Origin: Sulfurospirillum cavolei
GTDB lineage: Bacteria; Campylobacterota; Campylobacteria; Campylobacterales; Sulfurospirillaceae
Assembly: GCF_001548055.1 (NCBI RefSeq)
Contig: NZ_AP014724.1
Span: 124,001-188,000, forward strand
Length of the DNA stretch: 64,000 bases
Reading direction: 5' to 3'
Shown: positions 1 to 64,000 of the stretch, piece after piece
Layout: each line of letters opens with the position of its first letter
Numbering within the stretch: the stretch's first letter is position 1
Notes under the pieces: generated by a model
What the model was told of the DNA's origin: nothing
The model's database searches: none
What the model saw: the letters and a program-made list of their open reading frames with translations, nothing else
Made by a program: the position numbers and the translations under genes

Positions 1-265
1 TACACATACCTTGCGAAATGATCACGCTTTTAACGTTTTTTTGTGCAACGATGCCGACGTTAAGCGGCGTAACGGTTTTGCGTTTGCTCTCGATGCTGGA
101 GATAAAAGCGGCATCGACTTTGCGTTTGCGTAATTTGCGGTTGATAACGGAAGGAACGTCTTTTTGGTGTTCGCATGAGCGTTTAAAAGCGTTAGGCAAA
201 GAAGATCTTTTGAGAAAAACGTGAAACGGAAGAAGATTGATGTAATCTATCTTTCCAAAGACCAT
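1..265 (-). CDS. mqnA: MqnA, chorismate dehydratase (5' part only)
   Basis: The first 88 codons of a gene running off the left edge. The protein starts MVFGKIDYINLLPFHVFL, which resembles the N-terminus of MqnA-family proteins. In that family the enzyme dehydrates chorismate to 3-enolpyruvylbenzoate, the first step of futalosine-dependent menaquinone synthesis, which Campylobacterota use for anaerobic respiration. The ATG at 265 has AAGGAG five bases upstream. The frame is open to the window edge, so the C-terminus cannot be judged. The assignment rests on the N-terminus and on phylum context. Confidence 0.75.
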   Translation of the reverse strand, partial: MVFGKIDYINLLPFHVFLKRSSLPNAFKRSCEHQKDVPSVINRKLRKRKVDAAFISSIESKRKTVTPLNVGIVAQKNVKSVIISQGMC

Positions 266-464
266 AACGACTCCTTTGGAATTAAAGTCAAGGGACTATT
301 ATAGCCAACCTTGAGCGGACTTCGTACGTATGGCGGCGAAATTCTTTTTCTAAGAGGCTTTATAGAACTATCTTGATACAATAGAGCTCGTAAGAACGTG
401 TTTGTTAAAAAGTAAAAGCGTAAATGCTCAGTAAAAGATTAAAAATCGTGAGGAATCAAAAGAG
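265..464. promoter_or_regulatory. Divergent promoter region mqnA/terC
   Basis: This gap separates the minus-strand mqnA from the plus-strand terC. A TACAAT -10-like hexamer at 377-382 could serve terC. No clear -35 is visible, which is common for sigma-70 promoters in this phylum. No operator is obvious. Confidence 0.35.
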
Positions 465-1220
465 ATGATCGAATCGTTATTAAACGCCGAAGCGTTGATG
501 GCATTGGTGACGCTAACGGCGTTGGAAATCGTTTTGGGTATCGACAATATTATTTTTATCGCCATTTTGGTCGGGCGTTTGCCTGCACATCAGCGCGACC
601 GCGCACGTATTTTCGGTTTGGCATTGGCGATGTTGACGCGTATTATGCTGTTGTTGTCGCTTTTTTGGATTATGAAACTGACCGCTCCTTTGTTTACGGT
701 GTTTGCGCAAGAGATTTCCGGCCGCGATCTTATTTTGATTATCGGAGGATTATTCTTGCTTGCCAAATCGACGATGGAGATTCACCACGACGTCGAAGAA
801 GATCCCGAAACGGAGACCAAGGAGTTGAAAAAAAGTGCTCGAGGGTTTTTGAATACACTGATTCAAATTGCGGTTTTAGACATCGTTTTTTCGCTTGATT
901 CGGTTATTACCGCCGTGGGAATGGCCAATAATATTATTATTATGATTTTAGCCGTCGTGATTGCCGTAGGCGTGATGATGTTCGCTTCCAAAGCCATTTC
1001 GGATTTTATCGATGCCAACCCGACGATTAAAATGCTGGCACTTTCATTCTTAATTTTAGTCGGCGTTACGTTGATTGCCGAAGGACTTGACCTGCATATT
1101 TCAAAAGCCTATGTCTATTTTGCGATGGCGTTTTCGTTGGCGGTCGAATCGATCAATATCTACAGTCGCAAGAAAAAAGCTAAGCGATCTATAAGCAGAG
1201 CAGTCAAAAAAGAGGCGTAA
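465..1220 (+). CDS. TerC family integral membrane protein
   Basis: A 251-residue protein with about seven hydrophobic segments. It carries the acidic membrane motifs of the TerC/YoaE/Alx family: EIVLGIDNIIF near residue 20 and LDIVFSLDSVITAVGM near residue 140. Family members are linked to metal-ion (often manganese) efflux and to tellurite resistance, but the substrate cannot be read from sequence. The C-terminus is lysine/arginine rich and probably cytoplasmic. The stop codon lies two bases before the next ATG, so it is probably co-transcribed with the MreB-like gene. Confidence 0.85.
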   Translation: MIESLLNAEALMALVTLTALEIVLGIDNIIFIAILVGRLPAHQRDRARIFGLALAMLTRIMLLLSLFWIMKLTAPLFTVFAQEISGRDLILIIGGLFLLAKSTMEIHHDVEEDPETETKELKKSARGFLNTLIQIAVLDIVFSLDSVITAVGMANNIIIMILAVVIAVGVMMFASKAISDFIDANPTIKMLALSFLILVGVTLIAEGLDLHISKAYVYFAMAFSLAVESINIYSRKKKAKRSISRAVKKEA

Positions 1221-1222
1221 CG

Positions 1223-2230
1223 ATGCTATTTTCAGGGCGTTTTTCACAAGGGTTTGCGATCGATTTGGGAACCAACAATACGCTTGTGTACCAACCAAAT
1301 CGCGGTATTATTTTAGAAGAACCCACGTCGATCGCGTACGATCAAAGGCGTCGCTCGTTTTTCGATTGCGGCGAGAGTTCAAAAAGAATGTTCGGAAAAA
1401 ACCCAGAGCATATCGAAGTGATGCATCCGCTTTCAAAGGGTGCTATCTCCAATTTAACCGTAGCAAAGGCATATATCAAAGAGGTGATCAGACGTATGAC
1501 GCCGCGTCGCTTGTTTCGACCGAATGTCGTGGTAAGCGTACCGAGCGATCTAAACGCCATGGAGCGCAATGCCGTGACCGAAGCGTGCAAAGAAGGCGGT
1601 GCACGCGATGTATTTTTGATTAAAGACCCTTTCTCGGCGGCATTGGGTTCGTTTCAAGCGATCGAGCAACCGCAGGGTGTTTTAGTTCTCGATATCGGAG
1701 CGGGCGTGAGCGATATATCGTTACTTTCGTGCAACGGTATCGTGATGAATAAATCGCTACGTATGGCGGGAAACGATTTTGATGAAGCGATCATCGAGTA
1801 TTTTAAAACGCACCATCGTCTTTTGATGTCACAGCGCGACGCGGAAATGCTCAAAAAAACCTTGGGAAATCTTTGTTTGACGGAAGAAAAGCACCTTCGT
1901 ATCAGCGTCAAAAATATGATAACGCGCATGCCGCAAAGCGTTGAAATCAGCTCGTACGACATTCACAAAGCCATAGTGCCCTTAGCCGACAAGATCGTCG
2001 GGTTAACGCATAAAATGCTCTCGGAACTACCGCCGATGTTCGCGCAAGATATTTACGATCAGGGCATTTTGCTCACGGGCGGCTCTTCGATGCTTCAGGG
2101 GTTGGATCGCTACATCGGCGAAAAGCTCAAAATCGATCTTCATTGCGTGGAAAATCCTCTGCACAATATTATCTTAGGTGCGGGGCGTGCGCTGGAAGAT
2201 ACGCGTTATGCGGTACTGTTTCATACGTAA
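1223..2230 (+). CDS. mreB: MreB-like actin-family protein
   Basis: A 335-residue actin-fold protein of MreB length. Phosphate-1 motif AIDLGTNNTLVY (canonical AIDLGTANT, here with N) lies at residues 12-23, phosphate-2 DIGAGVSDISLL near 157, and the adenosine motif GILLTGGSSMLQGLD near 285. MreB polymers organise cell-wall synthesis in rod-shaped cells. It sits beside terC rather than mreC/mreD, so it may be a second paralogue and not the main cell-shape gene. The start is coupled to the terC stop. The symbol reflects the family only. Confidence 0.8.
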   Translation: MLFSGRFSQGFAIDLGTNNTLVYQPNRGIILEEPTSIAYDQRRRSFFDCGESSKRMFGKNPEHIEVMHPLSKGAISNLTVAKAYIKEVIRRMTPRRLFRPNVVVSVPSDLNAMERNAVTEACKEGGARDVFLIKDPFSAALGSFQAIEQPQGVLVLDIGAGVSDISLLSCNGIVMNKSLRMAGNDFDEAIIEYFKTHHRLLMSQRDAEMLKKTLGNLCLTEEKHLRISVKNMITRMPQSVEISSYDIHKAIVPLADKIVGLTHKMLSELPPMFAQDIYDQGILLTGGSSMLQGLDRYIGEKLKIDLHCVENPLHNIILGAGRALEDTRYAVLFHT

Positions 2231-2273
2231 ACGATAGAATAAAGCATGAGCAGCCCGCGCACGCGATCTTAGA

Positions 2274-2337
2274 GGGGTTTCTCAAAAGACCGATTTTTCG
2301 GTAGCGAAACGCTATACGGGAGGCGAAAGCCCCTTCT
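2274..2337 (+). terminator. Multi-hairpin element after mreB
   Basis: Outer arms GGGGTTTC (2274-2281) and GAAAGCCCC (2325-2333) pair with one bulge. Inside are two perfect hairpins, ACCGA-TTTT-TCGGT (2289-2302) and TAGCG-AAA-CGCTA (2302-2314), which share one base and so compete at the junction. It ends in TTCTTTA and probably stops mreB transcripts. The branching is more than a simple terminator needs, and its position in front of the arsenic operon leaves a leader role possible. Confidence 0.45.
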
Positions 2338-2338
2338 T

Positions 2339-2360
2339 TATATCAATATATCTTGATATA
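2339..2360. promoter_or_regulatory. ArsR/SmtB-type operator
   Basis: A perfect inverted repeat, TATATCAA (2339-2346) and TTGATATA (2353-2360) with a six-base spacer. It fits the ATCAA-N6-TTGAT pattern bound by ArsR/SmtB repressors. It lies 53 bases upstream of the arsenate reductase fusion. No arsR gene is in the window, so the regulator would act from elsewhere. Confidence 0.6.
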
Positions 2361-2412
2361 AAGATAATTTTATGCTACCATTCTTCCGATGGTTTACATG
2401 TAAGGTTTTCTC

Positions 2413-3054
2413 ATGAAAAAAGTTCTGATTTTATGTACGGGAAACAGTTGCCGAAGCATTATCGCCGAAGCGTTGGTCAATGCCAAGTTAGAAGGTGTTG
2501 AAGCCTACAGTGCGGGGGTAAGAGCAAGCAAAAAAGTGAACGCTTATGCAAAAAGAGTTTTAGAAGAAGAGGGTATTTGGAAGGATTCGTATCGCTCTAA
2601 AGCCTTGGATGAAGTCTTACATGTCGACTTTGATTTGGTGGTTACGGTGTGCGACCATGCCAACGAAACCTGCCCGATGTTTCCCCGTCCCTTACCTAAA
2701 ATCCACGTAGGATTTTCTGATCCCGACGGTAAAGATTACGGTGCGTTTATTTTGACATATCAAGCGATCGAAGCCGAGCTTTTACCCATCATACAAGCCG
2801 AATTGAACAAGGAGAAAGCGATGAAAATCGAAGTTTTGGGAATGGGGTGTTCCAAATGCCAAGCACTCATGCAAGCTGTTAAAGAGGCGGTTGCCAAAAG
2901 CGGAAAATTTGCGCAAATCGACAAAGTAGAAGATAGTATCGCGATTATGAATTACGGCGTGATGAGCACGCCGGCGTTGGTTATCGACGGTGTCGTAAAA
3001 AGCAGCGGTAAAGTGTTAAGCGTCGATGAAATCGTCGCTTTACTCAACGTATAA
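2413..3054 (+). CDS. ArsC-type arsenate reductase fused to a thioredoxin-like domain
   Basis: 213 residues, two domains. Residues 1-135 form a low-molecular-weight-phosphatase-type ArsC with the anion loop LCTGNSCRS near the N-terminus and the DPDGKD segment near residue 105. Residues 137-213 form a small redox domain with MGCSKC (CxxC) and a cis-Pro-like STPALVI. The family reduces arsenate to arsenite through cysteine relay; the attached CxxC domain may recycle it. Codon 137 is an ATG preceded by AAGGAG (2809-2814), as if the second domain were once, or still is, a separate gene. Operator 2339-2360 and permease 3064-4023 support arsenic resistance. Confidence 0.85.
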   Translation: MKKVLILCTGNSCRSIIAEALVNAKLEGVEAYSAGVRASKKVNAYAKRVLEEEGIWKDSYRSKALDEVLHVDFDLVVTVCDHANETCPMFPRPLPKIHVGFSDPDGKDYGAFILTYQAIEAELLPIIQAELNKEKAMKIEVLGMGCSKCQALMQAVKEAVAKSGKFAQIDKVEDSIAIMNYGVMSTPALVIDGVVKSSGKVLSVDEIVALLNV

Positions 3055-3063
3055 GCTTAAGAG

Positions 3064-4023
3064 ATGTTTACCTATTGGGAAAAAACGGTCGACCTTTTGG
3101 TTTACGGCTACGGAGGGCTCGATAAGACTTCGGCATTGGGAAACGCGTTGCATTTTTTTATTTACGATACCCTCAAAATCTACATGTTACTCGTTTTGAT
3201 CATTTTTGCGGTTAGTTTTCTGCGAACCTATTTCAATACCGAAAAGGTTCGGGTTTATTTGCAGGGCAAAAGTGAAGTGACGGGCAATGTTTTGGCGTCG
3301 CTTTTTGGCGTCATCACCCCTTTTTGCAGCTGTTCGGCGATTCCTCTGTTTTTGGGGTTTATGCAAGCGCGCATTCCTATCGGCATTACGTTTAGTTTTT
3401 TAATCTCTTCTCCGATGAACAATGAAGTAGCGATTGCCCTTTTATTCGGGCTTTTCGGCTGGAAAATTACGGCACTTTACATCGGTTTTGGACTGTTGGT
3501 CGCGATTATCGGCGGTTTTATCGTGGGAAAACTCGGTATGGAAAAATACGTTTTGATTCCCGTCGTGCCGATGAGCGGCGATTTGGCAGAGGTTGAGATT
3601 AGGATGACGCTGCGCACAAGGCTCAAGGAGTCGTGGGCGTATACGATGGATATCGTGAAAAAAATCTATCTCTACGTGATGGTAGGTGTGGGCATCGGGG
3701 CGTTTATTCACGGTTACGTACCGACGGAATTTATCGTAAAATATGCCGGAAGCGATGCGTGGTACAGCGTGCCTTTAGCGGTTTTATTGGGGGTGCCGAT
3801 GTATTCCAATGCCGCCGGCGTTATGCCGTTGATCGAGGTTTTAACCGGCAAAGGGATGTTACTCGGTACGGCTTTGAGCTTTATGATGGCGATTACCGCA
3901 CTCTCCTTGCCCGAAGCGATGATTTTAAAACGCATCTTACATGTAAAGCTTATCGCGACGTTTTTCGGTATCGTGGCAGTGGGAATTATGGGGATCGGGT
4001 ATCTTTTCAACGCTATTTTATAG
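3064..4023 (+). CDS. arsP: ArsP-type permease (DUF318/YraQ family)
   Basis: A 319-residue membrane protein with about eight to ten hydrophobic segments. The motif FCSCSAIPLF near residue 89, followed by ISSPMNNEVAIALLFG, marks the ArsP/YraQ permease family. Campylobacter ArsP exports methylated trivalent arsenicals. Inorganic arsenite is handled by other families, so the exact substrate here is open. It starts nine bases after the ArsC fusion, implying one operon. The symbol is by family and context. Confidence 0.75.
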   Translation: MFTYWEKTVDLLVYGYGGLDKTSALGNALHFFIYDTLKIYMLLVLIIFAVSFLRTYFNTEKVRVYLQGKSEVTGNVLASLFGVITPFCSCSAIPLFLGFMQARIPIGITFSFLISSPMNNEVAIALLFGLFGWKITALYIGFGLLVAIIGGFIVGKLGMEKYVLIPVVPMSGDLAEVEIRMTLRTRLKESWAYTMDIVKKIYLYVMVGVGIGAFIHGYVPTEFIVKYAGSDAWYSVPLAVLLGVPMYSNAAGVMPLIEVLTGKGMLLGTALSFMMAITALSLPEAMILKRILHVKLIATFFGIVAVGIMGIGYLFNAIL

Positions 4024-4032
4024 GAAACGACT

Positions 4033-4497
4033 ATGATAAAAACGATGCTTATTCTTTGTGCGGCGGTTGGGCTTATGTATGCGACAGAGCCCAAAAAAAT
4101 AGACTTTGAAGCGTATTTACGTTCGTTTGATTATCAAGAACGCGAAACTATGAAGATCAAAACACCTGACATGTTAGTCCTTGTCGAAGAGGGGGAAGCG
4201 ATTTTAGTGGATGTTCGCTTTCCTGAAGAATTTGAAGTATGGCATATGAATTTTGCTAAAAATATTCCGCTGAACGAATTACCCCAACGTTTACAAGAAC
4301 TTCCCAAAGATAAGCTCATCATTACCGCTTGCCCGCATTATGACCGATCGAGTATGGCGAGGCTTTTTCTAACGCTCAACGGATATAACGCCAAATACCT
4401 CAATGACGGGCTTTTGAAAACGGCGGATTTTTTACGCGGCGACAATGCGAAAGAGTTTTTGGAAGTGTACAAGGCAACGCACACGGTAACGCCGTAG
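4033..4497 (+). CDS. Exported rhodanese-like protein
   Basis: 154 residues: an N-terminal signal peptide of about 17 residues ending near YATEP, then a rhodanese fold with the domain start EGEAILVDVRFPEEF and the active-site loop ACPHYDRSSMARL, where Cys is the presumed persulfide carrier. It follows the permease after nine bases and is probably the last gene of the arsenic operon. A periplasmic sulfur-transfer or sensing role is inferred only. Confidence 0.75.
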   Translation: MIKTMLILCAAVGLMYATEPKKIDFEAYLRSFDYQERETMKIKTPDMLVLVEEGEAILVDVRFPEEFEVWHMNFAKNIPLNELPQRLQELPKDKLIITACPHYDRSSMARLFLTLNGYNAKYLNDGLLKTADFLRGDNAKEFLEVYKATHTVTP

Positions 4498-4592
4498 ATT
4501 TTCTAAAATACCGGCACGGTTTTGGCGTCGATTGCCCTTGACTTCTGGGAAAATCCGTCAAGCGTTTTACCGTCGCGTCGATGATTTTGTGT

Positions 4593-4614
4593 TATAATCG
4601 CACTCTTTAAGGAG
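4593..4614 (+). promoter_or_regulatory. Promoter -10 and RBS of the diguanylate cyclase
   Basis: A consensus TATAAT (4593-4598) is followed by the ribosome site AAGGAG (4609-4614), five bases before the ATG at 4620. The 5' leader would be very short, about 15 bases. Confidence 0.5.
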
Positions 4615-4619
4615 ATACG

Positions 4620-6056
4620 ATGCGATTAAAAACCAAAGTAGTTTTGATTATTTCGAGCTTATTACTTTGCGTTTCGATCGTAGGCTCGTTGATCAACTAC
4701 GTCAAAAGCGTCGATGCGACGCAAGAACAGTTGCTTCACACCTCCTTACCGCTTTCGGTGGACAATATCTACACCGAAATCCAACAACGTATGATCGAGC
4801 CGCTGCTCGTATCGTCTTTAATGTCGCACGATACCTTTTTGCGCGATTGGATTATGGACGGAGAGAGCGATATGGACGGCATTGTGCGTTACCTCACCGA
4901 AATTCAGCAAAAATACGATATTTTCACGACTTTTCTCGTTTCCGAAAAAACCAAAAATTACTACCACCCGCGCGGTTTGATTGATACGATTAACGAGCAA
5001 AACAGTGCCGACGCGTGGTACTTTCGCTTTAGCAAACAAAGCGAGCCTTACGAAATCAACCTCGATCATAACGCCAATCTTAGCGATACGCTTATTATGT
5101 TCATCAACTATAAAGTGATGGATTATCAAAAGAGATTGATCGGCGTGACGGGTGTGGGCGTCAAACTCATTAACATTGAAGCCATGCTCGGTTCGTTTAA
5201 AACGAAGTATAAATACGATGTTTATTTCGTCGATCAGCGCGGAGAAATTACGCTTTTTTCCAAAGGCTTGAACAAGCGCGGCAATATCGCTTCGATCGAA
5301 GGGCTTCAAAAGATTCAAGAAGCGATTTTCAAAGGTGAGCAAAATCAATTCGAGTATAAAAACAAAGACGGCGAATACCTGCTCAATACCAAATACATCG
5401 ACAAACTCAAACTCCATCTTTTTGTCGAGATCAACAAAAAAGAGTATATGGACGAATTGACCAAAACGTTTTACTTAAATCTCTTTTTATCGCTTTTGGT
5501 GACGTTGGCGGTGACGCTGATTATTGTTTATACGATCAATTTATACCAAAACCAATTGATTCAACTTGCCAGCGAAGACGTACTGACGGGGCTTGCGAAT
5601 CGAAGAAAATTTAACGAAGTGTTTGAACTGTACTACAAACGCTATCCCAAAGAGATTCGCTCGCTCACGCTTTTGCTGATCGACATCGACGACTTTAAAT
5701 CGGTCAACGATACGTTCGGGCACTTGGTCGGCGACCAAACGTTAGTGCATACGGCACGGATTTTGAAAGAGCAGTTACGCCAATCGGATACGATTGCGCG
5801 TTGGGGAGGCGAAGAGTTTGCGATTTTACTGAGCGATATCGAAGAAAAACATGCACTTGAAGTCGCTCAAAAGATATGCAATGCCGTTCAAAACGATGCC
5901 GCATTGATCGCATTGTTGCAAAGACCGCTCAGTGTAAGCGTAGGCGTGGGAATGCTCAGTGCTTTAGAGAGCCAAGACGGATTGGTTCATAAAGTCGATC
6001 ATGCCCTTTACGAAGCGAAAAAAGCGGGCAAAAATCAAGTGATTGCGGCGTCATAA
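4620..6056 (+). CDS. Membrane-anchored diguanylate cyclase
   Basis: 478 residues. A membrane helix (about 7-25), a periplasmic sensor region of about 240 residues resembling a Cache-type double domain, a second helix (about 285-305) and a C-terminal GGDEF domain. The active site reads RWGGEEF near residue 394, an accepted GGEEF variant. It should make cyclic di-GMP from two GTP in response to an outside signal. No EAL domain is present. It has its own promoter. Confidence 0.88.
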   Translation: MRLKTKVVLIISSLLLCVSIVGSLINYVKSVDATQEQLLHTSLPLSVDNIYTEIQQRMIEPLLVSSLMSHDTFLRDWIMDGESDMDGIVRYLTEIQQKYDIFTTFLVSEKTKNYYHPRGLIDTINEQNSADAWYFRFSKQSEPYEINLDHNANLSDTLIMFINYKVMDYQKRLIGVTGVGVKLINIEAMLGSFKTKYKYDVYFVDQRGEITLFSKGLNKRGNIASIEGLQKIQEAIFKGEQNQFEYKNKDGEYLLNTKYIDKLKLHLFVEINKKEYMDELTKTFYLNLFLSLLVTLAVTLIIVYTINLYQNQLIQLASEDVLTGLANRRKFNEVFELYYKRYPKEIRSLTLLLIDIDDFKSVNDTFGHLVGDQTLVHTARILKEQLRQSDTIARWGGEEFAILLSDIEEKHALEVAQKICNAVQNDAALIALLQRPLSVSVGVGMLSALESQDGLVHKVDHALYEAKKAGKNQVIAAS

Positions 6057-6071
6057 AGGAAATAAAACGTT

Positions 6072-6524
6072 ATGAAACACGATATTGTACAAAAAGCCTT
6101 GGATTATTTCTCAAGCGGATATACCTGTAGCGAAGCGGTGCTCAAAAGCGTCGCCGAAGCCAAAGGGATCGACGGCAATACCGTCTTACCGATAGCATCG
6201 GCATTCGGAAGCGGTATGGCTCGTACGAACGGCGGCTTTTGCGGGGCATTTAGCGGCGGCGTTATGGCACTATCGCTTTTACAGGGACGTCAGGTTCCGG
6301 ATGTTCCTTTGGACCGTCTGTATCGAAGTGTTGCCGACTTTAAGGAACGTTTCGAAACCCTTTTCGAGAGTTGCGAATGTGCAACGCTTTTAGGTTTTTC
6401 CCTGAGCGACGAACATGCCGGAGAGATGTTTAAAGCCCAAAATTGCAAGGTGTGTAAATGCGACCGTTTCGTGGCATTCGCCGCGGAAGAGGTGGAGAGG
6501 ATTTTAACGCGTAAAGAGCCTTAA
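6072..6524 (+). CDS. C_GCAxxG_C_C family protein
   Basis: 150 residues with the cysteine pattern of this family: Cys in YTCSEAV, GGFCGAFSGGVMAL, CECATLLG and a C-terminal NCKVCKCDRF. The family is thought to bind a redox or metal cofactor and often lies beside redox genes; its biochemical role is unknown. It begins 15 bases after the cyclase and probably shares its transcript. It converges on mnmA with only six bases between them. Confidence 0.8.
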   Translation: MKHDIVQKALDYFSSGYTCSEAVLKSVAEAKGIDGNTVLPIASAFGSGMARTNGGFCGAFSGGVMALSLLQGRQVPDVPLDRLYRSVADFKERFETLFESCECATLLGFSLSDEHAGEMFKAQNCKVCKCDRFVAFAAEEVERILTRKEP

Positions 6525-6530
6525 AGCCCT

Positions 6531-7550
6531 TTACGCTTCGATCCAACCGCCGCCAAGCACGAGATCGTCTTGATAAACAACCAAGGCTTGACCGCTTGCA
6601 ATGCCGTACGCTCCTTCTTCCAACTCGGCGATAATGGTGTTGTTTTCGAGCTTAACATGTGCTTTGGCTTGCGGACTTCGGTAACGGACTTTAACGCCGT
6701 AGATGCCTTCTATAAAATCGTCCGGCAAAGAAAAGTTTTGTGCGACGACGCGTTTTTGAAGGAGCTCTTCTTTTTTTCCGGCGATGACGGTATTGGTTTT
6801 GGCATCGATCCCGACGACGAAATGGGGTTCATGCGCGCCGCCTATCGTTAAGCCTTTACGCTTGCCGATGGTATAGTGCATGTAGCCTTTGTGCTCGCCG
6901 ATCACGTTTCCTTTGGTATCTTTAATGAGTCCTTTTTGATCGACGTTGAGATGTTGTTTCAAAATATCGATATAGGTATCGGTGACGAAACAGATCTCTT
7001 GCGACTCTTTGTAACTCTCAAGCGTGCCGAGCCACGGGAGTTTTTCCAAAGCCACGGGTTTAATAGCCTCTTTTTTCATCGTGCCGAGCGGAAAAACGAT
7101 CTTTTCGATGACCTCTTTTTTGAGTCCGAATAAAAAATAACTTTGGTCTTTTGACATGTCAAAGGCTTCTTGGATACGACCGTTTTTAACCCTCGCGTAA
7201 TGTCCCGTCGCGATCTTTTCGCAACCGAGCTCCATCGCTTTTTCAAACGCGAAGCCAAATTTCATCCGTGGATTACAAAAGGCGCAAGGATTGGGTGTGC
7301 GACCTTGTTCATACGAGCGCACGAAATAGTCGTACACATGCTCTTTAAAGAGTGCTTTGGCATCGATAACGTGCGTTTCAATGCCCAAATGGCGGGATAC
7401 TTTTTCGATGTTGGCGATGTTGATCGTATGTTTGCTTTCATCGTCGTGCAATTTAAGATAAATGCCGACGACCTCGTGCCCTTCGTTTTTGAGTAAATAC
7501 GCGGAGTAACTAGAGTCAATGCCGCCGCTCATAAGGAGTGCAATTTTCAT
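6531..7550 (-). CDS. mnmA: MnmA, tRNA-specific 2-thiouridylase
   Basis: 339 residues. The N-terminal ATP-pyrophosphatase loop is [16 protein letters not shown]. The two catalytic cysteines lie in PNPCAFCN and SQEICFV. The C-terminal part is the beta-barrel typical of MnmA. The enzyme adds sulfur at position 2 of the wobble uridine of Lys, Glu and Gln tRNAs, taking sulfur from the IscS/Tus relay. Length and motif order match the family. Repeat element A lies just upstream of the start. Confidence 0.93.
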
Positions 7551-7576
7551 AGGTGTGTTCTCTTTTATTTTATTTG

Positions 7577-7651
7577 ATACGCTTTTAAAGCAAAGCTCTA
7601 AAAGCTACGCTAACGCTGAGTTTTCTTCGGCAGAAAGCCCACGCTACGCTT
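7577..7651 (+). repeat. Dispersed hairpin repeat, copy A
   Basis: A 66-nt segment aligns without gaps to the minus strand of 14585-14650 (copy B) at about 82% identity. Two hairpins are visible: GCTTTTA/TAAAAGC and TTTCT-TCGGC-AGAAA. In copy B the stems change in a paired way (T-A to G-C; T-A to C-G). It sits upstream of mnmA but reads on the opposite strand to copy B relative to the genes, so a REP-like repeat is likelier than a gene-specific switch. Confidence 0.6.
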
Positions 7652-7817
7652 ATCGACGTCTAAAGAGTAAAAGTCTTTACGTTTCGTTTGACCCGAAATT
7701 GGGCACCGTTGGTTGAAAAACACGATTTTATTTTGAAAAATACCTTGAAAACAAAACGATACGGTTCAAAATAGGCGATTTGAGACGGGAAACATGTGAG
7801 TAAAAAGTAAGAAGAGA

Positions 7818-7893
7818 TGGAGCTGGTGAAGGGGCTCGAACCCCCGACCTGTTGATTACGGATCAACTGCTCTACCAGCTGAGCTACACCAGC
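7818..7893 (-). tRNA. tRNA-Thr (CGU anticodon)
   Basis: A full cloverleaf reads on the minus strand: acceptor GCTGGTG/CACCAGC, D arm GCTC/GAGC, anticodon stem GTTGA/TCAAC, and a T arm with TTCGAGC loop and two G-U pairs. CCA is encoded. The seven-base anticodon loop is TCCGTAA, giving anticodon CGU for ACG threonine codons. Position 33 is C, not the near-universal U. Confidence 0.93.
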
Positions 7894-7948
7894 AACGGTA
7901 AAATTCTACTACATGTTTACTTGTTTTATTTTAAAAAAATGCCTTTTT

Positions 7949-7983
7949 GAGTGAATTTTTGTTTTTTTTATTCAAATTCACTC
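7949..7983. terminator. Hairpin terminator downstream of metY
   Basis: Ten-base arms GAGTGAATTT (7949-7958) and AAATTCACTC (7974-7983) with a T-rich loop. On the minus strand a run of T follows a few bases further on. It probably ends the long minus-strand sulfur operon after metY. Confidence 0.6.
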
Positions 7984-8005
7984 ATTTTTGAGGGCATAGC
8001 TCGTT

Positions 8006-9232
8006 TTAATGCACGTCAAATGCCTGATCGATGTCCAAAAGTAAGTCTTCCATGTCCTCGATGCCCACCGAAAGACGAATCATTCCCTCGTTCAAATAAA
8101 ACCTCTTCTTTTGTTCGTCGGAGTATTCGGCGTAGATCGTATGGTAGGGGGCAATCGCTAAGGATTTATTGTCTTGGATGTTGGTTCCGCGACGAATCAG
8201 TTTAAGCGCGTTTAAAAAGGCATAGGTTTTCTCTTTGCTTGCTAGGCTAAACGTGACGATAGCACCGCCGCCGCTAAATTGTTTCGAAGAAGCGGCAAAC
8301 GAAGCGGAACTCTCAAGCAGAGGATAATCCACGCGGATTACTTCGTTTTTAGCGTGCAAATGTTTGGCAACGGCCAGTGCATTGTGACAGCTTCTTTGCA
8401 CTCTGAGGTCGAGCGTTTCCAGTCCCAAACAGAGCAGGTACGCACTTTGTGCAGTCAAAGAAGCGCCTAAATTGCGAAAGGTCTCTTTGCGAAGGCGCGC
8501 AAGAAAAGCATTGGAACCGAATTTTTTATAATAAGGTGCTAAAGTCGCATGGTTTTTCCATTCAAACGTGCCGTTATCGACGATCAATCCGCCTAAGACG
8601 TGACCGCCGCCGCTGAGGTATTTGGTTGCGGAGACGATTTCGATATCCACGCCGTGCTTTTTCGCATCGAAGATATTCCACGGCGTCATGGTCGTATCGA
8701 CGATGAAAGGGACGTTACGCTCTTTAAGGATGTTTTTGAGGGCTAGAAAATCGGGCACGATCAGTTGCGGATTGCTGATACTTTCGCAAAAGAGTAAACG
8801 CGTCTTGTCGTCGATCGCGGCTTGGACGGCGATAAGGTCGTTAACGTCCACATAACGTACTTCCACGCCAAAGTCGCTCAACAGGGTCTCGAAAAAAGAA
8901 AGGGTATTGCCGAAGAGATAGTTGGTCGTGATGATGTTGTCGCCGCTTTTCAAAAGCGCGAAAAAGGTATTGGCAATCGCCGCCATTCCCGTTGCCGTAG
9001 CGATAACCCCGAAAGCACCGCTGATCGCTTTGACTTTGAGTTCAAACTCTTCAATCGTTGGGTTTGAGGAGCGCGTATAGACGTGCCCCATTTTTTGCCC
9101 TTTAAAAACAGCTTCAAGGTCTTCAGATTTTTCAAACTCAAAGGCTGAACTTTGGTAGATCGGAAAACGCATTGCACCGTGTTGGTCCTTATGTGCAGGT
9201 TTGGCGTGCAATGCTTTGGTCGTAAATCCCAT
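8006..9232 (-). CDS. metY: MetY-type O-acetylhomoserine sulfhydrylase
   Basis: 408 residues of the Cys/Met-metabolism PLP enzyme family, with the PLP-lysine motif SATKYLSGGGH and upstream VDTTMTPW. Family and context point to O-acetylhomoserine sulfhydrylase. In Wolinella succinogenes the MetY partner of HcyS adds the carrier thiocarboxylate to O-acetylhomoserine, giving carrier-bound homocysteine. Here it is the last gene of the cluster holding hcyS, hcyF, hcyD and sir, so the same role is inferred. It has its own conserved leader (9261-9374). RBS AAGAAGGA precedes the ATG. Confidence 0.85.
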   Translation of the reverse strand: MGFTTKALHAKPAHKDQHGAMRFPIYQSSAFEFEKSEDLEAVFKGQKMGHVYTRSSNPTIEEFELKVKAISGAFGVIATATGMAAIANTFFALLKSGDNIITTNYLFGNTLSFFETLLSDFGVEVRYVDVNDLIAVQAAIDDKTRLLFCESISNPQLIVPDFLALKNILKERNVPFIVDTTMTPWNIFDAKKHGVDIEIVSATKYLSGGGHVLGGLIVDNGTFEWKNHATLAPYYKKFGSNAFLARLRKETFRNLGASLTAQSAYLLCLGLETLDLRVQRSCHNALAVAKHLHAKNEVIRVDYPLLESSASFAASSKQFSGGGAIVTFSLASKEKTYAFLNALKLIRRGTNIQDNKSLAIAPYHTIYAEYSDEQKKRFYLNEGMIRLSVGIEDMEDLLLDIDQAFDVH

Positions 9233-9260
9233 ACAATATCCTTCTTTAACTTTTGTAAAT

Positions 9261-9374
9261 CAGCTTCCGAAATAAATCTTTTCAGGGCACGGTTAAGACA
9301 CGACGGGAACCCCGAAACGCTCCGCTTATTCGTCCCATCGGCTTAAAGTGTTTCGTGCAGATTTTTTCTACGCG
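9261..9374 (-). promoter_or_regulatory. Structured sulfur-gene leader, copy 1 (metY)
   Basis: 114 nt that align without gaps to 12998-13111 upstream of sir. The central 47 nt (9297-9343) are identical, while the flanks have diverged. Read as RNA: outer pairs CAC/GTG and TTAAG/CTTAA, inner GATGGGA/TCCCGTC, and apical CGAA/TTCG. The outer stem is TTGAG/CTCAA in the other copy, a compensatory change. It ends about 28 nt before the metY ATG. It matches no riboswitch class I recognise; a regulatory RNA is inferred. Confidence 0.65.
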
Positions 9375-9382
9375 GTTTACGT

Positions 9383-10651
9383 TTACATGTAAATGATTTT
9401 GCCGCTATTTTCAGCGGGTACAATATTCTCTTTTGCCACACATTCACCGATGATTAAGACCGCCGGTGTGGCACATAACGCCGCCATTTTAGCCAAATTT
9501 CCCACAGTTCCTACTATCGTGATCTGATCAGGTAGGTCGATCTTTGAGACAAATGCCGCAGGAAGATAGGGGTCGATGCCTTCTTTGGCTATGGCATCTT
9601 CGATCTTTTTGGCAAAACTGTGTGCCATCAAAACAATGACCGTATGCAACGGCTGTTTTAAAATGCCCACCCAATCATCGTTAAACAGCGTTTCCCTCAG
9701 GTGTGCTGAGACAATGGTCACCCCTTTGGAAATGTCTCGAATGGTCGGCACAATGCCAGAAACGGTGCAGGAGCGAAATGCGGAGCTGACGCCGTTGATG
9801 ACCTCAAAAGCGATGCCATGCTGAGCCAACACCTGTTTTTCTTCGCCCAAGCGCCCAAACAGAAGTGCTTCGCCCCCTTTAAGGCGTCCGACGACGAGTC
9901 CTTGTTTGGCGTATTCGACCAAAAGCGCGTTGATTTCGTCTTGACTTTTGGAGTGAAAGCCTTTCTTTTTACTCACGTCGACCACTTTACATGTAAGGGG
10001 AATGAGAGAGCGAATCTCCTCAGAAACCAGCGCGTCCACCAAAGCAACATCGAGCAGTTCAAAGGCGTTTAAGGCGTCTAACGTAAGGTTGCCCACATAG
10101 CCTGTGCCACAGCTGATGAGAAAAACTTTTCCCACACCCGCTTCAGCCATGCCGCGCAGTTTTTCGAGGTCACGGTCTGGTTTTTGACGTTCATTTTTAA
10201 GACGCTCAATCAGAGATGTGAGATCGCGCGGTAAAATTTTCTCGATTTTGTCACGAATGACTTGCGCCAACGTGGGCGAACTGCCACCACTGCTGACAGC
10301 GACTTGAATGTCCCCACGACGCGTCAACGCGCTGAAGTAAAAATCACACAGTTCGGGCACATCGACGACATTGAGCCAAAAGCGCAGGCGAGGCTTCAAA
10401 GCCACGAGACAGTTGGTTACCGCTTCATTGCCCGTTGCGTCGATAATCACCTCAAAACCCTCAGCATCAGCATCTTCAAACGCTTTACATGTAAACGTTT
10501 TGGACGCAAAATAGTCGTCCAAAACCTCAGTTGCTACAATCTCATAGGCAAAATCAAGGCTATCGAGCACGCGCGCTTTCTGGGCGGCGACTTTGCCAGC
10601 ACCAATGAGAAGCGTTTTTTTGGGCGTTAGCGCGATGCCTAAGGTACTCAT
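9383..10651 (-). CDS. cysG: CysG-like siroheme synthase
   Basis: 422 residues in two parts. The N-terminal precorrin-2 dehydrogenase/ferrochelatase part has the nucleotide site TLLIGAGKVAAQKARVL and VSSGGSSPTLAQVIRDKIE. The C-terminal uroporphyrinogen-III methyltransferase part starts near residue 172 and carries GRLKGGEALLFGRLGEE. The usual VGAGPGD entry motif is altered to ISCGTGYVG, so methyltransferase activity deserves a check. It would supply siroheme to the sulfite reductase encoded upstream; its ATG overlaps the sir stop by four bases. The stop codon is part of a TTACATGTAA palindrome. Confidence 0.85.
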   Translation of the reverse strand: MSTLGIALTPKKTLLIGAGKVAAQKARVLDSLDFAYEIVATEVLDDYFASKTFTCKAFEDADAEGFEVIIDATGNEAVTNCLVALKPRLRFWLNVVDVPELCDFYFSALTRRGDIQVAVSSGGSSPTLAQVIRDKIEKILPRDLTSLIERLKNERQKPDRDLEKLRGMAEAGVGKVFLISCGTGYVGNLTLDALNAFELLDVALVDALVSEEIRSLIPLTCKVVDVSKKKGFHSKSQDEINALLVEYAKQGLVVGRLKGGEALLFGRLGEEKQVLAQHGIAFEVINGVSSAFRSCTVSGIVPTIRDISKGVTIVSAHLRETLFNDDWVGILKQPLHTVIVLMAHSFAKKIEDAIAKEGIDPYLPAAFVSKIDLPDQITIVGTVGNLAKMAALCATPAVLIIGECVAKENIVPAENSGKIIYM

Positions 10652-12930
10652 TTTTTCACGATCCTAACGCGCCAGCCGTTACCCTCTTTGGTGGTGGCTT
10701 CGACTTTGTGACCTTCTCCTGCGACGGATTTGGGTACGTTGTCGATCGGTGCGCCATCATCAAGTAAAATCTCCAAAACTTCGCCGCTTCCGATTTTGGA
10801 GAGCTCCATCTTGGTTTTCACAAAGTTCATCGGACACGCCACACCGCTGAGGTCTTTAAAATGCACCGCTTTTTCTTCTTTGACTTCGGCAGCGGCCGCA
10901 AGCTCTTTTTCTTTCGCAAATTTAAGTGTGTGATCCATGCTCGCATAAAGCTTCATCACCTCTTCGGCAAGCTCAATCGATTTCTCATCGGCATCACCCT
11001 CTAGCATCGTGCCAAAGTAGGCATTCAACAGTGTGGTGTCGATAAAATGCGTTTTAAACGCTTTCAAAACGCCCGCTTTATCGCGCGCATCTTCCCCACG
11101 TGTCACAAGAAGCATACGAGCGGAGAGTAAACGAATGAGTTCAAAATCTTTCTCTTCTTTCTCAAGCGCCTCTTTCAGGGCTTTTTTATCGGCTTCGATG
11201 AGGTCGTACATACCCGCACTACATTCGCCCACGCCTCTTCCTTTTAAGGAGAAGAGCTCGACCGCGTTGTAGTCAAAGTACGGATTTTTGTCGTCATTAA
11301 ATGAAGGAATTTCCACGTATTTTTTAGAAATCTCTTCGACGATTTTCAGTCCGCCATCGTCAATCCAGTCAGCAAAACTCTCGTATTTTTTTACATGCTT
11401 AAGCCATGTATCTAACACTTCTTCGACAAAAGCAGGGAGGTGGAATGCCGCAACATCGCCCGCTTTTTGCGCAAACACTGTGCCTTCCCCAGATGTCCTT
11501 GTGCCTGCTACGACGTTGTAGGCTGGGTAGGAGTAGCCCTCGTTGCGTTGCACTTTGCCAAAAAAGCCAAGATCGCCGATAAGGTGTTTACCACAACTGT
11601 TTGGACAACCCGATAAATGGATTTTAAAACCTTGAAGTGCGTCATAATCGCGTTCGTCTAAGAGTTTGCTCAAACGCTTCTGAATCGCATCAACGGCACC
11701 TCTGGGACGAGCAATGCCAAGCTGACATGTCGCCGCTCCCGTACACGCAACCATATCGCCAAAGAGCGTTGGGCGCACGACGTCTTTAGAGAAGTGTTGC
11801 AAGATGTCATGCAAGCTTGCCATTTGTGGAGCTGTTAGGTTACGAATGTAGAGGTTTTGATCGCCTGTAAAACGAAGCACATCTTCACCAAAAGGAAGCA
11901 GTGCGTTGGCAAGGGCGCGTGCATGGTTAAAATGAATATCGCCCAAATGCACTGGCACTTTGCATCCGTAAAGTCCTGCTTGTTTTTGCGCGTAAACGTA
12001 GCGATTCCACCATTTTGAGATAGATGCAGGCACGTTAAAAGGCTCACTTTCTGTGTTGCCAATGGTTCGCTCAATCTCTACAATCGGCAATTCCCAGTCA
12101 CCTTTGGCTTTAATTGCTTCGATCTCAACATTGACGAGCCTTCTAAACTCGTCCATGCCCAACTCTTCGATCAAGAAGCGAAGGCGTGCGGCGTGTTTGT
12201 TTTTGCGGTTACCGTTTTGGTCAAATACCTGTTTGATCGCTTGAGCGTACAAAAAGACTTCAGTGTCGGGTACAAAATCAAGAAATTTGCTTCCCACGCG
12301 AGACTTCGCACCCATGCCGCCTGCGACAAAGAGTTTAAAGCCCTTCACACCGTTTTCGATCTTGGCAATAAAACCGACATCATGGATGGTTGCATAACCA
12401 CGATCGGCCTCGGAGCCGCTAAAGGTGATTTTGAATTTGCGTGGCAATGCAAATGAATCTTTTTGCTCCAACATTTTGGTCGTCAAAGCAAGCGCGTAAG
12501 GTGAAACGTCAAAGACTTCATCGGGCGCAGTGCCTGCTAGAGGGTCTGCTGTGATATTGCGCACGGTGTTACCGCCGCCGCCACGACCGCTCAGACCAAT
12601 GCTGTGCAAGGTTGTGATGATGTCGATGATGTCTTCGATCTTAACGTAGTGAAGCTGTGCGCCACCGCGTGTAGTGATGTGAATCGCCTCATGTGCGTAT
12701 TTTTCCGCCAGATCAGCCAAAGTCAAAAGCTGTGTGGGGGTCAAAATACCGCCAGCGAGTTTGATGCGCACCATAAAAGTGTTGGCTTCGCGTTGCTCGT
12801 ACACGCCAAAAGGCACGCGCATCGTTTTAAAGGTCAGCTCATCCAGTGTGCCTGCTAAAAAATCGGCATGGTTTTTTTTGAAAACTTCGAGGTCATCGTA
12901 GACAAGTTGGGGGATAATATAATGGCTCAT
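10648..12930 (-). CDS. sir: Sulfite reductase with C-terminal TusA-like domain
   Basis: 760 residues from the ATG at 12930, chosen because AAGGAG lies eight bases upstream; a longer frame exists but lacks support. The first 540 or so residues form a siroheme/[4Fe-4S] sulfite-nitrite reductase with ligands CTGAATC and CPNSC. A helical stretch follows, and about the last 70 residues form a TusA/SirA-like fold with the sulfur-carrier cysteine in SGVACPMNFVKTK. It should reduce sulfite to sulfide for the HcyS pathway; the TusA part may hand the sulfur on. An upstream structured leader suggests separate control. Confidence 0.88.
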   Translation of the reverse strand: MSHYIIPQLVYDDLEVFKKNHADFLAGTLDELTFKTMRVPFGVYEQREANTFMVRIKLAGGILTPTQLLTLADLAEKYAHEAIHITTRGGAQLHYVKIEDIIDIITTLHSIGLSGRGGGGNTVRNITADPLAGTAPDEVFDVSPYALALTTKMLEQKDSFALPRKFKITFSGSEADRGYATIHDVGFIAKIENGVKGFKLFVAGGMGAKSRVGSKFLDFVPDTEVFLYAQAIKQVFDQNGNRKNKHAARLRFLIEELGMDEFRRLVNVEIEAIKAKGDWELPIVEIERTIGNTESEPFNVPASISKWWNRYVYAQKQAGLYGCKVPVHLGDIHFNHARALANALLPFGEDVLRFTGDQNLYIRNLTAPQMASLHDILQHFSKDVVRPTLFGDMVACTGAATCQLGIARPRGAVDAIQKRLSKLLDERDYDALQGFKIHLSGCPNSCGKHLIGDLGFFGKVQRNEGYSYPAYNVVAGTRTSGEGTVFAQKAGDVAAFHLPAFVEEVLDTWLKHVKKYESFADWIDDGGLKIVEEISKKYVEIPSFNDDKNPYFDYNAVELFSLKGRGVGECSAGMYDLIEADKKALKEALEKEEKDFELIRLLSARMLLVTRGEDARDKAGVLKAFKTHFIDTTLLNAYFGTMLEGDADEKSIELAEEVMKLYASMDHTLKFAKEKELAAAAEVKEEKAVHFKDLSGVACPMNFVKTKMELSKIGSGEVLEILLDDGAPIDNVPKSVAGEGHKVEATTKEGNGWRVRIVKK

Positions 12931-12997
12931 AATCGTAACTCCTTTGATGTTACATGTAAACGTTTTGATGAAGAAGATGCGTAGAAAAAATATAAAA

Positions 12998-13111
12998 CAG
13001 CTTTCAAAACAAACCTTCATGCAACACGGTTGAGACACGACGGGAACCCCGAAACGCTCCGCTTATTCGTCCCATCGGCTCAAAGTGTTTTATTCAGGTT
13101 GTTTCTTCGCG
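12998..13111 (-). promoter_or_regulatory. Structured sulfur-gene leader, copy 2 (sir)
   Basis: Partner of 9261-9374 with the same length, same strand and an identical 47-nt core (13034-13080). The outer stem here is ACAC(T)TTGAG paired with CTCAA(CC)GTGT. The leader starts 68 nt before the sir ATG; between them lie a TTACATGTAA palindrome (12950-12959) and the RBS. Same place, same sense and a covarying stem support a cis-acting RNA for sulfur or methionine status. The ligand is unknown. Confidence 0.65.
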
Positions 13112-13134
13112 TTTTATAGACGCGTTTTCATTAA

Positions 13135-13536
13135 TCAATCTTTTATTATTTCAATTTCTTCTTTTTCAACCGTTTTATTTTTAATGATAAATGACTTCAT
13201 ATCAGGCGTTTCACCTGCGAGTGAGACGATGATATAGCTAACATTTGGGTCATACGCCAAACGAATATCTTCTTCACTTGGGCGTGCGGGTGTTTCGGGG
13301 TGCGAATGGTACACCGAAATCAGTCTAAGACCCTCTTTTTGCGTCTTTTTAAACGCGTCAAACTGCTCTTGCGGATCAAAGCTGAAGTGCTCGTTGCTTG
13401 CGTCCCTGTTTTTCATAGGGATGGCATACTTCACTTCGCCATTGATCCCCGCAAGATAACCGCACGCTTCAATGGGTGTATCTTTTAAGGCGTGTGCGAC
13501 GATCTCATCGTACACACTTTGAGGAATTTTAATCAT
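13135..13536 (-). CDS. hcyD: HcyD-type JAMM metalloprotease
   Basis: 133 residues of the JAB1/MPN+ zinc protease fold. The catalytic set is visible: Glu in PIEACGYLAG, YHSHPETPARPSEED giving HxH and the Ser/Asp. In Wolinella the homologous protein trims the terminal alanine from the sulfur carrier and later frees homocysteine from it. The neighbouring carrier here ends in Gly-Gly-Gly-Ala, so the substrate fits. The start overlaps the hcyF stop (ATGA). Confidence 0.85.
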   Translation of the reverse strand: MIKIPQSVYDEIVAHALKDTPIEACGYLAGINGEVKYAIPMKNRDASNEHFSFDPQEQFDAFKKTQKEGLRLISVYHSHPETPARPSEEDIRLAYDPNVSYIIVSLAGETPDMKSFIIKNKTVEKEEIEIIKD

Positions 13537-14339
13537 AGCTTTGCCTCACACACAACCGCTTCATAATCTCGTATCTCTTTGATGCCTTCCCCTCCGCATA
13601 CACGGCATTTAGGATTTTTCTTGAAATTGACATTTCTAAAGTTCATGCTTTTCGCATCAAAGGTTAAGAGTCTGTTGTAGAGTGGCTCACCTACTCCTAC
13701 GATGTATTTGAGCGCTTCCGCGGCTTGAATGGTTCCAAGCATACCCGCAACCGCACCTAAAATGCCCGCACTTGAGCAGGTCGGGATAGCGTTTGCTGGA
13801 GGTGGGCTGTCAAACACACACGCGTAACATGCGCTCTCATTGGGTTTGATCGTCATTGTTTGTCCACCAAAACGCAAAATACCACCGTGAGAGTAGGGAA
13901 CATTGGCTAAAACACACGCGTCGTTGATGAGAAATTTGGACGAGAAATTGTCTGTTCCATCGATGACAAAGTCATAGCCTTTCACGATGTCCAAGATGTT
14001 CGACGCGTCTAAAAATTTTTGATAGACGGTCACTTTGACATTGGGGTTGATCGCTTCCATCTTCGCTTTGGCTGAGAGCACTTTGGGTACGTTTACATCT
14101 ACTGTTGTGTGAATAACTTGACGTTGAAGGTTTGAAAGATCGACCACATCGCCATCCACAATCCCGATCTCACCCACACCCGCCGCGGCTAAGTAAAGGG
14201 CTACGGGAGAACCAAGTCCGCCCGCTCCGATGACCAAAACTTTAGAATTTGCGATCTTCTCTTGACCCTCAATACCTACATCTTGGAGGATGATATGGCG
14301 TGAATAACGCTCTAATTCCTCATCGCTAAAATCTCTCAC
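13533..14339 (-). CDS. hcyF: HcyF-type E1-like adenylyltransferase
   Basis: 268 residues of the ThiF/MoeB family: nucleotide loop GAGGLGSPVALYLAAAG, a downstream IVDGDVVDLSNLQRQ, a zinc site of two CxxC pairs (ACYACVF and CRVCGGEG) and a PTCSSAGILG segment. The enzyme activates the carrier C-terminus as an acyl-adenylate so bisulfide can form a thiocarboxylate. The start is GTG at 14339, overlapping the hcyS stop (GTGA), which implies translational coupling. Confidence 0.87.
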   Translation of the reverse strand: MRDFSDEELERYSRHIILQDVGIEGQEKIANSKVLVIGAGGLGSPVALYLAAAGVGEIGIVDGDVVDLSNLQRQVIHTTVDVNVPKVLSAKAKMEAINPNVKVTVYQKFLDASNILDIVKGYDFVIDGTDNFSSKFLINDACVLANVPYSHGGILRFGGQTMTIKPNESACYACVFDSPPPANAIPTCSSAGILGAVAGMLGTIQAAEALKYIVGVGEPLYNRLLTFDAKSMNFRNVNFKKNPKCRVCGGEGIKEIRDYEAVVCEAKL

Positions 14340-14542
14340 GCGCCACCTCCCATAAAGTATAAAAAGTTGATTTCATCGCCTTCTTTAAGCGTTGTTGTTG
14401 CATAGGTGTCTTTGGTTAAAAACTCGTCGTTAAGTTGTACCGAAACCATGTCAGGTTGCTCCACATCTTCAATGACCAACAATTCTGAAAGAACGATACC
14501 GTCCTTAATCTCTTTTACATCGCCGTTAATGGTTAATTTCAT
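14336..14542 (-). CDS. hcyS: HcyS sulfur-carrier protein with terminal alanine
   Basis: 68 residues with the ThiS/MoaD ubiquitin-like fold. It ends FMGGGA: the usual C-terminal Gly-Gly is followed by one alanine. That matches HcyS-Ala of Wolinella succinogenes, where HcyD removes the alanine before activation. It is the first of three overlapping genes hcyS-hcyF-hcyD. It carries sulfide as a thiocarboxylate to O-acetylhomoserine. RBS AAAAGGA precedes the ATG. Confidence 0.88.
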   Translation of the reverse strand: MKLTINGDVKEIKDGIVLSELLVIEDVEQPDMVSVQLNDEFLTKDTYATTTLKEGDEINFLYFMGGGA

Positions 14543-14569
14543 AGTTGTCCTTTTATATCAAATTTAAAA

Positions 14570-14582
14570 GCACCAAGGGTGC
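14570..14582 (-). terminator. Small hairpin upstream of hcyS
   Basis: GCACC-CTT-GGTGC followed by TTTT on the minus strand, 28 bases before the hcyS start. It may stop or slow transcripts coming from cysN, giving attenuation between the sulfate-reduction and carrier genes. The T run is short, so the effect may be partial. Confidence 0.45.
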
Positions 14583-14584
14583 GC

Positions 14585-14650
14585 GGGCATTCCGCCGAGG
14601 AAAACCCAGTGTTAACGTAGCTTTGAGAGCTTTGCCCTCAAAGCGTGTTA
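14585..14650 (-). repeat. Dispersed hairpin repeat, copy B
   Basis: Counterpart of 7577-7651, on the minus strand between cysN and hcyS. The main stem GCTTTGAG/CTCAAAGC is extended outward by GTTAA/TTAAC. A second stem TTCC-TCGGC-GGAA is framed by GGG and CCC. Stems differ from copy A mostly in a pair-preserving way. Confidence 0.6.
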
Positions 14651-14673
14651 AGAGTTCTTATTAGGACTCGCCT

Positions 14674-16047
14674 TTAATGGAACTGATGGGGAAAATGTTT
14701 TCTTAAAAGCGCAAAAAGCTCTTCTTCAAATTCCGCATTGCTACTTGCTTTGTCGACTAAAACATCATTTACATGTAAAGATTTCGTGCGACGGTTGGTG
14801 TACTGCTCCAACACTTCGGTGATGATACCACCTCCTGCGATGTCAAACTCATCGACGATGACAAAACGACCGAGTTTTTGGTTCTCCGCGAAAAGCTCCA
14901 TCGCTAAAAGATCATGCACTCTAAAAACCACGCACGCTGCTTCGTGACGTCCCACACTTGGTTCATCGGCACGATCTAGGGTATCGCCATCGATGACACG
15001 TTTGATCTCTTCAAGATAGATCGTGCTTTGCGCTGAGCCGATCTTGATTTTATACGGTTTATCGAGCTCCAAAGGTTTTGCGCCCAACCAAAAAAGATTG
15101 GCTTCAAAACGATTACTCACCTTTGGCGCACTTTGATCGGCACGTGCGACCACTTCGCCGTTGCGCACGTAAATTTGCGTTTGAAGCGTAAAGCCAACGG
15201 CTTCGCTCTCTTTGACACTGCTTTTCACAGGCGTGTTAAAACTCTCGATACTCGCGACACGTGAACGTTTCAAAGAGGGGTAAAAGATGACTTCATCGTT
15301 TACATGTAACTCGCCGCTCGTCACCGTTCCCGCATAAATGCGTCGGTCATCGTTGTCGCGTGTAAATTTGTACACGTCTTGCAGAGGCATTCTAAAGTCT
15401 TCGTTCGCTTTTTCTTCCACACTGGTGAAACTATCCAAAACCTCTAAAACGGTTGGTCCTTTGTACCACGCTGTCTGTGTGGAATGCTCGATGAGGTTCA
15501 CACCCTCACGCGCGCTGATAGGGATAAACACATCGGCTTTCACGCCCAGCGTTGCGAGGTATTCGCTGTACTCGATTCTGAGCTTATTAAAAGCGACTTC
15601 GCTAAAGTTCACCAAGTCCATTTTATTGACCACGATCGCGACTTGTTTGATGCCCAAAAGGGAAAGCAACATACCGTGACGTTTGGAGTTTTCGGCTACA
15701 CCCTCTTTCGCGTCGATAAGCAAAAGTGCCGCCTCAGCACGTGACGCCCCACTGATCATGTTTTTCAAAAATTCGATGTGACCGGGTGCATCGATAATGA
15801 TGTACTCACGTTTTTTACTCTGGAAAAAGACACGCGCGCTGTCAATGGTAATGCCTTGCTTTTGCTCATCGGCAAGTGCGTCAAGCAAGAAGGCGTACTC
15901 AAAAGGACGTGCATTGTTTTCGCACATCTTTTTCACACTCTCTAGTTTTCCTTGTGGCAATGAGTCAGTGTCGGCAAGTAGACGCCCGATGAGCGTACTT
16001 TTACCGTGATCGACGTGCCCTGTGATGACAATATTGAGTCTTTGCAT
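14674..16047 (-). CDS. cysN: CysN, sulfate adenylyltransferase GTPase subunit
   Basis: 457 residues of the EF-Tu-like GTPase family: G1 [10 protein letters not shown]3 DAPGH, G4 NKMD, then the beta-barrel domains. It drives APS synthesis from ATP and sulfate together with CysD. The length shows no fused APS kinase. The ATG shares one base with the cysD stop (TAATG). Two TTACATGTAA palindromes lie inside the coding sequence. Confidence 0.93.
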
Positions 16048-16925
16048 TACATGTATCCTTCTTTTCTTAGTGCCTCTAACGTTCCGCCGCCGTCTTTATC
16101 TTGAGCGCGACCTGAGCGTTCCGCGATGTCTTTGAACTTCCCAGAGGTCAGCTCTGTGATGATCTCTTGAGGATTTTTCGCTTCCGAATCGACAGGCGCC
16201 GTACACGGATAACATCCCAAAGAGCGGTAACGTTTGCCATTTCCTTGGTTAAAATAGAGATTGATGATAGGAATGTTCTCCCGCTCAATGTACTCCCAAA
16301 TATTGAGCTCCGTCCACTCCAAAAGCGGGTGAATGCGCACATGCGTTCCTGGGGCAAAGTCCGTTTTGTACTGGTTCCACAGCTCTGGCGGTTGCGTACT
16401 GGCATCCCATTCGCTCTTTTCATCACGCGCTGAAAAGACGCGCTCTTTGGAGCGGCTTCCCTCTTCATCCGCTCTTACGCCTACGATAACACCCGTGTAA
16501 GGGGCTCCGTTTAACTCATCTTCCCAGACTTTTTTGTAAGGGTTCCATTTGCGGCGCGCCCATGTACCATCAAGTGTGTACTTGAGTGCGTCGCTTTTAA
16601 GCTTTTTACAACAACTAAGCCTGTCCAGTCCATTGACAAACGTTTCACCCTTGGCTAGCGCTTCTTTGTTTTGTCCAACCACCAGGTTTAAGTCCCATTG
16701 AATCGCTATTTCATCGCGGTAGCGAATCATCTCTGGAATTTTAAACGCTGTATCAATATGTACCAATGGGTAAGGTACATGGGAAAAAAATGCTTTTCGT
16801 GTGAGCCACAAGAGTACCGTGCTATCTTTTCCGATGCTCCAAAGCATGGCAAGATTTGGGAAGCTACGGTAAGCTTCTCGCAAAATGTAAATACTCTGAG
16901 CTTCGAGTCTGTCTAAATGATCCAT
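16047..16925 (-). CDS. cysD: CysD, sulfate adenylyltransferase catalytic subunit
   Basis: 292 residues with the ATP-pyrophosphatase loop [19 protein letters not shown] and the family motif [11 protein letters not shown] near the C-terminus. With CysN it makes adenosine 5'-phosphosulfate. Together with cysH it forms the assimilatory sulfate block of the operon; it starts three bases after the cysH stop. Confidence 0.94.
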
Positions 16926-16928
16926 TAG

Positions 16929-17624
16929 TTACTTCTCCTTATGCAGATGCAATCCGCACTCTTTGTGTTCAGGGTTTTCCCACCACCATCTGCCTGCTCG
17001 TATATCTTCGCCCTCTTTTATGGCGCGTGTGCAGGGCTTACAGCCAATACTTTTAAAGCCTTTGGCGTACAAGGCATTGCTTGGAATCGCGCTTTCGCGC
17101 ATGTAACGTTCCACCTCTTCATCGCTAAAGTGCGCAAGTGGGTTGAATTTTAAAAGTTCAAATTTTCCGTCAAACTCAACTAATTTTGTTTCGCTCCTTG
17201 TCACAGACTGCGCGATGCGAATTCCGCTGATCCAACCGTCATACCCATCAAGTGCCTGCGCCAAAGGAATCAGCTTGCGTACATGGCAACACTCTTTGCG
17301 TAGCTTAATATCATCGAAGATGCCGTACTCGCCGACTTTGTCTTCCAAGGCTTTGATCGCTTCATCGTTGGCACTAAAGCGTTTGATCGTGATGCCAAAA
17401 AAAGCTTCGACCTCTTTTTCATAGGCGATGGATTCATCAAAAAGCTTATGCGTTTCAAGTGTAAAGACATCAAAATCGATGCCTGCTTTTTGTGCCAAAG
17501 CGATGTTGATGGCATCTTCGTTTTGATGACTAAACGCCAACGTCACCTTGAGCGATTTGCCACCGATGAGTTCTTGCAAAAGATGAATAGACTCTGCGAT
17601 TTTTGTTTCGTATGCGAGGCTCAT
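16929..17624 (-). CDS. cysH: CysH-type APS/PAPS reductase
   Basis: 231 residues from the ATG at 17624; that start overlaps the DUF2061 stop (ATGA) and has GGAGT upstream, so it beats a longer frame. The paired-cysteine motifs ECCHVRK and GCKPCTR are the [4Fe-4S] ligands of the APS-reducing type. No APS kinase gene is seen in the cluster, which fits direct APS reduction to sulfite. Confidence 0.9.
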   Translation of the reverse strand: MSLAYETKIAESIHLLQELIGGKSLKVTLAFSHQNEDAINIALAQKAGIDFDVFTLETHKLFDESIAYEKEVEAFFGITIKRFSANDEAIKALEDKVGEYGIFDDIKLRKECCHVRKLIPLAQALDGYDGWISGIRIAQSVTRSETKLVEFDGKFELLKFNPLAHFSDEEVERYMRESAIPSNALYAKGFKSIGCKPCTRAIKEGEDIRAGRWWWENPEHKECGLHLHKEK

Positions 17625-17845
17625 ATCTGATACTCCAACTCTTTTTGGCGACCAAAATTGATCTTGTTCCATGCCCGCTCATGAAAATAATAAAGCAAGG
17701 TTTTAGTGATGAGCTCAAATCCACCGATAGAGACAGCCGCAAGCGGACTTCCCGTGACGATAAAACTAATTAACATGGTATCAACAGTGCCAAGTGTTCT
17801 CCACGAGATTGCTTTTGCAACACTTCTTTTTTTATGTTCTACCAT
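17621..17845 (-). CDS. DUF2061 small membrane protein
   Basis: 74 residues of the DUF2061 family, with SWRTLGTVDTMLISFIVTG and a second hydrophobic stretch, and the conserved YYFHERAWNKI. The family recurs next to sulfate-assimilation genes; its function is unknown. It is the first gene of the ten-gene sulfur cluster and is coupled to cysH. Confidence 0.85.
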   Translation of the reverse strand: MVEHKKRSVAKAISWRTLGTVDTMLISFIVTGSPLAAVSIGGFELITKTLLYYFHERAWNKINFGRQKELEYQI

Positions 17846-17981
17846 GTCGACTCCTTTTAAATTTTCAGAATAATATCGGGTTTTTTAAATAATGTCAAGT
17901 AATATTATTAAAAAAGTCAAGATTAAAATCAGAGCAAAATTTTTTATACATATCTAAACCATAAGTGACGAAAAAAATAGT
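17846..17981 (-). promoter_or_regulatory. Promoter region of the sulfur operon
   Basis: An AT-rich gap between the histidine kinase stop and DUF2061. RBS AAAAGGAG lies just before the GTCGACATG start. Several TATTAT/AATATT steps could be a -10. No clear operator palindrome is seen. Confidence 0.4.
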
Positions 17982-19157
17982 TTAAAAAGAGATGCTAAAC
18001 GTTGAACCTTCGCCTTTGGTGGAGCTGATTTCAAGCCTGAAACCATTGGTTTTGCAGATGGTATTCACGATGTCCAAACCGATGCCAAAGCCGCCTTTAT
18101 CGCTGTTAGCGCGTTTATAACGCTTGGTGATGTCGCCTAGTTTTGAGCTTTCGATGCCGATGCCATTGTCTTTGACACGTAATTTTTCAGAGTCAAGCGT
18201 CACTTCGATGCTCCCCTCAAAGCGATTGTATTTGATGGCATTTGAAAGTAGGTTGTCGATGAGTTTACTCAGGCTCTCTTCGTTTACATGTAACGTTTTC
18301 TCTTCCAATTTGAGCGTTAAGTTGATCTGTTTGCTCGACATTAAATCCGCAAAGTATTCGAGGCGTTCAACGATTAGTTTTTTCACATCGACATCGCTTT
18401 TTTCCTCGTTTTGTTTGTCGTGAAGAAGCATGTAGCTGAGATTTCCGTACAAGGTTGCGATGCGTTTGGCACTCATTTCAATGCGTTTGCGCTTCTTTTC
18501 GTCCACGTTTTTGAGCGTGCTAATGCTCATCAAAATCGCCGTAATGGGTGTGTTAAGCTCATGCGTTGAGTCTTTGATGAAGGTGTCGAGCGTTTCGATC
18601 TCCGCTTTGATGGGCTTAAGAAACTGTTTGGCGAGCACGTAGCCTAAGAGTGTTGCAAAGGCAAGGCTCAAAAGAAGGTAAAGCACAACCTCTTGCTTGA
18701 TCGCGCTGATAACACCCGAGACGTGAGCTTTTTTGATGACAATGTCATGGACGCCAAGATGGTGTTCTGCGCTACCGTCCACATAAAAAAAACTGTCATC
18801 TTTGAGGTAAAATTTTTGCGAAAAATCGACATCGTCATTGAAGGTTACATGTAAAGGTTTGTGCTTTGCTCCAAAGAGCGCTACTTGGTAGCCTTCATCG
18901 ATGCTAAAGCACTGTTCGATGGGCTTTTGATTAAAACAGCTCTCAAGCGTGTTGTCTTCCATCATGTGCGCGGAGATGATTTTGTGCGAGATAGAAGAGG
19001 CGGTAGCACGCATTTTAAGCGCGTCATTTTCACGCATATTTTTCATCTCAATGGTGTAAAACATACCCGCTAAGATGAAGATAAACGTGTAGATGGAGAG
19101 CAGGTAAATGAGTAAAAAACGAATGAGGGAGCGTTTTTCATAGTGACTTAAAGACAT
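17982..19157 (-). CDS. Sensor histidine kinase (metal-type two-component system)
   Basis: 391 residues from the ATG at 19157 (GGGG RBS). Two membrane helices (about 10-32 and 155-178) frame a periplasmic sensor of about 120 residues. The kinase core has H-box STHELNTPITAIL, N-box DNLLSNAIKYN, and glycine boxes KDNGIGIES and GFGIGLDIV. It overlaps the response-regulator gene. Its place opposite a CusA-type efflux operon suggests copper/silver or other metal sensing. Confidence 0.87.
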   Translation of the reverse strand: MSLSHYEKRSLIRFLLIYLLSIYTFIFILAGMFYTIEMKNMRENDALKMRATASSISHKIISAHMMEDNTLESCFNQKPIEQCFSIDEGYQVALFGAKHKPLHVTFNDDVDFSQKFYLKDDSFFYVDGSAEHHLGVHDIVIKKAHVSGVISAIKQEVVLYLLLSLAFATLLGYVLAKQFLKPIKAEIETLDTFIKDSTHELNTPITAILMSISTLKNVDEKKRKRIEMSAKRIATLYGNLSYMLLHDKQNEEKSDVDVKKLIVERLEYFADLMSSKQINLTLKLEEKTLHVNEESLSKLIDNLLSNAIKYNRFEGSIEVTLDSEKLRVKDNGIGIESSKLGDITKRYKRANSDKGGFGIGLDIVNTICKTNGFRLEISSTKGEGSTFSISF

Positions 19158-19800
19158 ACCCGACCCCTTTTGTGTTCTCAATCAACGCTTCAAGCCCGTA
19201 ACTGCGCAGGTTTTTGATGTAAGTACGCACCGTCGCATACGTCGGCACTTCTTCAAAGCGCCACACCTCTTCGATGATCTCTTCAAAACTGAGCACACGG
19301 TTTTTGTTGTGTAAAAAATACTCCAAAAGTTGCGCCTCTTTTTTGCGAAGTTTATACGCTGTCTCAGGCGTGATAATCTCGTAATTAGCAGAGTCAAAAA
19401 AAAGCTCAGGGGTAAGTGTGATGCGCTCGTTTGTATCGATATTGTGCAGTTTTTTCGTACGCTCAATGCGCACTAAAAGCTCTTCAAGGTCAAACGGTTT
19501 TTTGAGGTAATCCTCCGCACCCAAAGCAAAGCCTTTTTTCACATCGCTGATCTGGTCAAGTGAGGTTATGAAGATGACAGGCGTGCTAATGTGGGCGTTT
19601 TTGATCTCGCTTAGAAGCTCAAAACCGTTCAGGCTTGGGACGTTGATGTCAAGAAGCAAGAGGTCAAACTTGTCCTCAAAAATGGCATGAAGTGCCTCTT
19701 TGCCATCAAAAAAGAGTTTTACATGTAAACCATGTTCACACAAGAACTCTTCGATAATTTCGCTAAGAACGGGGTCATCTTCTAAGAGTAAGATTTTCAT
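19138..19800 (-). CDS. OmpR-family response regulator
   Basis: 220 residues from MKILLLEDD. The receiver has the phosphoacceptor in LLLLDINVPSLNG, Thr in VIFITSL and Lys in YLKKPFDL; the C-terminal winged helix ends GVGYVFKSL. It forms a pair with the overlapping kinase and probably activates the divergent efflux operon. A TTACATGTAA palindrome lies inside. Confidence 0.9.
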   Translation of the reverse strand: MKILLLEDDPVLSEIIEEFLCEHGLHVKLFFDGKEALHAIFEDKFDLLLLDINVPSLNGFELLSEIKNAHISTPVIFITSLDQISDVKKGFALGAEDYLKKPFDLEELLVRIERTKKLHNIDTNERITLTPELFFDSANYEIITPETAYKLRKKEAQLLEYFLHNKNRVLSFEEIIEEVWRFEEVPTYATVRTYIKNLRSYGLEALIENTKGVGYVFKSL

Positions 19801-19879
19801 AAGAAGCATTATACACGCATTCCACAAATATTCCACACACACTTTTTATACTGCTTGCATTATTTCACAAGGAGTATGA

Positions 19880-20266
19880 ATGAAAAAGCTATTCGTAGCG
19901 ATTTTTGCGGTGTTGTTAGGACTAAGCGGGGCATTTGCCGCTGAAGCGTTGTCTAAAAAGGGTATGGCAGGTCCATTGGAAGTGGAGTACAGCAGTGAGA
20001 AGCCTCTAACGCAGGGCATGAATATGATCAACATCAAAGTCAAAGAGAACGGCAAAGAGATCAAAGATGCGAAAGTAAGCGTTACCGCTTCGATGCCAGC
20101 GATGCCGGGTATGCCAGCGATGGAGCAAAGTTCTGAGGCGATGTTTATGAATGGTGCGTATATGGCGCATGTGGTCTTTTCAATGAACGGAACGTGGCAG
20201 CTTAGCATTGTCATCGAAACCGCTGATGGCAAAAAACAACGCTTAAAATCAAGCGTTAACCTCTAA
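19880..20266 (+). CDS. FixH/YtkA-like exported protein, Met-rich
   Basis: 128 residues: signal peptide (about 1-21, ending AFAAE), then an immunoglobulin-like YtkA/FixH-type domain. A methionine-rich run of short pieces (SMPAMPGMPAM, MFMNGAYM) lies at about 75-100 and could bind Cu(I) or Ag(I). First gene of the efflux operon; its stop overlaps the next start. Periplasmic metal handling is inferred. Confidence 0.75.
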   Translation: MKKLFVAIFAVLLGLSGAFAAEALSKKGMAGPLEVEYSSEKPLTQGMNMINIKVKENGKEIKDAKVSVTASMPAMPGMPAMEQSSEAMFMNGAYMAHVVFSMNGTWQLSIVIETADGKKQRLKSSVNL

Positions 20267-21450
20267 TGAAACGCGTCATTTTAACGCTCGTAGCCCTTGC
20301 GGGCTACGCTTTGGCGCAGAGTGAGCTGACTTCGTTAGCCTTTAGTCACAACCATGAGCTCAAAGCCCTTGAAGATGAGGTGAGCGCGCTAGAATATGAG
20401 GTTGATCTAAGCAAGATTTGGGAAAACCCTATGCTCTCTCTTGGGGTCAACGACATCTTTTTAAATGAGCCGCTTGTTCGAAATAAAGATGCCCAAAATG
20501 AGGCGATCTCTCTTTCTCAGAAGATTCCAACGGGTGGAAAGCTCGACATCAAAGAGTCGATTGCCATGCAAGATGTGGCGATCAAAAAGCTAGAACTCAA
20601 AGCCAAAAAACTGGAGATGCAACAAGAGATCGGTGTATTGGAGCAAAACTACATTCGTATCAACCAAGACTTAGCATTAGTTGCAAAGTATGAGAAAATC
20701 TTGGAAGATCTCAAAAACGCCCACCTTGCTTACAATACCACAGCCGCGCACTATGTCGATACGCTGAACAATACGATTTTGCAAAAAAATCTAGCCATCG
20801 AGAAAAAGACATTGCTTCGTGACAAATCGTCCATAGAGCGAAAGTTAGAGAGCATCATCATCGTTCCTGTGCCAAAAATGAGCGGAAATGAGGGCTTGTT
20901 GCCTTACACGCTGAGCGATGAAGAGAAACTTTTGGAAAAGACGCCAAAGCTTCAGATACAGACGTTGCAAAGTGCGAAAGAGTTACTCAATCTACGCTAT
21001 GAAAAAGCAAATAAAACGCCTGATGTCACGGTAACTTTGGGCTACAACCGACGTGAAAGCAGAGATGACTATGCGTTTATCGGGTTTTCCATACCGCTTC
21101 CGATTTATGGCAAAGAGAACGCTTCCATTCAAAAAGCCACACTCACGCATTCTGCTTCGGAGCAAAGTGTGCTTAACACGCACAAACAGCTGCTATTTGA
21201 GCTAAAAGACGAGCTTTTGAACAAAGAGCTTCAGTACGACAAACTCTCGCTTGCCAAAGAGGTGTTGCATGAAAACGAGAAGATGTACGAAGTGCTTCAA
21301 AGCACCGCACTGTCTCAAAACGACGCACTTTTGAGCCTTTTAAATGTCCTCACTCAGATGCTTGAAGCGCAAAAACAGATCAACGCTTATAGCTTCGCGT
21401 ATAACGAGTCTATCATCAAAATCTACACGCTTTTAGGAGAGCCGCTATGA
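20266..21450 (+). CDS. TolC-family outer membrane efflux protein
   Basis: 394 residues: signal peptide, then long alpha-helical heptad stretches typical of CusC/TolC proteins, with a short form of the repeat. It should form the outer membrane exit duct for the RND pump encoded next. The stop overlaps the adaptor start by four bases. Confidence 0.85.
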   Translation: MKRVILTLVALAGYALAQSELTSLAFSHNHELKALEDEVSALEYEVDLSKIWENPMLSLGVNDIFLNEPLVRNKDAQNEAISLSQKIPTGGKLDIKESIAMQDVAIKKLELKAKKLEMQQEIGVLEQNYIRINQDLALVAKYEKILEDLKNAHLAYNTTAAHYVDTLNNTILQKNLAIEKKTLLRDKSSIERKLESIIIVPVPKMSGNEGLLPYTLSDEEKLLEKTPKLQIQTLQSAKELLNLRYEKANKTPDVTVTLGYNRRESRDDYAFIGFSIPLPIYGKENASIQKATLTHSASEQSVLNTHKQLLFELKDELLNKELQYDKLSLAKEVLHENEKMYEVLQSTALSQNDALLSLLNVLTQMLEAQKQINAYSFAYNESIIKIYTLLGEPL

Positions 21451-22433
21451 AATTGACCACTCTTTTTTTAACCGCACTTTTGTGTTTAAGCGCGCCGCTA
21501 AGCGCCAAGCAGGCTTTCAATGTCAAAACCGTCGAAGTGAAAAAAGTCCTTGAAGGCTCCGCGAAAGAGTTTTACGGCTACACCAAAGCCAATGAAGAGA
21601 GTGTGAAAGAGATCGCGCTTCGTTATGACGCGTTTATTGAGCAACTCTATGTGAACAAAAACTTTTTACATGTAAAGAAAGGCGAACCGCTTGCGAAGCT
21701 CTATTCGCAAGAGATTTACACCGCGGAGTTGGAGCTTGTAAACGCTGGACGCATCAAAAGTGAGAGCATGGTACAAAGCATCGCGCAAAAGCTTAAGCTC
21801 TTAGGGGTCGATGAAAAAACCATCTCGAAGATTATGGCAGATAAAAATGTGCCTGAGTCCATCACCATCGTTTCGCCTTATAGCGGCATCGTCACCCAAA
21901 AAGCAGTCAATCAAGGCGCGTTCGTTCCCAAAGGAATGAAACTTTACGAGATCAGCGACTATACGAGCTTATGGCTCATCGTCAAAGTCTATGAAAAAGA
22001 CCTAGAATTCGTCAAACGTGCACAAAATGCGGACATATTTTTTGATATGAGCTCCAAGCCTTATAAAGCCAAAATCGATTTTATCTACCCTAAGGTTGAT
22101 CCGCAAACCAAAAGCGTGGATGTGCGTTTGGTGATAGAGAATAAAGAGCTTGAAATCTACGAAAACGCGTTTGCTAAAGCACGTTTTGGAACCGCCAAGC
22201 GCGAGTACCTAGCCCTTCCAAAAAGTGCGGTGATGACCAAAGGGGCTAAGACGAGTGTATTTGTCAAAGGCGAATTTGAAGGCGAGTATGAGCCTAGAGA
22301 GATCGAAGCCAAACGGCTGAACAATGACACTTTTGAGATTCTCTCAGGACTCAAAGAGGGCGATGTGGTAGTTGCCAACGCGCTTTTCATGTTTGATGCC
22401 GACGCGCAAAACAACGGTGGAGCAATGCAATGA
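21447..22433 (+). CDS. CusB-type periplasmic adaptor
   Basis: 328 residues: signal peptide, barrel-sandwich halves around residues 45-75 and 140-170 (SPYSGIVTQKAVNQGAFV), a helical hairpin between, and a C-terminal beta-barrel. It bridges pump and duct. It lacks the N-terminal Met-rich extension of E. coli CusB. Coupled by overlap to genes on both sides. Confidence 0.87.
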   Translation: MKLTTLFLTALLCLSAPLSAKQAFNVKTVEVKKVLEGSAKEFYGYTKANEESVKEIALRYDAFIEQLYVNKNFLHVKKGEPLAKLYSQEIYTAELELVNAGRIKSESMVQSIAQKLKLLGVDEKTISKIMADKNVPESITIVSPYSGIVTQKAVNQGAFVPKGMKLYEISDYTSLWLIVKVYEKDLEFVKRAQNADIFFDMSSKPYKAKIDFIYPKVDPQTKSVDVRLVIENKELEIYENAFAKARFGTAKREYLALPKSAVMTKGAKTSVFVKGEFEGEYEPREIEAKRLNNDTFEILSGLKEGDVVVANALFMFDADAQNNGGAMQ

Positions 22434-25400
22434 TAGAGTCTATCATTGAAAAAAGCGTCAAAAACAAAGCGCTTTTACTGATCGCTTTGCTCATTGCCGC
22501 ATTTGTGTCGTTTTGGGCGATCAAACAAACCCCACTCGATGCCTTGCCAGACCTCACACCACCGCAAGTCATCGTCAACGTCAAGTATTTGGGGCAATCC
22601 CCCAAAATCATCGAAGATCAGATCATTTATGAGCTGACCAATGCTCTTTTGGCGACTGCCAAAACCAAAACGGTGCGCGCGTTTACCTCGTATGAAAATG
22701 CCATCGTTTACATCATCTTTGAAGAGGGAACCGACCTTTACTGGGCTCGGGATCGGGTCAATGAAGTCATCCAAAATGTCTCCAAAAATGCCCCTAAAAA
22801 CGCGACCATCAAGCTAGGTCCTGATGCGACGGGCATTGGGTGGGCGTTTGAGTATGCGCTTACGTCTAAAAACAGAAGTCTAGATGATCTACGAAGCATT
22901 CAAGACTACCTTTACCGCTACGCGCTTTTAGGCGTTGAGGGCGTGAGTGAAGTGGCGAGTGTGGGCGGATATGTCAAAGACTATGAAGTCACCTTGCGTC
23001 AAGAAGCGCTTTACAAGTACGACCTGAGCATTGACGATCTGATGAACGCACTGTCTAAAAACAACAATGACCTCGGCGGGCGCGTGGTGCTTGAAAACGG
23101 CTTTGAGCAGATCGTTCAAGCCCGTGGTTTTGCACGCTCATTGGACGAGATAGCAGGCATTACCATCAAAACGGTGAATGGCATTCCACTCAAACTCTCC
23201 GACATCGCCGATGTGCGTGTAGTTCCAACTTATCGCAGCGGCATGGCAGAACTCAACGGCGAGGGTGAAGTGGTCGGCGGTGTCGTCGTCGTGCGTTACA
23301 AAGAGAACGCGTACAAGGTCATTCAAGCGGTCAAAGAGAAGCTCGCTTCGTTACATGTAAACGATGTGGAAGTGGTCACGACGTACGACAGGAGCGATCT
23401 CATCACCAAAGCGATCAACAACCTCAAACGTGCCCTTTTTGAGGAGAGCATCGTGGTTTTGGCGGTGGTGATGCTTTTCTTATTGCACTTTAGAAGCGCA
23501 CTGGTCGCCATCATTGTTCTGCCCCTTACCATTGCTTTGACCTTTTTGTGTATGAAGCTTTTTGGGCTGGAGTCAAACATTATGAGTTTGGGTGGCATTG
23601 CCATTGCCATTGGTGCGATGGTCGATGCGTGCATTGTGATGATCGAAAATGTCCATAAAAAACTCTCGCACGGCGAGATCAACGATGAGGCGGAGCGTAA
23701 AGCTATCATCATCGCTTCGTCGAAGCAAGTGGGTCGCCCGATCTTTTTTGCACTTTTGCTTATCGTGGTGAGTTTCTTGCCCATCTTTGCTCTGAGTGGT
23801 CAAGAAGGAGCGCTTTTTAAACCGTTGGCGTACACGAAAACCTTTGCGATGCTCATCGGTGCGGTGCTTTCCATCACCTTGGTTCCGCTTTTGATGCTCT
23901 TTTTTGTCAAAGGAAAAATCCTTGAAGAGCATAAAAATCCGCTCAATCGTCTGTTTATCTGGCTGTACGCACCGCTTTTAAAACTGCACATGCGTTTTTG
24001 GTACGTGGCGATAGTGGCGTTTGTTGGCTTTTTGGTGCTGGGTTATCACACCTACACCAAACAGCGTTGGGAGTTTATGCCCCCACTCAACGAGCAGACA
24101 TTTATGTATATGCCGGTCACTCCTTTTGGCATCAGCGTTGAGCTTGCCAAAGAGTACGCACAACAAAGCAATGCGATTATCAAAAGTTTTCCAGAGGTGG
24201 AGAGTACCTTTGCCAAATCAGGGCGCGCCGAGAGTGCGACAGACCCTGCGCCGCTTTCGATGATCGAGACGATCATACAGCTTAAGCCCAAAGAGCAGTG
24301 GAGGGCGGGTATGACGTACGAAAAGCTTCGAGACGAGATGAATGAAGCACTGCAACTGCGAGGGCTGACCAACTCATGGACGTATCCGATCCGCGGGCGC
24401 ATCGACATGCTCATCACAGGCATACGCACACCGCTTGGCATCAAACTCTACGGCGATAATGACCAAGCCTTAGAAGAGAGTGCGAACAAGATCGCTAGTG
24501 TGTTGGCGAACTATGCGGGAACGAAAAGCGTTTTTGCCGACAAAGCCAACAGTGGTTACTACTTGAATTTAACGCTGAAACCTGAAAACATTGCCGCGTA
24601 CGGTCTTACGAAAGAGGAAATTCTAAATTTTGTCGACAACGCCATCGGCGGCTCAAAGATGAGCACGTTTTACCAAGGCATTGAGCGTTATGCGATCACG
24701 CTAAGGCTGGAAGAGCAGAGTCGTAAAGACCTGAATGCCATCAGCGATTTGACCATTAAAACAGCGTATGGTTTCCAACGCTTAGGGCATTTTGTAGAGC
24801 TTAGTTACGATGTGGGGGCGAGTGAGCTCAAGTCCGAAATGGGCAAAAAGGTCAACTACATCTACATCACGCTTCAAGAGGGTTTTTCGTCCAAAACCTA
24901 TAAAGATGAAGCCAGTAAGCTCTTAAAAGAGAGTGTGGAGCTTCCAACAGGTTTTTACATCGGTTGGGCAGGCGAGAGCGAGTACCTAGAGAGTGCGATG
25001 GAGCGTTTGCAGTTCATTCTTCCTTTGACACTGCTCATCACATTTATGCTCATCTACTTAGGGCTTGGTTCGTTTAAAAACGCGCTTTTGGTCTTTTTGA
25101 CCTTGCCACTCGCGGCGGTGGGTGGGTTTTTGTATGTGGACTACCTAAACTTTAACCTCTCCATTGCCGTCATCGTAGGCTTTTTAGCGCTCATTGGCAT
25201 CGCGGTGGAAACGGCAATCGTGATGATCATCTACCTTGAAGAAGCGATGTTACATGTAAAAGAAAGAACGGCAAAAAACATTCAAGAAGCCATCTTTGAA
25301 GGTGCTGTTTTAAGGGTACGCCCGAAACTAATGACCGTTTTCGCCATCCTTGGAGGACTTTTACCCATTATGTGGCTGGATGGTGTTGGAAGCGAAGTCA

Positions 25401-25507
25401 TGCAACGCATCGCCGCCCCGATGATCGGCGGCGTGGTCAGTTCGGCGATACTCACGCTTTTGGTGATTCCCGTTTTGTATTATAAGATGCAGAAAATCGA
25501 GGAGTGA
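22430..25507 (+). CDS. CusA/CzcA-type heavy-metal RND pump
   Basis: 1025 residues, the usual HME-RND length, with twelve membrane helices and two large periplasmic loops. The charged helix 4 motif GAMVDACIVMIENVHKKL is typical of CusA/CzcA proteins. A proton-driven pump for metal ions, probably monovalent copper or silver given the Met-rich partner 19880-20266; divalent substrates are not excluded. Last gene of the operon, with two TTACATGTAA copies inside. Confidence 0.9.
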   Translation: MIESIIEKSVKNKALLLIALLIAAFVSFWAIKQTPLDALPDLTPPQVIVNVKYLGQSPKIIEDQIIYELTNALLATAKTKTVRAFTSYENAIVYIIFEEGTDLYWARDRVNEVIQNVSKNAPKNATIKLGPDATGIGWAFEYALTSKNRSLDDLRSIQDYLYRYALLGVEGVSEVASVGGYVKDYEVTLRQEALYKYDLSIDDLMNALSKNNNDLGGRVVLENGFEQIVQARGFARSLDEIAGITIKTVNGIPLKLSDIADVRVVPTYRSGMAELNGEGEVVGGVVVVRYKENAYKVIQAVKEKLASLHVNDVEVVTTYDRSDLITKAINNLKRALFEESIVVLAVVMLFLLHFRSALVAIIVLPLTIALTFLCMKLFGLESNIMSLGGIAIAIGAMVDACIVMIENVHKKLSHGEINDEAERKAIIIASSKQVGRPIFFALLLIVVSFLPIFALSGQEGALFKPLAYTKTFAMLIGAVLSITLVPLLMLFFVKGKILEEHKNPLNRLFIWLYAPLLKLHMRFWYVAIVAFVGFLVLGYHTYTKQRWEFMPPLNEQTFMYMPVTPFGISVELAKEYAQQSNAIIKSFPEVESTFAKSGRAESATDPAPLSMIETIIQLKPKEQWRAGMTYEKLRDEMNEALQLRGLTNSWTYPIRGRIDMLITGIRTPLGIKLYGDNDQALEESANKIASVLANYAGTKSVFADKANSGYYLNLTLKPENIAAYGLTKEEILNFVDNAIGGSKMSTFYQGIERYAITLRLEEQSRKDLNAISDLTIKTAYGFQRLGHFVELSYDVGASELKSEMGKKVNYIYITLQEGFSSKTYKDEASKLLKESVELPTGFYIGWAGESEYLESAMERLQFILPLTLLITFMLIYLGLGSFKNALLVFLTLPLAAVGGFLYVDYLNFNLSIAVIVGFLALIGIAVETAIVMIIYLEEAMLHVKERTAKNIQEAIFEGAVLRVRPKLMTVFAILGGLLPIMWLDGVGSEVMQRIAAPMIGGVVSSAILTLLVIPVLYYKMQKIEE

Positions 25508-25513
25508 AAGGGG

Positions 25514-25545
25514 TTTACATGTAAGGATTTTTCCTTACATGTAAA
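25514..25545 (+). terminator. Hairpin made of two TTACATGTAA copies
   Basis: TTTACATGTAAGGA and TCCTTACATGTAAA form a perfect 14-base stem around TTTT, seven bases after the pump stop. It probably ends the efflux operon and is built entirely from two copies of the window-wide palindrome. Confidence 0.6.
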
Positions 25546-25576
25546 GAATTAGTTCAAAGATAAACTTTTATATTTT

Positions 25577-26032
25577 CTATTGCTTTTGTTCTTCTTTCCG
25601 CTTAAAGTATTCTGCCAATGTATCTAATTTCTTTACAGTTTTATTTTTACAAAAAAGTTGTGCAACACTATAGAGAAAAACGACATAAATAATGATTGGG
25701 ATCATTAGTAAAAAAGCTGAAAAAAGCATTAATGCGTAAAGTACATCAGTCACATTTTTTAAAAATGGCACATAGTAATGAGACCCTTGCATATTACCTT
25801 CATTCCATCCAATGGCATTAAAAAAAAGCAGAAAATTAATCGCAAGAATAATAGTAAAGGTGTATTTGCAAACTTTTGGTTTGTATTTTGCAATGAGAAA
25901 AGTTATAAAGGCTATAAAAATATCTATGATTAATAATGTCAATAATCCAATAGAATCTTTTCCAAAGTTGTCTAACCTAACGATAATGATAGATCCTATG
26001 AGGCATAATATAACGACTACTAAATTTTTCAT
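25577..26032 (-). CDS. Unknown four-helix membrane protein
   Basis: 151 residues with four clear hydrophobic helices and a lysine-rich cytoplasmic tail (EYFKRKEEQKQ). Codon use is AT-rich compared with both neighbours. No family recognised. It stands alone between two operons and could be a recent acquisition. Confidence 0.6.
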   Translation of the reverse strand: MKNLVVVILCLIGSIIIVRLDNFGKDSIGLLTLLIIDIFIAFITFLIAKYKPKVCKYTFTIILAINFLLFFNAIGWNEGNMQGSHYYVPFLKNVTDVLYALMLFSAFLLMIPIIIYVVFLYSVAQLFCKNKTVKKLDTLAEYFKRKEEQKQ

Positions 26033-26127
26033 CTAAATTTACTCCTTAGATAAAGAATAAAAAAAGCATGTTTAAATTTTTGTATGTTTAAGATTTATTC
26101 CTTTCTTCCAACGAACAAAAACCACCC

Positions 26128-26631
26128 TTACCTCTGTGAAATCCCCACAAATTGGCTTAAAATTCTTCTCAAGCTTTCCTCTTCGATGGGTTTGTCGTAG
26201 GTGGCAATGATCTCTCTGGGGGCTACGATGGCGCCGAGTTTGGAAAATTGCGTGCGCATCGCGTTGCACACGTCGTTACCGCCGCTTCCCGAATGTGTGG
26301 CGAGTTGAACGTATTTGAGCGCAAAGAGTTCGCGAAAACTCTCGCCGCTTCTAGAGAGCCATGCGACGATGTTGGTTAAAACGGGCGGGATGGAGTAGTT
26401 GTATTCGGGTGCGACGATGATGTAGCCGGTCGCTTTTTTCATTGTCTCGGATAGGGTAAGGACGGCACTTGGAATCCCCTGTGCGGCTTCTTTGTCGGTG
26501 TCGTACATCGTCACGTTCAAATCGACCACGTTAATGATCTCGCTTTTGAGGTGCATCGTTTCTAGCGTTTGTCGGATTTTGCGTGCTAAGTTCATATTTT
26601 CATTTAAACTTGCGACTAAAATGGTATACAT
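26128..26631 (-). CDS. NADPH-dependent FMN reductase family protein
   Basis: 167 residues from the ATG at 26631 (AAGGA upstream). Flavodoxin-like fold with the family signature VAPEYNYSIPPVLTNIVAWLSR. Such enzymes reduce FMN, quinones or azo/chromate compounds with NAD(P)H; the substrate is unknown. Confidence 0.8.
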   Translation of the reverse strand: MYTILVASLNENMNLARKIRQTLETMHLKSEIINVVDLNVTMYDTDKEAAQGIPSAVLTLSETMKKATGYIIVAPEYNYSIPPVLTNIVAWLSRSGESFRELFALKYVQLATHSGSGGNDVCNAMRTQFSKLGAIVAPREIIATYDKPIEEESLRRILSQFVGISQR

Positions 26632-26730
26632 GTTCAATCCTTCTTCGTAAAATAGAATACGTACATTGTACTCCCGCTAGGTCATGGCGCAACTAAACTT
26701 TGTGCGTAATCGTTTTTTTAAAGGTTTCTT

Positions 26731-27177
26731 TTAGCGGCTTTGCCTTTCATTGACGTCTCTTTGACGAAGGATTTCCGCCGTTTGTGTATCGATGACGCTC
26801 ATACCGATGGGTGCTAACGAGATGATTGCAAGCTTTACATGTTGGATGGCAAAAGGAATGCCGATGATCGTAATCGCACACGCAAACGCGGACATGATGT
26901 GACCGATAGCCAGCCAAAAACCCGCAAAAATGAACCAAAGTACATTGCCGATAAGCCCCCACGTTCCGGTTCCGATATCCTCTTTTTGATGGAGCGTTTT
27001 ACGGCTGATCGCCTCTTTGCCGAAAGGGAAAAAGGTAAACTGAGCGATGACGAAGCAGGCTTTCGCCCACGGTATACCCACAATGCTCACAAGTGCGAAA
27101 AGTCCGAAAAAACACCATGCCAGTCCCATAAAAACGCCGCCGAATAAAAACCAGATGATATTGCCTAAAAGTCGCAT
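26731..27177 (-). CDS. YccF-domain membrane protein
   Basis: 148 residues from the ATG at 27177, starting MRLLGNIIWFLFGG. Two related membrane halves each contain a GN(I/V)LWFIFAG-like and GIP(W/F)A motif, as in YccF (DUF307). A YccF-type inner membrane protein of unknown role. Confidence 0.82.
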   Translation of the reverse strand: MRLLGNIIWFLFGGVFMGLAWCFFGLFALVSIVGIPWAKACFVIAQFTFFPFGKEAISRKTLHQKEDIGTGTWGLIGNVLWFIFAGFWLAIGHIMSAFACAITIIGIPFAIQHVKLAIISLAPIGMSVIDTQTAEILRQRDVNERQSR

Positions 27178-27267
27178 AGGATTGCCTTTTGTTTTTGCGT
27201 ATTGTAGCAAAACTCAAACCTAACATGTCGGTACGTTTTTTAAACGTTTTTTCGCGTCGATCTGGGG

Positions 27268-27290
27268 TATAATGCCCTTTTGATTAAAGG
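27268..27290 (+). promoter_or_regulatory. Promoter -10 and RBS of the LysE gene
   Basis: TATAAT (27268-27273) and TAAAGG (27285-27290) seven bases before a GTG at 27298. They decide the GTG start over the upstream TTG. Confidence 0.5.
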
Positions 27291-27297
27291 ATTTTAC

Positions 27298-27927
27298 GTG
27301 ATTTTCGCAGTTGATTTTTCGATTATGGCACTTTTTCTTCCCACCTTCTTTTTTGTCTCGATCACGCCTGGGATGTGCATGACGCTTGCGATGAGCCTTG
27401 GCATGAGCATCGGTCTTAAGCGCACGTTTTACATGATGGCGGGTGAACTCATCGGCGTGGCGATCGTAGCACTCTCTTCGGTTATCGGCGTGGCGGCGAT
27501 CATGATCAACCATCCTGATATTTTTACGATTTTTAAGTACGCGGGCGGGCTTTACCTTGGCTATTTGGGTGTACAACTCTGGCTCAATCGCGGTAAGATG
27601 GCACTCACGGAGATGCACTGTACGCCGAGCATTTCCGCTTTTTCGCTTGCGACGCAAGGTTTTATCACCGCTATCGCCAACCCCAAAGGCTGGGCGTTTT
27701 TCATCGCACTTTTACCGCCGTTTATCAACCAAGCCAAACCCCTCATTCCACAAGTGTCGGTGCTTTTAGCGATTATTTTGGTCTTGGAATTTATCTGTTT
27801 GATCATCTATGCGAGTGGTGGCTCTACCATGCGCAAATTCTTGCAAAAGAGCAACAACGTGCGGCTCATGAATCGCGTTGCGGGCACGTTGATGCTCGGT
27901 GTTGGGGTGTGGTTGGCGTTTGGTTAA
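27298..27927 (+). CDS. LysE/RhtB family amino-acid exporter
   Basis: 209 residues from GTG 27298. Six membrane helices; N-terminal FFFVSITPGMCMTLAMSLG matches the LysE/RhtB signature (usually PGP; here PGM). Exports amino acids or homoserine lactone-type compounds; the substrate is unknown. Converges on the acetolactate synthase-like gene. Confidence 0.83.
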   Translation: MIFAVDFSIMALFLPTFFFVSITPGMCMTLAMSLGMSIGLKRTFYMMAGELIGVAIVALSSVIGVAAIMINHPDIFTIFKYAGGLYLGYLGVQLWLNRGKMALTEMHCTPSISAFSLATQGFITAIANPKGWAFFIALLPPFINQAKPLIPQVSVLLAIILVLEFICLIIYASGGSTMRKFLQKSNNVRLMNRVAGTLMLGVGVWLAFG

Positions 27928-27931
27928 GTCG

Positions 27932-29641
27932 CTATGCGTCTTCGTATCGCATGTAAGGTCCTACGTCCATATCTTTGTACGACGTGCCGGGGCGAACGAC
28001 CGGATAGAGGACTTCTTCTTGGTCGGTTATAACTTCCAAAAAAGCCGAACCGGGAGTCGCTAGAAACGTACGAAGAGATGTTAGAAGTTCGCTACGTATA
28101 GCGATGCGCCGCGCGTACGTAAAATTGCAACAGCGTGCAAGGGCAGAGAAATCGACGTCGTAAATTCTTCGCGAGGCGAAGTGTCGCCCTTCACATGTAA
28201 CATTTTCCAGATTGTACACCATACCGTCGCTTCGGTTATTGAGCAGGAGAATCTTGATCGGTAAGGCTCTTGAGCCGATGGTGTAGAGTTCCGCCATATT
28301 CATTTTAAAGCTTCCGTCTCCATCAATGACCAAAACGGTAGCATGCGGGTTGGCGTAGTGCGCACCTATCGCATTTGGCATCGCAAAGCCCATTGTACCG
28401 AAGCTTCCCGAAGTTAAAAAGTGTTTAGGGTTTTTCATTTTGAGGTATTGCGCCGCTAAAAGCTGGTGATTGCCCACGCCGGTCGTGATAATCGTCTCTT
28501 CGTCGATCAAGGTATTGAGCATTTCCGTTACTTCGGCTTGCTGAAGAAGCGGGGCATGTTTCTTGTAATTGAGCGGACGATCTCGTTTGAGACGTTTGGC
28601 TTCGTCTTGCCACGCTTGAATATGAAGCGTAAGGGCATGCGTTTTGGCATAACGCGTCAAATCGTTGAGAGCGATGCTCGCATCGCCGATAAACGAGAAA
28701 TCCACACGGCGTTCATTGCGTATTTGGCGTACTTTCTCCGCATTAATATCAATGTAGGCAATTTTTGCATCGATGGCAAATCCGACTTTATCGGCAACTC
28801 GATCGTCCCATCTCACGCCGATAGCAAAGAAAAAATCGTTGGATTGGATGATCGTATTGGCATAAGGCGTACCGAACATACCGAGCAATCCCATACATAA
28901 ATCGTCGTTTTCGTCGATGACGCCTTTCGCCATCAGCGTGTTGACCGAAGGAAGGTTGAAGAGGGCATTAAACGCTCGAATTGCTTCACTTCCTTGCTTG
29001 GAATTCAGCCCACCGCCCAAATACAAAAGCGGACGTTTTGCCTCTTGGAGTAAACGAAAAAAGCTCTCGCATTGCGTGTCCGATAGGTGCGCTTCGTGCG
29101 TATAAACAGCTTGATGCGCTTCAATCGGCGTCGCATGATACGTCGCGTCGTTTTGGAGAAGATTGACGGGTATGTCGATGACGATGGGACCTGGCTTTCC
29201 CGATAATGCAAGGAAATACGCATCTTTGATCGCAGGTTCGATGTGTTCGATTTTATCGATAGCGATGACTTTTTTCGCCGTCGCTCCGAAAACGGCGGCA
29301 ACGTCGATATGTTGAAACGAGTCCGTACCTATTTTATGCTCGGGCACTTGCCCTGAGATAACGATGAGCGGAATACTGTCGGCATACGAGTCGGCGACCG
29401 CCGTGAGGGTATTGGTAATCGCAGGACCGGAGGTGACGACCGCAACACCGACGCAACGGCTTGATCGCGAATAGCCCGCCGCGCTAAAAGCGGCCGATTG
29501 TTCGTTGGAGTTGACGACCATCGTAATGCTACTACGTGCAATGGCGTCGATAGCCGGTAAAATCGCCGCTCCCGTATAGCCGAAAACGTAGCGAACGCCA
29601 AGGTCTTCTAAACTTTTAACGACGATGTCCGCTCCTTTCAT
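27932..29641 (-). CDS. Acetolactate synthase-like ThDP enzyme
   Basis: 569 residues with three ThDP-enzyme domains. The catalytic Glu is in VNSNEQSAAFSAAGYSR and the ThDP-binding motif runs GDGSFKMNMAEL to LLLNNRSDG. Closest to the large subunit of acetolactate synthase, but no small regulatory subunit is nearby and it is controlled by a TetR gene, so a catabolic or fermentation role is possible. Its ATG overlaps the tetR stop by four bases. Confidence 0.82.
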   Translation of the reverse strand: MKGADIVVKSLEDLGVRYVFGYTGAAILPAIDAIARSSITMVVNSNEQSAAFSAAGYSRSSRCVGVAVVTSGPAITNTLTAVADSYADSIPLIVISGQVPEHKIGTDSFQHIDVAAVFGATAKKVIAIDKIEHIEPAIKDAYFLALSGKPGPIVIDIPVNLLQNDATYHATPIEAHQAVYTHEAHLSDTQCESFFRLLQEAKRPLLYLGGGLNSKQGSEAIRAFNALFNLPSVNTLMAKGVIDENDDLCMGLLGMFGTPYANTIIQSNDFFFAIGVRWDDRVADKVGFAIDAKIAYIDINAEKVRQIRNERRVDFSFIGDASIALNDLTRYAKTHALTLHIQAWQDEAKRLKRDRPLNYKKHAPLLQQAEVTEMLNTLIDEETIITTGVGNHQLLAAQYLKMKNPKHFLTSGSFGTMGFAMPNAIGAHYANPHATVLVIDGDGSFKMNMAELYTIGSRALPIKILLLNNRSDGMVYNLENVTCEGRHFASRRIYDVDFSALARCCNFTYARRIAIRSELLTSLRTFLATPGSAFLEVITDQEEVLYPVVRPGTSYKDMDVGPYMRYEDA

Positions 29642-30252
29642 AAGACCTCCTTGGTACCGAGTCCTGCCAAAAGCAGTTGCATAATTTCGTTTGCAACCTC
29701 TTTGGCGTTCAAATCCAATCCATCGATGGAACTTTGTGCATGCATATTTTTGCGTAACTTGGAGGTCGCCGTGTACATGTTCATCGTTCCGACGATCGTC
29801 AAATAGATGACAAAAACGGGATGATCTTTAAAAATCCCTTGCGCCTTTCCGAGCTCTAAAATGCTCTGAAGCAGCGTCATATTGCGCAGTAAAATCGCTT
29901 TAACGTCCATAGAAAGATTGACGCCGTTTGAGGCTAATTCGCGCAACATCAAAGGTGCCATATGGTGGTTGTTTTTAAAATTTTCTCCAAAAGCGTAGAT
30001 AAACGCATAGAGTTTAGCATGAGGCGTCGTCTCTTTGTCGACGGCACTCGAGACTCTCGCATAAAAATTTTTCAAAATGCCTTTAATAACCTCTGCATAG
30101 AGCCCTTCTTTATTTGGAAAATGGTAGTAAAGCGAGGCTTTATTGACGTTAGCTTCTTTGGCGATATCGTTCATACTGCACGACTCGAAGCCTTTGAGCG
30201 CAAAAAGCGCGTAGGCGGTCGTTAGGATTTTTTCTTTCGTGTCTTCTTTCAT
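29638..30252 (-). CDS. TetR family repressor
   Basis: 204 residues; N-terminal helix-turn-helix SMNDIAKEANVNKASLYYHF and a C-terminal ligand domain of about 150 residues. First gene of a two-gene unit with the ThDP enzyme. The palindrome 30276-30297 just upstream is its likely operator, implying autoregulation. Confidence 0.88.
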   Translation of the reverse strand: MKEDTKEKILTTAYALFALKGFESCSMNDIAKEANVNKASLYYHFPNKEGLYAEVIKGILKNFYARVSSAVDKETTPHAKLYAFIYAFGENFKNNHHMAPLMLRELASNGVNLSMDVKAILLRNMTLLQSILELGKAQGIFKDHPVFVIYLTIVGTMNMYTATSKLRKNMHAQSSIDGLDLNAKEVANEIMQLLLAGLGTKEVL

Positions 30253-30275
30253 CGATCCCTCTTTTTCTCTCGATA

Positions 30276-30297
30276 TTTAACCAACCGGTCGGTTAAA
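30276..30297. promoter_or_regulatory. TetR-type operator
   Basis: A 22-base near-perfect palindrome, TTTAACC-AACCGGTC-GGTTAAA, with one mismatched pair. It lies 23 bases upstream of the tetR start. The ACCGGT-centred form is common for TetR/AcrR regulators. Confidence 0.7.
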
Positions 30298-30413
30298 AAA
30301 TTAAAGCAATAGTAGAGCATAATCGATTAATTTAAGATTAAAAACGATGGAATTTGCACACGCAAGCAGGCGAGCTTACTGTATAATGACAGATCCATTT
30401 CACAGGAGTTTTT

Positions 30414-30911
30414 ATGCAAGATCACCGTTTTCAAGACGCAAAAGCACTCAATACGTTAAAAATCCTTTGGTTTACGATGTTAAATGCCCTTTTCGTTTAC
30501 GGGGCGATTTGCTATTTTTTGATGGCGTACGCCGCCTACAAGCCGCGTTATATGCCTGAAGTTTTGCACGCGCCCGCCTTTTTAGGATTGACGTGGCTTA
30601 CGGTGATTTATGCTCTTTCCGTGACGGTTTTGGCAATCGGTATGTTACACTTCAACCGTGTTTATAAAGCGTTGGTTGCTTCCATGAAAACACAAACGTT
30701 TGAGAGTGAAGAAGCGGCATTGACGTTTTTTAGAAAAGCTTATACGACGCAGATGTTCGTGCACTTGGCGATTTTTGACGCCGTCGCGATTGTAGGGCTC
30801 GTCGTTTTTATGCTGACGCTCGATTTTTCGACCTTGGTCAATCTCCTCATCATCGCTTCGGTCGGTTTTTTCTTCGTGATGCCCAGCCAAGCCAAATTTG
30901 CCTACCGTTAA
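30414..30911 (+). CDS. Unknown four-helix membrane protein
   Basis: 165 residues with helices at about 22-42, 60-82, 112-134 and 138-158. No family recognised. AAGGAG-like CAGGAG precedes the ATG. Confidence 0.65.
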   Translation: MQDHRFQDAKALNTLKILWFTMLNALFVYGAICYFLMAYAAYKPRYMPEVLHAPAFLGLTWLTVIYALSVTVLAIGMLHFNRVYKALVASMKTQTFESEEAALTFFRKAYTTQMFVHLAIFDAVAIVGLVVFMLTLDFSTLVNLLIIASVGFFFVMPSQAKFAYR

Positions 30912-30936
30912 ACGAGACATCGCTATGCTACGTTTT

Positions 30937-31191
30937 TCAGGTACGAAGGTGCGCGATACGCTTTAGTTGATACTCGACCATCGCGTGAAAAGGCGTTAGA
31001 AACGCTTCACGTTGTGCGGGCGTGATCGTTTCGATTTGCCATTGCGTCAAAAGTTCCAAAACCCTTAACGCGGATTCGATCGTCGAGAGACAATAGGGCG
31101 AGGGTTGCTCTTTGATCTTAAATTCCGAACGTTTCGCGGCATCAAAACTGATGTGCGAAAGCCCATGTAAATTTTGGCTCTCACGCATCAT
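30937..31191 (-). CDS. Small hypothetical protein
   Basis: 84 residues, soluble, mostly helical, starting with two Met codons. It overlaps the upstream exported protein by 11 bases, so the pair is co-transcribed. Family unknown. Confidence 0.55.
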   Translation of the reverse strand: MMRESQNLHGLSHISFDAAKRSEFKIKEQPSPYCLSTIESALRVLELLTQWQIETITPAQREAFLTPFHAMVEYQLKRIAHLRT

Positions 31192-31570
31192 TTACCGTGC
31201 TTGAATCAGATTCGACGTATTGTTTTAAGGTCACAAAGAGCTGTTTCTCTTTTTTAAAATAGACAAACGTACAATTCACGGCTCGATTGTCATTGTAGAT
31301 CGTGACATCGCAAATTTGAGTATCGCTAGTTTTGATTTTCGAAGTCTCTCCCGTAGCGTTTGTCGTCCAATGGGCAGACCAATTTTGAACAAAAAAGTCA
31401 CTGAGCTTGTCATAAAGTATTTTTTTTGTACTTTCATTGCTCGGTAGATTGAGCGCTTTAATAATGGAGTCGATAACATTTTTTTGCTCCGCGGGCATTG
31501 AACTCACAGAATCTAATGCAAGAACATTGCAGAAAAATCCCACTAAAAGTGACATCAACAATTTAAGCAT
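31181..31570 (-). CDS. Exported hypothetical protein
   Basis: 129 residues with a signal peptide (MLKLLMSLLVGFFCNVLAL, cleaved near residue 19). It holds two cysteines (SDTQICDVTI and AVNCTFVYF) that could pair by disulfide. The rest resembles a small periplasmic beta-rich domain of unknown role. Confidence 0.6.
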   Translation of the reverse strand: MLKLLMSLLVGFFCNVLALDSVSSMPAEQKNVIDSIIKALNLPSNESTKKILYDKLSDFFVQNWSAHWTTNATGETSKIKTSDTQICDVTIYNDNRAVNCTFVYFKKEKQLFVTLKQYVESDSSTVNDA

Positions 31571-31658
31571 ACTTTTTTCTCCTTTCGTTTAGATTTTTAT
31601 TATAATAAATGCGTTTTGATAAAACAAGTTCAAAAATGAAGCGAAAACAGGAGGTTTT

Positions 31659-31871
31659 GTGTCAGAAAAGTTTTTACATGTAAAGATGTTTCTCTCTTCT
31701 TTTCATGCTCTTCTACTCGCTAAAGTGTCATCGCTAACGTCACGATTTAGCCTCTTCGCTCACATATCCATCATTTACACGAATAATTCTGTCAAACAAG
31801 GGAATCATACGCTCATCATGCGTGACGACCAAAATGGCAACGTCTTGTTCGGTGGCAAGTTTTTTGAGTAA
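31659..31871 (+). CDS. Doubtful small ORF with strong RBS, possibly a truncated gene
   Basis: A GTG start at 31659 has a strong ribosome site, AGGAGG (31649-31654). The 70 codons run into the 3' end of the ABC ATPase on the other strand. The first 27 codons lie in otherwise empty DNA. It may be the stump of a gene whose rest was replaced when the ABC cluster arrived. A TTACATGTAA copy lies within it. Confidence 0.3.
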   Translation: MSEKFLHVKMFLSSFHALLLAKVSSLTSRFSLFAHISIIYTNNSVKQGNHTLIMRDDQNGNVLFGGKFFE

Positions 31872-32444
31872 ACGCATAACGGAAAGGGCACGTTCTGCGT
31901 CCAATGCGGCTGTTGGTTCATCGGCTAAGATGATTTTGGGATTATTGGCGAGCGATCTTGCGATGGCGACACGTTGACTTTGGCCGCCTGAAAGCTGTGA
32001 GGGCATAGCGGCAAGTTTGTTTTCCACCCCCAAATACTCCAGCAGCTCTTTCGCTTTGAGCGTTGCTTCTTTGGGATTGGTATTATTCATCAGCGGAACG
32101 AGTGTTATGTTCTCTTCGACGTTTAAAAAGGGGATGAGATTGTGCGATTGGAAGATAAAGCCGATTTTTTGACGTCGTAATTTTCGTGTATCATTGATGC
32201 GCCAGTGTTGATCAAAAATGAGTTCTCCATCCAGATATAACTTTCCCTGTGTCGGTTCCGTGATGCACCCTATCATGGTGATAAGGGTTGTCTTTCCCGA
32301 CCCGCTTGGTCCTAAAAGCGCAACGGTTTCTCCCTTGAAAATTTCAAATGAGCATTCTTTGATGGCCATAACGGCATTTTCGCCTTTGCCATAGGTTTTG
32401 GCAAGCTGTTCCACTTTAATGACACTTTGATGTGATGATGGCAT
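31740..32444 (-). CDS. MacB/LolD-type ABC transporter ATPase
   Basis: 234 residues with Walker A GPSGSGKTT, signature LSGGQSQRVAIAR and Walker B IILADEPTAALD. Last gene of a four-gene tripartite efflux operon with permease, adaptor and TolC-like partner. Powers export across the envelope; the substrate is unknown. Confidence 0.9.
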   Translation of the reverse strand: MPSSHQSVIKVEQLAKTYGKGENAVMAIKECSFEIFKGETVALLGPSGSGKTTLITMIGCITEPTQGKLYLDGELIFDQHWRINDTRKLRRQKIGFIFQSHNLIPFLNVEENITLVPLMNNTNPKEATLKAKELLEYLGVENKLAAMPSQLSGGQSQRVAIARSLANNPKIILADEPTAALDAERALSVMRLLKKLATEQDVAILVVTHDERMIPLFDRIIRVNDGYVSEEAKS

Positions 32445-32445
32445 A

Positions 32446-33582
32446 TTACCCTCCTATAGCGCTAGCAGGATCGATTTTGAGTGCTGAACGCACACCAACA
32501 AGTGAACCTAGGATACTCACAATAATGACAATCACCAAAAGGCTGAACGCATCTGTGCTTATCAAAATAGTTCGTTTGGGAAATAAGTCCATTAAGCTGT
32601 GGGAAAAGAGCATGCCGGCGATAAACGATAAGATACCTAAAAGAACGGATTGTTGCACAATCATTTTGATAATCTCTCCATTGGAAGCGCCGATGAGTTT
32701 CAAAATGGCGATTTCTTTGATTTTTCCCATAGTCATCGTATAAATAATGAGTGAGATAATCACGGAAGCTACGAGCAATAAAATCACGGTAAACATACCG
32801 ATCTGTTTGGCGGAACGCTCGATGAGATTTTTGGTTAAGAGCGAGGATTGTTCCTCTTGAGTAAAGACCTTGACGTGTTTCCATCGTTCGATTTCTTGCC
32901 CGATTGTCTTAAGATCAGCACCTGCTTCTACGGTTGCAATGATTGCATTAATGGTTGTTGTGTCGGTTGTTTTAATGCCTCTGGCACGGTCATTGCGAAT
33001 TTGTTCATTACTCGATAAAAATTGAAGTTTTTGTGCGTCAGGCAGTGAAAAATAGACCATCAAATCGCCGCTGGATGAGACCGCGTCTTTCGTAATGCCG
33101 ACGACGTTGAAAACATCTCGTCCAATGACAATTTCATCATGCAATTTAAATCCTGTTTTTTGATCGACAATCATTTCAAAATGATTCGCCAGAATCGGTC
33201 TGCCTTCGATGAGGAGATGAGGCGTGTAAAAAGAATGAATGTCGTACCCCATCGCAAAAACCCGTATGGGCTGATTGTTGCGGTAAAGTTGAAGGTTTTG
33301 AAAGGTCAGGGCTGAGACATCTTTGATGCCTTCAAAAGCTTTGATTTGGTATTTGACGTCTTCATGCAGACGCGAATTTTCAGCAAAAGGACCTAAGGTG
33401 TCTTGTTGCACAATCCATAATTTGGCTTGGGTGTCTTTGAGTAAAATATTGGCATCATCCACCAATCCTCGATAAACTCCAATCATAATTAAAACAACCC
33501 CTAAAAGCATTCCAATGCCCGCAGATGTTGTGAGAAATTTACCCAGAGAATGGGCGATGTCTCTTTGTGCTAAACTAATCAT
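32446..33582 (-). CDS. MacB/FtsX-type ABC permease
   Basis: 378 residues: N-terminal helix, a large periplasmic domain, then three C-terminal helices of the FtsX type (KLIGASNGEIIKMIVQQS). Unlike E. coli MacB the ATPase is a separate protein. Its start overlaps the adaptor stop by four bases. Confidence 0.87.
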   Translation of the reverse strand: MISLAQRDIAHSLGKFLTTSAGIGMLLGVVLIMIGVYRGLVDDANILLKDTQAKLWIVQQDTLGPFAENSRLHEDVKYQIKAFEGIKDVSALTFQNLQLYRNNQPIRVFAMGYDIHSFYTPHLLIEGRPILANHFEMIVDQKTGFKLHDEIVIGRDVFNVVGITKDAVSSSGDLMVYFSLPDAQKLQFLSSNEQIRNDRARGIKTTDTTTINAIIATVEAGADLKTIGQEIERWKHVKVFTQEEQSSLLTKNLIERSAKQIGMFTVILLLVASVIISLIIYTMTMGKIKEIAILKLIGASNGEIIKMIVQQSVLLGILSFIAGMLFSHSLMDLFPKRTILISTDAFSLLVIVIIVSILGSLVGVRSALKIDPASAIGG

Positions 33583-34727
33583 AATTGAATCCGCATACCC
33601 TCAGTCATGTCGCGCCCCGCGGGGATAAGAATGGTATCTTTCTCCGTGACGCCTTCGGTGATAATGATGAGACCATTGGCACTAACCGCCTGAAAACTTA
33701 GCGGTTTAAAATGCGCATGTCCTTCGTTGGCAAGCCAAACGCCTTTGACACCTTGGTGTGTTGTAAGCGCTAAGAGGGGAAGCGTTAAAACACGGGTGTG
33801 TTGCGCCAGCTCAATCGTCGCTTCCGCTCGTTCTCCCACGTAAAGAGGTTGTTGTGGTTGATCAAATGCAATGTCGACCTCTCGCTCTTCCGTGGTTCGA
33901 TCACTCTCCAGCCCAATGCGAGCGATGTGCCCGCGATAAGGTGTTGAAGGGTGTGAACGCAACATAATCGACGCAGACTGGCCTACATGTAACGTTCCGC
34001 TTTGTCGTTCATTGATATAGATTTTGACCCAAATGGAGTTTGGATTGATCAGTCGAAAGACAGGTGCGCCCGAAAGAACGGTGCTACCCACTTCAGCATC
34101 ACGCGAAAGAACGACCATCGTCTCAGGGGCTTTGAGCGTCAGATCTTCAATTTTAGCGTTGCTGTTTTTCACCAGAGCTTCATTGCGCGCGATATCGGCT
34201 TGCATAAGGTTTACTTGCCACGTTGCATTTTCCATTTGAGCTTTGGCGCTTTGTTCGGCTGAAAACGCTGTATCTAACTCAGCTTGTGCTACAAAACCTT
34301 CTGAAATGAGGTGCTGATAGCGTATCAGCGTTGTATGCGCTAGCGTATATTTGGCTTCCAAATCTTTTAGGAGACTTTGTTGAGAAAGCAGTGACATCTG
34401 GCTTTTTTTCATTGCCATCAAGGCTTCTTCCTTGGACGCAAGCAGATCAGAGGGATCCATTACCGCAAGAACTTTTCCTTTCACAACGATTTCGCCTTGA
34501 TCCGCAGAAAGTGATAGCACTTTAGCCGTTGTTTTAGGCGCTAATACAATCGTCTCTTTCGCTTCAATCGTTCCGACTCCAAATGCCGTTTCATTGACAT
34601 CTTGAACTATGGGCGAGATCGAAGCAAAGGTGATTTTGGGTAGATACACTTTAAAATAAAAAAAGCTTCCGATCGCCATTATCGCCACTAAAATCAATGT
34701 ATTTTTCATAACAGACGCCCTGTTCAT
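33579..34727 (-). CDS. HlyD/MacA-type periplasmic adaptor
   Basis: 382 residues: N-terminal membrane anchor, lipoyl-like halves, a long helical hairpin (about 95-190) and a C-terminal barrel. AAGGAG seven bases upstream supports the ATG at 34727, which overlaps the TolC-like stop. It joins the MacB-type permease to the outer membrane duct. Confidence 0.87.
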   Translation of the reverse strand: MNRASVMKNTLILVAIMAIGSFFYFKVYLPKITFASISPIVQDVNETAFGVGTIEAKETIVLAPKTTAKVLSLSADQGEIVVKGKVLAVMDPSDLLASKEEALMAMKKSQMSLLSQQSLLKDLEAKYTLAHTTLIRYQHLISEGFVAQAELDTAFSAEQSAKAQMENATWQVNLMQADIARNEALVKNSNAKIEDLTLKAPETMVVLSRDAEVGSTVLSGAPVFRLINPNSIWVKIYINERQSGTLHVGQSASIMLRSHPSTPYRGHIARIGLESDRTTEEREVDIAFDQPQQPLYVGERAEATIELAQHTRVLTLPLLALTTHQGVKGVWLANEGHAHFKPLSFQAVSANGLIIITEGVTEKDTILIPAGRDMTEGMRIQL

Positions 34728-35998
34728 AGCGAAGCTCCTTTGGGAATAAGTCTTTTAATATGGGCTAAAGAGGCTATTTTTTGCAACATGGCTGCACTTT
34801 GAGCAACCGTGGCATTGTCATAGGCGCGTTGGGCTTCGAGCACTTCAATGTACGTGGCCAATCCCTCTTTGTAACGCCCTTTGGTAATGGCGACCGTTTT
34901 GGAAAGTGCCTGTGCTGCCATTTGTTTGGCTTCAATGGTTGTGTCTAAGCGCTTTGTATCTAAAATGGCTTCATATAACTCTTGCCAAAGCGTTAATTCA
35001 CGCGCTCGCAATGTTTCTTCAGCCACTAAAATACCGACTCTATCTTTTTCGATTTGATGGGAAATCCTCCCGCCGGTTAAAAGAGGAATGGAGGCTTTAA
35101 TGCCAATTTGATTGCTTGAATAAGAGGAGATGGATGTATCACTTCCTAAAGAACCCGCGGAAAGGATGGTTCCATAATGTTCTGCTTTTGATGATTCATA
35201 GAGGGATTGACTTTGCTTGATTTTAGCGCCTAAGGCTTCAAGTTCAGCATTATACTCTTTGAGCATTTTTCGCCATTGTGCATCAGGAAAAGAGGGTAAA
35301 GTGGTGTGCGAAAGTGCTGTAAAATCATCTTCAATACAAATGTCTTGTTCTAAAAAGCCGGTGAGCATGCTCAGTAAATGGGTATATTTACGCTCTTCAT
35401 TGCGGCTGGTTTCCAGTAAATCTTTGGCGTCCAGTACGGAAGCATAAAAGCGTTCACTATCGGCTTCGGTTTTGAGTCCCACATTTTTCATTTGACGGGA
35501 TTGATCGTACAGTGCTTGGTAAAAGGCCAGAGAGAGGGCATTGGCCGTGTTGACGCGTTGAAGGTATGCCAGCGAATAGTACGCTTGCCAGACTTTTTCA
35601 CCGAGCAATGCTTTGGCGTTTTCATTCAGCGCTAAAGCAGACTCTGCATCTTGCTGTGCCGCATCAATGCGTTTTTGCGTACGCCCAAAATCCCACAACG
35701 TATAGGTCATCGTCACATCTAAATGCGTTGCAAAATGATCTCTGGTTACAAAGTTGCCATTGTTTTGCGAAACGAGCGTTTTGGTGGGATAATATTCTGC
35801 ATTTACGCTGAGCTCAGGATAGGTGGCTGCTTTGGTGATGCCAAGCGTTTCATACGCCATGTTTAATTGATACAGTGCAAGCTTAGCATCGGGATGCGTT
35901 AAAAGCGTAGCGTCAATCGCTTCTTGCAATGAAAGTGTTTTCCCAAACAGTGTTTGCAGTGCCAAAAGAATTACAACAACGGTTCGCAGTAGTGTCAT
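34724..35998 (-). CDS. TolC-family outer membrane protein
   Basis: 424 residues from the ATG at 35998; this start has AGAGGAG nine bases upstream, whereas the ATG six codons earlier overlaps that site. Signal peptide MTLLRTVVVILLALQTLFG, then the helical TolC repeats. First gene of the efflux operon. Confidence 0.87.
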   Translation of the reverse strand: MTLLRTVVVILLALQTLFGKTLSLQEAIDATLLTHPDAKLALYQLNMAYETLGITKAATYPELSVNAEYYPTKTLVSQNNGNFVTRDHFATHLDVTMTYTLWDFGRTQKRIDAAQQDAESALALNENAKALLGEKVWQAYYSLAYLQRVNTANALSLAFYQALYDQSRQMKNVGLKTEADSERFYASVLDAKDLLETSRNEERKYTHLLSMLTGFLEQDICIEDDFTALSHTTLPSFPDAQWRKMLKEYNAELEALGAKIKQSQSLYESSKAEHYGTILSAGSLGSDTSISSYSSNQIGIKASIPLLTGGRISHQIEKDRVGILVAEETLRARELTLWQELYEAILDTKRLDTTIEAKQMAAQALSKTVAITKGRYKEGLATYIEVLEAQRAYDNATVAQSAAMLQKIASLAHIKRLIPKGASL

Positions 35999-36028
35999 GA
36001 TAAGCGCTCCTCTCATTTACTCTAAGGC

Positions 36029-36070
36029 ATTGTACACCATACCATGTGTCCTTGACTTGATATGAATCAA
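36029..36070 (-). promoter_or_regulatory. FNR-type promoter of the ABC efflux operon
   Basis: TTGAT-ATGA-ATCAA (36057-36070) is a perfect FNR-type box. On the minus strand TACAAT (36034 to 36029) is a good -10, placing the start near 36022. The box centre is then at about -41.5, the classic activating position. The likely binder is the Crp/Fnr protein encoded beside it. Confidence 0.65.
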
Positions 36071-36726
36071 TTTTGCATAATGGTATGATAATAGGTTTGA
36101 AGAGCTTCTTTTTTTTGTAAAGTGATGATGTGCTTGGTGTCAATATGAATCAATCCTAAAGATTTGAATTTTGAAAGCATGCGCGAGAGTGTTTCAGGCG
36201 TTGTATTGAGGATGGAAGCTATTTCGATTTGTTTAAGTGTTTGAACAAGGGGTTCGTTATCGAGTAAAAATTTTGCAACTTCCGCTTCTGTATTGGTACT
36301 AATTTCATTATGGATGACATTTAAAAAAACTCTTTGTTTTTTTGTGAGAGATTGGATGATATGGAAGTTTAAAATAGCATTGTTGAACATCTCTTTTTGG
36401 ATAGGGAAAAAATTTATCTTAAGCACTTCTCCTTCGGTGACAAATTGTGCAGTGTTAGGATAAGGACTCTTGGCATACAAAGCGTAATCTCCGATGATTT
36501 CACCCGGTTGTGTCAAAAAAAGAATGAAAATATGATTTGCTTTGGCGGTTGTTTGATACACTTTAAGCGTACCTTTTAAAAGAATGTAAAGATACTGTGG
36601 TGTTTCGCCTTCGTAAAAAAGTATATCATCAGAGGTATATTTTTTAAGCGTGCAACATTTTTTTATTTTTTCAAGTTCAGTGCGATTGAGATGCGAGAAA
36701 TAAGGAAGATTTTCAATACAAATCAT
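36067..36726 (-). CDS. Crp/Fnr family regulator
   Basis: 219 residues: cyclic-nucleotide-like beta roll (about 20-120), a long dimer helix, and a C-terminal helix-turn-helix with TPETLSRML. The E-x-x-S-R pattern of the recognition helix is the one that reads TTGAT/TTGAC half sites in FNR and Dnr. It lacks the four-cysteine iron-sulfur set of FNR, so a NO- or redox-sensing Dnr/NssR-like role is more likely than direct oxygen sensing. Boxes lie in both flanking promoters. Confidence 0.85.
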   Translation of the reverse strand: MICIENLPYFSHLNRTELEKIKKCCTLKKYTSDDILFYEGETPQYLYILLKGTLKVYQTTAKANHIFILFLTQPGEIIGDYALYAKSPYPNTAQFVTEGEVLKINFFPIQKEMFNNAILNFHIIQSLTKKQRVFLNVIHNEISTNTEAEVAKFLLDNEPLVQTLKQIEIASILNTTPETLSRMLSKFKSLGLIHIDTKHIITLQKKEALQTYYHTIMQN

Positions 36727-36809
36727 TGTAGGTTTTTGTCGAGAAACAATCAGTGAATCTGCGCAGATAAGAAGAAGTAAAATCTACTTCTCCCTTATCC
36801 GTCAAGCGA

Positions 36810-37106
36810 CTATTTGTAAGAAGCGATGGTTGCAGCAACTGCTTTTAAATCATCATCACTGAGACCTGAAGCGATAGGTTTCATAACGCCTTTCATTGCG
36901 CCACCTTCGCCATTTTTATAACCATTGACAGAAGCGATGATTTTTTCTGCATCCCATCCCGCAATAATTTGAGATTTGTTGAGTGCTGCTTTAGATGCTT
37001 TATCCCCGTGACAGGAGAGACACTTTGCTTTATAAATTTCAGCACCGTCTGCCGCAAATAGAGTTGAAACAGAAGCGAGGAGTAAACCTAAAAGAACTTT
37101 TTTCAT
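36810..37106 (-). CDS. Small periplasmic cytochrome c (class I)
   Basis: 98 residues from the ATG at 37106. Signal peptide ends SVSTLFAAD; haem site CLSCHG; Met ligand in GVMKPIASGL. About 8 kDa once mature, like the c553 electron carriers of Campylobacterota. Its promoter carries an FNR-like box, fitting anaerobic or NO-linked respiration. Confidence 0.88.
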   Translation of the reverse strand: MKKVLLGLLLASVSTLFAADGAEIYKAKCLSCHGDKASKAALNKSQIIAGWDAEKIIASVNGYKNGEGGAMKGVMKPIASGLSDDDLKAVAATIASYK

Positions 37107-37136
37107 AATGTTTCCCTTTTTGGATGAACTTTTAAA

Positions 37137-37178
37137 AATATATAATAAATAGAAAATTATGTCCTTGACAGATGTCAA
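37137..37178 (-). promoter_or_regulatory. FNR-type promoter of the cytochrome c gene
   Basis: TTGAC-AGAT-GTCAA (37165-37178) on the minus strand lies upstream of TATATT (37142 to 37137). With that -10 the box centre is also at about -41.5. The box is followed by GGACA, as at the efflux promoter. Confidence 0.6.
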
Positions 37179-37243
37179 GAGTGCTACCAAGAGTTTTGCG
37201 ACAGAGCATCTCTTTAAGCATAACCTTTGTACACTAAGCTTAT

Positions 37244-37819
37244 GTGAATAAACTTCCGATCGATTTTCCGCTCTCTTTAGCGATGACGTACGCCGGCGCG
37301 CACTACGATACCCCGAGCGTTGCGGGTAACGACGATGCGACGTTGTACGGATTTAAAGTCTCAACGGCACTCAGCGGCGTGAAGTTCAATCTTGCCTATA
37401 CGACGATGGACGATGAAGCCAATTTCCCCGGAACCTTCGGACATGTTCCCGATACGATCGCGTATACCGACATGTTAACCAATAACGCTATTTTTGCGGG
37501 TGTCGACGCTTATTCGATCGAAGCACTTTACGGTTTCGGTATTGCCGGCTTTAACTCGGGACTCAAGTTTGCGCACTATACCCAAAGCGAAAAAGGGTAT
37601 ATGAACAGCGGTACGACCGGAACGATTGCAACGTCGGGCAGGGTAGGCAATCGTATGTACCTTGACGATGCCGACGAAGTCAATATCGATTTGACGTACG
37701 CCTTCAGCGGAGCACTCAAAGGACTTTCGACGCGCCTTTGGGCAGGATACGGCACGTATGACGTTCCGGGCGAAGACAGCTTTACGTACGCCCGTTTTTA
37801 CCTGTCGTATAAGTTCTAA
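37244..37819 (+). pseudogene. Porin remnant, C-terminal part
   Basis: 191 codons matching the last part of a Campylobacterota outer membrane porin: alternating beta strands and a terminal Phe (FYLSYKF). No signal peptide is present and the frame opens with a GTG lacking a ribosome site, so the first half of the gene is missing. The bases just upstream belong to the cytochrome promoter, marking a deletion or recombination joint near 37230. Confidence 0.7.
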
Positions 37820-37834
37820 AATAATATTTTTACA

Positions 37835-37865
37835 CAAGGAGTATGATATACTTTCGTACTCCTTG
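37835..37865 (+). terminator. Hairpin after the porin remnant
   Basis: CAAGGAGTA and TACTCCTTG form a nine-base stem 16 bases after the porin stop. No strong T run follows. Probably the original porin terminator. Confidence 0.5.
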
Positions 37866-37919
37866 GCATCATCATGAACGTGCCGTGCATCAAAATACAC
37901 TTACTGTGAAAGGAGAAAA

Positions 37920-38675
37920 ATGAAAGTTCTTTTTCTTGAACCGGATCGAGTATTGGCAAATAGCATTGATATTTTTATGAATCGATTGCGTCTGAAAATG
38001 AGCATAAAAAAGATATATCAAGAGGAAGATATTTTCAAAGAAGGGTTTGATCTCTTAAGTTACTCTTTGTTTATTCTGAACCTTAAAAATCCTACCGATC
38101 CTTCGATTATGAAATTTATCAGGCAAGCGGGCAACGAAGCGCCTATCTTATTGATTTTGGAAAAAGAGACCGATCCTACCATTATGAAGACGCTTTATTA
38201 TCTCTCTTACGGCGATCTTATCGTCAAAGATTTTGCTTTTGACGAGATCGCGTTTCGTATTTATAAGTTGTGTCATATTTGGAACGATGACGTGTTTTGT
38301 TTTACGAAAGACGTCTGTTTTGATTTTAAAAACGCTTTATTCCTGTTCCACGAGGAGAAGATTTTTTTAGGCAAAAAAGAGGCACTGTTTCTCAAGTACC
38401 TTCTTGCCAAATCACCGCATGTCGTTACGTTCGACGAAATCGAATGCTACGTGTATCATAACGAAGTCATCAGCCAAGAAAGAGTGCGATCTCTTGTTCG
38501 ACAATTGCGTGCCAAACTTCTGCCGCTTCATCTGATCGAAACGGTCAAAGGCGAGGGCTATAAAATCGTCAAAACTAAAATCGAAGAAGAGGTAGACGAA
38601 GGCGGCGGAGTTGATCTTGTGAAATTTTGCTTGCCATTACTACCTTTAGGCGAGTACGGACTCTCGCTTTTGTAA
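37920..38675 (+). CDS. OmpR-like regulator with degenerate receiver
   Basis: 251 residues. The C-terminal winged helix is normal (VRSLVRQLRAKLLP to GEGYKIVKTK). The N-terminal receiver keeps the fold but the phosphoacceptor position reads LFILNLKNP, Asn instead of Asp. It is an orphan without a kinase gene. It may act without phosphorylation, like other pseudo-receivers in this phylum. The last 25 residues extend past the usual domain end. Confidence 0.8.
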   Translation: MKVLFLEPDRVLANSIDIFMNRLRLKMSIKKIYQEEDIFKEGFDLLSYSLFILNLKNPTDPSIMKFIRQAGNEAPILLILEKETDPTIMKTLYYLSYGDLIVKDFAFDEIAFRIYKLCHIWNDDVFCFTKDVCFDFKNALFLFHEEKIFLGKKEALFLKYLLAKSPHVVTFDEIECYVYHNEVISQERVRSLVRQLRAKLLPLHLIETVKGEGYKIVKTKIEEEVDEGGGVDLVKFCLPLLPLGEYGLSLL

Positions 38676-38746
38676 GGCTTGGCTTTCAAAAGACTCAAAG
38701 TTACGTTTTTGCACTTTGAGTCTTTTTGACATGTCAATCATTGCTC

Positions 38747-39850
38747 TTAGTTTGCGTGCGTAATTTCTCTGTAGAGTTTCATCGCTAATGCGACGGCTTC
38801 GCTTTTTGCTTGAAGGGAAGCGCTTGGAAAAAATGCGGCAAGCCCTTCGGTATGGTTGGTTTCTAAAAACTCGAGCATCAGTGCATAACCGATGATAAAT
38901 CCGTCTTTTTGCTCAAAATTTTCGCGAAAGCGTTCCAACAATACGCCTCTGGCATGCGCCCAAGAGACAATAAACTTTTTGATGCGCTCTTTGTTTTTTT
39001 GAAGAGAGTTTTGAATCTCTAAAACCTCTTTAAACGTGGTAAACGTGTTGATGATATTTAAAAAAAGGCTGATGTTCGCCGATTGCATCTGCTCCGAAAA
39101 GGAGAGGTTTTTCAGTGCCAACGCGTCGATGACATACGCTTCGATCTCTTCAAGGTCGTTTGATTGTTCGATGAAAAGCTTGAGACTCTCGGCGTTAATG
39201 TCGATGTTTTCAAATCCTTGTTTGGAGATGGTCTCTACGTAGTCGTGGATGTCTCGTTTCAGTTGGCTAAATTCGTCGTCGGCAATTTCTAAAATGCTCG
39301 CAATACGTGAAAACTTTCTACGAAATTCACGTGGAACGGCGATGTTAGACTTGTACCCGATGTCGTGCTCTATCTCCGCCCATGCGTGCTGCAAAATGGT
39401 ACGTACCTGAATTTCAAATTTGAGGTCTTTGTAGTTTTGATACTCCCGAAGTGTAGCCCGCTCATCGCTGATGGAGCAGATGATGTGGTACGAGAGATAC
39501 CCGAAACGGTCGGGGTCTAGCATTTTCTTTTTGTCGATGGAGTTTTCTTCGTCGATTTTGAACTCTTTGGAAAGAAGCGCTACGATTTTTTCGACGTCGA
39601 TTTCGAAATAACTGATGATACGGCACCCCACGATGTCGGTGATTTCGCTTAGATTTTGGTACTTGTTTTTACCGTCGATTTTTTTGGAAAGACTGTTTTT
39701 CTCTTTGACTCGATTTTCGATGGAGTGGTAGGAGATATGTTCTTGCCTCAGAAGCTCTTTGAGCAAAAGATGCATTTTATCGCTGAAACTTTCATAGTGT
39801 TTGAGGTCTCTTTCAAACTCGGAAATGAGGCGGTGTTTGTTGTTTTCCAA
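38747..39850 (-). CDS. RelA/SpoT-domain protein
   Basis: 367 residues with a (p)ppGpp-synthetase domain at about 45-190: KNKYQNLSEITDIVGCRI, then FEIQVRTILQHAWAEIEHDI. No HD hydrolase, TGS or ACT domains are present, so it is not the long Rel/SpoT. The C-terminal half is helical and unknown. It may be a small alarmone synthetase or a toxin-like relative. Confidence 0.82.
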   Translation of the reverse strand: MENNKHRLISEFERDLKHYESFSDKMHLLLKELLRQEHISYHSIENRVKEKNSLSKKIDGKNKYQNLSEITDIVGCRIISYFEIDVEKIVALLSKEFKIDEENSIDKKKMLDPDRFGYLSYHIICSISDERATLREYQNYKDLKFEIQVRTILQHAWAEIEHDIGYKSNIAVPREFRRKFSRIASILEIADDEFSQLKRDIHDYVETISKQGFENIDINAESLKLFIEQSNDLEEIEAYVIDALALKNLSFSEQMQSANISLFLNIINTFTTFKEVLEIQNSLQKNKERIKKFIVSWAHARGVLLERFRENFEQKDGFIIGYALMLEFLETNHTEGLAAFFPSASLQAKSEAVALAMKLYREITHAN

Positions 39851-39870
39851 AGCAGTTCCTTATCGTCGTA

Positions 39871-40254
39871 TTAAAGCTCTTTGGGATCGGATAATTTGGC
39901 TTCGCATACGTTTTCTTCGCTAAACGATCCGCACTCTTTGACATACTCGATCCCCCATTCGAACATCGCTTTAAGCACGGGACGAAGTTTTTCTCCGACG
40001 GGCGTTAAGGAGTAAACGACGCGCGGAGGAATTTCGGCGAAAACAACGCGTTTGATCAATTTTTTTTCTTCCAAATCGCGCAGTTTAACCGTGAGCGTTT
40101 TTTGCGTGATGTCGCGCACTTCCTCAAAAAGGTCTTTGTAACGTTTTTCGCCTTCGAGTAAATGCCAAATAATCCCTAGTTTCCATTTGTCGTTGAAAAT
40201 ATCTTGGGCAATAGCGACGGAGCAGACGTACTCCTTGCCGTTAACGCGGTACAT
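39871..40254 (-). CDS. HxlR family regulator
   Basis: 127 residues: winged helix with KWKLGIIWHLLEGEKRYKDLF and FAEIPPRVVYSLTPVG. A cysteine near the N-terminus (EYVCSVAIAQ) could sense quinones or electrophiles as in YodB. It is divergent from mdaB and a nitroreductase, its likely targets, with the palindrome 40311-40340 between. Confidence 0.88.
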   Translation of the reverse strand: MYRVNGKEYVCSVAIAQDIFNDKWKLGIIWHLLEGEKRYKDLFEEVRDITQKTLTVKLRDLEEKKLIKRVVFAEIPPRVVYSLTPVGEKLRPVLKAMFEWGIEYVKECGSFSEENVCEAKLSDPKEL

Positions 40255-40310
40255 GGCATTCCTTTGGTCATTGTTTTGTTATCGGAATTATAGCATAGTA
40301 TAAAATATTT

Positions 40311-40340
40311 ATCCTTACATTACTAAAGTATCGTAAGGAT
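40311..40340. promoter_or_regulatory. Nested palindrome, HxlR operator
   Basis: ATCCTTAC (40311-40318) and GTAAGGAT (40333-40340) flank TACTAAAGTA (40321-40330); both repeats share the centre 40325.5. TACT/AGTA resembles operators of YodB-type HxlR proteins. It lies between hxlR and mdaB. Confidence 0.65.
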
Positions 40341-40475
40341 ATTTTAAGTGCAAGCTTTTTATACTTTTATCGTTACATGTCAAAAAAAAGCACAAAGCGT
40401 TTGCCGAACAAAATTCGGCGTTAGGGTCATTGAGCAACGCAGAGTCTTTACTAAAATACCCTCAAAAGGAATACC

Positions 40476-41069
40476 GTGAAAAACGTACTCATCATCAACG
40501 GACACCAATACTATCCGCATGTCGCGGAGGGAAAACTGACGCAAATCTTTATCGATACGGCGGAGGACTTTTTAAAAAGCCGAGGCTTTAACGTGAAGCA
40601 TTCCAAAGCCCAAAGCGACTACGACGCGCTTGAAGAGGTTGAAAAATTTAAGTGGGCGGATTATTTCATCATTCAATATCCGGTCTATTGGATGGGCGTT
40701 CCGTGGATGATGAAAAAGTACATCGACGAAGTCTTCTCCGCAGGCGCGAATAACGGCATTTACGCCAATGACGGACGTAGCAGAAGCGATGCGAGCAAGC
40801 GTTACGGTAGCGGCGGCTTGATGCAAGGCAAACGCTATATGCTCTCCTTGACGTATAATTGTCCCATCTCTGAGTTTAGCGACAAAGAGGGCTTTTTTGA
40901 CGGCTTGAGCTTGGATGAAGCCCATATCGCGACACACAAAACATGGCAGTTTTGCGGCGCGACACCGATGAAAACGTTTTCCGTTCACGATATTTTCAAA
41001 GGCGATCTTAACATCGAAGCGGAGAAAAAACGACTGATCGAAGTGTTGAGCGAAAATTTTAAAGGATAA
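40476..41069 (+). CDS. mdaB: MdaB-type NAD(P)H quinone reductase
   Basis: 197 residues of the flavodoxin-like quinone reductase family: IIQYPVYWMGVPWMMKKYID is the FMN/quinone site, and GRSRSDASKRYGSGGLMQGK is typical of MdaB. Two-electron quinone reduction protects against redox cycling. Starts the unit controlled by HxlR. Confidence 0.85.
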   Translation: MKNVLIINGHQYYPHVAEGKLTQIFIDTAEDFLKSRGFNVKHSKAQSDYDALEEVEKFKWADYFIIQYPVYWMGVPWMMKKYIDEVFSAGANNGIYANDGRSRSDASKRYGSGGLMQGKRYMLSLTYNCPISEFSDKEGFFDGLSLDEAHIATHKTWQFCGATPMKTFSVHDIFKGDLNIEAEKKRLIEVLSENFKG

Positions 41070-41072
41070 ATT

Positions 41073-41828
41073 ATGGAAAATGCGATGTTGAGTCTTTTAC
41101 AAAATCGAAAATCGATCCGCCATTTTACGGGTGAGCACGTGAGCGAAGAGGATTTGCAAACTATCTTCAAAACCGCACAACGTGCCCCCACCTCTATCAA
41201 CGGGCAGCAAATTAGCCTTGTTTATACACGCAATAAAGAGAAACTCAAAACCATCGCAGAACTTTGCGGCGGGCAAGCGCACATCGCCGAGGCGGACGTG
41301 TTTGTGGGCATCGTCATCGACTTTAACCGCACGAGTGCTATCGTCGAGAGCGTAGGGCGTAAACACGTTATCGAGCAGAGTGCTGAAGGTATTATGGTGG
41401 GCGCGATTGATGCGGGCATTATGATAGACCATCTTCAAAGTGCCGCAGGTGCGTTAGGATACGGCACAACGTGCATCGGAGCGGTACGCAAAAATTCGCC
41501 GGCGTTTACCAAGCTTTTTAACCTTCCTCAAAAAACCTTTTTAGCCTTAGGATGTACCATCGGCGTACCGAGCGAGCGCGCCAAGAGTGCTCCTTTAAAA
41601 CCGCGCGTCGCTCTCGATACGTTTGCCATGGAAGACGTGTATGACAGCGATAAAGTCAAAAAAGGCGCATTGGCATACGAGCACACGCTTAAAGCATTTC
41701 GCGATAAAACCGGTAGTGGCTCGATGCCGACCTACGCCGAGATCACGACCAGTTACTACGCCGATGTCTATTATCGTAGCACGGCAAAAGACCTCGAAGC
41801 GCAAGGATTTGCGTTTAAGGATGAGTAG
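41073..41828 (+). CDS. NfsA-like NADPH nitroreductase
   Basis: 251 residues of the NfsA/FRP group: N-terminal RKSIRHFTGEHVSEEDL and APTSINGQQ, then GTTCIGAVR. Three bases after mdaB, so co-transcribed. Reduces nitroaromatics and quinones with FMN. Confidence 0.88.
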   Translation: MENAMLSLLQNRKSIRHFTGEHVSEEDLQTIFKTAQRAPTSINGQQISLVYTRNKEKLKTIAELCGGQAHIAEADVFVGIVIDFNRTSAIVESVGRKHVIEQSAEGIMVGAIDAGIMIDHLQSAAGALGYGTTCIGAVRKNSPAFTKLFNLPQKTFLALGCTIGVPSERAKSAPLKPRVALDTFAMEDVYDSDKVKKGALAYEHTLKAFRDKTGSGSMPTYAEITTSYYADVYYRSTAKDLEAQGFAFKDE

Positions 41829-42005
41829 CTTTGAAATGGACTGTGATATCGATTATTTAATATATGAAGTGTGAAGGAGTAGCTTCATTTGATATAAAAA
41901 TACATATGATAAGATAAACATATCGAAATAAATGTATAAATCGTAATCTTTTTAGCTACAATAAGAAGTATCTTAAATATTAAATTTTATTTAAAGGTAT
42001 TAATT

Positions 42006-42503
42006 GTGTTAAAAAGATTCTTGTTTTTGACTATAGTTATATTTTTACAAGGGTGTGCCGAACACGCAATGCGTGTAACGCCAGAGGTTCCTTTTACGGA
42101 GAGTTTAACAAATTCTATCGAATGTAACGTTCACTACGATGGAAATACTGCGTATCTTCCTTCTTTATTAGTTCAAAATTCAAATAATGATTGCCAAGTC
42201 ATATATTCTTATACTATTCACTACATCAACGGTAGTACGGATTGGGATGGATTAAATCTTTTTAATCCATTACTCATAGTTGGATTTCCCATGAGCCAAG
42301 AAAGTGTCATAGTTGAAGGAAAATTAGAATGGACAAGTCCCAATAAAGAAAGTCAAATCTTTACAGCATCTTGCATTGCAACAAAAACGAGAAACTTATT
42401 TCAAACGGGTGGAAGTAGCGAGCCTCGAAAAGAGTGCTTATTTGCAGTTCGAGATAATATTAATAAGCAGTTAACGTATTTTAATAAAGGAGTAAGTCAA
42501 TGA
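42006..42503 (+). CDS. Hypothetical lipoprotein
   Basis: 165 residues with lipobox FLQGC after a 16-residue signal. Remaining sequence is beta rich with several cysteines (SIECNVHY, NDCQVIY, FTASCIA, KECLFA). Family unknown. Its stop overlaps the next start by four bases. Confidence 0.65.
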   Translation: MLKRFLFLTIVIFLQGCAEHAMRVTPEVPFTESLTNSIECNVHYDGNTAYLPSLLVQNSNNDCQVIYSYTIHYINGSTDWDGLNLFNPLLIVGFPMSQESVIVEGKLEWTSPNKESQIFTASCIATKTRNLFQTGGSSEPRKECLFAVRDNINKQLTYFNKGVSQ

Positions 42504-42943
42504 ATAAAGCTAAAATTTTTAGCATCATTGTTGCTATGGGGGGAGCAATATTTTTAAGTGGCTGTGGGGCATCTGGACAACAATTCACACAATTTGCAAA
42601 ACCACAGCCCGATCTAGGGCTTGTGTATGTTTATAGACCAAGTGCTTTTTTGGGTAGTGGTGTTTATTATGATGTTCATGTTACAAACTCATCAACACAA
42701 GATTATGTAGCCGGTGAGTTGGTGAATGGAAGTTATGTACAAGTAGCTGTACCTGTCGGTGAAAATGAAGTTTGGGGTCAAACCGAATCTAAAAGTTCTG
42801 TAACGTTAGATGTCAAACAAGGCGAAACGTATTGTGTTAGAGGAAGTGTCGGAATTGGATTTATTGTTGGCAGACCAAATCTTGAAATCGTAGATATGGC
42901 AACATGTCAAGCACAAATTGTCGAAACAAAAGCTACTAAATAA
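42500..42943 (+). CDS. DUF2846-like lipoprotein
   Basis: 147 residues with lipobox FLSGC. The core LGLVYVYRPSAFLGSGVYYD and the later GETYCVRGSVG match DUF2846-type envelope lipoproteins. Function unknown; paired with the preceding lipoprotein. Confidence 0.7.
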   Translation: MNKAKIFSIIVAMGGAIFLSGCGASGQQFTQFAKPQPDLGLVYVYRPSAFLGSGVYYDVHVTNSSTQDYVAGELVNGSYVQVAVPVGENEVWGQTESKSSVTLDVKQGETYCVRGSVGIGFIVGRPNLEIVDMATCQAQIVETKATK

Positions 42944-43059
42944 ACAAAATTCTAAGGCATATATTCGTGTGTGCCTTAGATAATACGAGTTTCTCAAATA
43001 TTTTTTACTACAATACCCTCTCCAAAAATCTTTACATGTAAAACCAAAAAAGAGACATT

Positions 43060-45174
43060 ATGAACCCACTTATTCCCATTTTAGTGCAAAAAACTGGCAT
43101 TACCAAAGAGCATATTATCAACATTTTAAAGCTGTTAGACGAGGGTTCGACCATCCCATTTATCGCGAGGTATCGCAAGGAGATGACGGGTGGGGCGAGT
43201 GATGAGCAGTTACGCGAGTTTGAGAGCATCTATGCGTATGCGAAAAAACTGCATGAACGAAAAGAGGAGGTTTTACGCCTTGTTGCTGAAAAAGCCCAGT
43301 TGAGCGATGAGGTGAAAAAAGCGGTTGAAAAAGCACAGAGCCTACAAGAACTTGAAGATATTTACCGACCCTATAAAGAGAAGAAAAACACCCGTGCGGC
43401 GGTGGCAATAGCCGCGGGTTTAACGCCTCTGGCAGACATCTTGGAGCGCGCTGAGTTAGAACAAGAGGCGTTTGAGAAGAGGGCGCAGAGTTTTGTCAAT
43501 GAAAAGGTCGGAAGCGTAAAAGAGGTGATAGCAGGAGCGCAAGACATTATCGCGGAGCGCTATTCCGATGAGCCTAAAGAGCGGGAGTATTGGAGGGCAC
43601 AACTGCATGATTACGCTTCGTTTGAGATCAAAGCGAGTAAAACGCTCAAACCCGATGGACTCTATGCCAAACTTGCAGGCAAAAGCGAGCGCATCGCGTC
43701 CATTCCCTCTCACCGCTACCTTGCAATGATGCGAGGTGTGAGCGAAAAAGAGTTACATGTAAAGATTTCCGTTGAGATGGAAAGAGTGGAGAGTGCGATA
43801 GAGCGCTACCGCATTCCGCGTAATGCAAGAAGTTCCAAAAGCTACCTTTTAGAAGCGTATTTGGATGGATTTAAACGCCTTTTGTTTCCTTCGTTAGAGC
43901 GCGAGATTCATGCCATTGTGAAAGAAAAAGCGGATACGCAGGCGATTGCCACCTTTGGAAAAAATCTCTCTCAGCTTTTAAACACACCACCCGTTACTAA
44001 GCGCGTGATTTTGGGCGTTGATCCGGCGTATCGCACGGGATGTAAACTCGCCGTTGTGGATGAACACGGCACGTATTTGAGCCACGCAGTCATCTACCCG
44101 ACACCGCCGCAAAGCGACTATGCGAGTTCTTCTAAAGTCATTAAAGAGCTAGCGCAGAAGTACCGCATCACCGCCGTGGCGATTGGCAACGGGACGGGCT
44201 CGCGCGAGAGCCAAGAGTTTTTTGCGCGCCTGAACCGTGAAGAGGGGCTGAATCTTGCCTATACGGTTGTGAGCGAAGCGGGTGCTTCCATCTACTCGGC
44301 ATCGAAAATCGCCACCGAAGAGTACCCCAATTTGGACGTGACAATTAGGGGCGCGATCTCCATCGCGCAACGTCTGCGCGACCCGATGGCAGCGCTTGTG
44401 AAGATCGACCCAAAATCCTTAGGCATCGGGCAATACCAACACGATGTCGATCAAAAACAGTTGGAAAAGAAACTGAGCGAAGTGACCGAAGACTTGGTCA
44501 ATCGCATTGGGGTTGACCCTAACAGTGCGTCCATTTCGCTACTTTCGTACGTCGCGGGCGTGGGTGCAAAAATCGCTAAGGCGATTGTGGAATATCGTGA
44601 GAGCAAAGGGGCGTTTACATGTAAGTCTGAACTTTTACATGTAAAAGGTTTAGGTGCGAAAGCGTATGAGCAATGCGCAGGGTTTTTCCGAATTCGTGAG
44701 GGAAAAAGCGTGCTTGATAACACGGGTGTTCACCCTGAAAGTTATACGATCGCACAAAAGCTTTTAGCGCGTGCTGATTTAGCAACACTTTCCAAAGAGC
44801 AGATTATCACTTTGGCCAAAGAGCAGGGCATTGGCGAAGCAACATTTCAAGACATTATCGTCGAGCTTCTCAAGCCGGGATTTGACCCCAGAGAGAGTTT
44901 GCCACCGATTGCCTTTCGTTCCGACTTAACGGATATTAGTGAACTTAGCGAAGGAAGCATCGTCTCGGGCGTGGTGCGCAATATCGCCGATTTTGGCGCA
45001 TTTGTGGACATTGGGCTTAAAAATGACGGACTGATTCACATCTCGCAAATGAGTGACAAGCGCATCGCACATCCCTTGGAAGTTCTCAGCATCAACCAGC
45101 AGTTAAGCCGCATTCGTGTCATCGAAGTGGACAAAGAAAAAGGCAAAGTGAGCCTTAGTCTTAAAGAAGGTTGA
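43060..45174 (+). CDS. tex: Tex, RNA-binding transcription accessory protein
   Basis: 704 residues: N-terminal helical region, YqgF-like domain (VILGVDPAYRTGCKLAVVD), helix-hairpin-helix pair (SLLSYVAGVGAKIAKAIVEY) and a C-terminal S1 domain (IVSGVVRNIADFGAFVDIGL). A conserved nucleic-acid binding protein linked to transcription and stress. Three TTACATGTAA copies lie in the gene and one just upstream. Confidence 0.93.
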   Translation: MNPLIPILVQKTGITKEHIINILKLLDEGSTIPFIARYRKEMTGGASDEQLREFESIYAYAKKLHERKEEVLRLVAEKAQLSDEVKKAVEKAQSLQELEDIYRPYKEKKNTRAAVAIAAGLTPLADILERAELEQEAFEKRAQSFVNEKVGSVKEVIAGAQDIIAERYSDEPKEREYWRAQLHDYASFEIKASKTLKPDGLYAKLAGKSERIASIPSHRYLAMMRGVSEKELHVKISVEMERVESAIERYRIPRNARSSKSYLLEAYLDGFKRLLFPSLEREIHAIVKEKADTQAIATFGKNLSQLLNTPPVTKRVILGVDPAYRTGCKLAVVDEHGTYLSHAVIYPTPPQSDYASSSKVIKELAQKYRITAVAIGNGTGSRESQEFFARLNREEGLNLAYTVVSEAGASIYSASKIATEEYPNLDVTIRGAISIAQRLRDPMAALVKIDPKSLGIGQYQHDVDQKQLEKKLSEVTEDLVNRIGVDPNSASISLLSYVAGVGAKIAKAIVEYRESKGAFTCKSELLHVKGLGAKAYEQCAGFFRIREGKSVLDNTGVHPESYTIAQKLLARADLATLSKEQIITLAKEQGIGEATFQDIIVELLKPGFDPRESLPPIAFRSDLTDISELSEGSIVSGVVRNIADFGAFVDIGLKNDGLIHISQMSDKRIAHPLEVLSINQQLSRIRVIEVDKEKGKVSLSLKEG

Positions 45175-46084
45175 CATAATCTTCGATATGCGCGATACAG
45201 GCCTCTCCCATCGCTAAAATACTCTCTTTTGAGTTACCTCCGACGTGGGGCAGGCACATAAGGTTAGGCAGGTCGATCAGCTCCCAATCGGAAGTCGGTT
45301 CTTCCAAAAATGCTTCCAAGCCGGCTCCGGCGATTTGTCCTGTTTTTAAAGCGACTTTGAGTGCTTCCTCATCGATGATGCCTCCGCGCGCCGTGTTGAT
45401 AATGTAGCTTGTCGGCTTCATCGCCTCAAATTCGGCCGTGGAAAAAAGGTTTCGGCTCTCGTCGGTTAAGGGCAGATGAATCGAAACAATGTCCGCTTCA
45501 CGTAAAATTTGAGCTTTGCTCGCAAACGTAATGCCGTAACGCTTTGCCTCGTCTTCATCGTGCGTTCGGTTGTAAACGAGAATCGTACATGAAAAAGGTT
45601 TGAGCAGTTCGATGACACGCTTGGCGATATTTCCGAAGCCGAAAAGTCCGATCGTTTTGCCGCTGAGTTCCATGCCGCCGTTTACTTTCCACGTATGCTT
45701 TTTAAGCAGCGTCGAGGCGATGTAGGTGTTGCGTATTAATGCCAACATAAAGTACAAGGTGATCTCGGCGACCGAATTGCGATTCGTTCCGCCCGTCCAA
45801 CCGAGTTTGACGCCGTATTGTTGCATCGCTTCGAGGTCCAAATTGTCCAGCCCGACACCGTATCGCGAGAGCATTTTAAGCGCGGGACATGCTCTCAAAA
45901 CTTCCGCGTCGATCTCTTCTCGTCCGACGATAGCAACTTCAATGCCGTCTAAAAATGCGATGAGATCGGCTTTGGTTTTAAGAGCGTTGTCGGCATTATG
46001 TTTGACGTTTCCAAATCGTTCGCGCATCTGCTCCATCAATTCGGGCGATCGCGAAAACAAAGGCGAGATAACGGCGATTTGCAT
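45161..46084 (-). CDS. D-isomer-specific 2-hydroxyacid dehydrogenase
   Basis: 307 residues: NAD site GKTIGLFGFGNIAKRVIEL, substrate residues in NTARGGIIDEEALKVAL and the catalytic His in LPHVGGNSKE. Phosphoglycerate dehydrogenase-like, but without the ACT domain of SerA; the substrate is unknown. Its 3' end overlaps the end of tex by 14 bases. Confidence 0.87.
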   Translation of the reverse strand: MQIAVISPLFSRSPELMEQMRERFGNVKHNADNALKTKADLIAFLDGIEVAIVGREEIDAEVLRACPALKMLSRYGVGLDNLDLEAMQQYGVKLGWTGGTNRNSVAEITLYFMLALIRNTYIASTLLKKHTWKVNGGMELSGKTIGLFGFGNIAKRVIELLKPFSCTILVYNRTHDEDEAKRYGITFASKAQILREADIVSIHLPLTDESRNLFSTAEFEAMKPTSYIINTARGGIIDEEALKVALKTGQIAGAGLEAFLEEPTSDWELIDLPNLMCLPHVGGNSKESILAMGEACIAHIEDYVNLL

Positions 46085-46203
46085 ACGAGTCCTTTTACGG
46101 GGAATTTAAACGAAGTATAACACGCTTTTTTACTCTCAATGATTTAAATTTTATTAACGTATAAAAGATATAATAAAATAATAATTATCGATAAGGACAA
46201 ATC

Positions 46204-46638
46204 ATGACGATTAAAAAATGGCTTTTCGCGATGCTGTTACCCGTGTCGCTTCTTGCGGACGTTTTGCAGGAAAACGGCATCTTCCCAACCCTAAAACTGA
46301 AAGATCAGTTTGAAAAAGAGGTCGTAATTAATGTCCAAACCAAGCAGATTATTATCGCGTTTACCAAAGCGCAAGGCGAAACGATGAAGGCATTTTTAGA
46401 AGCAAATCCAAACTATTTAAGCGACCATAACGCACTTTATATGATGGATGCTACGGAAGTCCCGAGTGTGATTATGAGCATGTTTATGATGCCGAAGTTT
46501 AAAAAATACGGCTATTCGGTAGGGCTGGTCGAGGATAAGCAAACGGCACAAACGCTTCCGAAACAAAACGATAAACTCACCGTTTTATCGTTAGATAACC
46601 TTCGTATAACGCAAATTGACTTTAAAGAAGCTCTTTAA
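46204..46638 (+). CDS. Exported hypothetical protein
   Basis: 144 residues: signal peptide (cleaved near LLADV), then a possibly thioredoxin-like small fold without CxxC (LKLKDQFEKEV, IIIAFTKAQGE). Such proteins recur in Campylobacterota but the role is unknown. Confidence 0.65.
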   Translation: MTIKKWLFAMLLPVSLLADVLQENGIFPTLKLKDQFEKEVVINVQTKQIIIAFTKAQGETMKAFLEANPNYLSDHNALYMMDATEVPSVIMSMFMMPKFKKYGYSVGLVEDKQTAQTLPKQNDKLTVLSLDNLRITQIDFKEAL

Positions 46639-46648
46639 CAAGAGGGGA

Positions 46649-47029
46649 TCAGTTTTCCTCTTGTTCTTTTAACAGGCGATTTTCTTCATCGCTAAAGATG
46701 CGCGAACGTGTGATAAATTGATACCCCTCGTCGATTTCAAGCGAAAACGAGTTACCAAAAGCACTCTTTTCTTCCTTGACGTCCAAAATAATCTGCGAGT
46801 AACGAAAATACTCAAACTGATCCGGATCGATAAAAAAATCGCAACCACCCACCGTACCTAATTTGACGTTACGGGAAGGAACGTGAAAATCTTTTTTTTC
46901 GTAACACATCGGCGCGGTGCCGTCGCAACAGCCGCCGCTTTGGTTGAAAACCAGTTCACCGTATTCGTTTTTGAGCATTTCGATAACTTTGAGCGCTTCG
47001 GAAGTCGCGCTCAGACGATGAATCGTCAT
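46649..47029 (-). CDS. DUF779 protein
   Basis: 126 residues from the ATG at 47029 (AAGGAG upstream). Conserved SGGCCDGTAPMCY and VGGCDFFID. The family usually lies beside aldehyde/acetaldehyde dehydrogenases, as here (52 bases downstream of one). A metal- or redox-linked accessory role is inferred. Confidence 0.85.
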   Translation of the reverse strand: MTIHRLSATSEALKVIEMLKNEYGELVFNQSGGCCDGTAPMCYEKKDFHVPSRNVKLGTVGGCDFFIDPDQFEYFRYSQIILDVKEEKSAFGNSFSLEIDEGYQFITRSRIFSDEENRLLKEQEEN

Positions 47030-47080
47030 AAAGGACTCCTTGAAAAAAAGGCATGGGCAAAAGCCCATGCATCAAACAAT

Positions 47081-48577
47081 TTAAAAAAATCCGAGTTTAT
47101 TTTTGTTGTATGACGTCAAAATGTTTTTCGTATGGCGATACGCATTGAGCATCATCATATGCGTTTCACGACCGATACCCGATTTTTTGTAGCCGCCGAA
47201 AGAGGCATGAGACGGATAGAGGTGGTAGCAGTTGACCCATACGCGTCCGGCTTCGATGCCGCGTGACATTTTGTGGAGTTGATGTGCGTCTCTAGACCAA
47301 ACGCCTGAACCTAAACCGTAGATCGTATCATTCGCGATGGCAAGGGCTTCATCTTCGTCTTTAAAGGTTGTGACGCATAAAACGGGCCCAAAAATTTCTT
47401 CTTGGAAAATGCGCATTTTGTTGTGACCTTTGAAGATCGTCGGTTGGATGTAGTTACCTTTCGGGAATGTTTTGTTCTCGTACGCTTCACCGCCGATAAG
47501 GCACTGCGCACCTTCTTCTTTGCCGATGCGGATATAATCTAAGATTTTCTCTTTTTGATTGACGGAGGCTTGCGCACCCATTTTCGTGGTCGGATCGAGC
47601 GGGTTTTCCTGCGTGATGGCTTTGACACGCTCTAAGACACGTTTCATAAACGGCTCATAGATGGACTCTTGAATCAATGCGCGAGACGGGCACGTGCAAA
47701 CCTCGCCGCTGTTAAAGGCAAAGAGTACGAGACCTTCGATTGCTTTGTCGAAAAATTCATCGTCTTTTTCCATGATGGATTCAAAGAAGATATTGGGGGA
47801 TTTTCCGCCGAGTTCCAAGGTTGAGGGGATGATATTTTCGGTAGCGTACTGCATAATGAGCTGACCGGTTGTCGTCTCGCCCGTAAAACCGACTTTTTTA
47901 ATATCCGGATGCGTGGAGAGGTGTTTACCGATTTTCCCGCCTGCACCGTTAATGACGTTGACGACGCCTTTGGGTAATACGTCTTGAATGGTTTCCATCA
48001 AGAGTAAAATAGACATCGGCGTCGCACTTGCCGGTTTGATTACGACGCAGTTTCCTGCGGCAATGGCGGGAGCGATTTTCCATGCCGCCATCAAAAGCGG
48101 AAAGTTCCATGGAATAATTTGTGCAACCACACCGAGAGGCTCATGGATCTCTTGAGAGACTGTGGTTTCGTCAAGATCGGCAACCGTACCAGCTTCGCTT
48201 CTAATGACGGAAGCAAAATAGCGGAAATGATCGACGACAAGCGGAATATCGGCCGCGAGGGTTTCGCGTACGGCTTTACCGTTGTCTAGCGTTTCGGAGA
48301 TAGCGAGAAATTCTAAATTTGCTTCGATTTTGTCGGCAATTTTATTGAGCATATCGCTTCGTTGAACGACCGACATGTGTTTAAAAGATTCAAATGCTTT
48401 TTTAGCCGCCGCAACCGCCATATCGACGTCTGCCGTGGAAGAGCGCGGTATCTTGGTGAGAAGTTCACCGTCAACCGGAGAAAGATTGTCAAAATACTCG
48501 CCGCTTAAGGGTGGAACCCATTCGCCGCCGATAAAATTTTCGTAACGAGGCTTATACGTTGGTTTTGAATATGCCAT
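47081..48577 (-). CDS. NAD-dependent aldehyde dehydrogenase
   Basis: 498 residues with the full ALDH set: IPWNFPLLMAAWK, catalytic Glu in LELGGKSPNI, catalytic Cys in FNSGEVCTCPSRAL. Close to ExaC/acetaldehyde dehydrogenases of ethanol metabolism; linked to DUF779 in one unit. Confidence 0.92.
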   Translation of the reverse strand: MAYSKPTYKPRYENFIGGEWVPPLSGEYFDNLSPVDGELLTKIPRSSTADVDMAVAAAKKAFESFKHMSVVQRSDMLNKIADKIEANLEFLAISETLDNGKAVRETLAADIPLVVDHFRYFASVIRSEAGTVADLDETTVSQEIHEPLGVVAQIIPWNFPLLMAAWKIAPAIAAGNCVVIKPASATPMSILLLMETIQDVLPKGVVNVINGAGGKIGKHLSTHPDIKKVGFTGETTTGQLIMQYATENIIPSTLELGGKSPNIFFESIMEKDDEFFDKAIEGLVLFAFNSGEVCTCPSRALIQESIYEPFMKRVLERVKAITQENPLDPTTKMGAQASVNQKEKILDYIRIGKEEGAQCLIGGEAYENKTFPKGNYIQPTIFKGHNKMRIFQEEIFGPVLCVTTFKDEDEALAIANDTIYGLGSGVWSRDAHQLHKMSRGIEAGRVWVNCYHLYPSHASFGGYKKSGIGRETHMMMLNAYRHTKNILTSYNKNKLGFF

Positions 48578-48750
48578 TTTTGCACCTTTCTAATTAAAGT
48601 AAAAGATAAAAATATCTTTAGAAAAAACTCTAGTGCAGATCTCTTTAATCGCCCATTAAAAATTATATTAATTTGTAGATAACGTTTTCGCTTTATATGA
48701 CGTTTGCTTTTTATTTACAAACGATTAAGAGGTCGTTTATGCTATTGTCC

Positions 48751-48840
48751 TATACTTTCACTACCAAGACACCTCCTTTTTAAAAATCACTCAACCTTTT
48801 TTCCTTGAACGCTCGAATTTGCCCGATTCGAGCGTTTTAT
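48751..48840 (+). ncRNA. Candidate small RNA 1 (CCUCC motif)
   Basis: A -10 TATACT (48751-48756) is followed by a likely start near 48762, an unpaired stretch ACCAAGACACCTCC, and an 11-base hairpin AACGCTCGAAT/ATTCGAGCGTT around TTGCCCG, then TTATTT. About 78 nt. The segment ACCTCCTTT equals the anti-Shine-Dalgarno end of 16S rRNA. A homologue lies at 50271-50358 on the other side of dinB. Confidence 0.6.
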
Positions 48841-48918
48841 TTCATTTTGAAATAGTTCCCAGCTCTTTTTTTCGTTTAGCCTATAATCCTTTTGAATGTT
48901 TAAAGACAAGGACGGCGC

Positions 48919-50205
48919 GTGATTATTCATTTGGATTTGGATTGTTTTTTTGTTTCGGCGGAGCGTACCCGTACCCCTTTTTTGAAAAATAAACCCGTAG
49001 TAGTGTGTAAAAGTAGTGATACGAAGATTTTTTCGCGTGAAGACACCGAATGCGTTATGACCGAATCGGTCGGTGGATTTAACGGGCTTTTTCAACATAA
49101 AAAAGCGTTTAACGGTTTTGATAAAACGGCATGGAAAAAAGAATTTATCAATGAAGAAGGGCATATACACGGTATCGTCATTGCCAAAAGCTATGAAGCC
49201 AAAGCCTACGGAATTAAAACGGGAACGCCTTTGCGCGACGCTTTGGCGATGTGTCCGAATTTACTTGTCGTTTCGAGCGACCATCTTTTCTATCAACTCC
49301 TCTCTACGCAATTAAAAGCGTTTTTAAAGACGAAAATTCCTGTCTTGGAACAGTACAGTATCGATGAGTTTTGGGGAGATTTACACGGTTGGGTGTGCGA
49401 AGAAAAAACGTATGATTTTATCCATACGTTACGACAAGAAATAATGGATACGTTTGATTTGCCCGTCTCCATAGGTGCATCGACGTCTAAGTGGATTGCT
49501 AAACTTGCGACCGATTTTGCAAAACCTTTTGGTCTTAAAATCGTTCCCAAAGAGCAGATCGTCGCTTTCGTATCGCCGCAACCGATCGAAAATTTTCCGG
49601 GTATCGGGAAAGTCTTATCTCGAAAATTACACGAATACCGCATCGAAACTTTGGGCGATTTGATTGCGTATCGTCGGCTGGTCAGCGGTTGGGGAAAAAT
49701 AGGAAAAGAGTTGTATGCTAAAGTGGTCGGAGAAGACAACGAACCCGTTTGTACCGATCGTGCGAGAAGTTCCATCGGCATCGCACGCAATTTTGCACCG
49801 ATTAAAGATCGAGAAGAACTCAAACGGCGTATGATTATTTTGGCGCGCCATCTTTCGCATACGATGATGAAGCTAAGCCTTCACCCTACAACCTATTTTT
49901 TCAAGATTCGTTATGAAAACGGAGTCAAATCTCAAGGTTCGCTGAGCGTCGATCGTGCTTTTAGCGAGTCTTTTTATCGTAACTTGGCGATAGACTTTCT
50001 CGTCAAGCTCGATACCCTACCCAATGAACGCGTCCATCATCTCGCACTCCATGCTTCCAACTTCGTATCGCGTTCACATGTCAAAATATTTTCACTTTTT
50101 TCGTCCGATGAAGATAGCAAAGCAAAACGCTTAAGTGAAAAACTGACGCAATTGCGTGATAAATACGGTGTTGATATTGTCAGAACGGGCATTGAAAAAT
50201 TATGA
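48919..50205 (+). CDS. Y-family DNA polymerase (DinB-like)
   Basis: 428 residues. Catalytic acids in HLDLDCFFVSAE and YSIDEFWGDL; helix-hairpin-helix IENFPGIGKVLSRKL; little-finger domain at the C-terminus. Error-prone bypass synthesis. An insertion of about 50 residues (30-80) between the first two motifs is longer than in E. coli DinB. Start is GTG at 48919. Bracketed by two homologous small RNA candidates. Confidence 0.88.
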   Translation: MIIHLDLDCFFVSAERTRTPFLKNKPVVVCKSSDTKIFSREDTECVMTESVGGFNGLFQHKKAFNGFDKTAWKKEFINEEGHIHGIVIAKSYEAKAYGIKTGTPLRDALAMCPNLLVVSSDHLFYQLLSTQLKAFLKTKIPVLEQYSIDEFWGDLHGWVCEEKTYDFIHTLRQEIMDTFDLPVSIGASTSKWIAKLATDFAKPFGLKIVPKEQIVAFVSPQPIENFPGIGKVLSRKLHEYRIETLGDLIAYRRLVSGWGKIGKELYAKVVGEDNEPVCTDRARSSIGIARNFAPIKDREELKRRMIILARHLSHTMMKLSLHPTTYFFKIRYENGVKSQGSLSVDRAFSESFYRNLAIDFLVKLDTLPNERVHHLALHASNFVSRSHVKIFSLFSSDEDSKAKRLSEKLTQLRDKYGVDIVRTGIEKL

Positions 50206-50270
50206 TTTAGCGACTTAAAGCTTGTAAACACGCTTCAAACGTTGATGCGAAATTGTTTAAAACAGTAATC

Positions 50271-50358
50271 TATAATTTCATTACCAAGACAACCTCCTCT
50301 TTGTAAAGAATCTAACCTCTTTAAAACACTTCGATTGCCCGGTCGGAGTGTTGCTTTT
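50271..50358 (+). ncRNA. Candidate small RNA 2 (CCUCC motif)
   Basis: Homologue of 48751-48840: TATAAT (50271-50276), ACCAAGACAACCTCC, a second CU-rich stretch TAACCTCTTT, then AACACTTCGA/TCGGAGTGTT around TTGCCCGG and TTTTTT. Both keep the TTGCCCG loop while the stem sequence differs, so the loop is probably the selected part. Confidence 0.6.
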
Positions 50359-50695
50359 TTTCAGATACCATTTAATACCCTTTGGTCTAAACACTACCTA
50401 TTTTTCCTTGTATTCTTTTAGATCTTACGTTAGAATAAATGACGGTTTTGGGGTCATACTGGGCAAGGGAGTTGTTAAACAGTGGGCTAGGCTATTTTCT
50501 ACAACAATCACGACTTTGATCCAAAAATCATTTTATACAATCATGCTTTAACACATTAACTGATATTTTCTTTTATATTTTTCATTTTCTATTCATTACT
50601 GCTTTTGTCGGCGTGCTTACTTTGAGAAAAATCCAACATAAAATCCATAAAACTGTTTAAAATCTAATAATTTTTAGTTGATATAAAACAAATAT
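50359..50695. other. Gene-poor gap
   Basis: No convincing gene. A 67-codon frame at 50348-50551 lacks a ribosome site and overlaps the small RNA terminator. This marks the change from core to accessory DNA; base composition becomes clearly more AT-rich. Confidence 0.5.
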
Positions 50696-51001
50696 TTAAC
50701 TATATTCATGTCTTCCATGAGGGCTTTTCGCACAAGTTCCCTGATTAGCACTTAAACTTGAATGTCCACAAAATTTACATTTATAACTACCACTATGTTT
50801 ACTGATATAGAGATGCTTTTTATGTGGGCTATATGTACATGATCCTGAACTGGCACTTATACTTGTATGACCGCAATATTGACAAAGATAGCCACTAGAA
50901 TTTTCATTCATATAAATATGATTTTTACTTGGTGAAGATGCACAGCTACCACTGCTTGCCCCCGCACTTTTATGTCCGCAACATTGACAAATATATCCCA
51001 T
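50696..51001 (-). CDS. Triple zinc-ribbon repeat protein
   Basis: 101 residues made almost only of three tandem units of about 33 residues. Each reads Y-x-C-x-x-C-G-H-x-S, then G-x-C-x-x-S-P and H-x-Y. C-x-x-C plus the later Cys and His could bind one zinc each. No helix long enough for a membrane anchor. I do not recognise the family; a DNA/RNA-binding or adaptor role is possible. Confidence 0.7.
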   Translation of the reverse strand: MGYICQCCGHKSAGASSGSCASSPSKNHIYMNENSSGYLCQYCGHTSISASSGSCTYSPHKKHLYISKHSGSYKCKFCGHSSLSANQGTCAKSPHGRHEYS

Positions 51002-51067
51002 ATTAATACCTTCTATTCATAATATTAAGTAAATTATACTTCTTTTCCATTATAATCTTAGCCTAGA

Positions 51068-51091
51068 AAAAAGACAGAATATTGTCTTTTT
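51068..51091. terminator. Bidirectional hairpin
   Basis: AAAAAGACA-GAATAT-TGTCTTTTT, a perfect nine-base stem with T and A ends. Lies upstream of the gene at 51135; a TATAGT -10 follows at 51100-51105. Confidence 0.45.
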
Positions 51092-51134
51092 AATATGTTA
51101 TAGTAAGCTTATAAATGACAGGTAGGTTTAAAGA

Positions 51135-51857
51135 ATGAACCCTAAACAACAGCAATTAGAAGTATTGTATGAAAAAAAATTTTATAAAAACGATGTGATT
51201 ACAAGTCTTTCATCACCATACTTAATAAGCTTAGAGGTGCAAAACCAAAATCCTAATGTAATGATTGTTGGACAAGAGACAAATGAATGGTTTTATGATT
51301 GGGAAGTGTTTAAAAGAATTGGCATTCAAGCGCAAATGAAAGTCTATAAAGACTACCATGATAACCATAAAGAACATAATCGATTGTATTTTGCATATGT
51401 CAAGCACGTTATGGGATCAGACGAGATGGTACCAGTCTTTAATAATATGTTCAAATTCGACCTAGGCGATAAGAGTAAAACGAAAAACATCTCTAATGCC
51501 AGTGATGAGCAACTCAAAGAACTCCTTGCGTTTCACAAAGGCATCTTAGCCAAAGAGATCGAGATCATTCAGCCTAAAATCATTCTTTTTTTCACCGGAC
51601 ATGTCTATGATAAGCTCTTCATTGATCCGATTATCAAACAAGAAGGTGATTACCGAAAGCTTTATAAAAAAATTGATGCATTAAACGTGGATGAATGGAA
51701 ATGCTGCCACTTAGATCTAAAACAGTTTCCAGGATTTGAAAACTTTAATGGCATTGCCTTTAGAACCTATCATCCAATGTACCTTAATCGTAAAGCCAAT
51801 ACTTATGGAAAAGAAATCCTTGATTATTTAAAGCAACAAGTTGCCAGCGTTATCTAA
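51135..51857 (+). CDS. Unknown protein, possibly UDG-like fold
   Basis: 240 residues. PNVMIVGQETNEW near residue 39, IIQPKIILFFTGH near 144 and FRTYHPMYLNRK near 208 appear in the order and spacing of the uracil-DNA glycosylase superfamily (motif 1, central strand, HP motif), but the catalytic residues differ. Glycosylase activity is not claimed. Accessory context suggests a role in mobile-element or defence biology. Confidence 0.55.
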   Translation: MNPKQQQLEVLYEKKFYKNDVITSLSSPYLISLEVQNQNPNVMIVGQETNEWFYDWEVFKRIGIQAQMKVYKDYHDNHKEHNRLYFAYVKHVMGSDEMVPVFNNMFKFDLGDKSKTKNISNASDEQLKELLAFHKGILAKEIEIIQPKIILFFTGHVYDKLFIDPIIKQEGDYRKLYKKIDALNVDEWKCCHLDLKQFPGFENFNGIAFRTYHPMYLNRKANTYGKEILDYLKQQVASVI

Positions 51858-51905
51858 AGCTCTCTACACAAGAGCTTTAATTCTTTTTTGGACAGATTAT
51901 ATCAG

Positions 51906-52577
51906 CTATTTTCTCAATACTGAGTTCAAATAAGACGTAAAAATATACTTGATACTAGGAAAAAGCATACTACTCTTATCCTCAAAATCAATGATATTTC
52001 TATAAAACTGCTCTTTTGAAGCGGGTCTGTCAACATAACTTTGAAATGAATCAAGTTCAATGACTTTGCCATAGTTCATCCATGTATAAAGCACTTTAAA
52101 AAATGTTTTTTTTTGAAGCGGTTCATGATCTTCGTCTTCTTCACACTGATCGGTATCTTCTTTATAAAAATCATCCAACGCTTCTGGTCTATAGTGCTCT
52201 AGTATCTCATGAAATGTGTCAGATATACCGTAAATACTAAGCTCCCCTTTCACAAAATGCTCTTCTATAACATCAGCATATTCATCATAGAGCATTGCGA
52301 TGGTATAAAGCACGGCATCCCGTCCAGGAAAAGGAATGTTGTCTGTTGGTGTAAACAATGTGATGATCTCATCATCACTATACCGTCTTTTTAAAAACAT
52401 CAATATATCATACAGATGCCAATAGGTCAGCTCAAAATCTACATGTCGCGTGATAAGCGAAGTGTCCAATAATGCTGATTGCAAATAGCTGTTATTGTTA
52501 AAGCATCTCAGGATCAGATGAATCATCCCTATAGAGATTTCTAGTGAGGTTTGATCTGTCAACAGTTTATGATACAC
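51906..52577 (-). CDS. Unknown acidic protein cut by IS insertion
   Basis: Up to 223 residues, rich in Asp/Glu with an acidic cluster (EDTDQCEEDEDHE). The first codons of the frame (GTG at 52577) lie in the inverted repeat of the IS, so the original start was lost or is the ATG at 52526. Joining the sequence across the IS gives an in-frame TGA, so no longer N-terminus is recoverable. Family unknown. Confidence 0.5.
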   Translation of the reverse strand: MYHKLLTDQTSLEISIGMIHLILRCFNNNSYLQSALLDTSLITRHVDFELTYWHLYDILMFLKRRYSDDEIITLFTPTDNIPFPGRDAVLYTIAMLYDEYADVIEEHFVKGELSIYGISDTFHEILEHYRPEALDDFYKEDTDQCEEDEDHEPLQKKTFFKVLYTWMNYGKVIELDSFQSYVDRPASKEQFYRNIIDFEDKSSMLFPSIKYIFTSYLNSVLRK

Positions 52578-53828
52578 AGAAAAGAAAATGTCTAAGCACT
52601 GATGTTGTTTTGTAACAAGTATCTATTTTCAAAATCTACCGGAGATAAATAGCCATTACTTGAGTGTAACCTCTGTCTATTGTAAAACACTTCAATATAT
52701 TCAAATATTGCTTGATTGGCTTGGCTCCTTGTTTCAAATTTCATGTGATGTGTCAGTTCGGTTTTTAGCGAGTGAAAAAAACTCTCAGCAACAGCATTAT
52801 CGTAACAGTTTCCCTTAGCACTCATACTCTGAACGATGCCATATTCCTTAAGTAAGGCTTTGTGAGCATCAGAAGCATATTGACTGCCGCGATCGGTATG
52901 CCAGATAACACCATGAGGAGGATTACGCTTTTTAAGTGCCATAAATAAAGCATCATTGACAAGCATGGAACTCATATGTGTATCCATAGACCACCCGATG
53001 ACTCTTCTCGAATATAAATCAATTACAACCGCTAAATACAGCCACCCTTCTTGTGTCGGAATATAGGTGATATCGCCCACATACATTTGATCGGGCGTTG
53101 ATGTATAAAAGTCTTGTTGTATTCGATTAGGGGCAATGGCATACGTATGATTGGAATTGGTGGTAAGCACTCTAAAACGACGTTTATTGCGACAACTGAG
53201 TCCTAATTTTTTCATAATCCTTGCAATTCGTCTACGAGAAACGATCAAGCCATAGAGTTGCTCAAGTCTTTTTTTTAGACGACGCGTGCCATAGGTTTGA
53301 TAGGTTCCAAGAAAAATATCCTTGATCATCGTATTTAAAAAAGTATCTTCTTGTTTTTCAATACGAAGCCATCGATAATAACAGTTCCTTGATACCTCTA
53401 ATATATGACACATTGATGCAACATTGAATTCGTTGCAATGCTCTTTGATCCAGGCGTACTTCAATGAGCTTCGTTTGCGAAGAACGCCGCTGCCTTTTTT
53501 AAGATATCTCTTTCCATCTTTAAACGGGCATTCTCTTTACGCAAGCGCTTGTTCTCTTCTTCCACGCTCTCTTTGGCATGATGGTTGATTGAAGAACGTA
53601 CAATCATTGGAGATTCCAAATGATGCTTCTGACGATATTGACGTAACCATGCATATAAAGTCTTCTCACTCATCCCCAACTCTTTGGCAATTACCATCGC
53701 AGATTTCTCACTGTTTAATGCCAACTGTATCGCTGAATCTTTAAATTCTTGGGTATATCTTTGTACTCTCCCTGACATACGTTTATCCTCTTTATGATTT
53801 ACAGAAATTCTATCATCTCTGTGTATCA
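52570..53828 (-). mobile_element. IS3-family insertion sequence
   Basis: 1259 bp. Perfect 11-base ends TGATACACAGA (52570-52580) and TCTGTGTATCA (53818-53828), with weaker match inward. Flanked by TTTA on both sides (52566-52569 and 53829-53832), a target duplication. Contains overlapping orfA and orfB. Appears complete and possibly active. Confidence 0.93.
52592..53464 (-). CDS. IS3 transposase OrfB (DDE integrase)
   Basis: 290 residues: helix-turn-helix_21 region, then the rve core with catalytic VGDITYIPT, WHTDRGSQY and NAVAESFFHSLKTE (D, D, E). Normally made as an OrfAB fusion by -1 frameshift. Confidence 0.93.
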   Translation of the reverse strand: MKYAWIKEHCNEFNVASMCHILEVSRNCYYRWLRIEKQEDTFLNTMIKDIFLGTYQTYGTRRLKKRLEQLYGLIVSRRRIARIMKKLGLSCRNKRRFRVLTTNSNHTYAIAPNRIQQDFYTSTPDQMYVGDITYIPTQEGWLYLAVVIDLYSRRVIGWSMDTHMSSMLVNDALFMALKKRNPPHGVIWHTDRGSQYASDAHKALLKEYGIVQSMSAKGNCYDNAVAESFFHSLKTELTHHMKFETRSQANQAIFEYIEVFYNRQRLHSSNGYLSPVDFENRYLLQNNISA

Positions 53829-53829
53829 T
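53461..53829 (-). CDS. IS3 transposase OrfA
   Basis: 122 residues with helix-turn-helix (AMVIAKELGMSEKTLYAWLR) and a C-terminal leucine zipper-like helix. A slippery AAAAAAG (53494-53500, minus strand) near its end fits programmed -1 frameshifting into orfB; the frames overlap by four bases. Confidence 0.92.
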   Translation of the reverse strand: MIHRDDRISVNHKEDKRMSGRVQRYTQEFKDSAIQLALNSEKSAMVIAKELGMSEKTLYAWLRQYRQKHHLESPMIVRSSINHHAKESVEEENKRLRKENARLKMERDILKKAAAFFANEAH

Positions 53830-53847
53830 TTAGTGTAACCAGATCAA

Positions 53848-53914
53848 GGATGAGTTTCATCAGCATTTTGAAAATACCGTTATTCTTGAAGACGGTATGC
53901 CTTTTAACATTTGA
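53848..53914 (+). pseudogene. Possible 3' stump of a gene broken by the IS
   Basis: A short frame, DEFHQHFENTVILEDGMPF, ending with TGA at 53914 and followed 17 bases later by the next gene. No start lies between it and the IS. It may be the tail of a plus-strand gene lost to insertion and deletion. Short, so uncertain. Confidence 0.3.
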
Positions 53915-53930
53915 TATATGAGGAAAATCG

Positions 53931-54479
53931 ATGCAAAAAATAAATGAAGAACGCTTTTTAACCTTTGAGAATATTTATCAAGAAAATCGTTATAGAGGCT
54001 ATCAAATCCATGATTTAACAGAATTTAAAAGTGAAAGTATTGATATGGAAATGGAAAATATTAGAGAGGATATTCTCTCCAATATCAATAACTATTTGAA
54101 TATTGAATCAGATAAAAGTTTTTTCACGTATCATCAAATTAAGACCACAGTAGAAGGTACTTTCTCTTTAGACTATATCATTGAAAAAGTTGATGTAGTT
54201 TTTCGTGATCATTATATGTATAACTCATATAGCAAAGACCCTGCTTTATCGACCCAACTGTACGATGATTTGTATTTTCAAAAGACAGAAAAAATGGCAG
54301 ATGACCTTCGCCAATTGGATCGTGATTTGAGTCAAGAACAACTTGATGCTCTTCATGAAGAAATGCAAGAATTAATGGTTGATACAGAGGACTATATTGC
54401 AGATAACGAAGCATGTTATTTATCAAATTATTACTATACTGTCGATGTTCAAATAACACTCAAAAAAGCTATATTTTAA
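53931..54479 (+). CDS. Unknown acidic protein
   Basis: 182 residues, helical, acidic, with a long charged segment (LRQLDRDLSQEQLDALHEEM). GAGG eight bases before the ATG. No family recognised. Forms a pair with the nuclease-like gene 23 bases downstream. Confidence 0.6.
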   Translation: MQKINEERFLTFENIYQENRYRGYQIHDLTEFKSESIDMEMENIREDILSNINNYLNIESDKSFFTYHQIKTTVEGTFSLDYIIEKVDVVFRDHYMYNSYSKDPALSTQLYDDLYFQKTEKMADDLRQLDRDLSQEQLDALHEEMQELMVDTEDYIADNEACYLSNYYYTVDVQITLKKAIF

Positions 54480-54502
54480 AACACGCACTAAAGGATATAA
54501 AT

Positions 54503-55204
54503 ATGGAAGACGCATTCAAGTATTTCAAACTAGCAAAAAAATTGAACGAAAAATACAAGGATAAACTTAATGAAATAGACGAAGATAATCAGGGCAAAAT
54601 GCACTGCCGTGGCAATGTGAAAGGGATATCACTTGTATCATTAGACTCAAAAACACCAGAAATGGGATATTCTGGTATTAAAACAGAAGAAAAATTTATG
54701 ACACTTATATCTCCTAAAAAAGTATTAGAAGAACCAAAACGAAAAACTCCTGAAAAACTTTTGCAAGCAATAATTATCGACAAGGCAATGGGTCACCCTT
54801 CTCATCTATTACCGTTTGGAGATAATATTCAATTTATTACATCCGAGTTAGTGATGTATGATCTAGCAAATCAAAAAATTGTCAATGATATTTTAGGTTT
54901 TAGCAAAAATAATGAACTCTATATTATTGAACTAAAATCTTCAAGGTTTTTAACGGAACTTCAAAAACAAGTAAATGATTTTGAAGTTATTGTCAAATAT
55001 CAAGCAGATTTTTTTTACGACTTACTGAAAATCTATGGATTAGAATGGGATAGATGCTCCATTCAAAAAGCTGTTGTTTGGCCTAAATGTCATTCTAAAA
55101 ATAAAGTATTTCAAAATGACGTTATAGAATTTACGTACGAAAAAGAGATACTTGAACAAGAAAAACAATCGCAATTAATCATTGAAGAAGCTCAATGCGT
55201 TTAA
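54503..55204 (+). CDS. Predicted PD-(D/E)xK-type nuclease
   Basis: 233 residues from the ATG at 54503 (AAGGA upstream). The strand pattern IVNDILGF then LYIIELKSSR gives the D-(x)-ExK core of restriction-like nucleases, with a helix after. No methyltransferase is beside it. Possible defence or mobile-element nuclease acting with the preceding protein. Confidence 0.6.
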   Translation: MEDAFKYFKLAKKLNEKYKDKLNEIDEDNQGKMHCRGNVKGISLVSLDSKTPEMGYSGIKTEEKFMTLISPKKVLEEPKRKTPEKLLQAIIIDKAMGHPSHLLPFGDNIQFITSELVMYDLANQKIVNDILGFSKNNELYIIELKSSRFLTELQKQVNDFEVIVKYQADFFYDLLKIYGLEWDRCSIQKAVVWPKCHSKNKVFQNDVIEFTYEKEILEQEKQSQLIIEEAQCV

Positions 55205-55347
55205 GCTCCAAGTATTGATTAATCTCAAAAATGACTAATTTTTCATTGTGTATTAGGTTTTATACACTCTAGTTAAGGATTCAGACATAATAATGTCCAG
55301 TTTTATAGTTATGCTTCTACCATTAAATTATAAAATTGGAGCACTCA

Positions 55348-55756
55348 ATGAACACGGAACAACTCTTCTTAAGACTCACCGCGCATGCTGAAGATAAATC
55401 CCTTCTTATAAAGCCTAAAAAACTCTTGAGATGAAAACATTGATGCAAAAATTTGATATTAGCCTTAAGAAGCGACTCTGTTTACCTTTATCTTGCAAAA
55501 ATTTGTTCAAAATGGGCGAAGCGTGGCTTTGGATGAAACAGAAGATGATGAGCTTGATATTAAAGTAGGAAACAACAACTATCTCAAGCTTGTTAAATCA
55601 CTTAAAGGGCTACTTGACAAAGATTTAGTTACCACTGAAGCAAGAAGAAATAGAAGTGCATTGATGAATCCAAATATCAGCATTGATGAAAGTATTTTTT
55701 CACAAATCGTTTTTGGAAGCGATACCTTAGATCATGTAAATTTTAGTGATGTTTAG
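55348..55756 (+). pseudogene. Decayed ORF pair
   Basis: A 28-codon start (MNTEQLFLRLTAHAEDKSLL) ends early at 55434. A second frame opens about 60 bases later and runs from about 55463 to 55756 (NNNYLKLVKSLKGLL, FSQIVFGSDTLDHVNF), also without a good start. Together they look like one gene broken by frameshift and stops. Original function unknown. Confidence 0.45.
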
Positions 55757-56194
55757 GGCATACTTCTCCGCTCTTGATATTATATATTTTCAGATTTTAA
55801 TTCAAAATGTTATAATTCCATCGTTTCGATCGGTCGGTCGTTTCGCCTCTTCGCCTTTTTCACGCTCGTGCGAGAGCACATTTTCAACTGTCGGTTGTGC
55901 TGTACAGTTTGTTCCCTGTCCATATATTAGAGTTTTGGATTTAGGTCAATGTGAGAAGGTGATGAGTGCATAGTATCATCCACAGCGCCACTATCTGCGT
56001 GTAGTCGATTCCTCTTTTTGTTTCCATGTGAGAACCAGCCGCAACCGTATCAATTTCTACTTTTTATTCAATATATTAGGTACTTATTATGCTTTTAACT
56101 ATGATATTGCACATAAATGATATATCTACTTCACCAGACGCTTGATAATACGCCTATCAGTTTTTAATATTGAAATTTGATTGAGTGAGGAACA
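55757..56194. other. Noncoding accessory stretch
   Basis: No credible gene. A TATAAT (55810-55815) precedes a GC-richer stretch with small hairpins such as GCTC-GTGCGA-GAGC, so a short RNA is possible, but no terminator is clear. Confidence 0.35.
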
Positions 56195-56296
56195 GGTACC
56201 AAGTGTCCCAGTTGAATTACTCAACGGGAAGCCAGAGATGACTTCCTTCACATGGGCGTGAAAAACACTTGGTACCCCGTTGAATAATTTTAACGG
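56195..56296. other. Multi-branched hairpin element
   Basis: Closing stem GGTACCAAGTGT/ACACTTGGTACC (12 perfect pairs) encloses three hairpins: GTTGA/TCAAC, GGAAG/CTTCC and TTCAC/GTGAA. A fifth hairpin CCGTT/AACGG follows directly. The fold works equally as RNA or single-stranded DNA. I cannot match it to a known RNA class; it lies in a gene desert just outside the integrated element. Confidence 0.55.
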
Positions 56297-56529
56297 AGGT
56301 AATCATAGATTAAAAAAATAGGAATGTTAATAACGGATTTTTTAGCTTTCAATATATGTCATATGTGATGAAAAAATATCATTTTGTTTCATTTGAGTTC
56401 AAAGATATCTTAAGAAAAATCAAGAGACTGAAGTTAAAAAATTAGTAATGGAAATTTATTAATAGAAAAGATTCATACTTGTAGTAAAAAAGTAGTAAAA
56501 AGATGTTTTACGTGATTTCTTAAAAAAGA

Positions 56530-56551
56530 GGGAAAAGCTTTTGAAGTTCCC
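56530..56551 (-). terminator. Orphan tRNA-Leu terminator
   Basis: On the minus strand GGGAA/TTCCC with a T run (56527 to 56521) lies just after the tRNA-Leu 3' fragment. It is the expected terminator of the original tRNA gene, now cut off from its body. Confidence 0.6.
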
Positions 56552-56562
56552 TATTTAAGGGA

Positions 56563-56582
56563 TGGTGCGGATAAAGAGACTC
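56563..56582 (-). other. tRNA-Leu 3'-end scar (att core)
   Basis: On the minus strand GAGTCTCTTTATCCGCACCA: end of T loop, T-stem strand, acceptor strand, discriminator and CCA of a tRNA, most like tRNA-Leu. The body is absent. This is the usual mark of tyrosine-recombinase integration into a tRNA 3' end; the intact tRNA should lie beyond the right window edge. Confidence 0.75.
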
Positions 56583-56636
56583 CGTAACCAATTTTTAATG
56601 TGCCTATATTTAGGGCTTTAGTGAGTTTATAACCTT

Positions 56637-56659
56637 AAAAGTGCAACAAATTGTGCAAC
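56637..56659 (+). repeat. Left integrase arm repeats
   Basis: GTGCAAC at 56641 and 56653, a 12-base spacing, preceded by AAAA. The same block AAAAGTGCAACAAA, with the same 12-base spacing, recurs at 63981-64000. Likely arm-type sites of the integrase. Confidence 0.6.
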
Positions 56660-56880
56660 ATTATATAGCGAATATTGTAGCTTTAAAAACTTTATCTTTT
56701 CTAAAGGTATGAATGGTGTAATTAAAAAAATACTCAAAAATTCTTATATATCTTTATGAAGGATCAAATTTATATTGATAGCTTTTTAAGTTCACTTTTA
56801 ATATAGTTATTATGATTAAGGTTATTAAATACTATTTATTACTTTAGTCATGAAATGAAATTAGATTGGAGAAGATTCGT

Positions 56881-57261
56881 ATGGGTACACTTAGTATTGG
56901 GCATATTTTAGTTTTATCAGTTATATTCTTACCTATATTAGCAATAATATTGCATTTGAGACAACCAAAAGTAGTATTGCAACACCCTGATTCACATAAA
57001 GTGAAAGTGATTCCGTTGGTGTATTCATGGTCAGGAAGTGTATTTGGTCCTATTGTGCCTTTGTTGCGAGGTGACATAGCTTGGTTTTTTATATATTTAA
57101 TTATTGGTGGTATTACCTATGGCTTAGGGAATATTGTATTATCATTTTTTTATAATAAAAAGAGCATTTCAGCACTAATTGCTGACGGATATATCCCTCT
57201 AGACGATAGCTCAAAACAGTTACTAATATCAAAAAATATTATTGTAGCAGAACAAGAATAA
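56881..57261 (+). CDS. DUF2628-like membrane protein
   Basis: 126 residues from the ATG at 56881 (GGAGA ten bases upstream). Two to three helices; central VYSWSGSVFGPIVPLLRGD and later ALIADGYIPLDD resemble DUF2628-type proteins. Cargo of the integrated element; role unknown. Confidence 0.6.
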   Translation: MGTLSIGHILVLSVIFLPILAIILHLRQPKVVLQHPDSHKVKVIPLVYSWSGSVFGPIVPLLRGDIAWFFIYLIIGGITYGLGNIVLSFFYNKKSISALIADGYIPLDDSSKQLLISKNIIVAEQE

Positions 57262-57273
57262 ACTAAGTATAGC

Positions 57274-57300
57274 GGGGGGGGGGAGAAATATTTCTTCCCC
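57274..57300. terminator. Terminator with ten-G run
   Basis: Ten consecutive G (57274-57283), then GAGAAATATTTCTT and CCCC form a hairpin between two convergent genes. The G tract is prone to slippage; being intergenic, it may only affect termination strength. Confidence 0.5.
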
Positions 57301-57313
57301 ACAAGAATATTTT

Positions 57314-57868
57314 TTAGAGGCTACCTCGAATATACTCTACTCCAACTTCGGGGTTTTCATAATCACCTTTTATCAGAATATTTCTAAGTTCTTCTTTGAA
57401 TTTTGGTTCACTGCTAAGAACCTCTTCTACACTCCACAAAGGAACTAAAAGCATTCTTTCTTTAAAAAACACAGCTTCCAAATTAGCCGATTCGACATGA
57501 ATAAAGCGTTTACATTTCATATCTAAGTCTTTGACTAAAGGATAGCAATAACTTCGTAAATCTTTGTAATTTGTTATTGGAGTACCTTCTAAGTTATTAA
57601 TATTTTCATTAATAAGAGCGAAATAAGGATACCCTAATCTTTGTGCTTCATGTGCAATGGTGAAAATTGCATTTCTAGTATTTATATCTGAGCCGTGTTC
57701 ATATTGTTTTCTTGGGCTTATTACTGAATCAACCCATATTTTTACAACAGTCTTATTATCGTCAAGATATTTGGTACTAACTTTTGTTGGCAAAGGTTGC
57801 TTTTGAGCACAACCGCTTAATCCTAGAAGAAGACCAACTAAAATGATACTAGATAAGATTTGCTTCAT
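57314..57868 (-). CDS. Hypothetical lipoprotein of the element
   Basis: 184 residues from the ATG at 57868; lipobox GLSGCAQ. Mixed alpha/beta domain with two cysteines near DLRSCYPL and DMKCKRF. Last of three minus-strand envelope genes with one-base to 17-base gaps. Confidence 0.65.
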   Translation of the reverse strand: MKQILSSIILVGLLLGLSGCAQKQPLPTKVSTKYLDDNKTVVKIWVDSVISPRKQYEHGSDINTRNAIFTIAHEAQRLGYPYFALINENINNLEGTPITNYKDLRSYCYPLVKDLDMKCKRFIHVESANLEAVFFKERMLLVPLWSVEEVLSSEPKFKEELRNILIKGDYENPEVGVEYIRGSL

Positions 57869-57869
57869 T

Positions 57870-58355
57870 TTATTTACCTTTACGTGCAATGTAATTTTTT
57901 TGCTCTTCTTCGAGCATAGCTCTATATTGATTTTCTTCCAATCCTTTATCAACTATTAAAAGAGATATTAGAGCAGTTGCCTTATTTGTATTATCACTAT
58001 ACACACGAACGAGCATATATTGATTATCTTCTTTATACTTATCAATACTAAATTGGATAAGTCCAAAAGCTAAACCTATTCCGAGTCCCGCTCCGACATT
58101 TTGTAAACCAACTCCAACATTGCCAGCATTAAAGGCTTTTGATCCTGCATTTAATCCGTCCAAAGTTCCTGAAAGTGTAGAATGGCTTAATTTCGCTAAT
58201 GAAATGGTGTATTCACTTCTTCGCCCACAAAAAATCTCTTCTTTGTTAACAAAGCTATCATTAATTTCAATTCCCATGGTATTGACGGTAAAAAGCTGAT
58301 TATCTTGTGCAAAAGATAAAACAGAAAATAGCATAAATAATAGTATTTTTTTCAT
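57870..58355 (-). CDS. Exported hypothetical protein of the element
   Basis: 161 residues with a signal peptide (cleaved near SFAQD). A glycine-rich hydrophobic stretch (NVGVGLQNVGAGLGIGLAFG) at about 90-115 could sit in a membrane. Unknown family. Confidence 0.6.
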   Translation of the reverse strand: MKKILLFMLFSVLSFAQDNQLFTVNTMGIEINDSFVNKEEIFCGRRSEYTISLAKLSHSTLSGTLDGLNAGSKAFNAGNVGVGLQNVGAGLGIGLAFGLIQFSIDKYKEDNQYMLVRVYSDNTNKATALISLLIVDKGLEENQYRAMLEEEQKNYIARKGK

Positions 58356-58372
58356 ACTCTGTCCCTATTAAA

Positions 58373-58891
58373 TTATTTTTTTCTTTCTTCAAATGTTAAA
58401 ACTTCTACATATACTTTTTCAAGATTGTCAGTAAGTTGACCTTTATATGTAACATTGTAAGTCAAATTTGTATCAGCGGATAGTGTATACACTGCGTCTG
58501 CTTTACATTCAACCAAATGTAATTCTTTATCTTTTTTCGTAGTTAAAGTATCAACAAGTGAAAATTTTGAATCTTTAAAAGCAATGTCAACTTTTTCCAT
58601 GATAGCTTGTTTTTCTTCAGGGGTTAAAAACATGGTTGCCATTTTCCCAATTTCGCCCATAATCATATCAGTCATTGGTCCCAAAGTATTTTTATCTGAG
58701 TTTTTTTTCTTTTTTTCTGCAACAAAAATTTTACCCGCATAATCATTTTTAACCTGAGGTTCAGTAAGTTGATAAACTAGGTCTTTAATTGAAGAATCCC
58801 CACAACTAATGTCATTTTTTTCTTTTGTTTCAAAACAACCAGTAAAAAAACAACTAATTATAATGCCCGATACAATAATACCAATTCTCAT
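58373..58891 (-). CDS. Hypothetical lipoprotein of the element
   Basis: 172 residues; lipobox FFTGCFE. Short basic run (EKKKKNSDK). First of the three-gene envelope unit transcribed away from the replication genes. Confidence 0.62.
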   Translation of the reverse strand: MRIGIIVSGIIISCFFTGCFETKEKNDISCGDSSIKDLVYQLTEPQVKNDYAGKIFVAEKKKKNSDKNTLGPMTDMIMGEIGKMATMFLTPEEKQAIMEKVDIAFKDSKFSLVDTLTTKKDKELHLVECKADAVYTLSADTNLTYNVTYKGQLTDNLEKVYVEVLTFEERKK

Positions 58892-59056
58892 ACCTACTCC
58901 TAAAATAATTTTGTAAATTATAATAACTTATGCTTTATTCTTCATACAAATTGCACAAATTTAAAAATATTTGCATTTTTTAACACTTTTTTTCCAAGAT
59001 CGCATTTTTTTTCATTTGAGCACCCTATAACGTTGTAGAGAAAAATTTTAACGAAA

Positions 59057-59086
59057 CTCCTTTTAGGTTTTGAAAACCAAAAGGAG
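59057..59086 (+). promoter_or_regulatory. Hairpin covering the rep ribosome site
   Basis: CTCCTTTT-A-GGTTTT pairs with AAAACCAAAAGGAG around a tiny loop (14 pairs, one bulged A). The AAAAGGAG Shine-Dalgarno sequence of rep is wholly in the 3' arm. Upstream TATAAC (59026-59031) may be the -10. Translation of the initiator should be off unless the stem opens. Confidence 0.65.
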
Positions 59087-59091
59087 AAATT

Positions 59092-60207
59092 ATGAAGTCA
59101 ATCTATGCAACTAAAAAACTGCAAAGTACAGAACTCTACCAAGAGCTACAACACAATCTAAAAGATTACTTTGCTGTAAGCCTCTCCAAAGAGCAAAAAC
59201 AAAAAGAGTATCTATCACGCATTGATCTATGCAATATAAGCACGGGTGAACTCTTTAAACTTGATTATGACTTTGAGCTAGAGTATAAAAAATACACCAA
59301 ACTGATTGAGCAAAAAGTCTCCTCAATCGAACACATTGCCAAAGAGCTAGAGTATATCAGCGTTTTTATGACCTTTACACTTCCTTCACGCTTTCACCCC
59401 TTTCAATCCATACAAAGAGGCGATAAAAGGCTCTACGTTTCATTGAATGAGCGTTTTGAGTTTGATACGATTACTGAGGCTATCACTAAGGGCTATAGTT
59501 TTTTAAATGAACTGATTAGAACATTTTACAAGCGTGTTAAAAACTATGTTGGTGACGAGTTCTTTTACGTGAAAGTTTACGAGCCACATAGCACAACCAT
59601 ACCTCATGTGCATTATTTAGTGTTTTTCCCATGTGAGCACCTTGACGCTGTAAAAGCAACCTATAAACGTGTCGTTGCATTGTATGAATTAAATCAGTCT
59701 GACTTTGAAGAGCCAAAATTTAGAGAAAACATTAATTATGCTTCTCGCTATTTATTGAAGTATGTCACAAAAAACCTACAAGACGGACAAGACTATTTTT
59801 GTATTAGAGCTATGGACGGTTGGAAACGTACCCATAAAATTAGAGTGATTACAAGCAGTGATATTGGACTAACACAATTCCTCTATAAAAAGATTTATTA
59901 CTCGCTAACACCTGACATTAAGTCTAAGATTGATTCGATAATTAAAGAGTTGGGCATTCCCTATTACCTCTATTTGCAAAACAATACCTATATTAAAAAG
60001 TATGTCACACACATAGAATCTAAAACAACCAAAACCGTTAAAAGCACGCAAGGAAGCCAAAAAGCACTCTTTACAATAGAAATAAAATCCAACAGAATAC
60101 GCGCACCCGATGGAAAAATTTTTTATCGTATAACAGATTTAAGCATAAAACACAAGAGAAAGTTGCTTTATAAAAAAGCCAATCTAGTAAAAATTCAAAC
60201 ACATTAA
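59092..60207 (+). CDS. rep: HUH-type replication initiator
   Basis: 371 residues. HUH motif in TTIPHVHYLVFFP (PHVH), with an upstream TFTLPSRFHPF strand and catalytic-tyrosine candidate in YASRYLLKYVTK. This matches phage gpA/rolling-circle Rep proteins that nick the origin and bind the 5' end. First gene of a rep-ssb-ftsK unit. Confidence 0.78.
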   Translation: MKSIYATKKLQSTELYQELQHNLKDYFAVSLSKEQKQKEYLSRIDLCNISTGELFKLDYDFELEYKKYTKLIEQKVSSIEHIAKELEYISVFMTFTLPSRFHPFQSIQRGDKRLYVSLNERFEFDTITEAITKGYSFLNELIRTFYKRVKNYVGDEFFYVKVYEPHSTTIPHVHYLVFFPCEHLDAVKATYKRVVALYELNQSDFEEPKFRENINYASRYLLKYVTKNLQDGQDYFCIRAMDGWKRTHKIRVITSSDIGLTQFLYKKIYYSLTPDIKSKIDSIIKELGIPYYLYLQNNTYIKKYVTHIESKTTKTVKSTQGSQKALFTIEIKSNRIRAPDGKIFYRITDLSIKHKRKLLYKKANLVKIQTH

Positions 60208-60223
60208 AAAAGGAAATATAACA

Positions 60224-60490
60224 ATGACAACAATAACAATTAATGGGAAAATCATGGCAGTAGTCGAAAAATCATTCGAGGGTAAAAAAACAACATACGC
60301 ACAATTTTTAATGGAAAGCGAAGCAAAAGGTATGGAAGTTATCAAAGTTAAAATAACCATAGATTCTGATATACCACTTCTTCAAAAGGGTGAATTTGTT
60401 TCAATCCCTGTGAGTGTTGTTTCAGCCAATGGTAATTTATACTTTACGCAAAGTGAAGCTATGAAAAAAACTGAGGTTAAAAGAGCATGA
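60224..60490 (+). CDS. Small putative ssDNA-binding protein
   Basis: 88 residues, beta rich, OB-like (EVIKVKITIDSD, GEFVSIPVSVVSANGNLYF). Size and place between HUH Rep and a translocase recall the ssDNA-binding proteins of filamentous phages. Family inferred from context. Stop overlaps the next ATG (ATGA). Confidence 0.5.
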   Translation: MTTITINGKIMAVVEKSFEGKKTTYAQFLMESEAKGMEVIKVKITIDSDIPLLQKGEFVSIPVSVVSANGNLYFTQSEAMKKTEVKRA

Positions 60491-61722
60491 TAGAAGGTAT
60501 TAAGCTTTTTATTTTAGACGTAATGATTAGGGGCTGGTTGCTCCTAATCACTTATGTTGCCATAGACAAGGTTTTTCAAGTAGAAAATATAAGATTATAT
60601 GCCTATATTATTTTAAGTGCTCTTATTGTTGAGCGTATTTTACACTATAAGAAATATTGGGATTTTATCACTATGCCATATTCGCTCAAACTCATAACAC
60701 GACCAACAAGTGAAGCCAAAGAGGGCAAAATTTATTTAGATCAGTTTACGCACTATGATAAAAAGCATAATGTTGCGTATTTCTATAATAGAAATGCCAT
60801 TAAATGTGAAGAGTATCAGATACAAAGATTATCCGAGATTGTACATTTTTTGGGAATCCATGATAAACCCATTGAAGTAGATATAAAGCCTCACAAATCC
60901 AAAGAAGTCAAACTACAATTTTATAGACTGCCTCTTTTTATAGAATGCAATAACCCTTTACTATCGTTAGAGCATGGCAAAATCTTCTATGGATACTATA
61001 AAGAGGGTAAATATCTCGTATCTCTTGAAAAGCAAACCCATATGATAACAGTGGGTGAAAGTGGAAGTGGAAAGTCTAACTTTATGAATTTGCTTATCAT
61101 GTCATTGCTCTACAATGAAAGTATGATAGATCATATCGTTATGATAGATTTGAAAGCTCCTGAACTCTCACGTTATCAGTATATTAGCAATGTATCTTTT
61201 ATCGATAGCGTGGAAGCAGTCGATACGCTTTTTCAAAAGCTTAAAGAGCTTATGAATGAACGTTTTCAGTACATGAAAGAACATAATGAGCTTGTTTATA
61301 GTGGTAAGCCTATCTATGTGATATTTGACGAAGTGGGTACCGTTGGCACGCACCATGATAAAAAGCTCAAAGATTCGATCTTTGCCAATATGATTGAGCT
61401 TTTTCAAAAGGGGCGAGCTGCCAAAATTATCTTATTTCTATTTGCCCAAAAGATTGATAGTACCAATATACCAACGAATGTGCTTACTAATATCCAAAGT
61501 AAGGTTTTAATGAAAACAGATAGTGATTTTAATGTCAATAATACTATCGGAACACAAGAAGATATACAGCTCATTACAAAGACGAAAGTTGCAGATTTTA
61601 ATAAGGGTAGGGCAATCGTTAAAGACGGTATCACGAGTGAAAAGCACTTGATACAAGTGCCTTATTTAGCAGAGAAAACACAAAATTTAATGATAAGGTA
61701 TTTTGAGGCTACAATAGAATGA
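60487..61722 (+). CDS. FtsK/SpoIIIE-like DNA translocase
   Basis: 411 residues: two N-terminal membrane helices (about 12-55), then an ATPase with Walker A GESGSGKSN near 197 and Walker B YVIFDEVG near 278. The membrane part is N-terminal, unlike Zot-type phage assembly proteins, and it lacks FtsK's gamma domain. Best read as the DNA pump of a transfer or segregation system. Confidence 0.78.
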   Translation: MIEGIKLFILDVMIRGWLLLITYVAIDKVFQVENIRLYAYIILSALIVERILHYKKYWDFITMPYSLKLITRPTSEAKEGKIYLDQFTHYDKKHNVAYFYNRNAIKCEEYQIQRLSEIVHFLGIHDKPIEVDIKPHKSKEVKLQFYRLPLFIECNNPLLSLEHGKIFYGYYKEGKYLVSLEKQTHMITVGESGSGKSNFMNLLIMSLLYNESMIDHIVMIDLKAPELSRYQYISNVSFIDSVEAVDTLFQKLKELMNERFQYMKEHNELVYSGKPIYVIFDEVGTVGTHHDKKLKDSIFANMIELFQKGRAAKIILFLFAQKIDSTNIPTNVLTNIQSKVLMKTDSDFNVNNTIGTQEDIQLITKTKVADFNKGRAIVKDGITSEKHLIQVPYLAEKTQNLMIRYFEATIE

Positions 61723-61726
61723 ATTT

Positions 61727-61766
61727 GAAGTGAAGCCAACCGACCCAAAAGTCGGTGGCTCACTTC
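61727..61766. other. Long hairpin after ftsK
   Basis: GAAGTG-A-AGCC-A-ACCGAC pairs with GTCGGT-GGCT-CACTTC, 16 pairs with two bulged A around CCAAAA. No T run follows, so it is a weak terminator. In an HUH replicon such a hairpin could be an origin, packaging or strand-conversion signal. Confidence 0.5.
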
Positions 61767-61878
61767 CCTTGACTTATTTTATATAAAGTGTCAGGAAATT
61801 TTAAAAATTTATAAATAATGAAGATTCTTCTATAATTAATATATAATATTTCATAAAATTATTATTTGGTGGGTTTAT

Positions 61879-62235
61879 ATGAAATATTTGAGTAGTTTTA
61901 TTATAAGCTTTTTTGTTCTTATTCTTTTTTCTGCATGTAGCTCAAAAGATATGAAGCAATTTGGTGGGAATCTAGCAGTTGCCAATAATAGTGGTGAGCC
62001 TATTTCTACAGTAGTAACTGTAGCTACAGGTGGAATTATATATGGCATTGGTGCACTATCCGAAACACAAGAAGAAAAAGAAGCAGAAGAAAAACGAAAA
62101 TCAGCTAAACCCCTTTTCCCCGAAGAGCCTTTTGACGAAAATAATCCAGTGATTATTGATACGCTAAAAGTTCAAGTTTCTGACGTAAAATATGAAGTAG
62201 TACAAGAGTCAAACACTACCTTGAATCAAGAGTAG
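61879..62235 (+). CDS. Small lipoprotein of the element
   Basis: 118 residues; lipobox LFSACSS. A small glycine-rich hydrophobic stretch (VVTVATGGIIYGIGAL), then an acidic/lysine segment. The 3' end overlaps the integrase end by ten bases. A surface or exclusion role is possible, not shown. Confidence 0.62.
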   Translation: MKYLSSFIISFFVLILFSACSSKDMKQFGGNLAVANNSGEPISTVVTVATGGIIYGIGALSETQEEKEAEEKRKSAKPLFPEEPFDENNPVIIDTLKVQVSDVKYEVVQESNTTLNQE

Positions 62236-63962
62236 TGTTTTTTGAGTTTATTTTCAAGCTCAGAGATATTAAGATCATAACTGCATTTGGAAATAGTTTC
62301 CAATAATATTTTCATTTCGCCTCCCTTATAGCTATAACCTTTAGGTGATTCATGTCCCATACATTCGTCACGGACACTGTCTGCAACTTTTCCTTGTAAT
62401 GAGCTATTAAAATTATGTCTGAATGAATGCAAATCAAGCATAATTACTTTGGCTTCCATTTTTTCAAGTGTCTCAGCAGAAAGCCACTCTTTTTTAAATG
62501 GTTTTTTATTAAAGAATCTAGAAAATGCTTGTCCGTAACCTTTATTTTTTATATGATATAAGTCTTGAAATAATCGCACACAACCTTTTTGGCGTTGATT
62601 TTCCACAAATTTTAAAAACCCATATTCAATAAGCTTAGGGTGAATAGGAACTTTGCGATCACTGCTGATATTTTTTAATTTTTGATCAGCATATTCGGAA
62701 GAAATTTTAAATATAGGAATATTTTCTCTTTTGGTGATTTGATCTAGTCTAATTTGGGCAATTTCATTAATTCTAAATCCATGATAGAGCAAAATCAGTG
62801 GTATCCAAATTCGTGAAGGGCGAGTAGAAATATTTTTTTCGAAATCTTTCGTGTAAGCACTTGATTCATTAAAGAGTTTTTCTAGTTGCTCATTTGTGTA
62901 TGCTTTGCGAATATCATTTTTCTTGTCATGTGCAGGGTTTGGTTTTGTAATCTTGACTTTTGTTTTGAGGCGGTTTGTATCTAAGAGTTCACTGGAAATG
63001 GCATAATCTAAAAACGCATTGATATTAGAGAGCTTCATAGAGAGAGTTTTAGGAGATAAAGTTTTAAAATGCTCTTCTTTTGAACGCGCAGAGATGATTT
63101 TCAGAGGGGTTTTTTTATAAAGTGCAATATACTCTTTTTCTTTTGGTGGTAAATATCTGAAATCTTCTAAAAAAGTATTAAGATCGTCGTGTGTGATTTC
63201 AATTAAATATTCTTTGTCGGTTAATTCAATGAACATTTCTATATCACGCTGATTACGAAAAAATTCTTTATTTTTGAGTGTTTTTAAAGCAGCGTATTCT
63301 TCTAAGCACTTCTTAGCTGTTTTGGCAAAATAGTTTTTTTCTGGTATTTGTCTCAGAGTATCTTGTGGTGGCGTTACCACAGAAGAAAAGGAAGGTGCGA
63401 CATTAAAATTTTGATATTCATTAAGGCGTTTTTGATTACGTTCTTTATCGTAGTTTAGGACATTAAATTCCGCTTTGATTATTTCAAAGATAAAATCCTT
63501 TCGTTCTTGCTCGGTTAAGTTTGTAAGATCACTGGATTTGATATTGCTTCGCTCTAAAATGCTTTGAGCAAAACTATGAAGTTCCGTGTCGTCTTCGGGG
63601 CGTTGGAGAATTTCGATAATATACTCTAAAGCTCTATCAATCGCTTTTTCGCTATGCCCTCCAAATTTTTTGCCTTCTTCGTCCATAAAGTTAAATGCTG
63701 TATGTCTCGCATTTTCTAATTCCGAATACTCGATAATGGCTTCTTTAATGTAAGTTTCAATCAGTTTCTTAACATTTTCGCTATACATGGGGTTAGCCTT
63801 TAAATAGATAAAAAGTTTATGGATTCTAGGGGTTATCATAGCTAAAAGGGTTTTAGCCACAGATAAACTATCTGTTTGCAGAGAAATTACAATATTATCC
63901 GCTGTAAAGGGACGTTTACGTTTAAAGAAATAACGATTTTTTTGAAAGTAGAGATAGCGCAC
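62226..63962 (-). CDS. int: Tyrosine integrase
   Basis: 578 residues from GTG 63962 (AAAGG upstream). Catalytic Arg in LLYHGFRINEIAQIRL, HxxR in LDLHSFRHNFNSSL, Tyr in MGHESPKGYSY. Long N-terminal region with the FQKNRYFFKRK start of site-specific integrases. It faces the predicted tRNA-Leu junction just past the window. Confidence 0.9.
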   Translation of the reverse strand: MRYLYFQKNRYFFKRKRPFTADNIVISLQTDSLSVAKTLLAMITPRIHKLFIYLKANPMYSENVKKLIETYIKEAIIEYSELENARHTAFNFMDEEGKKFGGHSEKAIDRALEYIIEILQRPEDDTELHSFAQSILERSNIKSSDLTNLTEQERKDFIFEIIKAEFNVLNYDKERNQKRLNEYQNFNVAPSFSSVVTPPQDTLRQIPEKNYFAKTAKKCLEEYAALKTLKNKEFFRNQRDIEMFIELTDKEYLIEITHDDLNTFLEDFRYLPPKEKEYIALYKKTPLKIISARSKEEHFKTLSPKTLSMKLSNINAFLDYAISSELLDTNRLKTKVKITKPNPAHDKKNDIRKAYTNEQLEKLFNESSAYTKDFEKNISTRPSRIWIPLILLYHGFRINEIAQIRLDQITKRENIPIFKISSEYADQKLKNISSDRKVPIHPKLIEYGFLKFVENQRQKGCVRLFQDLYHIKNKGYGQAFSRFFNKKPFKKEWLSAETLEKMEAKVIMLDLHSFRHNFNSSLQGKVADSVRDECMGHESPKGYSYKGGEMKILLETISKCSYDLNISELENKLKKHYS

Positions 63963-63980
63963 TTTGAGACCTTTCGAATG

Positions 63981-64000
63981 AAAAGTGCAACAAAAAGTGC
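63981..64000 (+). repeat. Right integrase arm repeats (cut by window)
   Basis: AAAAGTGCAACAAA (63981-63994) repeats 56637-56650 exactly, and a second GTGC starts 12 bases after the first at 63997. Runs off the window. Confidence 0.6.

Follow-up and report, generated by a model that had tools for sequence, protein, structure and literature searches.

Integron attC sites are hairpins of low sequence and high structural conservation that carry extrahelical bases and are active as folded single strands. The RNase III sites of phage T7 are intercistronic hairpins with asymmetric internal loops. In enterobacteria, ERIC (IRU) is a 127-bp palindromic intergenic repeat with 7-bp terminal inverted repeats, a target duplication and a terminal TA, which is transcribed as a stem-loop and has regulatory side effects on neighbouring mRNA (PMC2229807). 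NEMIS are also among the known small intergenic repeats (PMC2229807). The SAS of cluster K mycobacteriophages, 13 bp long and furnished with 17-bp arms in their extended form (ESAS), lie just upstream of start codons (PMC3203893).

Here we describe an element found in two copies within a 64-kb stretch of Sulfurospirillum cavolei DNA, which was analysed as a whole and is called the window below. We lean, with slightly better than even confidence, towards reading it as a recombinogenic hairpin repeat that is dispersed between the genes of Campylobacterota and of some of their phages and whose folded form is kept by selection. Literature searches on Campylobacter, Helicobacter and Sulfurospirillum yielded no description of such a repeat.

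The two copies in the window

Both copies lie on the minus strand. They align over 114 nt without gaps and with exactly 19 mismatches, in agreement with the preliminary description, which had counted about 19; the identical run, given there as 47 nt, measures 48 nt, and the reported change of the outer stem from TTAAG/CTTAA to TTGAG/CTCAA is present in the pair. The copies were also correctly said to be in sense orientation, the neighbouring metY-like, cysG and sir genes all being on the minus strand. The features of the two sites are:

8006–9232, minus strand: metY-like PLP enzyme gene
9255–9260: palindrome arm GTAAAT flanking copy 2, partner 9375–9380
9261–9374, minus strand: element copy 2, same unit as copy 1, between cysG and the metY-like gene
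9276–9364, minus strand: modelled core of copy 2, 89 nt, covariance-model match of 102.2 bits
9375–9380: palindrome arm GTTTAC flanking copy 2, partner 9255–9260
9383–10651, minus strand: cysG
10648–12930, minus strand: sir
12979–12990: GCGTAGAAAAAA remnant beside copy 1, from sequence comparison
12991–12997: palindrome arm TATAAAA flanking copy 1, partner 13112–13118, read directly
12998–13111, minus strand (the core strand): element copy 1, between the JAB/MoeB genes and sir
13013–13101, minus strand: modelled core of copy 1, 89 nt, covariance-model match of 104.8 bits
13112–13118: palindrome arm TTTTATA flanking copy 1, partner 12991–12997

The repeat unit, the same in both copies, is 113–115 nt long and reads CGCG(A/T)AGAAA...(G)AAGCTG. 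A 23-nt core probe occurred twice in the whole window, against zero occurrences expected. The modelled core of copy 1 contains stems P1–P5 with conserved asymmetric internal loops, and the TATAAAA/TTTTATA arms lengthen its stem, a layout also seen in orthologues. When folded individually, the strand at 12998–13111 was better than its shuffles (z −3.3), and that at 9261–9374 was no better (z −0.7). Judged by its sequence, the remnant GCGTAGAAAAAA resembles the terminus of an earlier copy with the opposite direction, in what would be a nested replacement.

The metY-like product is a PLP enzyme of Cys/Met metabolism, whose best NCBIfam matches (cystathionine gamma-synthase family and O-acetylhomoserine sulfhydrylase) are both below cut-off. 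The sir product resembles sulfite/nitrite reductases and has a TusA domain, and proteins of the JAB-domain and MoeB/ThiF types are encoded by further neighbours on the minus strand. The same genome has at least three additional copies, at C1:357.5, 840.7 (weak) and 885.5 kb. Known RNA families, including the SAM, SAH, cobalamin and other riboswitches, gave no match at gathering score: Rfam 15 identified only a tRNA in the whole window, permissive scans of three stretches returned nothing credible, and ten further loci returned nothing. The preliminary description was right in that the element belongs to no known Rfam class.

A different palindrome, TTACATGTAA, is present at 21 sites in the window (for example 9383, 9987, 10485, 12950 and 14769), compared with 0.14 expected from base composition. 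It occurs 128 times in 245 kb from other genomes of the genus, within and between genes, and not at all in Nitratiruptor-type loci. It looks like a highly iterated palindrome.

Distribution, fold and covariation

BLAST located a third copy in the same genome and gave matches in 20 of 60 relatives, essentially confined to the genus. A first covariance model, built from 34 genus copies, recovered five copies in this genome (the weak one at 840.7 kb included) and additional copies in other families of Campylobacterales. A pattern scan of GTDB genomes matched Sulfurospirillum, Nitratiruptor, Sulfuricurvum and other Campylobacterales; in a sample of the phylum, searched with a better model and stricter filters, 39 of 397 genomes were positive. 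The covariance-model search in Campylobacterota revealed an order-wide family whose neighbouring genes share no pathway. A sensitive scan, applied to 24 selected genomes, gave 1 to 16 copies per genome, and the structure is maintained in single-copy genomes too.

The element is an imperfect palindrome of 90–115 nt, longer with P1, in which five stems are separated by conserved asymmetric internal loops (P2; UU/ACC; P3; C/UG; P4; bulge; P5) and the sequence of the outer stem is copy-specific. In most chromosomal copies the bulge between P4 and P5 is GGGY. The conserved positions are unpaired or flanking, namely UU opposite ACC, C opposite UG, and GAA...GAG beside P2.

Covariation over 100 copies reached 0.561, compared with 0.180 ± 0.007 after shuffling and at most 0.124 with slid partners, and 91% of stem cells were paired; these absolute values are biased towards the structure, as the model used to fit the alignment already includes it. 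Both sides had changed in 22 of 28 pairs among 75 copies, and compensated stem changes were already visible in a plain MAFFT alignment of the genus copies. P4 is nearly invariant in Sulfurospirillum. In f9/f11 and phage copies both of its arms are replaced together while the loop bases stay unchanged, the replacements AAGTGAA/TTCACTT, TTTAGAA/TTCTAAA and GAGCGG/CCGCTC being evident by eye. As a rough measure, in which the assignment of the P1 right arm is unreliable, mutual information within stems was 1.21 of 1.32 bits for the P3 arms and 1.16 of 1.31 bits for the P4 arms, and lower, at 0.38, between the neighbouring stems P3 and P4. The outer arms of P1 are long, nearly perfect and different from copy to copy; because replication errors that correct palindromes could also create such arms, the covariation of P1 is not pure evidence of selection.

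A DnaA-box-like motif, TTATCCACA, in some copies was discarded as a by-product of one P3 type. At L142, L145, L146, L114 and L249–L256, a sub-type has the loops GATTCTGCAAC...GTGAAGCCTNARTGA in place of ACTTTGNNCC...GTGNNCAACCGT, and may represent a sister class.

Gene context, direction and turnover

Copies occupy short gaps, of tens of bases between co-directional genes, and their neighbours are unrelated: MltA/Ham1, Rpe/ArgJ, SDR/spore photoproduct lyase-like, IMPDH/MetX, PriA/GcpE, GcpE/DnaB, MnmG, NFACT/CdsA, a MetE gene, MnmE, MetH, CobW, ArsB and phage genes. In set A2, which consists mostly of Sulfurospirillum and Nitratiruptor copies, the copies between co-directional neighbours divide into 25 sense, with 90% of stem cells paired, and 34 antisense, with 91%. 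The sir site is sense in eight species and antisense in seven, and direction also flips between species at the metY, metX, mnmG, gcpE/dnaB and metE sites. The inversions at sir fall within precise flanking inverted repeats, GAAGAAGG/CCTTCTTC in one clade and GTAAAGC/GCTTTAC in another. Mean pairwise identity at this site is 0.845 for the element, compared with 0.54 and 0.59 for its flanks.

In phages and prophages, all copies between co-directional genes are antisense (33:0, tandem arrays counted once), and the chromosomal copies of f9, f11 and f17 show a 10:2 antisense ratio; direction is therefore not always indifferent. The stem mismatches on the core strand differ likewise, G·U exceeding A·C by 58:25 in set A2 and A·C exceeding G·U by 47:29 in phage copies. 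In genome G374, 13 of 16 copies belong to arrays of near-identical 111–114-nt units that separate structural genes in a Mu-like prophage, and the remaining ones lie within about 10 kb of it. All nine copies of G484 are inside 34 kb of prophage with a P22-type portal, a capsid and a DnaG primase. The arrays of the Mu-like prophage in a complete f11 genome are located at:

L239:6538–6852, tandem array of 111–114-nt units
L239:10855–11282, tandem array of 111–114-nt units
L239:13651–14070, tandem array of 111–114-nt units
L239:14568–14762, tandem array of 111–114-nt units

IMG/VR added 24 copies in five phage contigs, one of which resembles the Campylobacter CJIE4/PC10 phages. Phage copies draw on a few stem types and join them in many ways, 32 copies showing 17 combinations. 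No copy was present in eight named prophages of Helicobacter or in five named phages of Campylobacter, so phages of these groups do not generally carry the element.

Individual sites gain, lose and exchange copies. The metY site is empty of the element in G009 and G003, and in five other genomes it holds a second type of repeat inside apparent remnants of the first. At sir, the element is missing from G022, the upstream gene abuts sir without a gap in G010 and G007, and G014 has the type-2 repeat instead. In G011 the sir copy resembles the metY type and the metY copy the sir type, an apparent swap. From their sequences, several sir copies look nested in the ends of an older, oppositely directed copy. 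As in MITEs, copies are dispersed at unrelated intergenic sites and relatives have empty sites. Comparisons of empty and filled metY and sir sites showed no target-site duplication, and terminal inverted repeats are absent, the unit ends CGCGTAG and GAAGCTG not being inverted repeats.

The type-2 repeat itself is about 85 nt long (AAAAAAGCACCAACGGTGCGCGGGCTCGCTGCCGAAGCG...), is sometimes tandem and has 1–37 copies in each of 24 genus genomes; examples are at L053:11146–11302, L038, L046, L056 and L057.

No mobilising enzyme was found. RAYT/Y1 mobilisation is ruled out solely for the five Nitratiruptor-type genomes tested (G233, G241, G224, G272 and G257, with 3–6 copies each and some assemblies incomplete), which have no Y1 transposase. 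Four transposase genes of Sulfurospirillum type were inspected and had no element copy alongside. Within the genus, 23 of 24 genomes have Y1 transposases, unlinked to the element; a single Y1-type transposase gene has the short inverted ends AAAGTTTAGCCCTGACCCC (L220, G000:C1:2417474–2417812).

Interpretation and comparison with known systems

Both window copies are sense and precede sulfur genes, which had suggested a metabolite riboswitch for sir and metY, and metX, metE and metH likewise adjoin copies. However, direction flips at sir, metY, metX and metE, the many other neighbours (ham1, rpe, priA, gcpE/dnaB, mnmG, NFACT/cdsA and phage genes) have no common pathway, and sir and metY genes without the element exist. 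Copies thus disregard both the sense and the function of the genes they adjoin, the pattern that the preliminary description itself had named as refuting its reading. On the grounds of orientation, context and empty sites we reject a sulfur riboswitch, which appears very improbable. The preliminary description had also argued for a selected RNA: the conserved, covarying structure is borne out, but the cis-regulatory role for sulfur genes is not. If the element were a multi-copy gene for a trans-acting small RNA with its own promoter, the direction of its neighbours would be irrelevant, and the G·U excess on the core strand of the chromosomal set and the fold kept in single-copy genomes would be expected. 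This too seems improbable, since the 5′ flanks, compared by eye, have no common promoter-like sequence upstream, the tandem arrays and shuffled stems of phages do not fit a gene, and the strand bias is reversed in phages.

A function in the transcript carries more weight. The complement of the core strand, which phage mRNAs would carry, would be the working RNA, a hairpin acting between cistrons either by being cut or by stabilising the mRNA, as in NEMIS/RNase III or ERIC/RNase E. The antisense ratios of phage copies (33:0) and of f9, f11 and f17 chromosomal copies (10:2) agree with this, as do the position of copies in gaps of tens of bases, flanked by co-directional genes, and the A·C excess on the core strand of phage copies, expected if the other strand folds. 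The opposite mismatch bias of set A2 and its 25 sense to 34 antisense copies, with flips at orthologous sites, argue against it, and a hairpin needing only to be cut would not require such conserved internal loops. Because the antisense bias in phages is total, we keep this explanation, while considering it rather unlikely.

No single RNA strand is favoured throughout, and for this reason we prefer a function at the DNA level, or one that tolerates either strand. Under the favoured reading of a dispersed hairpin repeat, the element would act as a folded DNA strand (hairpin or cruciform); its units would be inverted, exchanged and copied by an enzyme that recognises hairpins, or by hairpin-primed template switching and gene conversion; and the fold would be maintained through selection or repeated renewal. 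Effects on adjacent genes through a stem-loop in the transcript would be secondary. Counting against this reading are the failure to find a mobilising enzyme or a target-site duplication, the missing Y1 transposases in the five Nitratiruptor-type genomes tested, the antisense bias of phage and of f9, f11 and f17 copies, and the retention of several sites in many species, for which host benefit is as good an explanation as mobility. As a bolder reading, less likely than not, we propose a new structured nucleic-acid class, order-wide and shared with phages, whose conserved internal loops may be the recognition site of a putative hairpin-specific recombinase or nuclease and whose units would flip direction, exchange nested stems in modular fashion and multiply in tandem within prophages.

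A tempting but false riboswitch thus gives way to an order-wide hairpin family that had no earlier name. The family passes covariation tests very strongly even though it is not an RNA of fixed orientation. This is a warning for the discovery of non-coding RNAs, since what looks like RNA covariation can stem from, or occur alongside, inversion, template switching and hairpin exchange. Culturable Sulfurospirillum and the prophages of related genera offer sites for direct tests of hairpin inversion and exchange.

By likeness, the element may work in the manner of ERIC, REP or NEMIS, and we do not place it as a member of any of them. Like ERIC, it is an intergenic repeat of about 110–130 bp with one long imperfect stem; it differs from ERIC in that the terminal repeats, target duplication and terminal TA are not seen, double changes preserve its fold throughout an order even as the sequence turns over, and it has only few copies, with concentrations in some prophages. 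GTAG-tagged REPs, which are associated with RAYT transposases, are similarly palindromic, intergenic and folded as single strands (PMC3733652), and many Sulfurospirillum copies begin with CGCGTAG, but the element is about three times longer and has no consistent tag across families. It shares with attC a hairpin of low sequence and high structural conservation with extrahelical bases, which would likewise act as a folded single strand; RYYYAAC/GTTRRRY core boxes and a cassette layout were not seen when the aligned copies were inspected by eye. Compared by structure, T7 RNase III sites and NEMIS are also intercistronic hairpins with asymmetric internal loops; in contrast to these, the element flips at orthologous sites. 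Finally, SAS/ESAS resemble the element in having inverted arms, in lying between phage genes and in pointing almost always the same way (PMC3203893), whereas the element described here is about 90–115 nt long and resides in host chromosomes as well.
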